From NCBI GenBank assembly GCA_950295325.1, contig OX485804.1:17918001-17982000 (forward strand): a DNA stretch of 64,000 nt, written 5' to 3'. The notes under the pieces were generated by a model. The model made no database searches, had not been told where the DNA came from, and saw only the letters and a program-made list of their open reading frames with translations. The position numbers and the translations under genes were made by a program. This DNA comes from Polytrichum commune. Lineage: Eukaryota > Streptophyta > Polytrichopsida > Polytrichales > Polytrichaceae. Positions 1 to 64,000 of this stretch are shown here, in pieces (position 1 is the stretch's first letter; the number at the start of each line of letters is the position of its first letter).

Positions 1-88
1 TTTTCTTTTTAACAAAAGTAAAAAAAATCATCCATGTTTCTTGTATGTATTGTGGTGGGTACCCCGTTATCACTCGTGGCAATGAACT

Positions 89-433
89 ACACTAAAAGGT
101 ATACTTACCGTCTTATGGTGTTATATGTCATCGTGGTTACTTTTTGAATGACACTTCTAATGGATAAGTTTATAAATATTGTCATCCCAACTTACTTTGA
201 GATTATCCAATTTGGCATATTATACATCTTAACAATCGCGTAATGCAATAATGTCACGAATCATGGAAAATCGCTTAGTAAGTGACAGTAATTGCAACAT
301 TTTAAATCCATAATGCCCCCCCCCCACAAATAATGTGAGGTTTACATTTAGTGTTGGTGACACATGCGGTTTACAATTAGTTTTGAGCAAGACAAATAGA
401 ATCGGTGACACCAAATATAATATTTAGTGTAAA
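89..433 (+). mobile_element. MITE, family D, copy 1
   Basis: This is a non-coding element whose ends read CTACACTAAA on the left and TTTAGTGTAAAG on the right, an imperfect inverted repeat. The interior (TATGGTGTTATATGTCATCG, the TAGTAAGTGACAGTAATT block, and the GGTTTACA-rich right part) aligns with copies at 14251-14843 (same orientation) and about 45848-46190 (opposite orientation). A poly-C run sits at about 317-327. No transposase is visible and no clear target-site duplication was found, so the superfamily is undetermined. Confidence 0.6.
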
Positions 434-1844
434 GTTTAAACAAAACTGGACCAAGGCACAATCACATAATGACAATATGTTGAATTGTGGTATAATCTTT
501 GATAGAATATGCAATGATGAATATGATAATATAACAATAATAAAATTGAGACGTCTTTAAATATATCCATCACACACACACACAAATATAAATAAATAAA
601 TATCAACATCAAATGTGTGTGTGTGCGCGCGTGCGTGTGATGATTAAATATCACAACATTCAAATTATCAATGAGGATTTCACATACTTATCACGAGATT
701 AAGATGTATTGAAGTGTATCAACGAATCTACCCATGATATTGAAATAACCAAACAATCCGTATTTTGAGAGTATATTTAGTTTCAGGTCAACACAAATTA
801 TTTTCCCCCTTCCATTACTCAAACCATGGATGTGTCACTTGGCGTATATGGACTCAAAGTTGTCCAAGTCACAAGCATACAAACTCCTCTTAGTGTGTGA
901 TTTTTGAACACCGCTATTGGAAGGATAACTAGCCAAAAACAAACAATCAAATAATTAGTCACGTTAATGGCTAAATCTTAAATGACAAGTAGTTGATATA
1001 TGTGTTAATATCATGAACAAGGTTAGACTTTGATTACTCAAGGGGCAACTACACTACATATACAATACTATGTATTATCAACATGTGTAAACGAGCTTGC
1101 AATCATAGGGTGACAAATTTAGAAGATGACATAAGACAACTTTGTTGCTACATGGCAAACCCATGATAAATCAAGATGGCCACTCCAATCAACTTGGCAC
1201 ACCTATTACAATGCCACAATGTATGTATGTATGTATGTATATGTAGGGTATATTGTAACAAAAGCATACAAGTATATTAAAGTATAATGAGAAACACATG
1301 TGTGTGCACATATCAAACTTTGGGAATTGCAAAGTCTTGTTGGAGAGGTATACCAACGAAGTCCCAACATTATACCCACCTATTCTCGAAGACATCAATG
1401 AGATGGATGTTGTGTTGTGAATACAAATATGCATCCACCTTAGCCCCAAAAATGCCACTAGCATGGATACAAGGTTAGATTGATCTTCTTTACACCCAAA
1501 TCCATGGGCCTTCTCCTATGGATCATTATCTTGATAATTTTATTGCAAGCTTGTGACTAACTAAGAATTTTGAGTTGGTCTCCGCTTGGGTTTTGTGAAA
1601 GTGGATGATGGAGTAGGACCTATAATATCCAATAACAATGATCAACATCTGCATTAATAGACTCCGATGATGCGTCCAAATGATTTGAAGGCATCGAGCA
1701 TCCAATTTGCACTTGGAAAATATTTAGCTAACAATCACTTGATTATTGTGCCAAGTTTGGTCAACTACCCATTTCTTAACGTGTGGGAATGTTAGCAGTA
1801 TATAAATAGCCAACCGTTCCCAACCGCCATGGTCCCATTTCTTA
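434..1844. other. Gene-free AT-rich stretch with microsatellites
   Basis: I see no recognisable gene. Short ORFs here lack motifs. The stretch holds a (CA)n run at about 571-583 facing a (TG)n/(CG)n run at 613-640, which could pair as a hairpin. A (GTAT)n run lies at about 1220-1240. Phrases from other decayed repeats in the window recur at low identity. Confidence 0.6.
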
Positions 1845-2340
1845 GGGCCACTTTACACACGAGACTGAAAGCCCGTGACCGTTACACTTCAAGCACTTTC
1901 AATGGTGGAAAAAGGCGGAGCCGGTCCAAGTTCGCTTCACACTACGCTTGAGGGACCAACGGAGTATGTGAATGCAAAATGGATGTAACGTCTACATGGA
2001 TTCTTACATGGCATTGAATGGATTGTTTCATGGTCACTTGGACTATTTTCAAAACCACCTCTTGGAGGTAGGCCTAACACAAAACCGGGAGACCATGGCA
2101 CTCCGAACGCTCACAACCATTGGTTTATTCTATTTTTTCATGCGTGAAGATCCACATGAATAGAAATTCATTGAAATAGCATTTGGTTGAGGGCTGGTAA
2201 CATGTGCCTTCACACTACACTTGAGGGCCCGTGACCACACTACATGATTTTGGAGGTGTCTTGTGACGGCCTTTGGACACTCTCTTTTGGGCTCTCACAA
2301 TTTCATGGTCACGGCTCTTGGCTCGTGTGTGAAGTGACCC
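1845..2340 (+). mobile_element. PIF/Harbinger-type MITE, family B, copy 1
   Basis: The element is 496 bp and is bounded by TSD TTA (1842-1844 and 2341-2343). Its terminal inverted repeats read GGGCCACTTTACACACGAG on the left and CTCGTGTGTGAAGTGACCC on the right. A 3-bp TTA duplication with G-rich TIRs is typical of PIF/Harbinger MITEs. An inverted copy lies at 15602-16103 and a diverged copy at 2425-2761. The longest ORFs of copies 1 and 3 (at 1972-2163 and 15780-15977) align in the same frame, but this may only reflect DNA homology. Confidence 0.85.
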
Positions 2341-2424
2341 TTAGACCAACCTTTTTTTTTTTTTTGTAGATGACAATGTCAAACTCTAATAAGTGCTAAT
2401 ATGTCATGGTCGAAATCCAACCTA

Positions 2425-2761
2425 GGGTCACTTTGCACACGTGACTGAGGGCCCATTACCATTGCATTCTAAGATCTCTCGTTGGTCAAATAGGCCGAGA
2501 CCATCGAAGTTCACTTCACACTAGAGGTAAAGGCCTAGGACCCAAAGAAATTATCATAGATGAAAAGTCCACATGGATTCCTACATGGTAGATGATTTAT
2601 AATGTTTCCGTGGTATGCTAGAATTTATGTCAACCCCGCTTCCAAGAGATAGCCTTGATGTAAAATTCGGCATACCATGTTAGTGGTACGGCTTTTGGAT
2701 GAGAATCAATGGCCCTCACAATAACATGGTCATGGCCCTTGGCTCGTGTGTGAAGTGGCCC
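2425..2761 (+). mobile_element. MITE family B, diverged shorter copy
   Basis: It starts GGGTCACTTTGCACACGTGA and ends CTCGTGTGTGAAGTGGCCC, so both ends match the family B terminal repeats. The interior keeps the ACATGGATTCCTACATGG segment of the longer copies. It is about 160 bp shorter than the other copies and its flanking TSD is no longer clear, which suggests an older insertion. Confidence 0.65.
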
Positions 2762-4145
2762 TTTGTCAAATGTTTGTGTCTAAGTTGACAACTAGGTTGC
2801 AAGCATATTTGGGTGCCATAATTATTGATTACGGGAACCAAGCTTCTCATATTCATATATGAAGTTTGCGGTGTTTTTGTATTTATATTCATCGTCTTCT
2901 CAAGTCAATGATAAAATTATGAGAACATATATATTCATGCCTTCATGGATTAATCATCACATTAAAAAGGCTTATCCCATCCCACTCAACACACACACAT
3001 TTTTACAAAACCCTTAAAAAAAAAACACCTAAGATTTTGCACATTTAGTTCTCAACTAGACATGATTAATTCCCCAAAACTCATTAGGGTTTAGAAGGAG
3101 AGAAAAAGAGGAGACTCCAACCTTAAGTCAAAATAGAGAACATACCCTTTATTCCTAGGCATTGTTATCTCATATATGTGGCCACATGCGGGGTTCATTG
3201 AGCCAATTTCATGGGGTTGAATGAGGAGTTTAGCATCTTTTAGCATAAAAAGATTCATGCTAACATTGAGAAATGGATCTACAGTGGGTGAATCCAAATC
3301 TAAAATTGGAAGAGGTGGACTTGGTACCACTCAAGAATGTTATCAAATATTTTGATGCTAACATTTCAACTCAACCCTTGATAAAAGGTGGTAAAACAAA
3401 CATGAGCCAAGTTTATAGTATATGATAATCATTGTGATAGCTAAATTTTGAAAAATAGTTTTAAAAATCACGAGTGCAACCACAAATTGTGCCCAATGTT
3501 GTCTACACTACCACACATGTATTATGCCACACCAACTACAAGGGACGCAAGGGAGACTAGACTTGTTTGTCCATGCCACTTAGAAGAGGGTTATGACATT
3601 TGAAAACCAATTTCATGTGTCATTAAGTGGCCATTATTGTCAAATGCTGGTGATGCTTTTCATGTAAAAACCTTGATGGTAAAGGACAATAGATGGTAGT
3701 TGTAGATGGTGCCATCAAGAATTTTGGAGCATGATCTCAAATGAAACAACCTTGAGAGGTTGAAATGACCTTGTCATTATTTGTTCATAGGCCGACCCAA
3801 CAAGCATGTGAGGTGTCCTTAGACTAGGTCAATACAAAATATTCTTATGATGTTATAAACTATTTGACCTCCAAGGGCCATAAAACCTGAGCAGATTTAC
3901 AAGACATCTGGACCCACCTCCTTTATGGTCTCCAACCGTCGAGATCGAGCCGTGGAAACCAACGACCTAGATTGAGGCCAGGGGACGGCGTCGATTTCGC
4001 TATAAGGAGGTCATCTTCTTCCCCAATCACCGCCTCAGGCACCGAATGGTTTAGTGTGAAGACACGAATCTAATACAAGCAACGAGACGTGAACAAAATT
4101 ATCAGTTGGCATGAAGAGGGGTGACCCCACTAACATCTTAAGGGC
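2762..4145. other. No recognisable gene
   Basis: AT-rich DNA with short ORFs only, including a 79-codon minus-strand ORF at 3091-3330 without a motif. From about 3880 the composition becomes more balanced (the AGGCCAGGGGACGGCGTCG stretch), which may mark the approach to the candidate exons at 4.1-4.9 kb. Confidence 0.5.
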
Positions 4146-4211
4146 TTCACAACTTACAAACACCAACATCCCTGGACTCGGTCTTCACAAAGGGAGGAAT
4201 TTAAGACTCCA

Positions 4212-4895
4212 TATATTCCTCTGTAAGCAGTAGTTCGAGTTGAAGATTTGCGAGTGGTACACGGCAAGTTGGCCCCAGAGATTCCACTCCCGGCCTTTGT
4301 GGGACCTTCGAAAGGAAAGGCACTACAATTTTTTGTGCACGATTCCTGTGGCATAAAAGTGCTCGGTCGTAACTTAAACCCAGTTTCAGGAATTTCAACA
4401 CCTAGCCAGCCAATCCAAGGCTCCAGTTCAGGATCACGCCGACGGGCTCACCGAATGAAACATCAGATACAGGGGGGTGCACGGGTGGTGATAATTATAT
4501 CATTTTGGAATACCAAGATTTCCAAGCACTCTACTTCTAGACATGAACCTTTTATGGGAATTTGGAGTGTCCCTTGGAGTGTCCACAAGAGGCAAGCTTT
4601 CAGACATGTAATGGTTTGGTCTAGTTGTTTTCAACTTTGAGTCTTGCCTACAAACTGTAATGCAAATGGAATTAATGACTTCAAAATTTTGGATGATACC
4701 ATGTGCCCTTATAAATCATTGCACAATCATACAATTTGGGGGGGGGGGGGGGGTTCAGAACGGAGGTTGGTATCCACGTTTTCAAATGCAGGCAGCTGAG
4801 GCTCTAAGAAAGCAACAACAAAACAAAGTGCAATGTGCACGGCATCTTCCACAAATATTGGGCGACCTAGAGTTAAAAGTAAACCAGAGTCAAGG
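4212..4895 (+). other. Possible exons of an unidentified plant gene
   Basis: Two plus-strand stretches look more like coding DNA than their surroundings. The first (about 4232-4475) reads through VEDLRVVHGKLAPEIPLPAF and ...KGKALQFFVHDSCGIKVLG, then a Ser/Arg-rich part. The second (about 4759-4893) follows a poly-G run and an acceptor-like TTCAG, reads GGWYPRFQMQAAEALRKQQQ and ...LPQILGDLELKVNQSQ, and ends at a donor-like CAAG/GTACCT. I do not recognise the family. No start codon, intervening exons or terminal exon could be placed, so this may be a gene fragment, a pseudogene or chance. A protein-level search of these two pieces would settle it. Confidence 0.25.
4738..4754 (+). repeat. Poly-G homopolymer run
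   Basis: A run of about 17 G residues. Similar runs of 10 or more G or C occur at about 317, 10569, 27384, 27711, 30067, 31966 and 37251, an unusual density for one window. Confidence 0.8.
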
Positions 4896-4998
4896 TACCT
4901 CTACCCACTGGATCTTCATTTTCCACAGCTTTGAATATATACTTGGAGTGTGCCACCATCTGCTGGGCCAACTAGAAGCAGTGCCAAATAATATCTGA

Positions 4999-7290
4999 GT
5001 CCACAATGTTTGTTGAACGAGTCACAAGCTGCCGTGAACCCCCTTACCTGCCCGGCCTCACCCAACATCAGTACGAACAACCACTTTCAATTCAACTTTC
5101 CTTCTTTAGTGGATGTGTGAAATGTAGTAGGTAAGTAGACACATTGTATCTACTTCACTTGCAATTCAATCTGATGATACAAAAGTAAAGAGGGTGGAAA
5201 TCTACTCAGTGCGGACATACTAAAATATGTTGTTAGGTGAGGATTGGCCTGTTCCCAAACGACATAAGAAAGTATATATGAAGATATGAATTTTCCTTTT
5301 CTTCTTGACGGTGGTGGGGTCTGTTGGAAGGTTGAGCTGTCGCCTTCCATTTTTAGCCTACACCGTCCACATGGGGCCCCTTTATTTGACAGCACCGTCC
5401 ATAAACAAAGATGCTCCGCCAGCCTGCACAAGAACTTCAAATTTGTATTACCAATTACTTATATTGCAAAAGGAACCACGGGAATGTGACCCAAGTTAAA
5501 CTCTTTAGGAATTTAGAGCAAAAACATGCACAGCCGCTGGCAGGAACGCATCCTAGGCATCCTTTGCAACAGGAATGCAGACAGTTTTATTAGCTTGAAC
5601 GTCCACAAAGTAAAGAAATCGAAGTCCTGATGGGTCATTGATGATATCCTTTTGATATCATGTCCTTGAGGTGCAACCTGTTCACTTTGTGACAATTTAG
5701 TTTCTGGCAGCACTGATCAGGGTCAAATCGTGTTTCCTGATAGTTTGGAGGACCTCAAAAATCGCCAGTCACTGATGATGACACCAGGTGGGGAGAAACC
5801 CAGGCATCATGAACATAACCAGAATCCAAATATTCCTGCAGCAATCACTAGGTTACAGATAAGTTGAACCTTCAACTCAGGATAAAACATGGCAAATGTC
5901 ATTTTTATGAAAGATGCAGAACATGTTCTATTATTAGCTGAGTGGGCACAACCCTCAGGTCCATGACGTAAAGGAAGTGTCACAGAAATTTGGGCACAAT
6001 CTGAAAAATTTACTCAAAATAAATACATAAATGATAAGAGAGAAGTAGACTTTTGTGATAAACATTCATCAGAATGAGAACGTGTGCGTCTATCCACTTC
6101 TTCAAACCAGGAATTTTATGACCCATCAGAGTTTGTGAGAAAGGAGCAAGTTGCCATAATGACATAATGGACATGGACATCAAGAAAGGAGATGTGTCTG
6201 AAACATGAATTTGATTTTGAATATTAAATGGCAACCTTCGACCCAAATCAAGTTCCCTTCTCACTCCTGCTTTAGAAAAGAACAATGAATACAAAAACAA
6301 GCCGCTTTGCAACTGGCTTGGTGCCTCTATTGAAGAGGACTTGGAATTTCGGAGGTCATAGTGAGCTAGTCTAATCTCTACATTGCAGCTGCTTCCAAAC
6401 TGGGCCTGCGTCATCTTATACAAATCTTTTTCCACCCAAATTCCCCCTTTTCTCACTGTTCATTGAGTACTGTAATTGGCAAAAAGAGAAAACACTCTTT
6501 GAACCAGAGATGCCTCCATTCAACCTCCAAATTAGAGCATGTTTCGATGGGTGCACGGCCTTCAGGATTAATGCAACAGAAGGGTTCCTGTACACAGCAT
6601 AGCTGACTAGGAAGGTAAAAACTTATTTCGAACAGAAATAGGCTCTATGATATTAATGAAGGAGGTGACATCTCTGCATAATTAGAATTGAAGCTCTGAA
6701 AATTCCACAAATCACAACCTGCTTTCTCCACACCACACCATGGACATTGAATGTATCAGGGCAGGGCGAGTAGGAGACATACAAAGCCTGGTGGGAGAAC
6801 TAGGATGAGAACCACATGTCCAGATGGGCCATTCCACCTCCGGGGGTCAATCTGGAGCTAGCTGTATGTGCTTTGAATCATCAATCTAGTTCGGGATACA
6901 TAGTATATAGTACTGTAGTCTGCCATTCACTGCCTCTGTGGGTTGTACCAGGTTATACATGTAGATTAAAGTGTTCAACGCTTTCATGATCCAATCTTCC
7001 CGCATGAGATCTGAGTAACCATATACACTTGTGAGGAGAGTTAGTCCCCAAAGATGTTGAGAACTCATCTGAATTATGGGGTGAAAATAGTGTACCAATG
7101 GCAAACCAATCTTTGACAGAGGATGATCAAGCTCAAAGCACCCCTCCAGAGTCTTGACCTTCACTGCAAACAAAAGCATGTGCAAGACATAAAAAAAGTC
7201 ATAACGAGTTGTCATCAAGGTTATAAAAATATTCGTAAGGGTGCCTCAGGCCCCCTTCACACTAGAGCTTGAGTTGAGAGATTGAACTTG
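4999..7290. other. No recognisable gene; several moderate ORFs
   Basis: Composition is less AT-rich than most of the window. Minus-strand ORFs of 96 (5150-5440), 148 (6010-6456) and 110 codons (6886-7218) have no motif I recognise. The stretch lies downstream of RPC4 in its orientation, so a long 3' UTR or an RNA gene is possible, but nothing in the sequence proves transcription. Confidence 0.4.
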
Positions 7291-7299
7291 CAATTTCCG

Positions 7300-8312
7300 T
7301 GAGTATGGTACTTGGATTTGAAAAGCTGTCATCCTACACTCAAACTATTGAGAACTTACCTATCCTCAAGTTCTCAATAGTTTGAGCAAGTGGAAAGTGG
7401 CCATGATCAAAGTAAGATGTCAAGGGGGTAATGTTACAAAACAAACAAGAATTTCATAAAAGCAAAAGAATGTGTGAAAGCCCATTGAGGCCCACCAAAC
7501 AAGAGCTCTCTTGAACTCTCGACATTCCTAAGCTGCCTCATGGATTTTAGGGAACATCGAGTGAAAATCCAAAGGTAACGTAGCAATGTAACGTGGATTT
7601 AAGAGAGGTTCTACTGTACAGGGGGCCTTAGTCTGTTCACACTCCTGAAAATCTCACATTCTCTTGAAGTTTCAAGAAATGATGTATACAGGAGAATTCA
7701 GTTTGGTGATCAGCAAAATTTGTCTAAATTTGTACTTTTTTTTGTTTTGTCCTGTGTATGTCCATCCTGCCAAGGGTTTTGGGTTTCCAGCTGTGTTTGG
7801 TATTTAAATTTGACAAGCTTTCATCCAACACTCAAAACTAATGAGAGCTTGACCCATCCTCAAGCTCTCACAAGTTTGAACAAGTGTAAAGTGGCCAGGC
7901 TTAAATTGAGATGCCGAACGGGCAATGTTATCAAACTAAATGAGAATTCCTAAAATGCGTGAAATCCCATTGGGGCCTACAAAACAAGACATTGACTGAC
8001 ATTGACCGAATCTCGACACTCCTAAGCTACGTCAAGGATTTGAAGGAATGAAGAGTGAAAATCCAAACGTAGCGTAGGAATGTAGAGTTCTTTTCTTCGG
8101 GCTCTCAACTTCTCTAGTCTACAGGGGGGCTCAGTCTGTCCCCAACTCCTGAGATTCTCACATACACTTCTTAAGTTTCGAGAAACAGTGTATACAGGTG
8201 AATTGAGTCTAGCAAGCAACTAAAACTGTCCAATGTGTACCTTTTTGTTTGTCCAGTGTATGTCAATCCCGCAAAGGGTTCAGGGTTTAAGGTTTCCGGC
8301 TGTGTCTGGTGT
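7300..8312. repeat. ~505-bp tandem duplication at the RPC4 3' end
   Basis: Two adjacent diverged units align along their length (about 7300-7803 and 7804-8312), with an offset of 503-509 bp. Shared landmarks are TCCTCAAG..CTC, GTGAAAATCCAAA.GTA, ACAGGGGG, GTATACAGG and GGTTTCC.GCTGTGT.TGG. The right unit ends inside the last codons of RPC4, so the left unit carries a dead copy of the gene's extreme 3' end plus its 3' flank. Divergence is substantial, so the duplication is not recent. Confidence 0.75.
7341..7384. other. Perfect 17-bp hairpin, conserved in both duplicate units
   Basis: CAAACTATTGAGAACTT at 7341-7357 is the exact reverse complement of 7368-7384, with a 10-nt loop. The paralogous site near 7832-7878 keeps a weaker hairpin in which GAGAGCTT pairs with AAGCTCTC where this copy has GAGAACTT and AAGTTCTC. 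Both sides of the stem have therefore changed together at one position. Confidence 0.75.
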
Positions 8313-9387
8313 CCGGGGCACCATCTGAAATCACACTGTTGACGTCGGGGGTCAAGATAACCCGCTTGGTTACGTCACCGAGAAAACAACAAGTCTTGGA
8401 TATCGTATTGACAGCCGCCAATTCTTGTGCAAACATGCACTCCGTGCCTGGCAAGGCATCCAGAAGCACAGAGCCCAGCTTGAGTTTCACCGCGCCACTT
8501 TCATACACCACAAGCTTGCCCATACTTCCCTTAGGCAGCTTCTCCAATTGCACTGCCCCAGTAGTCTGCCCCACCTTGCCGTTGCTGTCCTTCACCACTT
8601 GCGGTAATGCTGTAGGGATCTGGAAGAAGAAGAGCATGTCTTCATTGGTGCGTTCTATGAGGTCCAGCTCCCTCGCAGGCTCCACCTCATCTTCATCGGC
8701 CTCCACCTCCTCACCCCCAAACTCCTCATCATCCAGCATCCGCATTTCCACATTGCTTGGGGGCCGCAGCGGAAGAGTCACAGGAAAATACCTCTCTAAA
8801 TCAAACACCTCAACATTCTTCCGACCCCCTTTCTTCAAATCCTTTGTCCCTAATGACCCCGCCTGCTGAAACTCCTGCTTCTCTGCTGCCCCTCCCTTAA
8901 CCCCACCCCCACCTCCACCCCCACCTCCACCTCCACCACCTCCACCACCTCCACCACCACCCCCACCCCCACCCCCTCCATGGCTAGGTCTGTGAAATCC
9001 TGCAGGCGGGGCGGTTCCTCTTGCGGCACCGGAGCCAAATCCAAACGCAACGCGAGCAGGACCACGTCGATCAGGTCTTTGTCCCCCACGCCCTGCGTCA
9101 TTCTCAGCCTGCTGCAACAATCTCTGTAGCTCCTTAGGAAGCTCACCATTGCCAGCCCCTGCCTCGTCCCCAGGCTCATTCTTCACGCTTGACAGCTTCT
9201 TCAAGCGTCTTGTTGGCAATTTCGGCTCGAATTTCGTCTTCTTCACACCACCGTGCGTGAAGGCTACGGCAGCAGTGTTTGCCGGTGTTGCGGCAGAAGT
9301 TTCTTCTCCTCCTACTCCTCGCTCTTGCTTCTCCACTTTCACCTTCACCTTCACCTTCCCGCTTATCAACTTCGACATGTCCGCCAT
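8287..9387 (-). CDS. RPC4: DNA-directed RNA polymerase III subunit RPC4
   Basis: The 366-residue ORF is a close fit to the RPC4/RPC53/POLR3D family. This subunit pairs with RPC37 (RPC5) in a TFIIF-like module of nuclear RNA polymerase III and acts in initiation, termination and reinitiation at 5S and tRNA genes. The N-terminus is basic, with a KVKVKVKVE run and then the family signature KFEPKLPTRR (about residues 53-62). A low-complexity glycine run (about 135-162) comes from a CCACCT-type repeat at 8900-8985. The conserved C-terminal domain (about 195-345) contains the acidic linker, FFFQIPTALP, the GKLVVYESGAVKLKLG strand pair, and the GDVTKRVILTPDV end. The start is the first in-frame ATG; a second ATG is at codon 4. 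The gene is intronless here, so a retrocopy is possible although the ORF is intact. A fold-back element lies just upstream and a tandem duplication just downstream. Identity is confident; expression is not shown. Confidence 0.92.
   Translation of the reverse strand: MADMSKLISGKVKVKVKVEKQERGVGGEETSAATPANTAAVAFTHGGVKKTKFEPKLPTRRLKKLSSVKNEPGDEAGAGNGELPKELQRLLQQAENDAGRGGQRPDRRGPARVAFGFGSGAARGTAPPAGFHRPSHGGGGGGGGGGGGGGGGGGGGGGGGGGVKGGAAEKQEFQQAGSLGTKDLKKGGRKNVEVFDLERYFPVTLPLRPPSNVEMRMLDDEEFGGEEVEADEDEVEPARELDLIERTNEDMLFFFQIPTALPQVVKDSNGKVGQTTGAVQLEKLPKGSMGKLVVYESGAVKLKLGSVLLDALPGTECMFAQELAAVNTISKTCCFLGDVTKRVILTPDVNSVISDGAPDTRHSRKP
8895..8985. repeat. CCACCT/CCACCC microsatellite inside RPC4
   Basis: A purine/pyrimidine-biased CCACC(T/C)-type repeat encodes the Gly run of RPC4 on the minus strand. 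Length change in multiples of three would lengthen or shorten the glycine tract without breaking the frame. Confidence 0.85.
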
Positions 9388-9429
9388 CGCTGCAAACTCA
9401 ACCGGTTGCCTAACCCTAATTCACCGTTC

Positions 9430-10616
9430 CCCGGAGGACGTTAAATACCCCCACGAACTTTTGGGGGGGATATTCTGTCAGGGGCAGCCGGCCGACATTT
9501 TTCTGCACCCGACCGAAAACTGCTGCCCGCCCGCCCGATTTCGAAAACATTATTGTACTTGCATTTTTGAAGGCTACATGTCCACAAATCCCATATTGAG
9601 TGCACTTCATTTTCAAGGTCTCAAATCCAATATATATGTTCACTTCCATTGAGTAAATAAACTATTGACTAGATTTCATTTTCAAAGTGAAACTGCCAAT
9701 AAAGCATGTAATTAACTTGAAAGTCAAAAATATTACAAAATCCTCATTAGCACTGAGGTTGTAATTTTTGTCATTAATTTCTTTAATATTTTTAAATATA
9801 TAATATGATATAATATAGTTAATATCTTCTACTATCACAAAGTTTTCATACGCATTTAAACTAGTTAAGTAAGATTGAATGCAACTAAGTCTAACATATT
9901 CTGATTAATCCTAATTCAGCCCAATTAAATCAAAAAAATTGCTTACCAAATTAATTAAGCCTAATTAATCATAAATTATATTTACTGAAGTTAATTCCAT
10001 TTAAATCATGATTAAATCCAATTAAGTACATTTTATAATTAATTTGGGTTAATTAATTTGGTACGCATATTTTTTGATTTAATTGGGCTTAAATAGGATT
10101 AAATAGGATTAATTAGAAATTATTAGACTTAGTTGCATTCAATCTTACTTAACTAGTTTAAATGCGTATGAAAACTTTGTGATAGTAGAAGGTATTAACT
10201 ATATTTTACTTTATTTTTACTTTATTTTAAAAAATATTTTAAAAATGAATTAGTGACAAAAATTATAACCTCAGTGCTAATGAGGATTTTGTAACATTTT
10301 TGACTTCCAAGTTAATTACATGCTTCATTGGCGGTTTCACTTTGAAAATGAAATCTAGTCAATTGCTTATTTACTCAATGGAAGTGAACATATATATTGG
10401 ATTTGAGACCTTGAAAATGAAGTGCACTCAATATGGGATTTGTGGACAAGTAGCCTTAAAAAATGCAAGTACAATAGTTTTTTCGAAATCGGGCGGTCGG
10501 GCGGGCGGGCAACAGTTTTTGGTCGGGTGCAGAAAAAATGTCGGGCGGCTGCCCCTGATAGAATATTCCCCCCCCCCCCGAAAAGTTCGTGGGGGGGTAT
10601 TTAACATCCTCCGCAA
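9430..10616. mobile_element. Fold-back element with ~500-bp inverted arms
   Basis: The left arm (about 9430-9960) and right arm (about 10080-10616) are long, high-identity inverted copies around a short AT-rich centre near 10020. Matching landmarks are GTTAAATACCCCC at the ends, the GGGCGGGCGGGC block, the ATATATTGGATTTGAGACCTT block, the CTCAGTGCTAATGAGGATTT block and TAGTTTAAATGCGTATGAAA. Each arm carries C/G homopolymers near its tip. No ORF encodes a recognisable transposase and no TSD could be assigned, so it could be a fold-back or Mutator-like derivative. The left tip lies about 45 bp from the RPC4 start codon, so the element sits in that gene's promoter or 5' UTR. Confidence 0.85.
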
Positions 10617-10767
10617 GGAATGACAATAAACGTAAAAGCCATTATGTTATTTACTATGATTGGACAATGTAGTGCCCAACAATATTTTTGGGCATAATCA
10701 ATTGAGATCCTAGTGTTCTCAAGGCCAACCGATTACATGTTGATATCCTTAGAATTTTCTTTGAGTG

Positions 10768-10995
10768 ATTGTTAAATCAACCATACAATGGCTTCATTGA
10801 TCATAATCAATATGTAAGGTGTTGACTAAGCTTTGACTTGTCATCCAAGTTGATCAAGTTTATTAATTTCTAACACATAGCTAAATTCTAACTCCTCTTC
10901 ATGTGTGCGATGAAGAATCAAATTTTGACAAGTCATGTGATCATTCGATGTATCTCTCTGGTTGTCTTAACAAACTATGTGGTTGATTTAACAAT
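10768..10995 (+). mobile_element. MITE family C, copy 1
   Basis: A 228-bp element with terminal repeats ATTGTTAAATCAACCA and TGGTTGATTTAACAAT. It aligns throughout with the copy at 17913-18140 of equal length, sharing AATCAATRTGTAAGGTGTTG and TGACTTGTCATCCAAGTTG. No coding capacity. Confidence 0.75.
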
Positions 10996-12358
10996 TCCCT
11001 TTCTTTATTGATTCGGGGTAATTCCATATATTCTTATAAATGATGGGTAAATTTCTTGAAGTCTTGAACTTCAACCAATTATTTCTCGAACTCAACCAGT
11101 TCATCCGAAATTAGATGTCGGTTCTCTCTTCATTGAGACAATGTGCTTAACCCCTGAATTCATGGGCCTATTTCCAAAAGTCAAAGCACTATATATGAGT
11201 AATTTTTGTTTACTTGAAGAAGCGTAACTTTTGTAGCAAAACCCTACATAAATAGGAACATGTGTATGGAAGCTATTACCGCAATTTCAAGGTGATTACA
11301 CCTTATTTAGATTGGTTATGATTTTTGCATGTAAAAGAACTAAATTGAAAATATATATACCATTAGCAAAATATTTCATCCAAAATTTCATTTGTGGTAA
11401 GGATAGCATGTATTCATTAGCTAGTAAGAAGTCATAAGGAAAAAAGTTACACAAGGCACATGATTGAAGCATCCTTAGAATTCGGTACGTATTTCGGGCA
11501 ATCAAATGTCAATTTTCATGATGGTGTAGAATCTACAACTTAGGTCTTTTGCTCAATCCCAAGAGTCAAAAGATGCATCGTAACCTCACGTAAACATCTT
11601 ATGAAAGGAGCATCTTCAACAAAGGTTTGAAAATTGTTAATTTGGTCCTTTGACCATAAATCAAGCACTTTGTGGTCGCCCATGTATTTAAGGGTAACAC
11701 TAGGTACTTTAGCTATTATTATGGGTTCAAAAATTGACATGTAATTGACACAATTGCAAGGGCATATATGATCACTTAAGTGAACCCCTAAAGGTCCAAG
11801 CCTTTTTGCATGTGACACAAATTGTTTGTGTGTTACGTATATGATAAAGGTTGTAAGGTTAGAAAGGAAGAAATTGTAAAACGAACTTTATTTAGACCTC
11901 CTATGACTTTTCATTTGAACTTCGACTTTTAAACTTCAATGCAAATTGCAATTGCCATGTGGATGTGGCAATTCCCAATTTGATTCAACGCTCACAATTG
12001 TGTTGTGGGGTTGGATGTGCCACAATAGGGCCACATAGGTTACCCAAGCAACACCCTCAAATTATTTTAGAGTCATATGCATAATTAGCGTGTCATTTGT
12101 TGTTGGTAACTTAAAGTCCAAGAATCGTTCTAAATATATTATCTAAATTTGGCTTCCAACATTTTTGCGCCAATATCGCATTCTTGTCCCACACCACGAT
12201 TGTATCTATATCCTTTCTATGGCAAGGTGGCAAGCTTGATATTGTTATATTTGTGATGTTTAGCTGAATTTCATAAGAAGCAATTGTTGTTGCTCCCACT
12301 CACTCTTCTCAATTTGCTCATGATACAAAATCCACATCTACCATAATCATCATCATCC

Positions 12359-12362
<4 letters not shown>
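10996..12362. other. No recognisable gene
   Basis: AT-rich sequence with short ORFs (for example 92 codons on the minus strand at 11540-11818) and no motif. No element ends were recognised. Confidence 0.5.

Positions 12363-12414
<52 letters not shown>
12363..12414 (+). repeat. (GA)n microsatellite
   Basis: Twenty-six uninterrupted GA dinucleotides. Confidence 0.97.
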
Positions 12415-12416
<2 letters not shown>

Positions 12417-13194
12417 CAACCACTCAATTTTTGAGGGTGGGAAGCAGTTTTAAAGGGTCACCTTTCCCTTATGATTCGTAGATAGGTGGCTAAGTATGAT
12501 TTGATAATAAGATTCTAATTGTTAAGAGTATAGTTTCACATTGAGAGAATAATTGAGACACTTTTGAATCATGAATTATTTTGTTGGAAAACATCCTTGA
12601 TTTCTCATCACCCAAATGATAGGTTCAAGGATAGTTATTTTCAATTAACAAGAAGTCGTGTTTCAATGCTTTGAGGTTGTAGGTCCCTAGCTTTGGGAAA
12701 AAGGTATGTCATATGCTTGACATTATGTGCAAATGGATGTTCATGATATTAACATGGGAATTGCCACACCTAGATTTTGGGTTGGGCACCCAATCCCATC
12801 CTAGATGGGAATGCAATATTGTCGTGGAGTATGTGGGAGCTTAATTCCTATATGTACTCGGGCATTTTAGGGTGCAATCGGGTAAACTCAATGAACGATG
12901 TTATACAAAGAAATAAAATTTATACAGATATCAACATATGCTCAGAGGAATGTCACCATCTAGACTATTGATTGAGAGTTTTTTTGGAACATTCATGTGT
13001 TGGCATTAGATAAATTACAATCTTTTTGTGTAGAGTGGTATGGATTGGGCAACAATTGGCAATATTTTTGGTGATAAAGAAAAATTAGAATTTTCCTATC
13101 AATTCATGAAATTCCCCAAGAGTTATAGGAAATCTCCTCGTTATCACACGACGAAGAACTCCAATCTATGGAGTTCTCACGATTGATTAGAATG
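12415..13194. other. No recognisable gene
   Basis: AT-rich sequence without a motif-bearing ORF or clear repeat boundaries. It ends at the SINE insertion site. Confidence 0.5.
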
Positions 13195-13205
13195 TATATT
13201 CATAG

Positions 13206-13570
13206 GCACCACGGGCCTTGGCTTGGTGGTCAGGGTTGATGGCCCCCAATGAGGAGGTTATGGGTTCTATTCCCCATGCCGGTGTGGTGCTCACCACCTT
13301 AGTCCACCCAACTATGGTGGGGGGTCCTTGGACCTTGTTGTATGGGTACCTCAAAGCCCTTTGGGGGGATTCCATGTCCGGTATCTTCAAGGCACTAGTG
13401 GCTAGCTAGGAACTAGTATAGTGTGTCACTATAGTGTCCATCCTCGAAAGGGGAGAGTAGTATTGACCCAATGTCCCCTTGTCCGGTGGGCATCGGGTCA
13501 TTGACATTACGAACGGACACTTTAATCACGCCGGCCCCTTGCTAAAAAGGGACCGGAGTTTCTATCTATC
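13206..13570 (+). mobile_element. tRNA-derived SINE sharing the LINE 3' tail
   Basis: A complete 365-bp SINE flanked by a perfect 11-bp TSD, TATATTCATAG (13195-13205 and 13571-13581). The head carries RNA polymerase III promoter elements: box A TGGCTTGGTGG at 13219-13229 and box B GGTTCTATTCC at 13263-13273. The body lacks an ORF. The last ~150 bp align with the reverse complement of the LINE end at about 29908-30040. The strongest match is TACGAACGGACACTTTAATC (13507 onward), followed by CCGGCCCC and GGGACCGGAGTT. The tail is a (TATC)n run. SINEs depend on a partner LINE for retrotransposition, and a shared 3' tail identifies the likely partner as the element at 29897-44601. Confidence 0.9.
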
Positions 13571-13581
13571 TATATTCATAG

Positions 13582-14250
13582 AACATCCGTCGTCACATCC
13601 TAGAGGACAATGACACTAGATGCAAAACTACTCCACCCTTTGCAGAGAGTAAACAATACATCAGTAATCGATAAATCCTCGTTATTCAAATGCCAACGCA
13701 CTCCAAAAAGAAACTTATCACAAAACTTTTCACGATGCTTGCAATGCCCTTGCCATCACTGGGGCCCTCAATGCACATAAAAACTTAAGCAATGCATCCT
13801 AGTGTATTTTGAGGGCAGATAATAAAAGTGGAGCATAGATGCCATGAAGTAGGTAGCAAATGACTTGTTCGTGTGTGTTTTTTCTTTTTCTTTTTTTCTT
13901 TTTTTCTTTCTAATGGTTTGTTTCGTCACTTGAGGAATTTCTTTACATTTCTTTTCAAATATTATTAACTTCTTGTTCTAACATGAGGAGATTGAAGAAT
14001 GTGCTACAACTTCAGGATGAGAGTTCAGAATCTTTGTTCCAAATGAAGCAGTTCAAACTAACATGATAATCGACTCATCAAAAAATGCTTGAATGTCTGT
14101 ATGTTGAAAATTCAAGTGTGAAGGTGAAAATCAGCCTCAACTTTTGCATTGTCGTAATGTGAGCATGTAGTACATGCTTGAGGCGAGCTGAAAGAATTTG
14201 GCCCAACCTCTTTCACTACTTTCACCAATGAACGAGTAGAAAACCACAAG
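13582..14250. other. No gene; possible small LINE-tail fragment
   Basis: Mostly AT-rich unique sequence with a pyrimidine-rich CTTTTTCTTTTT run near 13880. At about 13626-13680, AACTACTCCACCCTTTGCAG and following bases resemble the plus-strand sequence at 29999-30050 in the LINE 3' UTR. This may be a short decayed tail fragment in the opposite orientation to the SINE. Confidence 0.35.
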
Positions 14251-14843
14251 CTACACTAAATATTCTATTTAGTGTCTTATGGCATTTTATGTCGTTGTGG
14301 TAACTTTTCTAATGACATCTCTTATGAAGAAGTTTATAATTTTTTTTGTCACTGATGATTGAGATTTGGATGAAATTCATGCCAATTATTGGAAAAATTT
14401 GGTATTTAAACATTCTTGTGACGAATTACCGAGATGGATGATTGAAATTTGAATGAAAAATTACTTAGTAAGCGATAGTAATTACGCCATTGTATATCTA
14501 TAAGGCCCAAAAGAATGGTCCGAGATGACCCTAAACTACCAAATGATGGTGGAGAGATACCTAAATTTCAAGGAAGAGGTTGGTGGTTTGATTCCCAACT
14601 GTGAAATCTCCTCTCTACTTGACGGAAAACTTACCAGGTGATCAACTGCCTCATGTGCTTTGGCGCTAGCTTGTCGGCCTTGTGTCTCTATTATATATAT
14701 ATATACAATGCCCAAAAAAATTTATAACATAATGAAAAATAATAGGTCTACATTTAGTGTTGATGACATTGCACGGACGGTTTACAACTAGTATTGAGGA
14801 AGACAAATAGAATTGGTGACACTAAATTCAATATTTAGTGTAG
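14251..14843 (+). mobile_element. MITE family D, copy 2, carrying a nested SINE
   Basis: Terminal inverted repeats of about 25 bp begin CTACACTAAATATT at both ends (left 14251; right end at 14843 read on the minus strand). The interior aligns with copies at 89-433 and 45848-46190. It is about 200 bp longer than a simple copy because a SINE is inserted at 14513-14709. Confidence 0.8.
14513..14709 (+). mobile_element. tRNA-like SINE, second family, nested in a MITE
   Basis: A 197-bp insertion flanked by an 8-bp repeat GCCCAAAA (14505-14512 and 14710-14717). It contains a box-B-like GGTTTGATTCCC and a plausible box A region (GATGGTGGAGAGATACC), and ends in an (AT)n tail. A related partial copy lies at about 22815-22925, which shares CACCCTAAACTACCA and GTGAAATC. 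It does not share the LINE tail of the SINE at 13206. Confidence 0.65.
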
Positions 14844-15132
14844 TTACATATGAACTGATTGAGTTTGAGAACTAACGAGTTCAATTCAAGACTTCAAGAT
14901 AATTACAGACCGTTTTAGAGAAATTTGCAAAATATCCCTTAGTTTAGGAAAACTGAAAGATGTCAACATGTAACATATTTATATTGGAAACAATACGATC
15001 TCAACCGATTATGCCCAAAAGTCTTTTTGGACATTGACTTTCACCTAACTTTTGGCAATAGACTTGTCCGGTATACAATACAATGCATCTATTTCTCGCA
15101 CAATTGACTATGTCCAAAACAACTGCAGTCCA

Positions 15133-15386
15133 AATTGGTTGTGGTTCTTTTGACCAGCTTGATCTGCAGTCACTAAATAAGTACATATTTTTCTTTTTCT
15201 TTTTGCAACTACAATTTTAGATTTGTGGGGCGTGTAATACACCGTTGAAAATATATTTTCAAGACCTTTCCAACGGTATATTACACGCCCCAAGTTCTTC
15301 AAATTTCAGTCACTAAACCTAAATAAATAAATATGTATTTATTTAACCACCATAGATCCGGCTGGTCAAAAGAACCACAACCAATT
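15133..15386. mobile_element. Short MITE with perfect 26-bp TIRs and nested palindromes
   Basis: The 26 bases from 15133 (starting AATTGGTTGTGGTTC, ending GACCAGC) are exactly inverted at 15361-15386. Inside, GGGGCGTGTAATA near 15219 faces its near-perfect complement near 15285. A further inverted copy of GGTTGTGGTTCTTTT follows just outside the right TIR. The 254-bp unit has no coding capacity and could fold into a strong stem. No TSD is evident. Confidence 0.7.
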
Positions 15387-15601
15387 TCGGTTGTGGTTCT
15401 TTTTGGCACAATTTTCTACTAGTGTCATGTCTATCCCAGGGTGGCAACTATCCATATCATTTGCAACAGTCACCCTTTTTAGTACTTGGTTTAAGGCTGC
15501 TAAACCTTATTTGGAAGTTGCTTTTGTATTATAAGCATTTTTAAGATTAATAATTTATAATAAAAAATATTCAAAAAATTAGAGACAAGTGCAACACCTA
15601 A

Positions 15602-16103
15602 GGGTCACTTCACACACGAGCCAAGAGTTGTGACCATGAAATTGTGAGAGCCCATAAGAAAGCATTTAAAGACCGTCCCAAAACACCTCCAAAACCATGT
15701 CATGCGGTCACGGATCCCCAAGTGTAGTATGAAGCCATATGTGACCGGTCCCTCAAGGAAATGCTATTTCAATGAATTTCTATTCATGTGGGTCCTCACA
15801 CATGATAAAATATAATGAACCAAGGGGGTTGTGAGCATTCGGAATGTCAAGGTCTCCCGCATTTTGTGTTAGGCCTACCTCCAAAAGGTGATTTTTGAAA
15901 ATAGTCCAGCTGACCATGAAACATGATCCATTCGATGGCATATAGGAATCCATGTAGAGTTTACATCTATCTGGCATTCACATACGTTGTTGATCCCTCG
16001 AGCGTAGTGTGAAGCGAACTTGGACCGGCTCCACCTTTTCCACCAATGAGAGTGCTCGAAGAGTATTGGTCGCGGGCTCTCAGTCTCGTGTGTGAAGTGG
16101 CCC
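15602..16103 (-). mobile_element. PIF/Harbinger-type MITE, family B, copy 3 (inverted)
   Basis: The element is 502 bp and is bounded by TAA, the complement of TTA (15599-15601 and 16104-16106). Its ends are GGGTCACTTCACACACGAG and CTCGTGTGTGAAGTGGCCC. It aligns with copy 1 at 1845-2340 over its whole length in reverse orientation. Confidence 0.85.
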
Positions 16104-16106
16104 TAA

Positions 16107-17912
16107 GAAATGGGGATGGTGAACCCATTAAAAAAAAAAAGCCTACATCAGTTGCCTCTAAAAAGTGCATTTAAAAGAGAAAATATTTTTCTAATTAAGA
16201 GAAGAAAAAATATCTAAATAATGGATTCCTCCCAATGCCCTCTTTCCGTGGATGTTCCTCTTTGTGAAAGAACAAATCACCAATCCATTGGATATATTAG
16301 AAGTGATTTAGAAATAACACATCTTTGGACAATTATGTCCACAATCTCTTTCATTGTCAACCCGAGCATGTTTCATGTAGAATTTGAGCATCCATGTGCC
16401 ATGTCTACTACATGTCTATCATACTCAATTGAAACCAAACATTCGTTGATTGTGGAATTGACATTTAAGTATATTTGGACAAATCGCTTGTTCAAAAACA
16501 TAAGGGATGTGCACTTGTGGGGACAAAAATATCAAACGATGATAACAAAAGCAACAACACAACAAGCATAACTTCAAATCTTTATATTCCATGTTTGCCA
16601 ACCACCATATTTGTGTAGTTTTGCATTGCATATTTGCAATCTAATATACGTCATGTTGGCAGTTGGAATTGTCCAACATTCATGCACAAATCCAAACATA
16701 CTTGAATCCTAGTTGTGAGGAGTCCAAGCTTCCAAATATGTCTGCATGTTTCTTTACATGGGTCCGGAGGAACTAGGAGCCTTACATTTGCATATATTAC
16801 ATTAGAGTTATCCGTAAAATAAAGCAGGTGAAACCATGGGTTTAGACCCAACCCCAAGACTATGATAATTAACACATAGTCACCCAAGTTTTCTTTATAC
16901 TTAAATTACCATACACAATGTGATGGTATTGTGTGGTTGAAGACTGGTTTGTTAGCTTGTCCTACTAGAATGGATTGGCCAAGCTAGGCTTGCATAGGCC
17001 AATCCAAGATTTAGGACAACAAACCCCATGTGCGAACCCTATTTAAGATCTTTAAATTCTCTACAAGTTTTAGAGGTAAAAAGAGGATGTCCCAAAAGTT
17101 TCACCCAACTTTCAAAATAGGCTCCAATACACTACAAGCTAGTGAACTCTTAATAGAATTTTTGCTTTAAAAAGGATCAAACTCATGGTTTCGCCCCTCT
17201 TTCAAGAACTTTATGGGTACCTCTATTGCTTGCAAAGGTTGCAGAGAAAAGGGAAAATGACATCCTCCGACATCGCAACTATCTTACCCCAGTGGTGGCC
17301 GTATAACACACACCGCACCATAGACTCAATGTGGGGAATATTTGGGAATACTATGTGGAATATTGTCAATCCTACAAAACATTGTTGTGGATCTAAATAA
17401 TGTTATGATGATTCCAATGTCCATTGCACAAGAGTTTTCCATTGTCCACTTTCTTGGCGATTGGACCATGCAAAATTTAAATTAGAGAGGCATCACTCAT
17501 TGAATGTTGGACTCAAGATTCTTGATTTCATGAAGAGGCTATTTCATCAAATTTACCCCAAATTTTGCAAGATTTTGGTGATTTGAATTAGTCTATGTTA
17601 TGAAACACCGAGCAATTCTTGCATCTACAAACAATTTTTGTATATGAGATTAAAGCAACTGCAAGTATCTTCCTCCCCGGAAGTTGAACTATATGTTTAT
17701 CAACATTATTATTCAAATCCTATTGAGGATGGCCACTAGTATGGCTCTTTATATAGGGGATTGGACCACCTCCACCAAGAGGCAGTAGCACTTGTCCCAT
17801 AACCATGCCTAGTGAACCCACTCCAGGTTCACATATGAGCTCATGGCTATGATGAAGGTGACGCGTCCCTCATTCACACGAGCACCAATGGTTCACATCG
17901 TCTCTCCAAGGA
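16107..17912. other. No recognisable gene; contains a dispersed repeat
   Basis: A 116-codon plus-strand ORF at 16221-16571 has no motif I recognise and no neighbouring splice pattern. The stretch 16935-17145 (TTGGCC..GGCCAATCCAAGAT, then AAAGTTTCRCCCAA) is an inverted, diverged copy of about 63750-63975, so it belongs to a dispersed repeat. The remainder shows nothing definable. Confidence 0.45.
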
Positions 17913-18140
17913 ATTGTTAAATAAACCACACATTGGTTAAAACAACCACAATCAATGTGTAAGGTGTTGACTTGGCCTCTGACTTGTCATCCAAGTTGGC
18001 CAAGCTCATTAATTCCAACACAAAGCTAACACATTGCTCCTCTTCATATGTGAAATGCAAAAATCAAAATTGGACAGGTCACTTGACTACGCGACGGGTC
18101 TCTATAATCGTTTTACCAAACCATGTGGTTGGTTTAACAT
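17913..18140 (+). mobile_element. MITE family C, copy 2
   Basis: Ends ATTGTTAAATAAACCACA and TGTGGTTGGTTTAACAT form imperfect terminal inverted repeats. Length (228 bp) and interior match copy 1 at 10768-10995. Confidence 0.75.
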
Positions 18141-19143
18141 TCCCCTTTATATATCCAATGGAATATTGAAACTTTCTTATACATAGTGGTTTGCCATCGC
18201 AATGGTCGGTGTTGAAAATTGGACTTCATGTTATTCTTATCACGTAACTTAGCCTATGAAGTTGGCAATGATACGAATTTGGTAGTGATGAAAACTTAGC
18301 CTACGAAGTTCGTAGTGATACAAAGTTGGCTAACGGACCATTGTCATGTCAATCAAACCGGTGTTATTTCTTTCTTTCTTACGTAACTTAGCACCGACAC
18401 AAGGTTTGTGAAGAGGTACTTGATATGGTGCGGTTGTCGTGGCTATGTTGTGGATTCTTAGACTTGCAATTGCCAAGTACATCGGGAACATAGTTCTCAT
18501 CCTTAGGGTCTCAACGATTCCCACAAAATCAAACCCTCCGATTTCTTTCAAAAGGTGGTGGATTCCTATCCACCATGACAATTAATAACGCACATGGGTA
18601 TTTTTTCAAAAGGATGTGGCATTTATCTACATTAAGGACCACCTTTCACACATGGGTAAGTATAGGTTGCCTTGTCTCAAGTGGGTGAGAGGTCTAATTG
18701 AGAGTTTGTGGTATTGCCGGTGAAGTATGTCGATGGTCAATACATATTTATCACAATAAATATTCTCTACAAAGAGGTCTTCTTGAGGTTGAATGATTAT
18801 ATTTATCTTCGTGATTCCCACGAACATTATTTTTCTTAGCGTTTATAAAGTGTAACAACTCATTGAAATGCGTTTGTTCATGTTTTCACATGTTGAATTG
18901 AAATGAATAAAGATTGGTAATTATAATATTCCAGTTCATGTTTTGTCTAAAGATATCATTTTATATATTTGTGTGTGTGGATATATTTAATTATTGGATT
19001 TCAAAAATATCTTGAATTAGTTATGAAGTTGTTTCAAAAGTAGAACAATTGGTACAAAAAGTTGATAATATCTATCTATCTATTTGTTTATATGTCTACC
19101 TAAACTAGCAATGTTGTATTGCAACGGATCTCCATTTAGTAGT
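18141..19143. other. No recognisable gene
   Basis: AT-rich DNA with a short (TATC)n run near 19070-19085. Short ORFs lack motifs. Confidence 0.5.
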
Positions 19144-19758
19144 TGGGTGCAAGCACGTTAAAGTGGATAGCTCCTGACCACTACCTAGTGTTAAGTGAAA
19201 GTGATTCAATTTTATATATTAACTTTGAATTTTATGAAGAAAATAATCATAGGTATTTAGAAAAACACGTTGATCTACAAAGCCAAGCAATTTATGATGG
19301 AAAAATAAATTCCAAGAAAAGTTTACATATTTTAGAAGATGGTGCAAGTGGTGTGCAAGTAGGTGATATTGAACAAGTGACTATCTGAGAATTGCTTAAA
19401 ATATGATAAATTTCATAAAATTAATGATTTTTTTAGAAAGTGTTGTGACGATGCCCTCAAGTACATAATGAATTCAAGGAATATGAAAAAAATTCCAACT
19501 TCAAGATAGTTAAGGTCATGAAATCTACATTCAAAACCAGACTCAACCATTTGCTTTTGAGCACCACTATTAATGATAAGTATTAAATATCTCGACTTGT
19601 TATTCTACATTTGAGTATTTAACACGAAAATAAAGTTCATCATGAAAAAAATTAAATTTAAACAACACTTTGCTACTACTTTTAGGCCTTTGACCAAAAA
19701 AACATGGTTTTAGTATATTGGAGCACTATTTTGGTCCACTTTACCATGCTCGCACCCA
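19144..19758. mobile_element. DNA transposon relic with ~24-bp TIRs
   Basis: Left end TGGGTGCAAGCACGTTAAAG and right end CTTTACCATGCTCGCACCCA are inverted with few mismatches. AGTT occurs at both outer flanks and may be a short TSD. An 81-codon plus-strand ORF at 19143-19388 rich in acidic residues lies inside; it may be a transposase scrap, but I could not assign a superfamily. Confidence 0.6.
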
Positions 19759-22429
19759 GTTGATTATTAGTATATTTAAAATTAGGAAAGTGATTGAATT
19801 GACTCAATGTCTTTCCTATCAACTGCAAAGTTGTTGAAGCACCTCATAATTTTCCTTTCTTTGGATGTTGGGATAGAAGGAGAATAAGTATGTTGGACCT
19901 TGTTCCATTTAAGGAACAAAGTGAACTCTTGTGTGAAGATTCTTAATGACCAAAAGATGGCCATCACAACTTCGAAAGTTCCAAGTTCCAAAACTTGTAC
20001 ATGGAAGCCTTGCCCACATCGCCCATGCATGAACCGATGTTTGTCTAACTTTTGCAAGGCTTCTCACGTGCCAACTTAAGTAACGTCACATGTATGGCAT
20101 TGGCCTTCACACTTTCCACATGGCTTGGATATGTACGAGGTACTTGCTATACAATTGCAGACTTATCTCATCAAACCGTGATGCTTTTGAATTATTATAT
20201 TTTTTCTATTTGAGTGCACTCAATGGACAATGGAATGAGATATGACGTTAGTTATTCTAGTAGAGGGTTCGACTGTGTAACATGTATGGCATGGCCTTCA
20301 CGATTCACACGATTTGGGTATTAGGTACGTGATCTAGACTTGGACACTCAAACCCTCAAATTTTGATATGAAAGATACTTAAAAATTATCGGGAAAAACA
20401 CATCCTTCAACAAGATATATCCCCAATATGTAATCTATGCATATCTTTTCAAAATGACACATGCTTCCATTAATTATCATGTTGCAAAAATGAGCACATA
20501 AACAATTGAAGAACAAACTAACACATTCACACAACCCAATGTTTTAACCTAATTAACGTATGCAAAATTAAGGACCACACACCTCACAACACCATCCCCT
20601 CGTGGCTACTCCCATGCACATGTTACATACCAATATATAAATGTTCAATCCCAACTAGGATGGACAATACTACCAACGATTACATCATGGCATGAATATC
20701 AGGCACTCTCCACACAACAAGTACTAAACACCTCCAATACCTACATATCCTCAGTTTGAGCACATGGAAAAGGATTTGGATAAAACGTATTCATTGGGAT
20801 GTACATCTTCACCCAATAGCATTCATTTTTGAAACACCCATAAGAGTAACAATATTGAGGCGTTCTTTGGATTTGTTTTTGCGTGCCTTACTAATGATGG
20901 CCCCTTGTTCTTCTTCGTCCTTAAGAGGAAATTTCTTAGGACAATGTGAGGATGTATGCAACTTCCTATGATTTTATCTTGTGCAAGAATTTGTGGGATT
21001 TCAACGAATTGTCATTGTGCTCTTCAATGGATTTGTCTTTGATGGGACATTATATATATGTCTATACAAATCTATATAAACACATATATATATACATATA
21101 AAAACACACATATATAAAAACATATAAATATATGTATTCTCCCTTTTATTTTGTATTGGCAATTTTATTTTATGTTTGACCATTTAACACTAATTTTTGG
21201 TTTGCAGACTCGGCGTTTCCACATTATGTTGTACGTGCGTTATAATCCTAGGTTAAAGTACATTTGTCAAAAAAAGAAGATGCAAAGTCTATATACAAAA
21301 TATCATCCAGGCACTGAAGGTATACTTCAATATCACATTCATTTGCACATAACTTATGAACATAAAAGTGCCATGGAGAGAAAAATACTGTGAATCCTTG
21401 CATAATTTGATTGAGGCTTTGACAACTCCTTAATTTGTTGTCCTCAATGCCTATGCATCTACATGTTGGTTTGTGATATTTTATCAAGATGTTCACTAGT
21501 TTTCTTTAAAGAATTTTTAGTGGCTTATGCAAAATAATTGACTCAACACATGTTTCATAGGCAAGTGTGTCTATCCATGCTTACAAAAGGAGTGGTCACC
21601 ATTTAGTCGCATAAAATGAGGTTTCAACATTGTTTTATGCTAATTTGTCTCCTTTTGCGTGATTCAATGTCAAATCCCATTGGAAGAGTATCTAAACCAC
21701 AAATTGTTGATATTGATTTTGACAGCGAGCTTGTGAGGAAGGTTGCAAGGAAAAACCGATTGAGTATGTAAGTTTTGCAATTCTATCATTGTTTTTCCAA
21801 ACTTGTGTTTGTGCATAATTATTTGTATCCTCACAATCATAATTTGATTTTGCAAGAAGAAAAATAAACTGAAAAGAATGAATTCTCCTTCACATAGGGG
21901 TCTACCAGTATATGGTTTAGTCTATGGCAAACACACCTACACCAACTCCTCCCCATAGGTCCACCAAAATTTCTCGTAGCCTTTTTGTAGATGATGAGGC
22001 AGTAGAGTGCATTAATCTCAATGATTAGGTTGTAGTAGTTTACAAACATCTAGATAGGTATCAATACCATCCACTACATTTTTGTTTACTTTGGATTGGA
22101 TATTTTGTGGTTTCAGATGTGAGAATGTTTGAATTATTTCTAAAGTACCCCAAATTTGTGGACTTACATTTGTATGAGCAAATCAATGTTATTTCCTAAA
22201 CCATTCACCCATGGTTTTTGGAACATTCTTCATATTTGGCATGCTGATCATATTTTTTTGGTTGAGTCTAATATCACATCAAAAACTCTATTGCAAACCC
22301 TCGTGCCACGTCTCGTTACTAGAATTTTAGAATAGAGACTTTAGGCATTTGCTTGGACAATTACAATATGTTGAAACTCCCCATTCACTTTATTATGACA
22401 TAAAGGCAACGGTCAAGCAGAGTTGGACA
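19759..22429. other. No recognisable gene; AT-rich microsatellite
   Basis: About 2.7 kb of AT-rich sequence. An (AT)/(ACAT)n-type low-complexity block spans about 21047-21140. ORFs of 60-91 codons are present on both strands but none has a motif or splice context. Confidence 0.5.
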
Positions 22430-22676
22430 CCTTGGGGTTGAGTAAGTTGGTAGGTGGGTGCCGTGGTGTAATGTTCTTTAAAGGTCCGTGTTTGAAACCT
22501 TGTGAGATCCATTAGGAAGTTAGTGTAGCAAGAAAGTGATATTCCTTAATTGAGTCTAAATGGCAGCATGCACCAACTATGTTCACACTATCCCGGGTTT
22601 GGGGGGAGGGTTTATTATAATTATTCATGCTAAAATCCCACAAGTATAGGGTACTAGTGGTTGTATTTTTTTTTTT
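22430..22676 (+). mobile_element. Candidate tRNA-like SINE
   Basis: GGGTGCCGTGGTGTAATG followed 20-odd bases later by GGTCCGTGTTTGAAACC resembles spaced tRNA A and B boxes. The segment ends in a poly-T run. No TSD was found and no second copy is in the window, so this is tentative. Confidence 0.35.
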
Positions 22677-22814
22677 TAAAATTCCTACCTCGTTGCTCAT
22701 GTGTTACCACTCATTGTTCACTCCTCACAAGATAACACTCCCCCTTGGTCAACTATGTATGCCTTGACCTTAGTAGTCATTGGATTGGAACACGTACTTA
22801 TAATGTAAATATAT

Positions 22815-22925
22815 GTCTATAATCACCCTAAACTACCAGATGATAGTTGAGTGGTATTCAAAACCGAAATGGAGTGGTTGGTAGTTTGAATCCCGACCGT
22901 GAAATCCTCTCTTTAAGGTATTGAG
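22815..22925 (+). mobile_element. Partial copy of the second SINE family
   Basis: CACCCTAAACTACCAGATGA, a box-A-like TAGTTGAGTGGTA, a box-B-like AGTTTGAATCCC and GTGAAATCCTC match the SINE at 14513-14709 in the same order. The 3' part is absent or diverged. Confidence 0.55.
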
Positions 22926-23411
22926 ACTTTATAGTAACATCTCCCTTTTGGTGACACCTATTTTTAATCCTTTAGTTGTCAACATGTGACTACAACAATG
23001 TTATTGAGTAAGTCATTGTTAAGAGCTCGATAATGTTATGATTAGCCACACATAAGGAACACATTTTGTTATTTGGAATGAAGCCTTTTTTCACTTAGAT
23101 TAAGTAGACGTGTAGTTGTCAAAATAAAAAGAACATCACTTAGTGTGCCACGCATGCTAGCAAAGATAATGATATCTTGATAAAGTGACATGCAACCATT
23201 TCTCACCAAACCAACAAAGGGGTAGAATTTGAAAACATGTCTGGAAGTTAAGACTAGCAATTTCACCAAGTTTTTTTGCATTTGAAATGTACAGAAAGAA
23301 GAAAGTTGGTACAAATGGTCAATGTAGTGGACATGAAGAAGGAGGTGTTGCCATATGTGTTTAATGTGCACCATAAGGGCTTTATTTTGATAGAAAAGCG
23401 ACATTGTTTGA

Positions 23412-23814
23412 CACGGAGAGGTCACTCCATTGTCAAGTTGAAAACCACGTGCGAACAAAGTTTGCTACCCTTATATTATATGCCATAGATAATTTTAAAA
23501 ATTATGATATTTTTTCTATATATACATATCCATTGATAATATATATAATATATATTTTTAGTCATCTCCATTTTTTCTAGTAATTTTTTTAGTTCAATTC
23601 TGCGTCATTCTAGTTAGAAACGGTATGTTTTCTAGAAAAAAAATTTATCAATTTTGGTTATCAATTTTTACTATGTTATAGATACCATGTATATGTACTC
23701 ATAATTTTTTTTTTGATAAAAGTTTGGCCCATTTTGTTGATGCTACTTAGAATTTTTTATTTTTTTTTTGTTCGCACGTGGTTTTCAACTTGACAATGGA
23801 GTGACCTCCCCGTG
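23412..23814. repeat. 48-bp near-perfect inverted repeat around an AT-rich core
   Basis: Bases 23412-23459 (core GGTCACTCCATTGTCAAGTT) are inverted at 23767-23814 with one mismatch. The 307-bp spacer is AT-rich with long T runs. No transposon ends were recognised outside the arms. Confidence 0.8.
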
Positions 23815-26063
23815 TTGTTTGATGCATAGCTTGGGCGACAAACACATGGTGTTGTAGGATTAGTGGTGTCATTCCCGATTTTTTGTGTGTGACAAAATAG
23901 GGACAAATAAGAAGTTTGTGAGTTGAAACAATCATGACATTTAGGGCACCAATCAACAAACTCTAGCAAATTCATTCATGTAGATCTTCATGTGAATCTA
24001 GCGTTGCTTGATTCTTGTGTTGTTGACACAAGCATTAAAATGTATGATTTTTTTACGAATGCTCATACTCCAACTTGCGTGGAGATTAGTTAGCAGCATT
24101 GATATTTGGCACTACGGTTTTAGAATTTTCACTTGAAATGTTAAGAGAACAACAACAAATGTATTTAGTTGACACACAAACACCTTGCAAATTTCACTAG
24201 CCATTTAGAGTTGAGCACACTTGAGTTGAGTACATCATTTATTGACTACAAACCACATGCAAATGAGAAATTCGCTACATGTTAAAATCTTTCTTGATTT
24301 GCTGTTACTATCATTGATGTTGTTTTTTTTTTCTTCCAATTTCAGTAGGTGTTGCAGTACGCTACAATTGTGGATATGTTATAGTGCTAAATTTGTTGCA
24401 AATATGATTGAGATGTGACTTCTTCATTATGTTCATGTAATTCATCATGCGATAGTGTTCACCCCAACTCAATTGTTGTAGGTTCTAATCCTTTTCGTTA
24501 CAAATTCTTGCAAGTTTGAGAAGAACTAAATCATGGTACTAGACATGAACAAGTCATGTGGAAGAAGCATAGAACCTCTCACAAAAGCACAAAACCATCG
24601 AAGGGGAATACTTAATTTTTTTCCAACAATTAGCAAGTTTCAATGGTTTTGAACAACGAGGCAATGGTTGCATATCTTGCAGACCATTAGATGGAACAAA
24701 CTGGAGTTGAATGTGAGTGATGAACACTTTGGATGGCTTGCTTGAGCTTAAGGCTCACTTCTTGGAATTAACAAATAGGTATACCAAGCTTTGTCGAACA
24801 TCCAACTTGGAGATGATATGCACATAAGCAAATGACCATCACTCTAATATGGCTAGCATGTTTTGTCAAGGATCTCGTGTCTAAGTAGACTTAAGTAGAA
24901 TAATTTCAATGTGATCTACACCTTGAAGATTTGCAGATAGCAATTGATCATACACAATATGCTAGAATATCCAATTGTTGCATTGGCCGCTAGAAAATTA
25001 GATTTTCTGAAATTTTTGGTCCGAAGGATTCCCTATGCCAGAGTTGAAGTGACTCAAGGAGGTTGCAGAAACAGACAACATGTAGAGTTTATGCTAGTTG
25101 CATTTCACCTCCTCTGCCTTTAAGATGCTTTGTGCCTCTTAATTCTTCTTTTCTTGCTCCTGAGTCCTTAATCGCATTGCATGTCTTTGCCTCTCATGCA
25201 TGATCGAGTAAAAACATCAACATAAAAAGGATTATGCACATGCAAGTTTGAGGTTGTCTAAAGCCCACATCCAGTTTACCAAAATGATTATGAGAGTAGC
25301 ACCATTTGATAGACTTTCCCCTAAATTGAAATCGGAATGTGGCTAACATGGCCTAAATTAACATTCGGTTGCAACTGTACTGTTCAATGCTTGGACTCAA
25401 TTCTGGATGGAAGCTTACCGATCAATCTCTTTCTTTATGTTGAAGTTGTTACTTGATATTGCAGGGATTATGAGTTTTTGGGAGTTTCCCAGAGTATAAT
25501 GGTTCGTCAATATGCTTCACTTACATGGCCTGCAAATGCATCATGTTGTAAGTGAATGTCAAAGCATCCATTTGAAGTAATCACATTCGAAAGGATATTG
25601 TTGCTCTGATTTTGCACTGAAGAACCGTATTATTATTTTCTTATAATTGAAACCCTAAACCCAGAGCACCACAAATGGGGATGTGGTTACCATCACTCTT
25701 TTGTTGAAATGAAGCCCTTGGGTTCACATTGAACGCAAACTGCAACACCTCTTTCTCTGTTCACTACTTCGACCACTTGTACCAACTTTCTTCTTTTTGT
25801 AGATTTCAAATGCATAAAAACGTTGGTGAAATTGTTAGTATTCACTTTAAGACATGTTTCAAACTCAAATCCGTTGTTGGTGTGGTGTCTACTTGCTTGA
25901 TGCCATCCTTTGAACCTTCATGCAACTTAGTCGATTCTTGATTACCTTTTTCCTTTCGTTGTATTGCCACAGCTGCACACCCAAGAGAGTTGTTGCTTGC
26001 CCGCCAGCTTGCCACATTGTCCGTGGCCCCTACCCTTTGTTGCCACTGCAACAATGTGGCACT
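23815..26063. other. No recognisable gene; decayed inverted repeats
   Basis: The plus-strand segment 25740-25905 resembles the reverse complement of about 23200-23340: both contain a TACCAACTTTCTTC-like stretch, then AAATGCA, then AACATG near the end. This indicates an old inverted duplication. Other sequence shows no gene. Confidence 0.45.
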
Positions 26064-26274
26064 GTTGGATGAAGCCTAGTGCATGGATGGTCTAGGACCT
26101 CCCTACATGTGACCACACATGCTTTGTTAACATCGCCTAAGTGACACGTGGATTTATCCGCTCAACGAGGCAATGTAAGATGTCTACAAAAGAAGGACAA
26201 TGCCTTCATTCAATAAAAGATCCTCACCCACAAAAAGGTTGATTTAATGGTGATTCTCACTTACCAGTCCAACA
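26064..26274 (+). mobile_element. Candidate solo LTR
   Basis: The 211-bp segment begins TGTTGGATG and ends CAGTCCAACA, giving the TG..CA termini with short inverted ends expected of an LTR. It also contains an internal AATAAA (in CATTCAATAAAAGATCC). No 5-bp TSD flanks it and no internal retrotransposon is adjacent, so the call is tentative. Confidence 0.4.
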
Positions 26275-26569
26275 TCTATAGACCCCCTAAATGGAGAGTA
26301 AAAGGCTCTTTCCTTAAGAGGACTTTGAGAATTTATGTAACTTGTGTATGAAATTATAATTATTTGAAAAAAAATTTGTAGACTATGTATAGATTTGCTA
26401 ACCTATGAATTTGTTTTTTTTATAAAAATCCTCCAAGCTACTTAACCTTCTTGAAATAGAAACTTTTTTCTCTTAAAAGTGTCGCTTTAAGGCCACAATA
26501 CCATACTTGACCTTTCTTCCACAAATTAAAAAATAAAATAAGAGATAACAATGCATTACAATATGGCCC

Positions 26570-26945
26570 ATACATGGAGCACTCAATGGCTTGCTTGCAA
26601 CTTCAAGGTTAAGGTGCTTGCTTTTGGTTGGTACTCTGTACTTAGAGGCTCTTATCTTATTACTACTATGTTACATTGACATTAACTTTGCTATAGAGAA
26701 ATGAATGTGGACATGGTTCATGAACCTGCATCATGAGGTGCAATGTATGTGGACCAAACCGTATGTAAAGGGGAGGTTACACTTTCAATTCAACTATGTT
26801 CCCATGAGTCATGTGTTGTCGTAAAATTGAAGTATTGGAGAGAGCGTGCATGAACGAAATGAAGAAGCTCCTTTTTGAGACACAAATAATTGGGTCAAAA
26901 GTGAAGTTAGTTATCGCATTGTCATCTCAAGATAAGCATTGGTGT
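26570..26945 (+). repeat. Dispersed repeat, copy 1
   Basis: It aligns with 46370-46665 (shared CTCGCTTTTGGTTGGTACT-like, GAATGTGGACATG and TTCAACTATGTTCCCATGAG). The last part aligns again at 47595-47650, so the second copy carries about 930 bp of additional sequence. The family is not identified. Confidence 0.6.
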
Positions 26946-27380
26946 TTTTTTCCATGGACATGAATGGGTGACTACTCTCCTCTAAGGATGGGCTGGCAAC
27001 ATGGTGTGTTATGTTGTGGAGGGTTGATTGGGCTTGTTTGTTGTCCAATGTTTCTATACGTTATGTGAGATATTTGATGGTTTTTGGATGTATTTGTTTC
27101 ATTGATTTTTTCATTAGGAAAGAAACCTAAGTTGACGAGATTTTGATTTGTTTCAATCTTTGTTTGGATTGTTCATGGATTGCTCCCCATACTCCAATTG
27201 TGATAGTTACGAGGGGGTTTACCTTCCAACTGCAACTCCTAAAGGCATGATGAGGGGATCATAATTTGTATATTTCTTTCCTTATAGTTGTTGGAGGCAC
27301 CTGATATCCACATGATGTATGGTTCTAGCCTAGTCATGCATGTTCACGATGTGGAAATTCATGTGCACCTAAGTAGCCAT

Positions 27381-27725
27381 CTCGGGGGGGGGGGGGGTAG
27401 TCATTGGTTGGAGTAGCAATATACGTGCAAACAAATGATAGGGTATTTTAAAAACATGGGAGCTAAAAATTATAAATCGACTTAAGAGTAATATAGGGTA
27501 TCAAAAATGGCATTGGACATCTTTAAAGTACTATAGGGTATGGAATAATAGGTACTTTGGAATTATAAGTAATGCAAGACATTTTTCTATTAACCCAAAG
27601 TAGAAATTTACATAATGATAGCATGTGAAAAAAAGAAGAGAATTGAAAGTAATACCCCCCTATAAAATAGTGGTTGTTCGCACCTATATCCTTAACTTTT
27701 TAACACACTGCCCCCCCCCCCCGAG
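27381..27725. mobile_element. hAT-type MITE with poly-G termini
   Basis: The element is 345 bp and is flanked by a perfect 8-bp TSD, GTAGCCAT (27373-27380 and 27726-27733). Its inverted ends are CTC followed by about 14 G on the left and about 13 C followed by GAG on the right. An 8-bp TSD is the hAT hallmark. The interior has no ORF of note. Confidence 0.8.
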
Positions 27726-27733
27726 GTAGCCAT

Positions 27734-29884
27734 AAAGGGATTATTGCGTCTTATGATCTATTGTTTCATTGGCACGCTTTGATGATAGTGTACAATTTAT
27801 TTAATTGTTTGGTTAGAGTGTTTGGACCGTTTGATGGATTGCGTTGTTATGTTTGGATATTTGTAGTCCATTGAGGTGTTGTTTTGAGCATTGAGAGAAA
27901 GAAAGAAAAAAAAGACAATTCGATCCATGGGGTTTGGGTTTTTGTATTTTATTTGGTATATATCATTGTGGTGGGTGGTTTTGTGGTTTGTCAAATTTTG
28001 TCATTACTTGAAATTGTTGCTTTATGGAGGAGGTGATTTGTGTTAACATTGTGATGATAATAATACTTGTTTTGTAAGGGCACGGGGCAATGTCAAGGGA
28101 GAACCGGTATTTAGTGTAATGACAGCCAGTTGGTTTTGTGAAAAGTTTGGTTGAATTGGGAAAGTGGAGGATGTGAACCTAGTGTTTTAAAAAAAATAAA
28201 AAAAATAAAAAAATGGATTTCAACTGGCAACCATTTGAGGAGGAGGATTTTAACCCGAATGAATTATGAAATAGGCGGATTTCATCCGGTTTGATTCACC
28301 TAGGGTTGGATATCATCTAGTTCTAGGGTTTAGGTTATGTGTTTGTTGTAGGCTTGTAGCAATTTGGTGAATGGTGGATAGGCGAAGCTTTTGCTTCATT
28401 ATTGCATTTCATTGTTGACGGCTAGCGTTTAGAATGTATTATGCGTGTGTTTATGAAAGATCTTCGTGGTGGTCTTGATAACATACTAATGGAAGCCATA
28501 GCTTTATGGAGGAACTCTACAAAATTTAGATGGTTGTTTTCACATCCACAGATATACCTTTCTAGACATTTTCATCTTGAAGGTGAAGATGATATTGTTG
28601 ATTTTGACTTTAACAGTTGATGAATTTCATTTTTGTATATAGTATGGTATATTAGGTCACTCTTCTATCATGTTGTGGCCTCAAATCTAATATGAGGTTT
28701 TAAGACCTAGATATGATAGAAGAGTAAATCCATGGCCATCAACCGGTTGATGGGTTATTTCAGGTTCAACTCATGCTATGGATAAATTGTTGATCATTGT
28801 TGTTGTTTCTTGTATGTAATGAATTGTTGATCATTGTTGTTGGATGTTGATATCATTACATATTATTGTTGTACGTTGATATGTTCTTTGGACATTGTTG
28901 TTGAATGATGTATATTGTTTGTAGATATAATTTTGCTACATTGGAAACTGGCTTACTTATCAATGCCCAAGTTTTTGGCCGGTTGTCATTACAATGAAGA
29001 GGAAATTAACCGGCACTTGAAAAAAAAATGATATTGGCTACTCCAAATTAATGGCAACAAGTTTGCAACTGGTCATATCATGAAAAAACCGGTAGAAGTT
29101 GTGAAGGGGCAGATTTTAGCTGGTTGAGCTCAAAAATCTCCCGGATCTTGGTACGGGGTGAAGAAATTCGATGCAATGATGCCCATTTCAAAGGTGAAAG
29201 AGTGCCAATTAAACTTGGATGAAGGGCATTTATTGATAATTGCAAAGTACTAATCATCCGGAGAACAACTAAACTTACGGACAATATACTTTGTCATTAT
29301 TGTTCATTATTGTAATGTTGTAGATTACGATGATGATGAAGTCACGGTGGTTGGAAGAGTTGTCGTTGAATGTTCATGGGCGGTGGCACTTGCATATGGC
29401 CATTGGAAGTGTTGTGGAGGAGGTTGGGTTGTGGGTCGGTTGTCAATGTTGTGCTATGTTGGTTAGCAAGGGGGCGTTGGATGAATTGGGAAGTTGGATT
29501 ATCAGTTGCCCATTATCGATTGCATCCTTTGGCTCAAAAACTACAATATACAAGTTGTGGTTTCATGGACGTTGGTTGTTGTGTGATGATCTTCTTCGTT
29601 GCAAAATCTACTTGTTGGTTGTATATGTATTGATGGCCAAGGCTATATATTTGAATATATGTCTCCATACAAATCCCTTGTTCCTAGGTTATTATAATGA
29701 ACTTGGGCTTGGAGAGGACATGGTTGATTTTGCTCGTGTTCTCCATAGCATGTAATTTCCAAGCTATTGTTGTTTGGGTTGGTGCATGCGCCATCTCGAT
29801 GGCCATTTTGTTTGGTTGTTTAGATTGTTGATATTGTGAGGTTGAAACCCCACCTTGTGACCAAAGAAAATTACAATCTTGTTA
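27734..29884. other. No recognisable gene; G/T-rich plus strand
   Basis: ORFs on the plus strand (141 codons at 29330-29755) have no recognisable motif. TTGTTGATCATTGTTG-type short repeats occur at 28790-28920, and a 13-bp inverted pair (ACTCTTCTATCAT and complement) lies near 28658 and 28714. The segment abuts the LINE's 3' target-site copy. Confidence 0.45.
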
Positions 29885-29896
29885 TTCCACTTAGTA

Positions 29897-30427
29897 GAAG
29901 AAGAAGAAGAACTCTGGTCCCTACTAGGGGCCGGAGTGAATAAAGTGTCTGTTCGTAGGACAACCGTGGCCATACCCCAGGGTAGTGGCGTTGGGTGTAA
30001 TACTACTTCACCCTTTACAGGGAGTAGACACTATGTTAGTAACTGAGGTTTTAACCGGTTCAACCGGGGGGGGGGGGGAGAGGGTGCATGGATTTTAATT
30101 AGAATTTTGTGGGTCTTGCTACTTTGTTTGAGACGAGTGGCGAGCGTATTTGTTTGGAGTATAAATGGTGGTTGGTTATGTAGTTGGTCGCCAAGTCATG
30201 GTTCCAAGGTTGGTTGGATAAGGACGTGCGTGTTGTGTTAATACGGTCCGGGTTCGATTCACGTTGAATCCGTCTGAGCGTGTTAGTGCAATACACTTTG
30301 ACTTGGTGCTGCAAGTGAGTAATCATAGGCAGGAAAGTTGTGCCAACCAACCGGCTACTCCCCGCCTTTCTGAGCTATAGGTGGTAACTTTAATAACTAG
30401 TGGTCTGACCACTACCCCTCTCTAGTT
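29897..30427 (-). other. LINE 3' UTR with terminal stem-loop and (TTC)n tail
   Basis: The last ~50 nt in coding direction contain GACACTTTATTCACTCCGGC, then CCCCTAGTAGGGACC, a near-palindrome able to form a short stem-loop beside the (TTC)n tail. The SINE at 13206-13570 has the same block. A poly-G run lies at about 30067-30079 on the plus strand. Confidence 0.75.
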
Positions 30428-31900
30428 TTAATTATGGTTTTGTAAGTCTGTGATGGGTTGTTTATTTTCTATTCGTCTTTTGTGGATTAATATTGAGTGT
30501 GCATATTGTATGGCAATTATGTTGAGTTGTTTGAATGTGTTCCTAATTTGTGATGTAGGAAGTTTAAGCTTTGTTTCGAGTTCGTTCATTGAGGGGATGT
30601 GAGTTGTGGCTCTAGCACCAGATGCTAATACAATAAGTGGGGCTATGTTCCAACCCTTTGCGATAATATTGTTTATGAGTGGTTGATATTTTGTAATTTT
30701 TCGTTCTCTTGTTTCATTTGAGAATTTGTCGTTGCAGTAAGTAAATTCAATGAATTGTATTGTGATTGTGGGTGTAGGTGCTTCGGGTGGTGGAGAATTG
30801 TATGGGTGGCCTAGGACACATATTATGTCGGGTTTGAGCCGAGCGTTGCAGTGGCATCTTTGGGTGTCGCATGTGCATGGTAGTAACCATGTTGGTACTG
30901 TGTTTTCTTGGGGTAGATCATTGTATGTGCCCGCATTCATAAGTATGTAGTGTCTTGTTACTTTGTTTGAAACGAGGAGTTTGCGTATTTCCCATACTGC
31001 TTTGTTATGCCTATTTGTTATAAGCGCATGGATGTGTTGTTGTTTGCATTTTAGGAGTACATGTAGCCATGTGTCTGCTTCTGGTGAGTTACAAATAGGG
31101 CATGTATGGGATGGGTATGCATTTCTACCAAAGAAGAGTTGTTTCCGAGCATGTCCCATATATTGTCCAGTTCGGAATTTTATTAGACATGTTTTTTGTC
31201 TATCTGTGATGACTGGGTTATTCCAGAAATCATTAGATAATGTTTTGTCTATATCTTTGTTGTCTAGCCATTTGTGTAATTGGTGTGTTTGGGTAGCTAT
31301 GAGGGCTAGGTTGTGTTTTTTGTCATATTTAGTGATGTATTTACCAAGGTGTCGAATGGGGCCTTTATCCGGCGTTTCTTGCATTGAGTGCCACCAGCCT
31401 TTTTGGAGGTAGTACGGCGTGGGGTGGGCATGTTCGTGTGTTGCTATGGCATCTCTATGGTCTAATTCGCACCCCATTTTGGCTAATTTATCCGCTTGTT
31501 CATTGCCACTTATATTCGTGTGGGCTTTGACTTTATGTAGTGTGGTGGTTTGTGTTCGGGATTGTAGCATTTTAATTATGGATTCTAGTATCTTCTTGTC
31601 TGGATGACTATTGTGTGAGGTTGGGTGTTTCATTTGTGTGTTTAGAAGGTATAGAACATTAAGGCAATCCGTGAAAATATGTGCAGGTTCATTGTGATAT
31701 GTAGTGGTGAGGAGGCATATCGTGTGATAGATAGCCATTAGTTATGCTCTTAGTATATTTTGGAGTCCTGGTAGTCTTTCTGCAATTTTAAGGTTTTTGA
31801 AAGGGTTGTATATGCCGTATCCGGCCTTTTCTCGTCGCCAGTGTTCTTCGGTTATTGCTTTTGGTGGTATAAATGACCCATCGGTATAGTAGCAAAATTG
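30428..31900 (-). pseudogene. LINE ORF2 C-terminus: RNase H, zinc finger, restriction-like endonuclease
   Basis: RNase H starts with YTDGSF near 31885 and continues through FTDCLNVL and HKVKAHTNISGNEQADKLAK. This domain degrades RNA in RNA/DNA hybrids. At the position expected for the catalytic Glu the frame reads ILRA-stop-LMAIYHT (stop at 31741-31743). Next come CPICNSPEADTWLHVLLKC (a CCHC finger) and CTCDTQRCHC (a CxC...CxC knuckle). The restriction-like endonuclease follows: LKPDIICVLG, QFIEFTYCND and KITKYQPLINN supply the PD, E and K..KY pattern that nicks target DNA in R2-like elements. The 436 codons from 31738 to the stop at 30428 are open. The second LINE at 60.9 kb has the same domain order. 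Confidence 0.85.
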
Positions 31901-31959
31901 TGGTGGGTATTTAAGGGGTAGGCATATGTCATGATTTGTGATGGGTGGGATATTGATAT

Positions 31960-32775
31960 TTTGAATTGGGGGTGGGGGGGGGGGGTGGGTATGGAAGTTG
32001 AGACCATTTCTTATTATGGTTTACTGGTGTGTTTATTGGCGTGGGAGGTGCGGTTGTGTTGAATATGGTGGGTATTTGTAAAGATTTGGCAATATTGTGC
32101 ATACGGTCCACGTAGCCTATAGGGTCGATGGGTGTAGTTTTGTGGTGTATACATATTATTCTAATGTCACGACTTTCTGTTCGGGGTTCGATTCTTAGTT
32201 CCGGTGGTATTGTGGGTTCGTCGTATGTAATGGTATCTGCTCTGAAGTGTGTGATGACGTGTGAGTCTGGGAAAGGACCTGTGTGTGGATGGAGGTTGTG
32301 GTACCAGTCAGGGTCAGTTGTTATGAGTAGCGTTATTGTGTTTGGGTCTTTTTTGGCCGCAAGTCTTGCCCAGTGGAGGGCTTGTTGGGTGTCTTGTTCT
32401 GTATGAGGGTGGGCGTATCCATTCCCAGTCCATTTATGTTGGAATGTTGTTCCTATTGACCCGAATACTTTATCTTTGGGGAATGGGGAAGAGAATTGTT
32501 TTAGTGAGGTGGGGCATGTCACTGGTGATGAAAAGTGTGAATGGGTAATTTGGAATGAGTCGATAATGTGTTCTAAGATGGCATTTGGTAGTGTGTATTG
32601 GGAGAGTTTGAGGGGGTCGTTTTTGGGCATTCTATATTTGTATCGTTGATATAGCTATGCAACTTCCTTTTCAAATGATTGTATGGGGGGTTCGAAATTG
32701 TGTGGTTGACTTAGTGTGTTTTGGTATTGTTCCCATAGCCATTGTAATCTTTGTTTTGGAATGGTAATTAAGTGG
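31960..32775 (-). pseudogene. LINE ORF2: PCIF1/CAPAM-like methyltransferase domain
   Basis: The reading frame (with stops at 32778-32780 and 32655-32657) runs from LQWLWEQYQNT through LYQRYKYR and LPNAILEHIIDSF, then HFSSPVTCP, FSSPFPKDKVFGSIGTTF, WTGNGYAHPHTEQ, ALHWARLAA, TLLITTDPDWY and RIICIHHK. The PCIF1/CAPAM family has matching landmarks in the same order (an RY helix, LP..VF, FASPLN, a C/S-S-x-FPDxD-x-x-FGSxG block, NPPF, a P-x-W strand). That enzyme puts N6-methyl on the cap-adjacent adenosine of mRNA. The catalytic NPPF position reads HPHT here, so this copy, or the lineage, may be inactive. The frame ends in a poly-C run (31966-31986), and RNase H continues in another frame. The match is by eye. 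Confidence 0.6.
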
Positions 32776-33012
32776 CGTCAATCGTCGTCAAAGATATGTG
32801 ATTCACCATGTTGGCTTTGGATGGTGGTTTGTGTGCAGGCGATGTCGGTGTCTGGGTTACATTCATTAATGTTAATGTGGCATAGGGGTATAATGTGTGG
32901 TGGAGGGATGTGCCTTGTGTCTCTTATTTGTGCTTCATCGAAGTTTTCTTTTAAGATGTTGGTGAAGTGTTGATTTTGTTTGTGTGTGTAATATTGTGTT
33001 AGTATTAGGATG

Positions 33013-33690
33013 TTATGATTTATTGTGTTTTGGTTCTCCCATGGGAATAAGTCTCTTTGGGGGAAGCCATTTGTTATATATTGATCCATTTGGGAGTATC
33101 CATTGACATAGATAGGAAGTATATTTTTTTGTAATTTTGTTTTTATCTTTGTAGTTGTGGGGGCGGTCTTGTATTATGGAATGTATTGGGAATTGTGTAG
33201 GATTTTTTGGAATGTGCGGTGGTGGTTTTGGGTGTTCGGGCGGTGGAGGTGGTGGAGGTGGTGGGGGGTGTTCAGTGTGTCTTCTTGTTTTTGGATCTAT
33301 GTGGTGGTTTTGTATTTTGTATGCATTTTGTAAGGTGTTTGGTAAGGCGTGTGTTGGGCAATTATTTGAGCATTGGTTGTGACATGTCGGTTCGCAAAAG
33401 AGTATCCTTGCTTGGTTTAAGGCGGCTTTAATTGTGTTAGTGGGTGTGTCATAATAGTATTTAAATTCATCGTTGGTCATTAATTGTGTGCCATTTGGGT
33501 GAGTTATGTGTTTAAGTTCAGTTATATGGTGTAGTGTAAGTTTGTGTAGATATTTTAGAGAGGTTGTGGGGGTTAGTGTTGGTGTATGTTGTGCTTGGCG
33601 CATCCATTGTGTTTCAAGTGGTGTGGGGAGAAGGGGGAATTTTTCGAGTTTGCTTCTTAGATGGACACCAGTGGTAGTTTTTAGTAGGTA
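33013..33690 (-). pseudogene. LINE ORF2 linker: Cys cluster and Pro-rich spacer
   Basis: This segment continues the RT frame past a single stop at 33691-33693. It contains CEPTCHNQCSNNC, four cysteines spaced by three residues each (likely metal-binding), followed by a run of about ten prolines from a CCACCT-type repeat at 33235-33270. A frameshift near 33050 leads to the frame used by the methyltransferase-like domain. No family was recognised. Confidence 0.6.
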
Positions 33691-35172
33691 TCATGTTCTT
33701 GTGATTGGTGACCTTTTACAGTCATGTTGAGATATGCGTGGTAGGATTAGTGATCCTCCATGTTTGGCGAGTATGTGCTTTGTTAATCCGTTATATATTT
33801 TCCCAAGTCTCCCTTTATCATTGAGGGCGTTAATGAGTTGTTCTCCTATACATGTGATGTAGGCATTTTTTAGTGAGAATGCTTTTGTGCCGAACATTTC
33901 TTGGGGAAGTTGTGTGACTGTATTTGACATACATTTTGGCAGGCCACATATAGTTTTGTGTATGGAAATTATTCTTTTATCAAGTTTCTTAATGGCGGGA
34001 AGCGAATAGGGGACTGTATAGAAACTATAGGCAATGCCAGCTCTTATGACTGTATCAACCATTTGTATTTTCTGTTTCATAGTGGCTGGGCATATGGTTA
34101 ATAATTTACATTGCTTGACTAGTTTAGTTGTTGTTATGTGTGTTTGTATTTTCCATTGTAGTGATGAGACTAAATTAATTCTAAGGTAGATATATGGTTC
34201 GTGTTGGCTTAGGGTAGGGATGGGTTGGTTCCGGAAATTTATATTAGCGTTTTCTAATTGTGTTTTGAAGGCTTGTGGTTTTAGCTTGGATTTGTTGGGG
34301 CATCCTGTGACTGCGCATTTTGGGATGCCCATGTCCATTCCTGCCCATTCGCAGTATCTATCGAGTTTGTTTAGTTGGAATTGGAGGGATGCCAGGTTAT
34401 TGGATATTACTGCTAGGTCATCCGCGTAGGCTGCAGAGCTTAGTTGCGTATAAGAGGTTTTAAAGGTGTATCCGTTATTTCCTCGCTGTAACCATCTAAG
34501 GAGTGGTTCAAGAAAAATGATGAAAAGGTACGGACTTAGTGTGTCTCCTTGTATAGTTCCTCTTTGTATAGGTATTGGTTGTGTTTTATCGAAGTGTTCT
34601 CTGGTGAACGTGGTAGTGGACTGTGAGTAGATATTACCTATTAAGGCTACCGTATCTTGTGGGTAGTCTAGGTCCTTCATAATAGCGAGGAGTATAGCAT
34701 GGTCAATAAAGCCGAATGCATTTTCAAAGTCTATGTATAGGATATAAATGTCTTGATCGGTGAACCTTGCATCATCTAATGCGGCGATGATAGTTTGTAG
34801 TTGTCGGGCAGTGCATCGTTCAGCTCGGAAACCTTCTTGACTATCGTGTAGGATTTGATATTTTTCTCCATATGCGGAGAGAATGCTTGTGAGCGTACTA
34901 GTAAATAGTTTGTATATTGTATTGGCTAATGCAATTGGTCTATGGTTGGTAAGTTGGTGGGGGTTTCCTTTTTTGTATAGGAGAATTGTGAGGCTTGTTT
35001 TCCAAGATTTGGGTATTTGTTTTTGTTTGTTACAGTGTGTAAAGAATAAGAAGAGAAGCTTGTGGAATCTTGGCGGCATGTTTTTTAGTATGGCGTTAGG
35101 GATTTTATCAGGTTCAGGGGTTTTTCCGTTGGCCAAGTTTTTGAGGCATATGTCGTATGTTTCTTGGTCCAA
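33691..35172 (-). pseudogene. LINE ORF2: reverse transcriptase domain
   Basis: The 493-codon open segment holds the complete RT palm. Motifs in order: the NHRPIALANTIYK block, QEGFRAERCT, motif A YILYIDFENAFGFID, motif B PIQRGTIQGDTLSPYLF, and motif C AAYADDLAVIS with both catalytic aspartates intact. The thumb region follows (GMDMGIPKCAVTGC and beyond). It synthesises cDNA by target-primed reverse transcription. The upstream part of the domain between 35173 and 36046 lies in a shifted frame, so the start at 35172 is only the first ATG of an open block, not a true start. Confidence 0.93.
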
Positions 35173-36046
35173 GTATATGTGTAAGGAAATTGTTGATTCC
35201 CCCCGTTTTTCTATGGTATATCCGTTTAGGTCATGCCACGGGCATTGTCTAACACCACATATGCAGTCTTGTGTGTGGTCTGGTTGATAATGACATGTTG
35301 GTACGGTGGGTCTGTTGCTGATTGATTGTTGTGCGTGTATTTCTTGTGCAATATCTTTTGGGTTTGTAAGGATGTTATTATATCTATCTATGAGACAGTC
35401 GAGTGGGGGGTGTCGGTATTTTTAAAAACTTTTCTGTTTATTTTCTTGGGACTTTTGTCGTATAGTTGTTGGTATTTAGATATAATTTTTTTGATTTGTT
35501 TGTTGGTGTATTCTGTCGTGATTTTTCTGGCTTTGTTTTTAGCTTCTTTTGCTATTGTGGCTAATTCTTCTATCCACGAATCGTATTCTAATAATGAGTC
35601 GGGTGGTGGGGGTATAGACTTGTGGGTATGGCTATGTATTTCTTGAGTGATAATAGGGTGGTTGCGCCAATTCGGATTGTTTTTTGTGATGTAGATTATT
35701 TTACGGATAAGGTGGTAGGTGGATAGGTTTAGTTTCCATTGTTTTTGGGGTTTCTTGGGGAGGTATCCACCTTGTTGGGCAATGTGGTTTGGTAGTGTGG
35801 GAATAGGTGGGGCACTGCATGTTTCTAGGACCGCGTTGGTGATGTTGTCTGTGATAGTGTCAAATGAGGTACAGGCTAGTTGCCATTGTTCATTTGTGAG
35901 TTGGTTGTTTTTTAGTAACTGTGTAAGATCGTCTATTTGGTTTGAATGTCTTTCAAAAAATGTAGTGTGGAATTTTTCTAGTTTTTCTTGTGGTATGGGA
36001 TTTAGTAGCCTAGGGGGTATTTCAGAGGGAATGGGTGGTGTCTTGG

Positions 36047-36979
36047 CTATGAGTGTGTTTGGGGGATTTGTAGTTGTATGGGTAAGTGGTTGGAGTTTAG
36101 CTGAATATTTTGGTTTGTACTTGAGGTGTATTGGTTGTTGTTAGGGGTTTTGATGAAGAAACCGTCTATTAGACTACTTTGGGTGTAGTTGTGGCCTCCT
36201 TGTCTGGAGAATGTTGTATTTGTTGGGACGTATGATAGTTCGAGGTTGGTTATAAAAGACTGCCATTTATAGTCCTCTATTTGTGGGGGAGTGGTTTGTT
36301 GATCATTTTGTCTACCTATTAAGGCGATGTCCCGATTAAAGTCTCCGCATAGTATGTATGTGTGATTGGGGTGTGTATTTATTTGGTTAGTTATGACATT
36401 TTGTATGGTAGGAATAAGAGGTATGTCTTCCTCGTGTGAGGGCATATATAAGTTTATTAGGAGCCATGGTTGTAGGGGTTGGTTTGCTATACGTGTTATT
36501 TGGAGGAATGGAGATATATCTGCGGGTGTGGGGATTTTGGAAAGGTTACATGGGAATGTATGCTTTTTATGTATTAGTAGCAGTAGGCCGCCTCTATGAC
36601 CTCTGTATGTCATTCTTTGACGTATAATTCTTGTGATGTTGTGCGTGTTGTTAAAGAAAAATTTGTATTGTGGGAATAATCTTTCGATGTACTTTGTAGA
36701 TTTTGTGGCAGATAACTTAGTTTCTTGTATGGTGATGATTGAGGGGGGTTTTTGAGGGTTTGCAATTAAGTCTTGTAGACATGGCATGGCGGTGTTCAAT
36801 GAGGAGGCATTCCATGTTATAGCATATGTTTTTTGACTTGTTAGTGGAAGTGGTCCGTTTGGTGGCGATGAGTTTTGTGTCGGGATGGGGTTGGGGTGAG
36901 TGTATTCGTTTATGGGTTCGTTATATCTTAATGCTTCTATTAGTAGTTGTCGAGGTAAGTATGTGAATGCTTCACTCAT
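36047..36979 (-). pseudogene. LINE ORF2: APE-type endonuclease domain
   Basis: The segment matches the exonuclease/endonuclease/phosphatase fold: ITWNASSLN, the metal-binding Glu in ITIQETKL, GGLLLLIHK, NLYMPS, ILCGDFNRD, the TFSRQGG loop, SLIDGFF and the final SNHLPI. The active-site SDH is SNH here, a substitution that may weaken activity. In APE-type LINEs this enzyme nicks the first target strand. The true frame extends upstream, past an in-frame stop near 37080, to the poly-C frameshift at 37251-37260. Confidence 0.88.
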
Positions 36980-37217
36980 GTCTTGAATGTTACGTGTGTT
37001 AGGGTTTAGGTGAATGTAGTCGTATAGTTTTGTGTGTATTGTATCGGGAGGGGTGATTATATCTTTATATATGTCGCGGAATTATGTGTATGGATGTGGG
37101 GTGCCTATGTGTCTTTCTGGGGGATTGGGCAGTGTTGTCATTTTTTCAAGTAGTTGTGATGTCCAATCTTGTTGTGGTGGGTGTTGTAAGTATGTGTTAC
37201 ATATTTCCGTGGAGGGG

Positions 37218-38807
37218 CTAATTGTTACGATTAATGCGTATATGATTCGTGGGGGGGGGGTGGCTTATGTGTTGTTGTATGTAGTTGTATAAGTATGGTA
37301 ATGCGGTTGTTGTGTGTTCGTGTAGTTGATGTGTATTTTGGAAAAGGGGGCCAAATGTTTTGGCTAGATGTTGGTATTCAGGTTGGAATTTAATCGTGCT
37401 TGGTAAAAAGTATGTGTTTTGTCGTCTTTTATGGGCGGCTGGGTGTATTTGTAGTAGGTTAGGCATGGAACCTGGGTTAGGGTGAATATCGCCACATTGT
37501 AGTATGAGTAGATTTTGTTGGATATGATGTTTATTTATTATGCTTAATTGTAGTTTTTTATTAGGAATTTTTGTAACATGTTTGGATTGGGTTATGTGAG
37601 GTGGGGGGGATTTTGGTCTAGTGTTTGTAATGTTTGTATATTTGGTTGTATGTGAGATGGGGTTTGGTTGGTTTAGTGGGGTTAGTGGGGTTAGTGGGGT
37701 TAGGTTATTGTTTGAGAGGTAAGTTGTGTGTTGGTTATAGTGTTGCTTACATGGGTGTAGAGGGTGTCCATAATATGGTTTAAGTGTGGGTGTGTTGTGT
37801 GTGAGGTTTTGTTTGTGCTTTTGGGGGTGTTTTGTTATGAGACTTTTGAGGGTGTTTGTTTGAGGTCCCGGGTTTGTTTGGATATCCCCTCCTAGGAGGA
37901 TGATTATAGAATTATTCCATGTGTAGTATTGGAGGAGTTTAACTTTGGGGTTTTTAAGATGCATGTGTGTTATGTGTTGAAATTTACCTATGTATGTTAT
38001 GGTATAGATGGGTGGGATTAGAGAGTTGAATTGGTTTAGTAATGTGGGTGTGATGTTGTTTAGTGTGTTGTGCATGTTATTGGGGATGTTGTATGGAGAG
38101 GTGGTGGGGGCTTTGTGGTGTGAGTAGTTTGTGTTGTGTAAGAGTGTTGTTGTATTTAGTGTGGGGTGTGGTGTGAAATGGCCATATGCTATTGGTATAT
38201 TACATGTAATGGTAAGTATGGTGGAAAACTTTTGGGTGTTTATGCCCTTTTTATTTATGAGTAGAAAAATACATATGATATGTGTGAGTATCGTCCATAT
38301 ATATACTATTGGTTTGTTACTCATGAGGGTGGTTTGGTCCTTTGTGGTAGCTTGGTAATATTTTTTATTTATTTGATTTAGTCTAATGATGTTGGCGAGT
38401 GAGGCCAATGTACGGATTTTGAGGAATGGGAGTGCATGCTTTTTATTTATATAAAAAAAGTAGATAATACAAAGTATGTGTGTGAGTATCGTCCATGTGT
38501 GTAAGTGGACCCATATTATTAAGACGATAAGGGCATAGATGAGAGTAGTAGTGAGTATCTTGGTGCGTGTACACTTTTTATTTATATATGTATAAACTAG
38601 GAGATAAATGTTGTATGTAATCATCGACCATGTGGATGCTATTGGATAAGTGTGCTTTTTGGTTATGTTTATATTTGTTGTGTTACGGATCTTGGCTAGG
38701 AGTATTGTAGTGGTGGTAATGTATAACTCTTTATTTATAAGAAAATAGAAAATACAATTCATACGGATGAGACACTTCAATAGGCATGCTAGGAGCTTTC
38801 TATTCAT
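37218..38807 (-). pseudogene. LINE ORF2 N-terminus: hydrophobic repeat leader and two 2A-like motifs
   Basis: The ATG at 38807 lies 7 nt after the ORF1 stop. The first ~310 residues are strongly hydrophobic and built from imperfect repeats: INKE, INKKCTRT, INKKHALP, INKKGINT, two preceded by WTILTHIxCI. This predicts several membrane-like helices. GDIQTNPGP (37863-37889) then matches the 2A consensus, which makes the ribosome skip a peptide bond before the last Pro. A second motif, GDIHPNPGS (37467-37493), has Ser in place of the final Pro. 2A motifs at the N-terminus of ORF2 are known from other APE-type LINEs. The frame breaks at poly-C 37251-37260. Confidence 0.75.
37863..37889 (-). other. 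2A-like ribosome-skipping motif
   Basis: GDIQTNPGP preceded by a hydrophobic IIILLG stretch matches D-(V/I)-E-x-N-P-G-P apart from Q for E. It would separate the hydrophobic leader from the enzymatic part of ORF2 during translation. Confidence 0.75.
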
Positions 38808-39235
38808 TGGGATGTCATTGATCTTTGTGGAGGCTTGATGAGGGGCTTCGGAGGTGTATGCCGGTAAACCCTAGAGGTGCGAGATATGTGTTGATGTCTC
38901 CCGCATATGTGTTTGCCATGGAAGTACTTGGTGCTTGCGTGAGTCTTGCGATGTGGGGGTGGGGAGGTTCCGGTGATGTGGCGGCCAATGTTTGCATGAT
39001 GTTATGGATACGGTTGTTGGATTGTTGAAATTCCATCGCCATGGCGCTCATGATGCTATGCATGTTAGTTGCATGTGCCTTGAGTGTATCCATGGATGCT
39101 TCAATTTGCTTATCCGTGTTGAGGTTGATGTTGTTGGTTAGCGTGGTGAGCTTGCCATCCACCGTCTCGACTAGTTCCTTGATGGTTTTGGTGAAGAACT
39201 TCACACCTTTTATAGCCCATTAGCTAGCTGGGCTA

Positions 39236-39455
39236 GCCCATATTTTTGAGGCCTTAATCTTGCCATAGCTAGGCTAGCCCATATTTTTTGAGGCCTCAAT
39301 CTAGCCATAGCTAGGCTAGCCCATATTTTCTAAGGCCTCGATCTAGCCATAGCTGGGCTAGCCCATATTTTTTGAGGCCTTGATCTAGCCATAATTGGGC
39401 TAGCCCATATTTTGGGAGGCCTCGATCTAGCCATAGCTGGGCTAGCCCATTTTTT
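39236..39455 (+). repeat. Subterminal repeat array of the hAT element, left side
   Basis: Four to five imperfect copies of a ~50-bp unit with core GGGCTAGCCCAT and GGCCTCGATCTAGCCATA. The same unit recurs in the same orientation at about 40014-40155 near the right end. Confidence 0.85.
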
Positions 39456-39579
39456 TCGGGTACCGTTTTTAGCCATATAGCTGGATTAGCTGACCTAATA
39501 AATTAATTCATGTAGCTCATATAATGAATTCAAGGAGACATTGTCTCATCAATACAATTATATTTCATATCAGTCAAAA

Positions 39580-39771
39580 TCACTCATCGTCATCAATATC
39601 TAAAACATGTTGCTCATCATTCTCTACCAACAAATTGTCATCATCCTCTATCTGCAACTCCTCATCGAAAATAGGGTGTTTGGGAATGTGATTCTTCCAA
39701 TCAGAATTATCCAACAAGATCAACTTTTCAGGATTGTATGGCATTAGATGTTTGTTCAACTTAAACATCAT
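39580..39771 (-). pseudogene. Probable C-terminal scrap of a hAT transposase
   Basis: A 63-codon ORF ends in a very acidic tail (EELQIEDDDNLLVENDEQHV). Upstream, in other frames, SLHSSKKMGRSLEDLQ resembles the HSKKRNRL...LEDLVYVHYN strand that closes the hAT dimerisation domain, and LILLDNSDW resembles the DNIDxLDDW tail motif. The frame is broken between the pieces. Assignment rests on these short resemblances and on the hAT ends of the element. Confidence 0.45.
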
Positions 39772-42719
39772 TGATGCCTCTGCAAATCCTCAAGAGAACG
39801 ACCCATCTTTTTAGAGGAATGTAGAGAATATAGCCCACTTTGAGTAAAGACATATCAAAAGATGTAAACATGTAACCAGTTGCACTTGGATGCATTTGGA
39901 TATGGACAGATGATCTCAACCCTAAAAAATTTATGGCAGTGGTAGGGATGACATGGTTGGGCCTTAGCTTGAGCCAATTTAGTTACATGACTTATCTTTA
40001 GCTAGCTAATAACTAGCTGGGCTAGCCCATATTATCTGAGGCCTCGATCTAGCCATAGCTGGACTAGCCCATAAATTTTGAGGCCTCGATCTAGCCATAG
40101 CTAGGCTAGCCCATAATTTTTCAAGCCGCGATCTAGCCATAGCTGGGCTAGCCCATTTTTTTCGAGAACCATTTTCAGCCATAACTATTAGCTATTAGGT
40201 TAGCCGCTAGCCCAAAAAGTCTGTGGGCTAGCGGCTGTACAAGGTCTGAAGAACTTCTCCGACACGAGGGGTGAAGATGCGGCGGTGTTGCTCATAGCTT
40301 GGGCTTTTTGGGCTATGACTTCACGAACGGGGGCGTGTGCGAGGCGTATGGCCGTTTGGTTAGGTTCGGTGCCGTCTATGCTCCCCTTGTGTGGGATGAA
40401 GTCCACCCGCCTTCCTAGGATGTACGTTGATTTCCTTAGCCACTCCGTGTAAACCGCCGCATTAAGGCATTGGATGTGGCACCATCCGGCGTGCCGATCT
40501 TCTCCGTGTATGGATTGGTGACCAAAAGTGATGCCGGTGATGTTGTCCTCTCCGAATAGCTTCTTGAGGGTCTTTGTGATGGTCGATTGAGCTTCCCTTT
40601 GTGGTAAGTTGTTGGCTACTAGCGTGGTGCTAATTCGGAGCTCCGAGATGTTGCCCATGCCTTTATCCCTGGTGATGTTCACTCTAAGGCGTTCGGAGTG
40701 GTAGATGAGGCCGTTGTTGAGGATGTCATCTCTAGATTCTTCGGTGGTGAGGGTGATGAAGGCGAAGTCTTTCTCTACCTCCGACTTGGTGAGTGACAAG
40801 ATTTCTACCTCTCGGCCGTCGTAGTAAGATTCTCTCATGAGTGTCCTAAGTATGTCGACGGCCGTGTTGTTGCGGAGGGCTTCGCCTTTGAGGTGGAGCC
40901 TCATGTTTTTGGCCTTCGTGATGAGTTCGAAGCCTTTTTCTACCTTGCCAATGACTAGCTCTCCATCCCCCATTGCCATGACAAAGGCTCGTTCCCCCCG
41001 GAGGAGGGCCAAACCGTCTCTCTTCGGGTGTTGGAGATGAAGTTTGATGAAGCCGGCCCAATTCGTTGTGACCGTATTGATGCCTATGTCTATTGGGTTG
41101 GAGTATGCGGTCCCTAGGGGTATATTCATGTGTCGTAGTCGCTCCATGCATGCGGCTTTGACCTCCTTTCGGCTAAGTCTCTTGTATTCTCCGTCAAATC
41201 GTATGGTAACATGGAATCCCTCGGTGAGACCCGTGTCTAGAGAGATCTTCTCATACATGGGGATTTGTGTGAAATGTAGGTGTTGTCCGGGGACCGCATC
41301 CGGGCGCTCCGTAGGATAGAGAATTTGTTTGGTTCGTGGGAATGCCCTCCGAACCGTTCTAAATTCATGGATTTCGTTGACGGGTGTTCCTAGGGTGTTG
41401 AACTCTTCATTGCTACGATTCTCCTTCAATTCCTTCTTACCCCTTTGTATGGAGATTGCCTCATGCATTTGGAATCCTGTCCACTTTTGGCCAATCATGT
41501 CGATTCCTAGAGTAGCGATTCGCTTAGATCTCGTGTATGGTGAGGGTGGTATGGTCTTACTTGGTATTGTGGGTGTGGATGTCGCGGTGTAGTCGTCGGC
41601 TTTCCTTCTCTTGGTGGTTTGGCTCTCCGAGATGTCTTCGAGTCGCGGGTTACGGTAGTGTAGCGTTGGTGGCGTGCTCTCAGTATTGTGTGCGGATTTA
41701 TGTGGCGTCAATTGTGCGGCTTGGATGGAGTTTCTCTCGGATGATATTTGAAGGGAGCTTCCTCCTCGCTCGGGAGACACATTTTCTAGTTGGGCGTCCA
41801 TGTCGAGGTCCTCTTCGGCGGCTTGCACATGTGAGCGATTCTGTTGGTGTGATGGTGGTGATGTGTGAGAGGTTGGCGGCTGGGCATGGATTTGCTGTCG
41901 GAATTCCATGTATTGGTTGCTGAGCTGGTGTGGCGGTTGCTGGTTGGGTTGGGCCATGTTGTTTGGAGGTCGGGTGTTGGGTAGTGGGTCAGCTCCTGCT
42001 TGAATAAAGTGCCGTTGGAGGTCGTTCGTCTCGGTAGCATTGTGAGTTTGGTTGTGGATGTGCCTGTTGAGTGCTCCTTGTGGCTTCGGGGGGTTAGGTG
42101 TCTTGATTCCGAGTGTGGTCGTTGTGTGGAGGTTGTCGTGTGCCCGTGTTCGGTTGGGGCCTCCTCTTCTGTCTGTTGTACCTGTTGTGTGTGATCTGCA
42201 GGGGCCACTTTGTGGGGTGAATTTGTTGTTGAATGGATGGTTTCTAAGATGGTGGTGTGCAGGTTGTGTGCGTACCTTGTTTTCTCGGGGTGGGTGGTTG
42301 TGCTTGTTGGGATTGGGACTTGGTGTGGTGTCGCTAATATGTGTTGTGGTGGGTGCAGGGATCGTTTGTGGTTGCAGCGGCGTACCCAGTGCTTCTGGTG
42401 GGGTCTTCTGTCCTGTCAGGTTCGCAATTCGGTGGGGGCTTCGTCGATCGACTAACTGCGCTGCTACTAGTGTGTGTTGGGCGTGCTGTGTGGGCCTGGC
42501 ATGTGTGGGCGATTGCTCATGCTTTCCTATTCTGCATGGCTCAATTGAGTTAGTAATCCTGTTGCTGCATGCAATGTGGGGGGGTTGGTAGGGGGGGTCT
42601 GTGTTTACCTTTGTGATTTTGTGGGAGAAGTGTATGATGTTGTAGTTGGGGTTGCCTACTGCTCCTTCGATGTGTGTGCGTGAGGTGTCGAGGATGGATG
42701 TGGTGCACTGGGGGGGCAC

Positions 42720-44601
42720 TGATGTCTCTGTCGCGGCGCTGGTTGCTTCTTGGCTGCGGTGTTCGTTGGCGGTGGTGGCTCCTGATTTCGTGAGAAATCG
42801 TTGTGGCTAGTGGGTGTGACTATGTATAACCTTGGAGGGTGAGTGTGTGAGAGAGGTGGATGGGAGGAGAGTGGAGGAATGGGGGTGGTGGGAGCTGTGT
42901 TCGGCTAATTTCTTGAGAGTTCGCTGAAGCATGTGGGTGTGACTGTGTGTAACCTTGGGGGGTGAGTGTGAGATAGAGGCAGATGGGAGGAGAGTAGAGG
43001 AGTAAGGGTGGTGGGAGCTGTGTTCGAAGTGCTTGCTTGAGAGTGATGGGCGGTGAGTGCTATTGGGTGGGGAAGGGAGTGGATTATGTAGTGGTTTGCC
43101 TTGCCTAATGCGGGTGGGTGTGTGTGGGCCGTGGTCGGCTGTGTTTGGCCATTGGCTGTTTGTGTTTGTGATTGTGCAGTCTGTGACAGATGCTAACTTT
43201 GAGTTTGAGTTTGAGTTTGCTGTAATGTGAGTTGTGGGAGGTCGTGGGAGGTGATGCGGCGGTATTTTGAGGTGGCGTTGGTGTGGTCTCCTGCGACATG
43301 GCGTCTACCTCCGATCAGGTGAGGGTGCCCCTTCGGGGCTGGGAGGGTTTTTGTTTTGCTTTGTTTGGAGTTGTCGTTTATATGTGATCATCCCAAGCTA
43401 TGTTTGTTTGGTGTGCGCTCTGGGTTGCAGCGGGAGGTTTTGTGAGTGGGGGATTGAATTGTGAGGTTTTGTGTGTTTGAGGAGGAAGGTTCTGTAGTGT
43501 TTTGGTGGAGTTTTAGTGCTTGTTGTGGGATTTGTGTGGCAGTCGGCTGTTGGTGTCGGTGAGTGGTGCATGCTTCGGGGGGCAGCCCTCTGCTCTTGAT
43601 TCCTTTTTCAGAGCTCTTGTTGGAGGATGGTCGGGAGGCGGCAGATGTAAGGTGTGTGACTTCTTTTTCGGAGCCCTTGTTGGAGGATGGTGGTGAGGCG
43701 ACAGATGTAAGGTATGTCTTTGTTGGCGTTGTTTTGCGTGTGTCCTTTGTGTGTTGTATGTTGCGATTGTATGATTGGTGTGTGAGGTGTCCAGCTATGT
43801 GTGGATTGTGGGGGGGGGGTTGTGATTGTGTGAATGTTGTATGAAGGTGTAGCGGAGTGGTCTGTGTGTGGATACGTTTTGCAAGATGAAGCTTTAGGGT
43901 TAGGCGGTACCTTTCTGTGCGATGTTGATCTTGTGTTGATGGGGGCTTGTTGGGAGCGAGTTGTGCATACTTGTTGGGGATGTTTGTGGAGCGTGCGGGT
44001 TGAGGTGGTCAGTCCCGACAGTTGCTGATCTTGATTCCGCAACTCCAGATGCTCGTGAGGGGGGCGGTGGCGTTGCAGCAGTTCCAGCAGCAACAGCGAC
44101 GGCGGCTCCATTTGATTTGTGGGGGAGGCAGTTGGATGGCGTGCAGGAGATGTGAGAGGCGAGGTCCTGTATCGGGCTGAGGGGAGGAGGAGTCTTCTAC
44201 TACCTTAGCTTCAGATCTAGGGTTAGGGTATCGAGGAAATGCATCAAGTAGGGTGTGGCTTTTGTGGCCGAGTGTATTGTAGAGGCCAATTAGTGCCCAA
44301 AACACTAATAAAATTGTTGTTGACACTAACTTCCATTGCTTCAAGTGTCTCCTGTTCGGTATTCTCCGGTTGCACTGCCGCACATGTTCAAGTGGTTTTG
44401 GTGTTTGGGCGTCGCCGATATCCTTCATATCTGAGCTCTGATGTGCAAGTTTCTTCCGGGCTTGGGAGTCGAGGTTCTTCGAGTCAGCGCTCCTATGTGT
44501 AGGCCTTGTCTGTGCTTGGGCTTCGCCGAGGTTCTGCGATTCTGAGCACCGAAGTGCTCCGTCCGCCATCACGAGAGTTCTCCCCCACATCGTCGCATGT
44601 T
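42720..44601 (-). promoter_or_regulatory. LINE 5' UTR with three sets of tandem repeats
   Basis: In coding direction the element starts near 44601. It contains three degenerate ~55-bp units at about 44400-44570 (each with CTTGGG and TCGCCGA or TCGAGG on the plus strand), a ~59-bp pair at 43603-43716 (CTTGTTGGAGGATGG), and a ~122-bp pair at 42811-43026 (TGGGTGTGAC..GTGGTGGGAGCTGTGTTCG). Repeated monomers in LINE 5' UTRs often act as internal promoters; that role here is inference. Long ORFs in this part (for example 44009-44716) are repeat artefacts. Confidence 0.6.
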
Positions 44602-44613
44602 TTCCACTTAGTA

Positions 44614-45847
44614 TACATTGACATGTTCCAACATTGTATGAATGCCCAACCTTATAACTTATATTTTCGGTCCTTGAATATGCCGCCGAAGTTAATTTCC
44701 ATGATGTTCTCCACACAACTAATCATGTGAAGGCAATTGTGAATCATGGTTGTGATTGCCTTTGTGGGAGGTTATGAGTAACTAGTGTTGTGCTCGCCGT
44801 AAGGGGACTCTAATCTCCAAAGTGTGAAGTTCGGTGTGGTCATTGGGCAAGCTAATCAACAATCTTTCATTTTATGGGCACTATCCTTTCTTTGTGTGAG
44901 TTCTTCCTTTGCACCATGACGATGGGGGTGCAAGTTTAGGGGTTGGGCATACTTATTGAGTAGTGGCTCCAAGAATCATGCAATCATGTTTTGGAGGTTG
45001 TTGATGGCCACGTGATTTGCATTTCATGTTCATGGCCATGGGGCAGTCATGTGATTTGTGTGAACAAACCTAATGTTACAAAGATTGCATCTTTAACATG
45101 CGAATCATTAACATAATTCTCATGCTAAATGGTTTATCTTCATTTGGTTAACTCTACCATACAAAGTTTTGACCGTCTTTAATGAGTTAATGAATTGGAT
45201 TGAAATGTTTTAGGCGGTTTTGAGAATATTCCTCTTGGCCTCTGGGATCGATTTATACCAGTGACCAATGCTTTCTAAAATATCTCATTGGTTGAGAAGC
45301 GAATGACAATCCCACTTCATTTGACATTTGGTCACCTAAAACACAAGTGACCATGGGTGAGTATGGCATAAAATGCATGAGAAAGTGATATGGAAACCTA
45401 CATGATCAAAAATGGATAGTGTGTGTTGGTCATCAAGATTTTGCGGAGAGAGAACCCAAGTAGGTTGTCTTCAGAAAATAAAGGCAATCATGCCAAATAA
45501 AATATTATCTACAAAAGAAAAAATATTCGATTGAAATTTATTTTTAAATAATAAGAACTAAAATTTGACTATTTTCATGAGAAAAACACCACTTCCCAGT
45601 CTTAGTTTGCTTTACATTGTGATGCATAACCGAGGTTGTTACAATGTGACGAGGATTTATCTTGATCATGACCTTTGGACCACTGACCATGATCACGATA
45701 AATCATAAACCGTTTTTCCTCTCGTGGTCAATGGTCATGATTGTAAAATGGCACTTAGGGGGACTCTTTTCTATGCTTTTGGAATGGACAATTGAATGAG
45801 ATATCGTAAAGGGTTATCTATGTCATCTTTACATGTGCTGGAATGTA
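44614..45847. other. No recognisable gene
   Basis: This is the sequence that adjoined 29884 before the LINE inserted. It is AT-rich without motif-bearing ORFs. GATTTATCTTGATCATG at about 45654 faces a near-complement ending near 45705, a weak hairpin. Confidence 0.5.
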
Positions 45848-46190
45848 CAATAGAAATGATATTTAGTGTCGCCGATTCTAATTGTAAACCGTGGTACAAT
45901 GTCACCAACACTAAATGTGAACCCAACATTATTTGTCATTCCTTGTAAAACAAAATTGAGGCTTATAGATTTATAGCGTTGCAATTACTGTCACTTACCA
46001 AGTGATTCTTCACCCAAATTTCAATCATCCATGACAATATTTCATCATAAGTTGGTGACAGGTGAAGATAGGGTTTTGGCCAATGGATGAACTCATCCAT
46101 CATTCCATAACATTATTTGTTCACTTATTCACAAGAATCGTCATCTGAAAAGATACCAGAGTGACACAAAACTTCATATTTAGTGTAGTT
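45848..46190 (-). mobile_element. MITE family D, copy 3 (inverted)
   Basis: The right end reads ATATTTAGTGTAGT and the interior (GGCTTATAGATTTATAGCG, ACTTACCAAGTGATTCTTCA) is the reverse complement of copy 2. The left terminus is slightly eroded. Confidence 0.65.
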
Positions 46191-46369
46191 TCCACGTGGG
46201 TTACAAGTGGATCTTAGCGAATTTGAGCATGGCACGTGACAAAAATTGAGGAGAAAATTATTTAACTATTTTGTGTCGGAGTAGAGAGACCCTATGGTAT
46301 GTTACTTTAGTAGTGGATGGTGTAATACCATAACACATGATAACAATGTCACTATGATTTGGGTCTTTG

Positions 46370-46665
46370 GAGCTCTCAATGCCTTGTTGGCAACCTAAGG
46401 TTCAAGTGCTCGCTTTTGGTTGGTACTACTCAAACACACAGGCTATCATAATAATTGCTACTATGTTATAACATATAGACATACATCTTTCTATATATAG
46501 GAATGAATGTGGACATGTTAAATGAATCTACGTCGTGAGGTGCATTGTATGTGGACCACAAATATATGTATGGGGAGATTCTATGTACTTTCCATTCAAC
46601 TATGTTCCCATGAGTTGCATCTTGTTGTAAAATTGAAACATGGGAGAGCAATGAACAAGGAGAAC
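46370..46665 (+). repeat. Dispersed repeat, copy 2
   Basis: It aligns with 26570-26880 in the same orientation. The downstream part of the repeat resumes at about 47595 (AAAAGTGAAGTTAGTTATGC), so about 930 bp separates the halves here. Confidence 0.6.
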
Positions 46666-48017
46666 CAACAACTGCACCAAATAAGTGTTAATTAGTATGT
46701 GTGGAAAACTAACGTGGAAAAAACATGCATGGGTCACATCAAAATTCTAGTCAAGGCGGAATTAATGAGGGTCCAAAATCTCAAGTCTTTCCTCTAAGTC
46801 TTTCATGAATACTTTCCGACTGACCAACACATTGAATATTAGTTATACCGCAAAAGCAAGACAAAAGAAAACAATCATCCACATCAGTTATTTGGAATAA
46901 AAACAACTATTATGTCCCACATTGATTTTCTATACAATGTTAGCATGGATTGAAACTTAATCTAGAGCGCATTAAATCTCATTGTAAGAATCAGCGAGGT
47001 TCATAGAAAATTACTGTGGCCCACAATACCAGGACGATCTAGTGTAGTTGCATATGTATCAATTAAGCTTGAGAAATAACCGGCTCAAATTCAAGGCGCG
47101 CTTCAAGAAAATTAACGATTGATTTGGAGAAACTTATAGAATATATGCCAGTTTAGTAATTAAAATTGAAAGATTTCAACATATAATTGGTTTATATAAA
47201 AAGTTGATTGATGTCAATTCACTTGCCTTAAAACCTCTTAGGATATTGTTGGAGAGAGTGTGTTTGCGTGTGTTTCTTTTCCAAGACATGTTGAATTAAT
47301 CAAATCATACGATTTAAATTGTTCTATCTCTTCAGTGAACCTCGCTTATCTATATATTTTGTTTAATAATAATTTAAAAACATTGTTGTTCACATAATGA
47401 GTTTTTATCTCGTCTATCAAAGAAGATTTGGTACATGAGATTGCATCTGTTGAATGTGGTGTAGACAATGCATTGGCTGTAAAATTTTTTTGCCTCTAAT
47501 ATAATATATACCAAAAAGAAATTCTTGAAGTAACTCCATCCATCTACATTACCTTCTACTAAAATTTGGTCAAGCAGACAAGTACCTAAAAGATTGATGG
47601 TAAAAAGTGAAGTTAGTTATGCATTGTCGTCTTGGCTTGAACTTAAATATGTATGTCATCTTGCTTGTTGGGATGGATTGCTCATATTTTAATATCAAAA
47701 TAAATGACTTGTTTACATGAGAATGATGTGGCTTGAGCACCTAACACATGGTGCGTTCGGGACAATCTAGAAGCGTATCCATGCCACGCCATCGTCTTGT
47801 CACGTTCCAAAATAGACTCGAGCCTTTTAGAAGAAAATAATTGAATGGTAAATCTTAGTTCAATGGGAAACAATATATAACTCATCCGAATCACCTTATC
47901 ATATTTTACATATATAAAAAAAAATATCACATGTTGTTAAGAGTGTTTACCTTTACTCACTAAAAATAGATATTGTAAAATAACAAGATTGCCAGTATTG
48001 TTGTTACTTTGATTAAA
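46666..48017. other. No recognisable gene
   Basis: AT-rich sequence. The segment 47040-47200 resembles 14840-14990 (TAGTGTAGTT.CATATG, AGAAA.TT...AAAATAT), indicating another decayed dispersed repeat. No motif-bearing ORF. Confidence 0.5.
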
Positions 48018-48358
48018 CCAATTAGTGAGGGAGGGCTATTAATGAGTGATAATAATTTCATGCATACATGCTCATTTACCATACATTTGAAGAAAGTTGA
48101 TGTGTGCTCTAAGGTGCTCGTAGAGTGACAAAAAAGAGAGTTTATATGCAAATATGCACTTGTTAGTGAATAATGCTAGGATGAAGAGTGTTGACACTTT
48201 CAGTGATTGCTGCTATGAATAGTACTATTAGTGAACAATGTCAAGCTAAGCAACGTATTCTAAATGTTTGGGTGACACTAATTTCATAGCGTAAATATAG
48301 TTAGTATCACCCTTCATTGATTTCCCATGGACACAACTGGCCCTCCCTCACTAATTGG
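48018..48358. mobile_element. MITE with perfect 19-bp TIRs
   Basis: CCAATTAGTGAGGGAGGGC at 48018-48036 is exactly inverted at 48340-48358. The 341-bp element lacks coding capacity. The TSD is not clear. Confidence 0.75.
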
Positions 48359-48374
48359 GATAATCGATGTACTA

Positions 48375-49180
48375 CAGTCTAACCTTGATAATGTCACACC
48401 ATCCGTTTCACCAAAAAGAGTGTTATAAACAAGGTGTGACATATTTGATAATGTCACATTTTGAAGATTTGTGCATAATGTGATATTATCAAAAAAATAG
48501 GAAGAAAATCAAAATAAAATTACAATGTAAAAAATAAAATAACAAATACGAGACTTCAATGTTTTTGAATGTAAAATCTAATTCAAAATTGTGAATAACA
48601 ACAAGAGCACATCATAATGTGTCATTGAGATCAGGTAAAGACCTCTCACTAGAGACAAAGAAGCTTCTAATGTCACATTGTTTTGTTGATGTTAAATGTG
48701 CAACACCAATTCTAATGAGTTTGTCATGGATTTTTTCCATTCCTAACAACTCCAGAGTGTTGAAAATCTGAGAACCTTGGCTAGCCATAAAATTCAAAAC
48801 ATCTATAGCATATTTTGGTGCATCGCTTAGCTTCACTACTTTAGACTCATCATCACTGCTATCAACAATCAATGGGTCTACTTCCATGGAATCAAGAACT
48901 TGTTCGCCATCTTGCACTAATTGCACAAGCTCCTTAGTAGAATATTCCACCTCAAAATCATCTTCACCTTCACATCCGTCCATCCAACCATCACAAACAA
49001 TCCATCCATACTTGGTATTATCACATGTACACTACGGATTTTGAAAAAAAACAGTGACATTACCAAGGGTGATAGGAACAATAACGAGGGAGTTTTACAC
49101 TATGGAAATCGGTTTCAAACTTTTAGGTGACAATATCAAGGTGTTCTATTAACAAGGGTGACATTATCAAGGTTAGACTG
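48375..49180. mobile_element. pogo/Tigger-like element, internally deleted
   Basis: The 806-bp element is flanked by TA on both sides (48373-48374, 49181-49182) and has ~25-bp TIRs starting CAGTCTAACCTTGATAATGT at each end. TA target sites with CAGT-starting ends are typical of pogo/Tigger elements of the Tc1/mariner superfamily. Further GACATTATCAAGG-type subterminal repeats occur inside each end. Only the C-terminal part of a transposase remains. Confidence 0.88.
48612..48983 (-). pseudogene. C-terminal fragment of pogo-like transposase with PIP box
   Basis: The 123-codon ORF is acidic at its N-terminus, with a helical middle part (YAIDVLNFMASQGSQIFNTL). It ends with KQCDIRSFFVS, in which Q102, I105, F108 and F109 match the PCNA-interacting box QxxIxxFF. 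A PCNA-binding motif at the transposase C-terminus is known for Drosophila pogo. The DNA-binding and DDE catalytic regions are missing, so this cannot be an active transposase; the ATG is just the first in the remnant. Position inside TIR ends of the right type supports the call. Confidence 0.65.
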
Positions 49181-49182
49181 TA

Positions 49183-49610
49183 CACCCATTAGAAATGCAA
49201 AGCCTAATATATTATATTGGCTCATATTGTCTTGGAATTTGTGCCATTTTCCTTCATTTACCCCATAATCTTATCTGGTGGTTTAACCTTCTCTACCACA
49301 TGTTAAGGAATCCAACGAACAAAATAAAAGAAGCAAGATGAAGATTGGATAGCACAACACCGACAGATTTTCAATACAGTTTGGTAACACGAGATCCTTC
49401 ATGATCATCTTCCAGAAAAAGTGTTACCAACATGCTGGATATCTTCAACAATTTTATTTATTTGTTTGTTTTTGTTGTTGCAATGATTAGCAACAGACCG
49501 GATCGCAGCCGAGGGTGGTTATGAAATCAAGAGAAGAAGCACACGGAGCAAACTTTGCATCAAATTTGTGTCAAAGTGGCGTCTGGGGACATTTTCAGGC
49601 ATGAATCGGT
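49183..49610. other. No recognisable gene
   Basis: AT-rich spacer between two transposon relics. No ORF with a motif. Confidence 0.5.
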
Positions 49611-49993
49611 TGAGGGTCGGTTTACACTACGGTGGAGAAGTCCACCGATCATGAAAAAAAGGGCATTTCTCAATTCTGATTGCTCGAAAATGCAACTCTT
49701 GACCGGTGGGTGTTTACACTAGGCGAAGAAAACAATGGTGGTGAACTTTTCTCATGGATGATAAAATGACATAGCCGCCTACATGGCGCCACTTTTTGGA
49801 GTTGGGCTTCTCCGGAGGAAGGAGGAGTTTCTTGTCCGGCCTCAAGAGGCCGGACAAGCCCAACTCCATAAAAATATTTTATTGCCTTTAATTCTTCTCC
49901 GGCACATCCACCATTTGCCTCATATAACCATGTCTTGGCCAAGCATTCTTGACCAACCGGAGGCCTTCTCCACCGTAGTGTAAACCGGCCTCA
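49611..49993. mobile_element. MITE with ~30-bp TIRs and a central palindrome
   Basis: The left end TGAGGGTCGGTTTACACTAC with GGTGGAGAAG following is inverted at the right end (..GTAGTGTAAACCGGCCTCA). In the centre GGAGTTGGGCTT faces AAGCCCAACTCC, and within that CTTGTCCGGCCTC faces GAGGCCGGACAAG, a strong cruciform. The flanking trinucleotides TGA and TCA are not identical, so the TSD is uncertain. Confidence 0.75.
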
Positions 49994-50106
49994 GATCCTT
50001 GTGTTTCCAAGTCCATCTCTCCGTTCACATGTTTGCATCTATATGTTTCTCTTTACCAAGTGTAGGTATATTCTATAGATTCCTCTTAAATGACGCATAA
50101 TCTTCC

Positions 50107-50716
50107 GCTTTACACCTAGAGGCCGGGCCAATTCCTCTTGAGGCCGATTGCATGAAATGTCAGTCCTTTTTGAGTTGGAGGTCGGCCTCAACTACGCATT
50201 ATAATAAGATTATAATGGGGGCCAATTTTTCCATATGTAAAGGTGTCAGGGCCAAGAAGCTAGGCCAATTCAATAAATCTAGCGTAATGCAAAGGATCTA
50301 GCATGATCTAGCATACATCCGTTCATATTTCCACATAATCCAATGGATATAGTTTGTTGAATTTATTTATTTATTTATTTATATTGTTGAAATGTGACAT
50401 TGGCCCCGAAGCCAAGAATTGGCCTTCCGTTTTGGGTGCACCCAATTCAACGAGCTCGGGCCGTGTCATACCATGCCTTTTTTTTATTACAATTTTCATA
50501 CCACCAAATTGGCCCGGCCTCTAGGAGTAAAGGAGTTGGGGCCAATTTCAACCTTTTAGCCAATCACAAGTGAGGATTTCAAGCCTCTTACACAACGAAT
50601 TGGCCCGGCCTCTAGGTGTAAAGGAGTCGGGGCCAATTTCAGCCTTTTAACCAATCACAAGCAAAGATTTCAAACCTCTTACACAACGAATTGGCCCGGA
50701 CTCTAGGTGTAAAGTG
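50107..50716. mobile_element. TIR element with internal 91-bp tandem repeats
   Basis: TTTACACCTAGAGGCCGGGC on the left (50109) is inverted on the right (to 50713) with one mismatch over 25 bp. The right half contains a 91-bp tandem repeat with units starting at 50507, 50598 and 50689 (the last partial), each beginning AATTGGCCCGG and including CCAATCACAAG. A (TTTA)n run lies near 50362-50380. No transposase is present. Confidence 0.7.
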
Positions 50717-51140
50717 GCCCGGACTCAAACCTCAACTGGTTCATCTTTGAGCAGCGGTTGCTTGTCCCCATTCATTATTTCAAAGTGGCTTCTAAACGAC
50801 CACCACCATAGCCCAAACACAACAGCATCAAGGCTCCCACACTGGAATCAATACGCACATTGGAACCGTTTTCATTGGGAATTTGGAAGGGGACGCGGAA
50901 AGACCCATCAACTCAAACAGCTTGGGAGTATAAACCAGTTTAATAAATTCAGGACTTGGAACGAGACGTGGGATCTGAAGCCATGGCCCGAAGGCTCACA
51001 TTAGCCTCGTTTTGGGGAAGAAAGGCACAGAATATCGCATGCCATGTCGTGTGAATCAGTTACCTGTCAACTGTTTTTTCTCGGGCCATGGAAAAGGGGC
51101 ATAGAATAGGGGTCAAGGGAGAGGGGGGCGTCGGGACTTA

Positions 51141-51639
51141 GGGGCGGTTTACACTATGAACCAAGAGCCATGACCATGAAATTCTAAAATCTGTGATTGG
51201 AGAGTAAAGTGCTCTTGGTCCCATTTGGCTTTACACTACCTTGAAAAAAGGAGAATGACCACTAACTTTGAGGTCCCCAAAAACTACTAAAATTTGCCAT
51301 TTGGATAATGTGCCATGGTCCAACGGGTTTTCCGTTGAGGCAAGGCAAAATGCTCGACTCAACGGAAATCAAGGGAGCCGTAAGGCTGAAAATCAACCAT
51401 TGGCCGAATTTTTTTTAAAAAAAAATTCCCCGGTTTTTTTTGACGTTACTGTATTTATATTAAAAAAATCAGCCCAAAGTTGTCCCGGTCCGAATCCACT
51501 TTACACTACAAGAGTGACCAAGCCACTCAAAATTCCATTTTTGATTTTTCATGGTCATGGCTCTTGGCCAAGAGCTATGACCATGAAAATTATTTAATTT
51601 TCTTGGTCATGGCTCTTGGTCCATAGTGTAAACCGCCCC
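51141..51639. mobile_element. PIF/Harbinger-type MITE, family A, copy 1
   Basis: The 499-bp element is flanked by TTA (51138-51140, 51640-51642). Its ends GGGGCGGTTTACACTATG and CATAGTGTAAACCGCCCC are perfect inverted repeats and continue as ACCAAGAGCCATGACCA. A nearly identical copy lies at 53940-54437, so the family moved relatively recently. Confidence 0.92.
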
Positions 51640-51642
51640 TTA

Positions 51643-52839
51643 GGGCCGGCCGGTTTCCACCATGGACCATAAAGTCGGACCATGGAAGATGGCCTTTTTC
51701 CATGGTCCGATTTCTTAAGAAGTCGATTTACAAAGCCTTTGGGCCCCTCACTAGGTGTAAACCAAGAGGAATGACCATGCACCAATAAGTGAATGTGTTG
51801 GTTTTTCCAGTACATATTCAAAAAGGGCAATTTTGAAAAAAAATTCCAAGTTTGACCATTCTTTTTTGTCTTCTCTTGTCTTCATCTTCTTTTCCCTCAA
51901 ATTATTTTTCATTAGTTATCTATTATAATGATAATTCTCTGCCATGCGCACTTGCCTTTTTCTACTAGAGCACCTATTTTGCCTCTCCCACGGCAAAACC
52001 CATTGGACTATGTCAGTGGGTGATGTAGGCCTTAAAATTCCTCTTTCAGGGACCTTGAACTCCGCAACCACTTTTTTTTTTCTTCCCTTGGTGTAAACCA
52101 AAGTGGTCATGGGACGAGTTCAACAACCAACATTCATAAGATTCAATATGATTCAAATGTATGTTATTTGTAGAATGAAAGAAAAGGAAACATGTTTCTG
52201 GTTGTGTTTCCACCCTCCTTTTAACCCCCAAGTGCCTAAAATACCATCTTTTTTGTCTCTCCGTAACCTTCGTTACATGGTCGGGGGTTCATGGGTAAGG
52301 TCAAGGCATCTGTAGTTGACCAAGTCCATTTCATTGCTCACCATGGTCATGTAATGCTAACATGGATGTGATTCATATATTTTAAGTGAACGGAATTAAG
52401 GTTTATGTGGTGACAGCTTGTGATTAATTACCCTAACAAGAGTTTTGACAACTGTTGTGGCCAAGCATTGGCATTTAGATGAGCAGTTATGGGTTGACCT
52501 ATAGATCAACTTTGCATTACCCCGACTTTATCGCTTTGAAATTTGTAGCAATTTCCATATTCATTTCTTAGTATTACTATTATTAAATGTTTGTCACGCT
52601 TAGAGTTTATTTATCTTCACAAGAATATTCATTCCTTGTTATCACTCCTCCTAAAAAGTTGCAAACTCTCTTATATCGGTTATAGATGCATCAAACCTTG
52701 TTCCAATGTTTTTGGATTTTTGTTTGTAACGTAGGGTGAAGGCAAGTCGAGCTTATTCAAACCCACCCCCACTGCAATGAACCCAATTATCAAAAATTGA
52801 TTGGCTTGTCAAATAATGTTTTAGGGCAAAGGGCTAAAG
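51643..52839. other. No recognisable gene; transposon-end-like fragments
   Basis: GGTGTAAACCAAG occurs at 51755 and again near 52090, resembling the cores of the family A and B ends, but no complete inverted pair was found. No motif-bearing ORF. Confidence 0.45.
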
Positions 52840-54830
52840 ACGAAAAGTTATGTAGCAAATAAATTTAGGGTTGGGGACTAAGAAAAAGAGAAAAGAGAAA
52901 AGAACAAATGAAAGGCCACCTCGAATCCTCTTATTTGATGTATGTTTCCCAATGAAGGTAAATGTGATCCAACCATGGACTTGACACAAGACGTGGAATG
53001 AGACACGGAATGCAAGTCCAAGCTCCAATATTAGGACATCGACCTCATGTTTGGGTCATGTAGGGTCCTGAGTCCTAAGTCCCAATTCACTCGAGGTCAA
53101 TTTGTGCAATCTCAACGTTGAGAGCCTAGAAGTTGGGACTTACCACTTCATATAGGGTGCCAAGTCCCAAGTATGACATGAGTCCTAAACTATATGACGT
53201 ATTGAGACCCCCTTGTATTTTATATATAGAGCTTCTAAGACCTTTAAAGGCTAAAGGCCAAGAAAAAGAGACATAGCAACTAATAACATGCTAGGGCACC
53301 TTGAACCCTTTGATTTGTTGTAGGTTTCATACATATGATAGGTGAGTCATGTTGTCCAACCGGGGACTTGACACAAAAGCTGGATTGAGATGTGGGATAC
53401 AAGCCCAAGCTGTTATAACATGAAAACAACCTCAAACACCAACATAATGACCTATGATGAGCCCTTGATGTTTTATGTATAGAACACCAAATGACATGTT
53501 GCAAGCCTTTGATTCACTATATCTAAAACTTCTAAGACCTTTTAATGTTAAGGACCAAGAAAAAGAGACATGGCAACTAATGGAAGGGCATGGCATTCGT
53601 GATGTGCTATATGTATTGTATGTTTCATACCAAGGGAAGGTAATATGATGACCGAAGATATGACATGGGACTTGGATTGAGACGTGGGATACAAGTCCAA
53701 GAGCTAATAATATAAAAGTAACTTCAAACACCACTGTAACGTACGACAAGTGGTGAGCCCTTGATGTATTATGTATAGAACATCATTTACCGTGTTGCGA
53801 GCCCCTAATTCACTATATATAGTATATATGAGACCTTTTAATGTCAAGGACCAAGAAAAAGAGACATAGCAACTAATGAAAGGGCATGGCACTTGTAATT
53901 TGATGTATGTATCGAATGTTTCATACCGAGGGAAGGTTAGGGGCGGTTTACACTATGGACCAAGAGCCATGACCATGAAATTCTAAAATCTGTGATTGGA
54001 GAGTAAAGTGCTCTTGGTACCATTTGGCTTTACACTACCTTGAAAAAAGGAGAATGACCACTAACTTTGAGGTCCCCAAAAACTACTAAAATCTGCCATT
54101 TGGATAATGTGCCATGGTCCAACGGGTTTTCCGTTGAGGCGAGGCAAAATGCTCGACTCAACGGAAATCAAGGGAGCCGTAAGGCTGAAAATCAGCCATT
54201 GGCTGTTTTTTTTTAATTATTTTTTTTCCGATTTTTTTTGACGTTACTGTATTTATATTAAAAAAATAAGCCCAAAGTTGTCCCGGTCCAAATCCACTTT
54301 ACACTACAAGAGTGACCAAGCCACTCAAAAATCCATTTTTTATTTTTCATGGTCACGGCTCTTGGCCAAGAGCTATGACCATGAAAATGATTTAATTTTC
54401 TTGGTCATGGCTCTTGGTCCATAGTGTAAACCGCCCCTTAGTCATGCGATTTGACGACTAAAAAGACCCGACACAAGACTTGGATTGAGACGTGAGATGC
54501 AATTCCAAGCTTTAATAATGTGAAAACAACCTCAAACACCAGCATAATGACTTGTGGTGAGCCCTTGATGTATTAAGTTATTATATATGGAACACCATAC
54601 GACGTGTTGCAAGCCTCCTAATTCACTATATATAGAACCTTGAAGACCTTTTAGGGTTAAGAGCCAAGAAAAAGAGGCGCAACAACTAATAAAAGGGAAG
54701 ATTTGCTGTATGTATTGTATGTATGTATTGTGTATGCATGTATGTTTCATACCGAGGGGCAGGTGAGTCATGTGGTCCGGCGACTGAGGACCTGGATTGA
54801 GATGTGGGATGCGAGTCCAATCGGTGACGC
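52840..54830. repeat. Tandem array of a ~296-bp unit, split by a MITE
   Basis: AGAAAAAGAG with flanking sequence recurs at 53261, 53558, 53854 and 54667, with a diverged unit near 52882. Spacing is 297 and 296 bp, and about 312 bp for the last step after removing the MITE at 53940-54437. Each unit contains GGATTGAGACGTGGGAT.CAA, GAGCCCTTGATGT and TTTCATACC. Minus-strand ORFs in the array repeat the same peptide and are probably artefacts. Confidence 0.8.
53940..54437. mobile_element. PIF/Harbinger-type MITE, family A, copy 2
   Basis: The 498-bp element is flanked by TTA (53937-53939, 54438-54440). It differs from copy 1 (51141-51639) by a few substitutions and small indels. It sits inside one unit of the tandem array, so it inserted after the array formed. 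Confidence 0.93.
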
Positions 54831-55554
54831 GGAGGTTAGTCACTCGCCAGACAGAAGGCGCGCATGAAGAGTCCGATGTGCCGCTGCGACATTCCTTACA
54901 CGCTTATTTATTAGTAAGCCCGCCAGAATGCATAATCGTCATCGTCGTCATCATCATCATCCTCCCGCCGGGACTCCTCCTCACGAAGTCAGGAGGTTCA
55001 GGAAGCAAGTTGAGTAATTGTGATGAATCTGGCTCCTCGCTCCTCGCAGACACGTTTCTCCACCTCCCCGCATCATGCCGCTTGCTCTTCTCTCTCATGC
55101 CACGCACCCACAACTTACCGTACCCGCCTCTTTCCCTCAACCGTCGCCGCTCCCCTACCCTTCCTTCCCCTTCCCCTTAACTATTACTCGATCCAAAAAC
55201 CCATCACACTAAGTTCTTTGCAATCCCTTTTTGGTAGAATTTAACTTCACGCTCTCTCGCACTTGCTTCCCTTGCCCGTCCATCGTCATTGGCCTCGGGG
55301 TTTAACACACCTTGGGACTCAACAGGTTTTGAGCCTCTCATTTGCTGTCATTGGCGTTCGTTTTGGGGTAGTTTGCATCCGCGGGAGTTGTGTGGGAGGC
55401 CTACAAGGATCTGGTAGCGGCGTAGGGGTTTGGAGAAAGGAGAGTCCAGGGAGGTTTGGAGAAAGGAGGGTTCAGGGAGGTTTGGAGAAAGGAGGGTTCA
55501 GGGAGGTTTGGAGAGAGGGAGAGGGAAGGTAGGTAGGTAGGTAGGCAGGCAGGC
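54831..55554 (+). promoter_or_regulatory. Presumed promoter and 5' UTR of HMT
   Basis: Base composition turns GC-richer from 54830 to the HMT start, as expected for a promoter/5' UTR. It includes (TCATCG)-like repeats near 54940 and C-rich pyrimidine tracts at 55130-55180. A 26-bp unit, GGTTTGGAGAAAGGAGGGTT and the next six bases, is repeated four times at 55427-55525. A (GGTA)/(GGCA)n run ends at the start codon. An 89-codon ORF at 55263-55532 is largely made of these repeats and is not in frame with HMT. No TATA box could be assigned with confidence. Confidence 0.5.
55427..55525 (+). repeat. 26-bp tandem repeat, four copies, in HMT leader
   Basis: Units start at 55427, 55453, 55479 and 55505, exactly 26 bp apart. 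They are purine-rich on the plus strand and are followed directly by a tetranucleotide microsatellite that abuts the HMT ATG. Confidence 0.9.
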
Positions 55555-58500
55555 ATGGGGCGGACAGTGGCGGTGCCGGAAGACGTCACGAATGAAGAAG
55601 AGGTAGAGAATGTGGTGGTGGTGGAGAAGGAGGAGGAAGAGATTAATAATGCGTTCTACGAGCTTCTGAAGCAGTCGGGGGGATGTGTGGCGACCGATGG
55701 AGGTTTCGCCACGCAGTTGGAGCATCATGGGGCAGACATCAACGACCCCTTGTGGAGTGCCCTGTGTTTGATCACCATGCCCGACCTCATTCGCAAGGTT
55801 TTTTCTTTTTTCTTTGTTTCTTTTTCTCCCCGCTGTTTGTGACAGGATTTTATTGGTTTTAGTTTTTTTTCTTTCTCAAAACTGATAGTGAGTTCTTGGA
55901 TATGGCCTGGTTGTTGATGATGATGTTCATGTTGTTGTTGTTGGTGGTGTCTGACAACATTGGGTAGGCACCCTGCAGGGGAAGATAAAAGAAAACAGTG
56001 AATGACAAATCAAACTAGTGATGATATGGGGATGGGTGAGTGACGCTCCAAATTGAAACCTTGGGGCCGTCACAAGTCTTTCACAGGGGTTGCATTGTCT
56101 TAAAAGGAAGTTTTTGTAGTGTGGAATTATCGATGTAACTGTTCCAGCATCCATAACGGATGTGGTGATGGTCATGCCTCGAGTTGCATTGGAAAAGCGA
56201 GGATGTCGGTCTTTTTCTTCCTTGTAGCCGGTCTGGCACTATTACATGTGTCATTGGTAGACAATCTGGTCACATTTTGTGGTTGTGGTCATAATTTGGT
56301 TATTCTCTCTTTGACAAAACCTGGCTACCTGAATATGCCTGTCATGTAGAGATTTGGCTCCCATATAGTTCATTTCACCTTTAGTTAGGACCATGTCAAA
56401 ATGTTTGTAGCCACTATTGGGCTACAAAAATAATAGCTCTCTAACCTGTTTTACTGTGGTGGTGTCTTGCTCACCAGGTACACAGGGAGTATCTAGAAGC
56501 AGGGGCCGGAATCATCTCGACCGCCTCATATCAGGTGCCTCTTCAGTAAGCTTCCTTGGAGCCACATCAAGTTTACCTGTACGCACAGTAATAAAGTAGA
56601 GAAAATTCTTCCTCTCAAATACTTGAATTAGGAGGAGAAATGCCTATCTACGTCACTCATGCCAAATGTGACAAACTCTTGGATGAAGAGTTTGGCAAAG
56701 TATGGTGCCTTCCAATTCGAACATATTGTTGCTTCCTGAAGCCTTATCCACTGATGGGTGCACCGAAGAATTTGGTGACTGGTAGCAATTTATTTTGGTG
56801 GTTTGCTGCTCTCCCACTGAGGACAAAGATTGCAACCTTGGCTTGTTGTGTTTCTTGTTTGAGGGCAACGTTCTTGATTAATAGCAGCAATTTTGTAATT
56901 GGCATTTTTGATGTCTGAAAACTGTAAAAGCACAGGTTAAAAGTGAGGACGGTTGTAGTCTTGGAGCTGTTGCGGAAGCCTACAATCAACATAAACTTGT
57001 GCACTCTCATTTGATAATCATTGTAGATTTATTGTAGATTTATTGTTTCAATGTGAAGTGTAGGTTGTTGGGTTTGGGACTAGGTGCTGTGTAACCTTGA
57101 TACTTATAGTACTGCTAACAATAATTCTGACTGGAAAAGGGTGGTTCACAACCAAGGCCTTAACCTGGATCCCAGTGGGAACTCTTAAGGTTAAGCTGCC
57201 TAAGGTGGTATAGTGCTCGGATGGGTGACCCTTCTAGCACTTGATTTCCAGTGCGCCCTACCTACCACTATGGTTGCATCCAATCATAGTGGGAGTATCT
57301 GTTGAACCTGATATTTTCAACCAACTTTGTGGGAACCTAGGGCCTGTCTTTTGGGGGTGAGAGTTGTAGGTTGGCTTGTCTACCTTTTCAAGGTGTTCAC
57401 CTTTGAAAGGAGGCAATAGTCTTTGAGGGCACTCTTATTCTCTTCATGCCTGTTTTGAGGATTACGTGTAAAGTTAGATCAAACTTGAAGATGAAGCAAC
57501 GCCATGACTTAACACTGTTGGCAACATTGGTGTCATCTCAATTTTTTTTTTGGTCTTTTTTTCTTGCTGTATCTTTGAGTTTGTATCATCAAAGTCATGT
57601 TGTGGATCGGACTCCTGACTCCACCATCATGTCTGTGTGGGCTGACAGGCAACAATTCAGGGGTTTCAAAGCCGAGGCTTGTCTGTGGAGGAAGGAAAAG
57701 CTCTACTCCGGAAGAGTGTGAAAATTGCATGCGAGGAACGAGACAACTTTTGGGTGGAGTATCAGCAAAAAGTGCATGCGGGGAATGCTGAACCTGGACA
57801 GTACCAGCGTGCCCTTGTAGCTGCATCTATTGGGAGTTATGGAGCTTACTTAGCCGATGGCTCTGAATATAGGTGTGTTTCTTTTGCTCCTGAGCTTGAT
57901 GCAGTGTTGATTTTATTTTTCCTTCATGGATGTATTGGTAAGGCACATAGCATTCTTAAGCGTGGGTAAGGACTTTTCTTTCTATTCCAGCTTGAAGAAT
58001 AAATTTTCAAAAATTGAGGTCCTGATTACATGCATAATGCCAAGCATAGTCAAGTGGCAAATTGTCAGCAGTTGACACCTCTTTGTTATCTGTCTTCAGA
58101 CAGTGCCTTCTCCCATCTTGTAAGATTCAATTTGAAGATCTTGCCAAAAAGAATCTTAGTGAGTGTATTCCCTACAAGATCCTTATGAAGGGAGAACACC
58201 CACTACACCACTTAAGAATGTCATGCAGGATTCGTGTAGACTTAGATCTTGCTTCCACAATGAGACGTTTAAAAACATTCAAAATCATTTTGATAAATAT
58301 ATACCTCCCCTGCCTGCAATATATTGGTGAACTTGGGAGCACTTATCTGTGCTTTGGTGCTTCAAAGTTTGGATATAGTTGCATCTAGGCGGTGCTCCAT
58401 AGCAATCAACCTCTATCATGCCACTGAATGGTGCCTTGGGGGCTGCTTCTGAGGGGCTGTATGAGTCATGAATGTAAGGCGTCTTCCTTGTTCTTAAAAT

Positions 58501-60165
58501 AGTCATTGCATAATTGTATAATTTTTGAAAGAGAGAAATCTCTGATTCCCTGTGGTGACTGCAGTGGAGACTATGGACCGGACATGACAGTTGAAAAGCT
58601 GAAAGATTTCCACCGGCGCCGACTTGCGGTGCTTTCAGATGCAGGACCTGATCTCCTGGCACTTGAAACCATCCCCTGCAAACTTGAAACTCAGGTTCAT
58701 CTTCTATTTTTGCTTTGGTCCATCTGATGAGTTTCACCATCATCTTCCTTTACAATTGCAGAGCAAGCAGTAATCCTGAATTGTTTTAATGGGGTTTTCA
58801 TTCTCTGAATTTGCTTTGTGAACCAATTATCATTCAAAACTGCTGTATTGAAGTATCTGTGTTGATGAATTAGTCCAAGACCCTTACTGTATTGTGGCGA
58901 GATTCATTCCCTTCAGGCCAAACCAATCTCCTTATTCAGAAATTCTTCAAATATTGTGTTCTTTAATAACTTATAGCTTCTAAAAAGAGGATGAAAATTC
59001 ATGCCCTGAACCTTTGAAGAAATTTTTATTTGTTTGGAATACACTTGTCCTTGCAGGCATTGGTTGAGTTACTAGATGAAGAAAAGTTGCCAATACCAGC
59101 CTGGATTTCCTTCAATTCAAAAGATGGAGTGAATGTAGTTAAGGGTGATTCAATGGCTGAGTGTGTTACTTTGGCAGACAAATGCTCTAAAGTAGTGGCT
59201 GTTGGTATTAACTGCACTCCTCCCCGCTTTATTCTTCACCTCATCCGTGCAGCTCGCAAGGTAAATAGCGTACTGATTCCTCGTTTTTGGGAAATGGCTG
59301 ATTGGGTAGGTGTAGTGAAATTCACATCTTTCTGAGGTGAATTGATTTCTCTTGTTTCTTTCAGGTTTTGTATTTACCCTCTCAGCCCAGTCTTTTTGCT
59401 ATTCACTATGTCTTGCTTTAAGTATTTGCAGCCAGAACCCACAGTTGTACAAGTAACTGGTGCTGACAATATGAGCACTGTTTCTTTTTTCTTCAACAGG
59501 TGACCAAGAAGCCCATAGTCGTGTACCCGAATAGTGGAGAGCGTTATGATCCCACCCTTAAGCAATGGGTAGTATGTATTTCTTCACAGTGAAACCTCAC
59601 GTTTTGCTATCTTTGTCAATCTGCTGATGCATTAAGAGTGGAAACAAATAGTTACAGTAAAGGGTGGTTATTACCCTACTCACATCTGTCTGGAAGTACA
59701 TACACACATGTGTGACATGATCTGCATCATGGAGAAAATACGGTAGTGTCTCATTACAGTGAGGATAAAAATACTGCACAAGTAAATTTCTGCAGGGAAT
59801 TCAGTTGGGTACTTCATACTAATGTCCTGGTATTTTCTTTGTTCCTTTAATGTAATCATTTCATGAAACAAAAAAAAAAGAGATATCTGAGAATAAGCAG
59901 ATGTCTACTCACTGCATTTGATGACGAGCTGGTGTGGAGGTTTTATTTATGTGCCCTGGAAAACAATTGCAAAGGCCTTATATGTCCATGTGTGGGCATT
60001 TTACAGGAGTCTACTGGGATTTCTGATGGAGATTTTGTTTCGTATGTACCTGAATGGCGCAAAGCTGGTGCTCAGCTTATTGGCGGTTGCTGCAGAACTA
60101 CTCCTGCAACCATAGGAGCCATCTCCAAGGCTTTGCATGAAGATTGTGTTTTGGGCTACAAGTAG
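55555..60165 (+). CDS. HMT: Homocysteine S-methyltransferase, seven exons
   Basis: The enzyme transfers a methyl group from S-methylmethionine to homocysteine, giving two methionines, and is part of the plant SMM cycle. Exons I infer: 55555-55797, 56478-56534, 57649-57872, 58565-58694, 59057-59260, 59500-59571 and 60007-60165. All introns are GT..AG and phases agree, giving 362 residues; plant HMTs are about 330-350. Exon 1 has TDGGFATQLE, and exons 2-3 join at SASYQ-like STASYQ/ATIQGF. LALETIPCKLE is in exon 4. The three zinc-binding cysteines are in VAVGINCTPP (exon 5, about Cys271) and GGCCRTTP (exon 7, about Cys338 and 339). The N-terminal ~30 residues are acidic and not conserved. Intron 2 carries a 5S-rRNA-derived insert. 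No organelle targeting signal is evident, so a cytosolic enzyme is likely. No frame breaks were seen. Confidence 0.95.
57139..57262 (+). mobile_element. 5S-rRNA-derived sequence in HMT intron 2
   Basis: The ~120-bp segment aligns with the plant 5S rRNA consensus along its length. Matches include CTGGATCCCA, GGAACTC, GGTTAAGC at the box A position, and GGATGGGTGACC at the intermediate element/box C position, with correct spacing. It is too diverged to be a functional 5S gene. Such sequences occur in Cassandra TRIM retrotransposons, whose LTRs carry 5S in vascular plants, and in 5S-derived SINEs. TGTAACC at about 57090 upstream could be an LTR start, but no matching LTR end or TSD was found. 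Confidence 0.7.
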
Positions 60166-60859
60166 TATTTTCCATCATAGAGGCAACTGTATCAACAATT
60201 TCAGCAGAAAAAACAGGTTTTGAATTCATATGTGGAAGATGGATATAGATATTAGTGGAGCATAGGGCTGTGTGAAAACTGCAGTCTGATGCTGGAGTGA
60301 GCAAGTACCTTAAGAATTTTCCCACTAACAGTTCTAGAACCTTTCCTCAACTTGGACCCATATGCTCAAATTTCCGCAGTAAGATTATGTCAGGATTCCA
60401 CAAGTCACCTGCAGTCAGAAATTAGATTATAAAGCTATATATGTACCTAACAGTCCTTAGTTCCATCTTAAGCCGCAAAGTGTGAAATATTTGGTATCCC
60501 TGCATGCAAAAGCTCTGTATAGGTGTGCAGAGCAAGTATTGGTATCCTCCTCCTAGGGTGATATCTACTACTTTTTATGGAGCTTCAGTTTCAGGATGCA
60601 ATTTTCTTCAAGTCACATGCAGAGACTCCAAGCTGGAAGTTTTTTTTTTTACAATCTTATTAGTCAGCAACTTTGGAATTGTGAAGATGAATATGGAACC
60701 CTATTATGTGGGGTGCATTTATGTTGCGTGATTGTTGTTTCAGTTTAATTGTTCCAACAATTAAACAATTGTCTGCTTTTGTAAATATATACTAAAATAG
60801 AAAACCCTTATTCGGTTACTTAGTTCACCTACTTGTATATGTATGTTTTCAAGTCAACA
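60166..60859 (+). other. HMT 3' flank / probable 3' UTR
   Basis: No further gene is visible. The 3' UTR probably lies in the first few hundred bases; TGTAAATATATACT near 60780 is a possible polyadenylation-region sequence, but no canonical AATAAA was found. The stretch ends where the second LINE begins. Confidence 0.45.
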
Positions 60860-61891
60860 CTGCAGGATCAGGTGTATATAGCCCCAATAATAATACCCAA
60901 ATATCAAAAAGATAACCAGGCTACCAAATAATACTCAGAGCTGAATTAAACGCAATACTCATTGCCATCAAAAACATAAAAATTACCCAAATAGACACAC
61001 ATATATTTATTGATAGCCTTAACAACGTGTACGTAATAAATAACCATATACAACATCCAACATCACAACATAGAAACTACTCATAGCAGCCATAGTGAGA
61101 CAAATATATTGGACCCCACACAAAATCCACATACATAAAGTCCGAGCACACTCGGGCATCATTGGAAATGAATTAGCCGATGAACTAGCAAATGAAGGGA
61201 CAACCAAAGAAAAACCAAAAAGAACCCCACCATTCACATAGCCCATCCGACCCCATATTGGCTAGCTAGCTCCCCAACAACCACACACGACAGAGCCATC
61301 CGCAACCTACGCACCTTCATAACAAAAGAACATGGAAACCAAGTAACAACCTTTGCCAAAAATAAATTCCCATTAGTAGACAAATGGCTATCAAACACCC
61401 AAATAATCCAGAAATTCTCTAACCATTTTTGGCATAATGACAAAATACCAGATACCCAAATCACCCAAACACTAAAATTTAGATATGCCCAATATATGGG
61501 CAACCACATGAAAAATATATTTTGGCCCCTGACACAACAAAATCCCAATTGTACACTATGCCATAAGAACGAACGAGACACGTGGCCCCATTTACTATCT
61601 ACATGCGAACACCCATACTTAAAAGGGCTTCGAATTGCAAGACATAACAAAGCCGTACATCTTATCACCCAGACGCTACAAGCCAATAAAAACACAAGGT
61701 TCCTTACCATGGTCAATGCAGGCCATCTCAACAACCGACCACAAGAACAAACAATACCCGTCTGGCTACTACAATGCACATGCCACCAAAAGCCATGCCA
61801 TTGCCAAGCCAAACTTAAACCGGACATCCTATGCATGATCGGAGCCCCAAATCATATAACTTTGCCTATACCACCATCACCCAGTGACACA

Positions 61892-62272
61892 GCAAGAGAG
61901 AAGAAATTGAAATGCCCGTTCGACCCACCCTTGGTATTATACCCTCTGGGCATAATAACAGTGGTGCAGGACTATTAACCCTTCTTGGGTGGGCACTGTA
62001 GTTATCGGGGTAATCAAGGTGGATGCCTCGTATGGACGTTGTGTTCTAATGTTAGTGACTTGGCATGTGCTATGTGGTTTTGCTTGTCATGAGATTATGG
62101 CCCACAACCCTAGCTTGGGTTGGAGTGGTTCCTTAGCTGTCATTGGCATTTAATCTTTTCTTTTCATCCTAATTATTAATTTGTTGGTGGGTATTTGGGG
62201 TTATTATGGTAGTTGTGTATCTGTTGGTAGTGGCTCGTTGTTTTCTATTCTCCTTTTGTGTAGGATTATGGA
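61892..62272. mobile_element. 381-bp insertion within the second LINE
   Basis: Coding homology stops after PPSPSDT at about 61890 and resumes at TIQFIEF from about 62280. The insert is flanked by CAGTGACACA (61882-61891) and CAGTCACACA (62273-62282), a 10-bp near-repeat with one mismatch. It is G/T-rich with no ORF. A pyrimidine tract followed by TGTAG at its right end looks like a splice acceptor but may be chance. Its class is unknown. Confidence 0.5.
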
Positions 62273-62648
62273 CAGTCACACAATACAATTCATTGAATTC
62301 ATATATTGCCACGATAGATTCCCCGAACAAGCCATCACACAAAAACACGCCAAATACGACCCACTAAATAACACTATCTAGAATAATGGTTGGAAAACCA
62401 ACCCCATCATAATAATTACAGCTGGAGTACGAGGAACCATACATGAACACTCCATTAAGAAACTCACATAACTAAAAATTCCAAAATCAAACATCAAAAA
62501 ACTCATGAAGGACATCCACCAAAACACCATTAAATACCTCACCTACCTAGTACTAAACAAACGAAAACTAGACAAACAAACAAACAAACAAACACTTGTC
62601 CCTCAACCCTAACAAAAACGGACTACTAGCAACCCATCAGAGCCCACC

Positions 62649-62724
62649 TCCCCAAAGGAGGCCTAAAACCATATACTGCATCACGGAATACCGTGATCAG
62701 TATAAGGCCAACGGGCTCGAAGTC
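62649..62724 (+). other. Stem-loops in the 3' UTR of the second LINE
   Basis: CCTCCCCAAAGGAGG forms a small hairpin. Just after it, ATACTG(C)ATCACGG and CCGTGATCAGTAT form a 13-bp stem with one bulged C and an AATA loop, enclosed by GGCC on both sides. Structured 3' ends are used by many LINE reverse transcriptases to recognise their RNA. Confidence 0.7.
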
Positions 62725-62770
62725 ACGCTGGTATGAAAATACGGGCGTTATTTTTTCTTTTTCTTTTTCT

Positions 62771-64000
62771 TGTTTGGCCTTGCAAGAAAGTGTTATATTG
62801 TGTGATTGTTTAAATGTTAGTAATATGATAATTTGGCCTCAAATGTTGTACTATTTAGGTTTTTAAATGATAGATAAGCCATTTCAATGTAAGATGTCAT
62901 TTTGTATACCTAACGAAGATACATAAGTGTGAAAGAACATTTGTATTGAAGAATATGCTCACATTGTTCCTCAAAGTTCCCCAATGCTCACAACATTCCC
63001 CAAGATTTTCCAAGGTTCTCCGATGCTTACTACGTACCCTTGCATGTTCCAAAGAACTGATCATATGAAATACATGTGAATCCCATCACTTATGAATATT
63101 AATTACCTCTATTATATGACTAATTGTGCTTATAAAGTGTCCTATTATGAATGTCATAGTCATAGAATGGAGGTAGATTTACCTTAGAAAGTTTGGTCGA
63201 TGGGAAATGCATCATATAGTCGAGGTCTTGTATAATCAAGTGTCATAATTATAGGGGCTAGACTATATAGTTTAAAAGCACTACAGATCAATAAAGGGGA
63301 CCCACTTTTTTTTTGTGATGGTCTTTTCCCAAAAAAGAGGCAGTGATTAAAAAAATCATAAATATTATGGTTACTTGTTGATAACTCTACAATGTAGAGC
63401 TTGAGTGGTCCACATAAACGGGGATTCTCATAATTAAAGGAGAATTATGCTCCCCTGATACATGGTCCTACAATGTAGCCAAAGAGATATGTTTCAAAGT
63501 GGGTCAATTGAGGTTTGTTTGTTGTCTACCTTTCATTTGTTGAGTATAAGGTATGTGAAGCATGTTATAGCTAGTTAGTGTATGTGTTCATGGGTTTCTT
63601 CATTACTTGTGGGGGTATTTTGATGCGTTTAAGCGTTTGAATGAAATGTTCATGGATGGTGATTTTGATTCCCACCATGATAGTAATGAGGGGGTTTACT
63701 TCCAACCTTCATGTTGGAGGTGTTGTCTGAGGTGGTTGTATTGGGAAATCTATCATGGCTCATAGTGTAACAAAAGCTACTTTGGAAATTGGGCGAAACT
63801 TATGGGATCTCCTTTTTTCCACCTCTCAAACTTTGAGATAATTATAGGATTTTAAATAGGGTATGCGCATGAGACCCATTGTCTTAAATCTTGGATTGGC
63901 GTATGCACGGCCAGCTTGGTCCACCCATCATAGCAAGACAAGCTAGAAAGCCAAGTTTTAATAGCTTGATACCGCCCTTTAGGTATGATCGTTTAAGCAT
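62771..64000. other. No recognisable gene; dispersed repeat
   Basis: AT-rich sequence. About 63480-63740 resembles 26990-27240 (ATGAGGGGGTTTAC.TTCCAAC), and 63750-63975 is an inverted copy of 16935-17145. Both indicate decayed dispersed repeats. No ORF with a motif. Confidence 0.5.

Follow-up and report, generated by a model that had tools for sequence, protein, structure and literature searches.

A conserved CAPAM/PCIF1-like domain without the NPPF motif lies between reverse transcriptase and RNase H in a plant LINE lineage

Introduction

Retroelements that carry DNA methyltransferases are known, among them DIRS elements with DAM and Ty3 and DIRS elements with cytosine methyltransferases (PMC6338049). 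Among the LINEs, the Dualen group is defined by the presence of an APE-type endonuclease together with a restriction-like endonuclease (RLE) (PMC4640811), and the table of a review places RandI in green algae (PMC3747384). PCIF1 (CAPAM) is a cap-specific adenosine N6-methyltransferase that modifies the beginning of animal mRNAs. It contains NPPF, described as a characteristic motif of adenosine methyltransferases whose mutation reduces PCIF1 activity (PMC6318281). A second source states that NPPF mutations inactivate PCIF1 and cites fly Pcif1 as an influence on gene expression and fertility even though it is catalytically dead (PMC10544176). Accounts of the wider distribution of PCIF1 differ, one stating that it is found only in eukaryotes (PMC8868631) and another placing jumbo-phage enzymes closest to the PCIF1 clade (PMC7824862), and the plant m6Am writer has been described as unknown (PMC9100520). 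The corresponding Pfam family PF12237, named PCIF1_WW, is reported to represent a CAPAM-like methyltransferase rather than a WW domain (PMC7641849).

Here we analyze a window of 64,000 nucleotides (the whole stretch of DNA under study) in which a broken LINE copy carries a CAPAM/PCIF1-like domain. How LINE proteins recognize their own RNA and complete its 5' end are long-standing questions. In the open-licence literature, mostly titles and the openings of abstracts, we found no account of a LINE with a CAPAM-like domain. The genome comprises 408 Mb in 64 contigs, and the seven largest contigs encountered total about 406 Mb. It is of plant type, because contig C1 begins with TTTAGGG telomere-type repeats and the genome has 1,281 matches to a pattern of four TTTAGGG units (619 forward, 662 reverse) as compared to 1 in the control, in agreement with a sequence-only reading of the window that had called the element a plant LINE.

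Results

The domain resides between the reverse transcriptase (RT) and RNase H of the broken copy, all on the minus strand, as a single uninterrupted frame of 241 amino acids (31929-32654) that includes a proline-rich tail. The frame contains, in order, LYQRYKY, LPNAILE, HFSSPV, FSSPFPKDKVFGSIG, YAHPHTE, ALHWA, DPDWY and IICIHH. The motifs named in the sequence-only reading were thus all recovered in the order given, and its interval of 32775-31960 yields the wrong frame when translated from the first base. HFSSPVTC maps to 32514-32537, FGSIG (within FSSPFPKDKVFGSIG) to 32451-32465, DPDWY to 32301-32315 and IICIHH to 32142-32159. AHPHT at 32400-32414 is the counterpart of the catalytic NPPF of PCIF1 in our alignments, and this site could be read in 98 of 99 fetched loci. 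A helix region upstream (32655-32777, RHLITIPKQRLQWLWEQYQ...) is in frame with the domain; the stop at its end in the window copy, directly upstream of LYQRYKY, breaks the correct frame, and the remainder of the LINE is spread across several frames. In sister copies the last part of this helix region aligns with PCIF1.

We searched Pfam with hmmscan and found that the window frame matches PF12237 over residues 4-111 (E=4.3e-8, 33.4 bits), above the curated cut-off of 31.1 bits, so that the Pfam check proposed with the sequence-only reading came out in its favor. Two sister copies score higher (L013, E=2e-13, 50.7 bits; L014, E=3.5e-11, 43.4 bits), and three copies of a second family, family B, fall narrowly under the cut-off (E=3.5e-7 to 3.8e-7; 30.3, 30.4 and 30.3 bits). 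In searches of PDB, the single window sequence matched PCIF1 by phmmer at E=0.055, followed by two unrelated chains (1.2 and 1.3), while profiles A2 and A1 each matched PCIF1 alone (E 0.075-0.095 and 0.44-0.84, respectively). Profile A3, built from 13 copies of both families, gave two matches up to E=10 among 177,635 distinct PDB sequences, and both are PCIF1 (E=0.0035 and 0.086). Aligned by hhalign to two vertebrate PCIF1 sequences, the 13-row profile scored 52.4 (probability 93.7%), as compared to 11.7 for the reversed target, 21.3 for the best of 60 column shuffles and 23.7 for the best of 300 further shuffles. Family A, to which the window domain belongs, scored 48.7 by itself and family B a weak 25.6 (probability 8.6%).

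A chance or low-complexity resemblance would accommodate the phmmer, A2 and A1 values (0.055, 0.075 and 0.44), but it is hard to credit when L013 reaches 2e-13 in Pfam, the three family B copies reach 3.5e-7 to 3.8e-7, A3 finds only PCIF1 in PDB and 300 of 300 shuffles remain at or below 23.7 against 52.4. The similarity in the window is not a chance one, because the PF12237 score is accompanied by sister copies with long open frames in which the domain occupies the same place. By these profile comparisons the LINE domain is homologous to the PCIF1 methyltransferase domain, with 20-24% identity to vertebrate PCIF1 in the alignment. Conservation with respect to PCIF1 is poor in the loop before the LP motif, which we assigned to an active-site loop that a review names, and an AF2 prediction for the 241-residue domain, made from the single sequence without an alignment, had a mean pLDDT of 38.4. 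We rejected a reading of PF12237 as a WW domain, the family name being a misannotation according to PMC7641849. No WW family appeared among the Pfam matches of the L013 long frame, searched as six overlapping pieces with E up to 0.1.

The modules of ORF2 can be located in the window copy (minus strand throughout). An APE-type endonuclease frame (36047-37081; PF14529 E=1.7e-8, PF03372 E=1.8e-6) lies upstream of the RT frame (33691-35421; PF00078 E=1.5e-25), whose YADD motif is at 34417-34428. A thumb/Cys-rich and proline-rich region in two overlapping frames (32778-33690) leads to the CAPAM-like domain. The N-terminal part of RNase H (31742-32020, with YYTDGSF) has no Pfam match by itself and was located by tblastn to the RNase H of L013 (31915-31433). 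A further frame (30428-31741; PF00075 E=9e-8) holds the rest of RNase H, a CxxC zinc motif (31091-31102) and a C-terminal PD...E...K domain resembling a restriction-like endonuclease. Two motifs read from the sequence, GDIHPNPGS just before the main ORF2 protein (37467-37493) and GDIQTNPGP (37863-37889), are 2A-like by comparison with the 2A consensus; they share one frame before ORF2, which suggests ribosome skipping. The L013 long frame unites a 2A-like GDIETNPGP, APE (PF14529, PF03372), RT (PF00078), the CAPAM-like domain and RNase H (PF00075 E=5.6e-16), and one NPGP lies within the long frame in 6 of 7 long copies. The order of modules in ORF2, as read from these frames, is 2A-like, APE, RT, Cys-rich, possible chromodomain-like, CAPAM/PCIF1-like, RNase H, zinc motif and RLE-like C-terminus.

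Six aligned copies are invariant in the zinc motif and in a PDI...FIEFTY...K..KY block, which we take to be the restriction-like endonuclease motif. Searched against PDB, the RT is nearest to R2 (7.7e-30) and then L1 (1.3e-16), and the profile of the C-terminal domain gave only two matches, 8gh6 and 8ibw (R2 proteins), both weak at E=1.2. The element appears most like the Dualen/RandI group, an assignment made by its set of domains.

The possible chromodomain-like module has a YLCQW...W core at 33067-33114 (minus strand). L037 (6151-6420) and L014 (6698-6967) have counterparts of this YLCQW...W...L segment, placed after the RT/Cys-rich region and before the CAPAM-like domain. None of six sequences reached the PF00385 cut-off of 25.1 bits; three of them, the window's not included, gave weak scores of 18.2, 14.8 and 12.2 bits. 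A profile of the region found chromodomains in 7 of its 10 PDB matches, weakly (E 0.16-0.47), and scored 25.3 by hhalign against at most 18.2 in 200 shuffles, with a target that had been picked as the best match.

Upstream of ORF2 the window contains an ORF1 C-terminal part (38815-39219, minus strand; 70.5% identical over 129 aa to ORF1 of L038, a family B copy), which was the extent of ORF1 scanned against Pfam. The ORF1 body (40200-42806, minus strand), about 1 kb from the C-terminal part, is 81% identical to L038 over 326 aa. In their ORF2 modules L014 and L015 share 84-95% identity, falling to 78-80% in two short linkers. Over partial ORF1 stretches, L014 is 78% like the window and only 34% like L015. 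The histories of ORF1 and ORF2 disagree, which suggests an exchange of modules between families. By eye, the 3' ends of family A copies (L013-L016) show, after the ORF2 stop, a GC-rich inverted repeat and then a short (CTAT)n tail.

The domain is widespread in this genome. With the window domain as query, family A had at least 151 matches (150 scored, out of 1,941 candidates), and all 150 places scored in a PF12237-based search, out of 697 candidates, exceeded the cut-off. Family A thus has at least 150 domain-bearing places. The same PF12237-based search found none in 14 control genomes, and among relatives sought in viral_contigs (15 and 4 pattern matches) and genome_contigs (30) none was confirmed by tblastn. 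Some copies have open frames of 2,300-2,900 aa, the longest being 2,924 aa.

Family B is represented in the window by an apparently 5'-truncated copy that extends from RNase H onwards (60847-62573, plus strand); its full-length sisters carry the same CAPAM-like domain. The C-terminal region of family B had at least 150 matches (150 scored of 4,575 candidates), a count of that region and not of the CAPAM-like domain. Of 23 family B stretches retrieved, 22 contain the domain (L037-L039 and 19 of 20 others), which lies at an identical position in ORF2 in the three long copies. Elsewhere in the window, a short remnant (20420-20623, plus strand) is 33% identical to the ORF2 C-terminal domain and possibly represents a third, older family.

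Amino-acid identity between L013 and L037 is 0.40 for the CAPAM-like domain, 0.40 for RNase H, 0.40 for the C-terminal domain and 0.59 for RT, so that the domain has diverged between the families as its neighbors have, RT excepted. Because both families hold the domain and its divergence matches that of these neighbors, the simplest account is that it predates the split between families A and B. The domain resides stably in the LINE lineage, and we rejected a recent capture unique to the window copy in view of the family A places and the family B copies.

We read the site corresponding to NPPF in 98 copies of both families (99 fetched; L080 gave no match), taken from ranked match lists and so not a random sample; L001 is the window itself, and L008 and L009, equal in score and identity, look like one copy on two contigs. 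NPPF was found in none (0/98). In family A (n=76) the site reads HPHN (49), HPHT (15), HPPN (4) or HPQN (4), with HPHK, HLHN, HPNN and HPHS once each, and 75 of 76 fit HP[HPQN][NTKS]. In family B (n=22) it reads FPTD (17), YPTD (3), HPKD (1) or FPTY (1), and 20 of 22 fit [FY]PTD. The first position is always H in family A (76/76) and always F, Y or H in family B (22/22); in family A the third position is H in 67/76 and the fourth is T in 15/76. A genome-wide pattern aimed at an intact Y-A-N-P-P-aromatic site gave 14 matches as compared to 9 in the control.

The surrounding motifs are retained. FSSP occurs in 69/76 family A copies and YSSP in 21/22 family B copies, and F-G-[SA]-x-G in 73/76 and 21/22 (94/98 in total, including FGAxG). 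FxSPxxC and FGSxG rank with the best-conserved parts of the domain, and the HWAR..AA helix is conserved to the same degree.

The sequence-only reading had proposed that a LINE captured a PCIF1/CAPAM-like domain, perhaps to mark its own mRNA or to evade decay or sensing. Homology and residence in a LINE are borne out, and methylation of its own mRNA is unsupported, because NPPF is absent from 98 of 98 readable copies in both families. That reading had also taken HPHT as a possible sign that this one copy is dead and had looked to sister copies for the original site; no NPPF was recovered from either family, and the loss belongs to the lineage. Judged from the alignments, every copy read has other residues in place of the catalytic ones, and the data lend no support to cap methylation.

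The CAPAM-like domain is under purifying selection. For the CAPAM-like segment dN/dS is 0.10 in the pair L014-L015 and 0.10, 0.16 and 0.13 in three family B pairs, with many of the dS values near saturation. For these four pairs, values are 0.06-0.12 in RT, RNase H and the C-terminal domain (where computable) and 0.07-0.17 in APE, while the linker after the CAPAM-like domain has 0.31-0.57 in the three pairs that yielded one. In the distant pair L013-L037 the segment has a dN/dS of 0.23; for L013-L014 and L013-L015 no value was obtained for the domain because synonymous sites are saturated. The purifying selection suggests that the domain is probably functional for the element despite its missing catalytic motif.

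Selection of this kind would also be expected of an active enzyme with a rearranged site, in which the ends of N-P-P-F are swapped (H/F/Y-P-x-N/T/D) and which would mark the RNA or cDNA of the element as an adenine methyltransferase. Consistent with this alternative, the site is itself conserved, FGSxG persists in 94 of 98 copies (FGAxG included), and the HPPN of four family A copies mirrors N-P-P-aromatic. However, among the 76 family A sites, 67 have H at position 3 and 15 have T at position 4, and to our knowledge the swapped motif occurs in no active enzyme. NPPF itself is described as a hallmark of adenosine methyltransferases, and PCIF1 is less active when the motif is disrupted (PMC6318281). 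We consider a rearranged methyltransferase improbable. A fuller form of the idea, that the LINE captured a CAPAM-type enzyme whose swapped active-site ends made it either an adenine methyltransferase or a reader of capped 5' ends, acting on the LINE's own RNA as target-primed reverse transcription proceeds, seems to us just as doubtful.

Two genome searches detected no canonical host PCIF1 gene, although a gene split by introns could escape them. An 85-aa vertebrate fragment as query matched 113 of 113 scored candidates (best E=0.0023), the top five overlapping places of the LINE domain, and a 106-aa C-terminal fragment including NPPF gave one candidate with two stops (E=0.15).

Discussion

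We propose, with a probability of roughly 0.55, that the domain is a catalytically inactive CAPAM-like module that serves for binding within the ORF2 particle of a Dualen/RandI-like LINE, its ligand most likely being RNA. The domain would no longer methylate, and FGSxG would still serve a pocket for a SAM-type ligand. The module would hold RNA beside RT and RNase H. This may be the transcript of the element itself, bound at its capped 5' end in the way that capped RNA is bound by the parent enzyme; for the LINE domain, the idea of cap binding comes by extension from that enzyme's family. Such holding could provide cis-preference or aid the completion of 5' ends. A pseudoenzyme that binds is suggested because NPPF mutations lower or abolish PCIF1 activity and the catalytically dead fly Pcif1 is cited as still having effects. 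Repurposing for RNA binding, which the sequence-only reading had offered as its second option, is a candidate role that fits the data better than methylation.

Methyltransferase-like pseudoenzymes frequently serve as scaffolds, and the module might instead be purely structural or make protein contacts (with ORF1, chromatin or Pol II, or as a spacer between RT and RNase H), binding neither SAM nor RNA. Its position between RT and RNase H, next to the possible chromodomain-like region, and the strong divergence of family B would suit such a role. The high conservation of FxSPxxC and FGSxG would be needless for a pure spacer, yet the HWAR..AA helix is conserved equally. We hold this explanation to be a less probable one that deserves some weight, and retain RNA binding by an inactive CAPAM-like module as the preferred reading.

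A conserved relative of a cap-adjacent methyltransferase in ORF2, beside RT and RNase H, offers a concrete candidate, open to experiment, for a module that recognizes RNA or its 5' end. In addition, annotation by PF12237 alone could miscount LINE copies as cap methyltransferase genes.

By description, the element shares with Dualen/RandI an APE upstream of RT and RNase H downstream, together with a putative RLE-like C-terminus with PD...E...K; compared with Dualen in the same way, the window lineage may add the CAPAM-like, possible chromodomain-like and 2A-like modules. The domain shares with PCIF1/CAPAM the order helix-RY, LP, FxSPxxC, S..F..D..FGSxG, AxP site, helix and a strand ending in W. 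It differs in being embedded in ORF2, with no WW domain found in the L013 long frame, and in lacking NPPF in 98 of 98 readable copies. Drosophila Pcif1 is likewise a CAPAM-family protein, with function in the absence of catalysis (as cited in PMC10544176); the fly protein is encoded by a host gene and is not part of a transposon. The Ty3 and DIRS methyltransferase elements, like the window lineage, are retroelements with a methyltransferase-type accessory domain (PMC6338049). Theirs are DNA methyltransferases, whereas the window lineage is non-LTR and carries a relative of an RNA methyltransferase without the catalytic motif. To the known retrotransposons with DNA methyltransferases it would thus add an RNA-type, methyltransferase-like pseudoenzyme in a non-LTR element.
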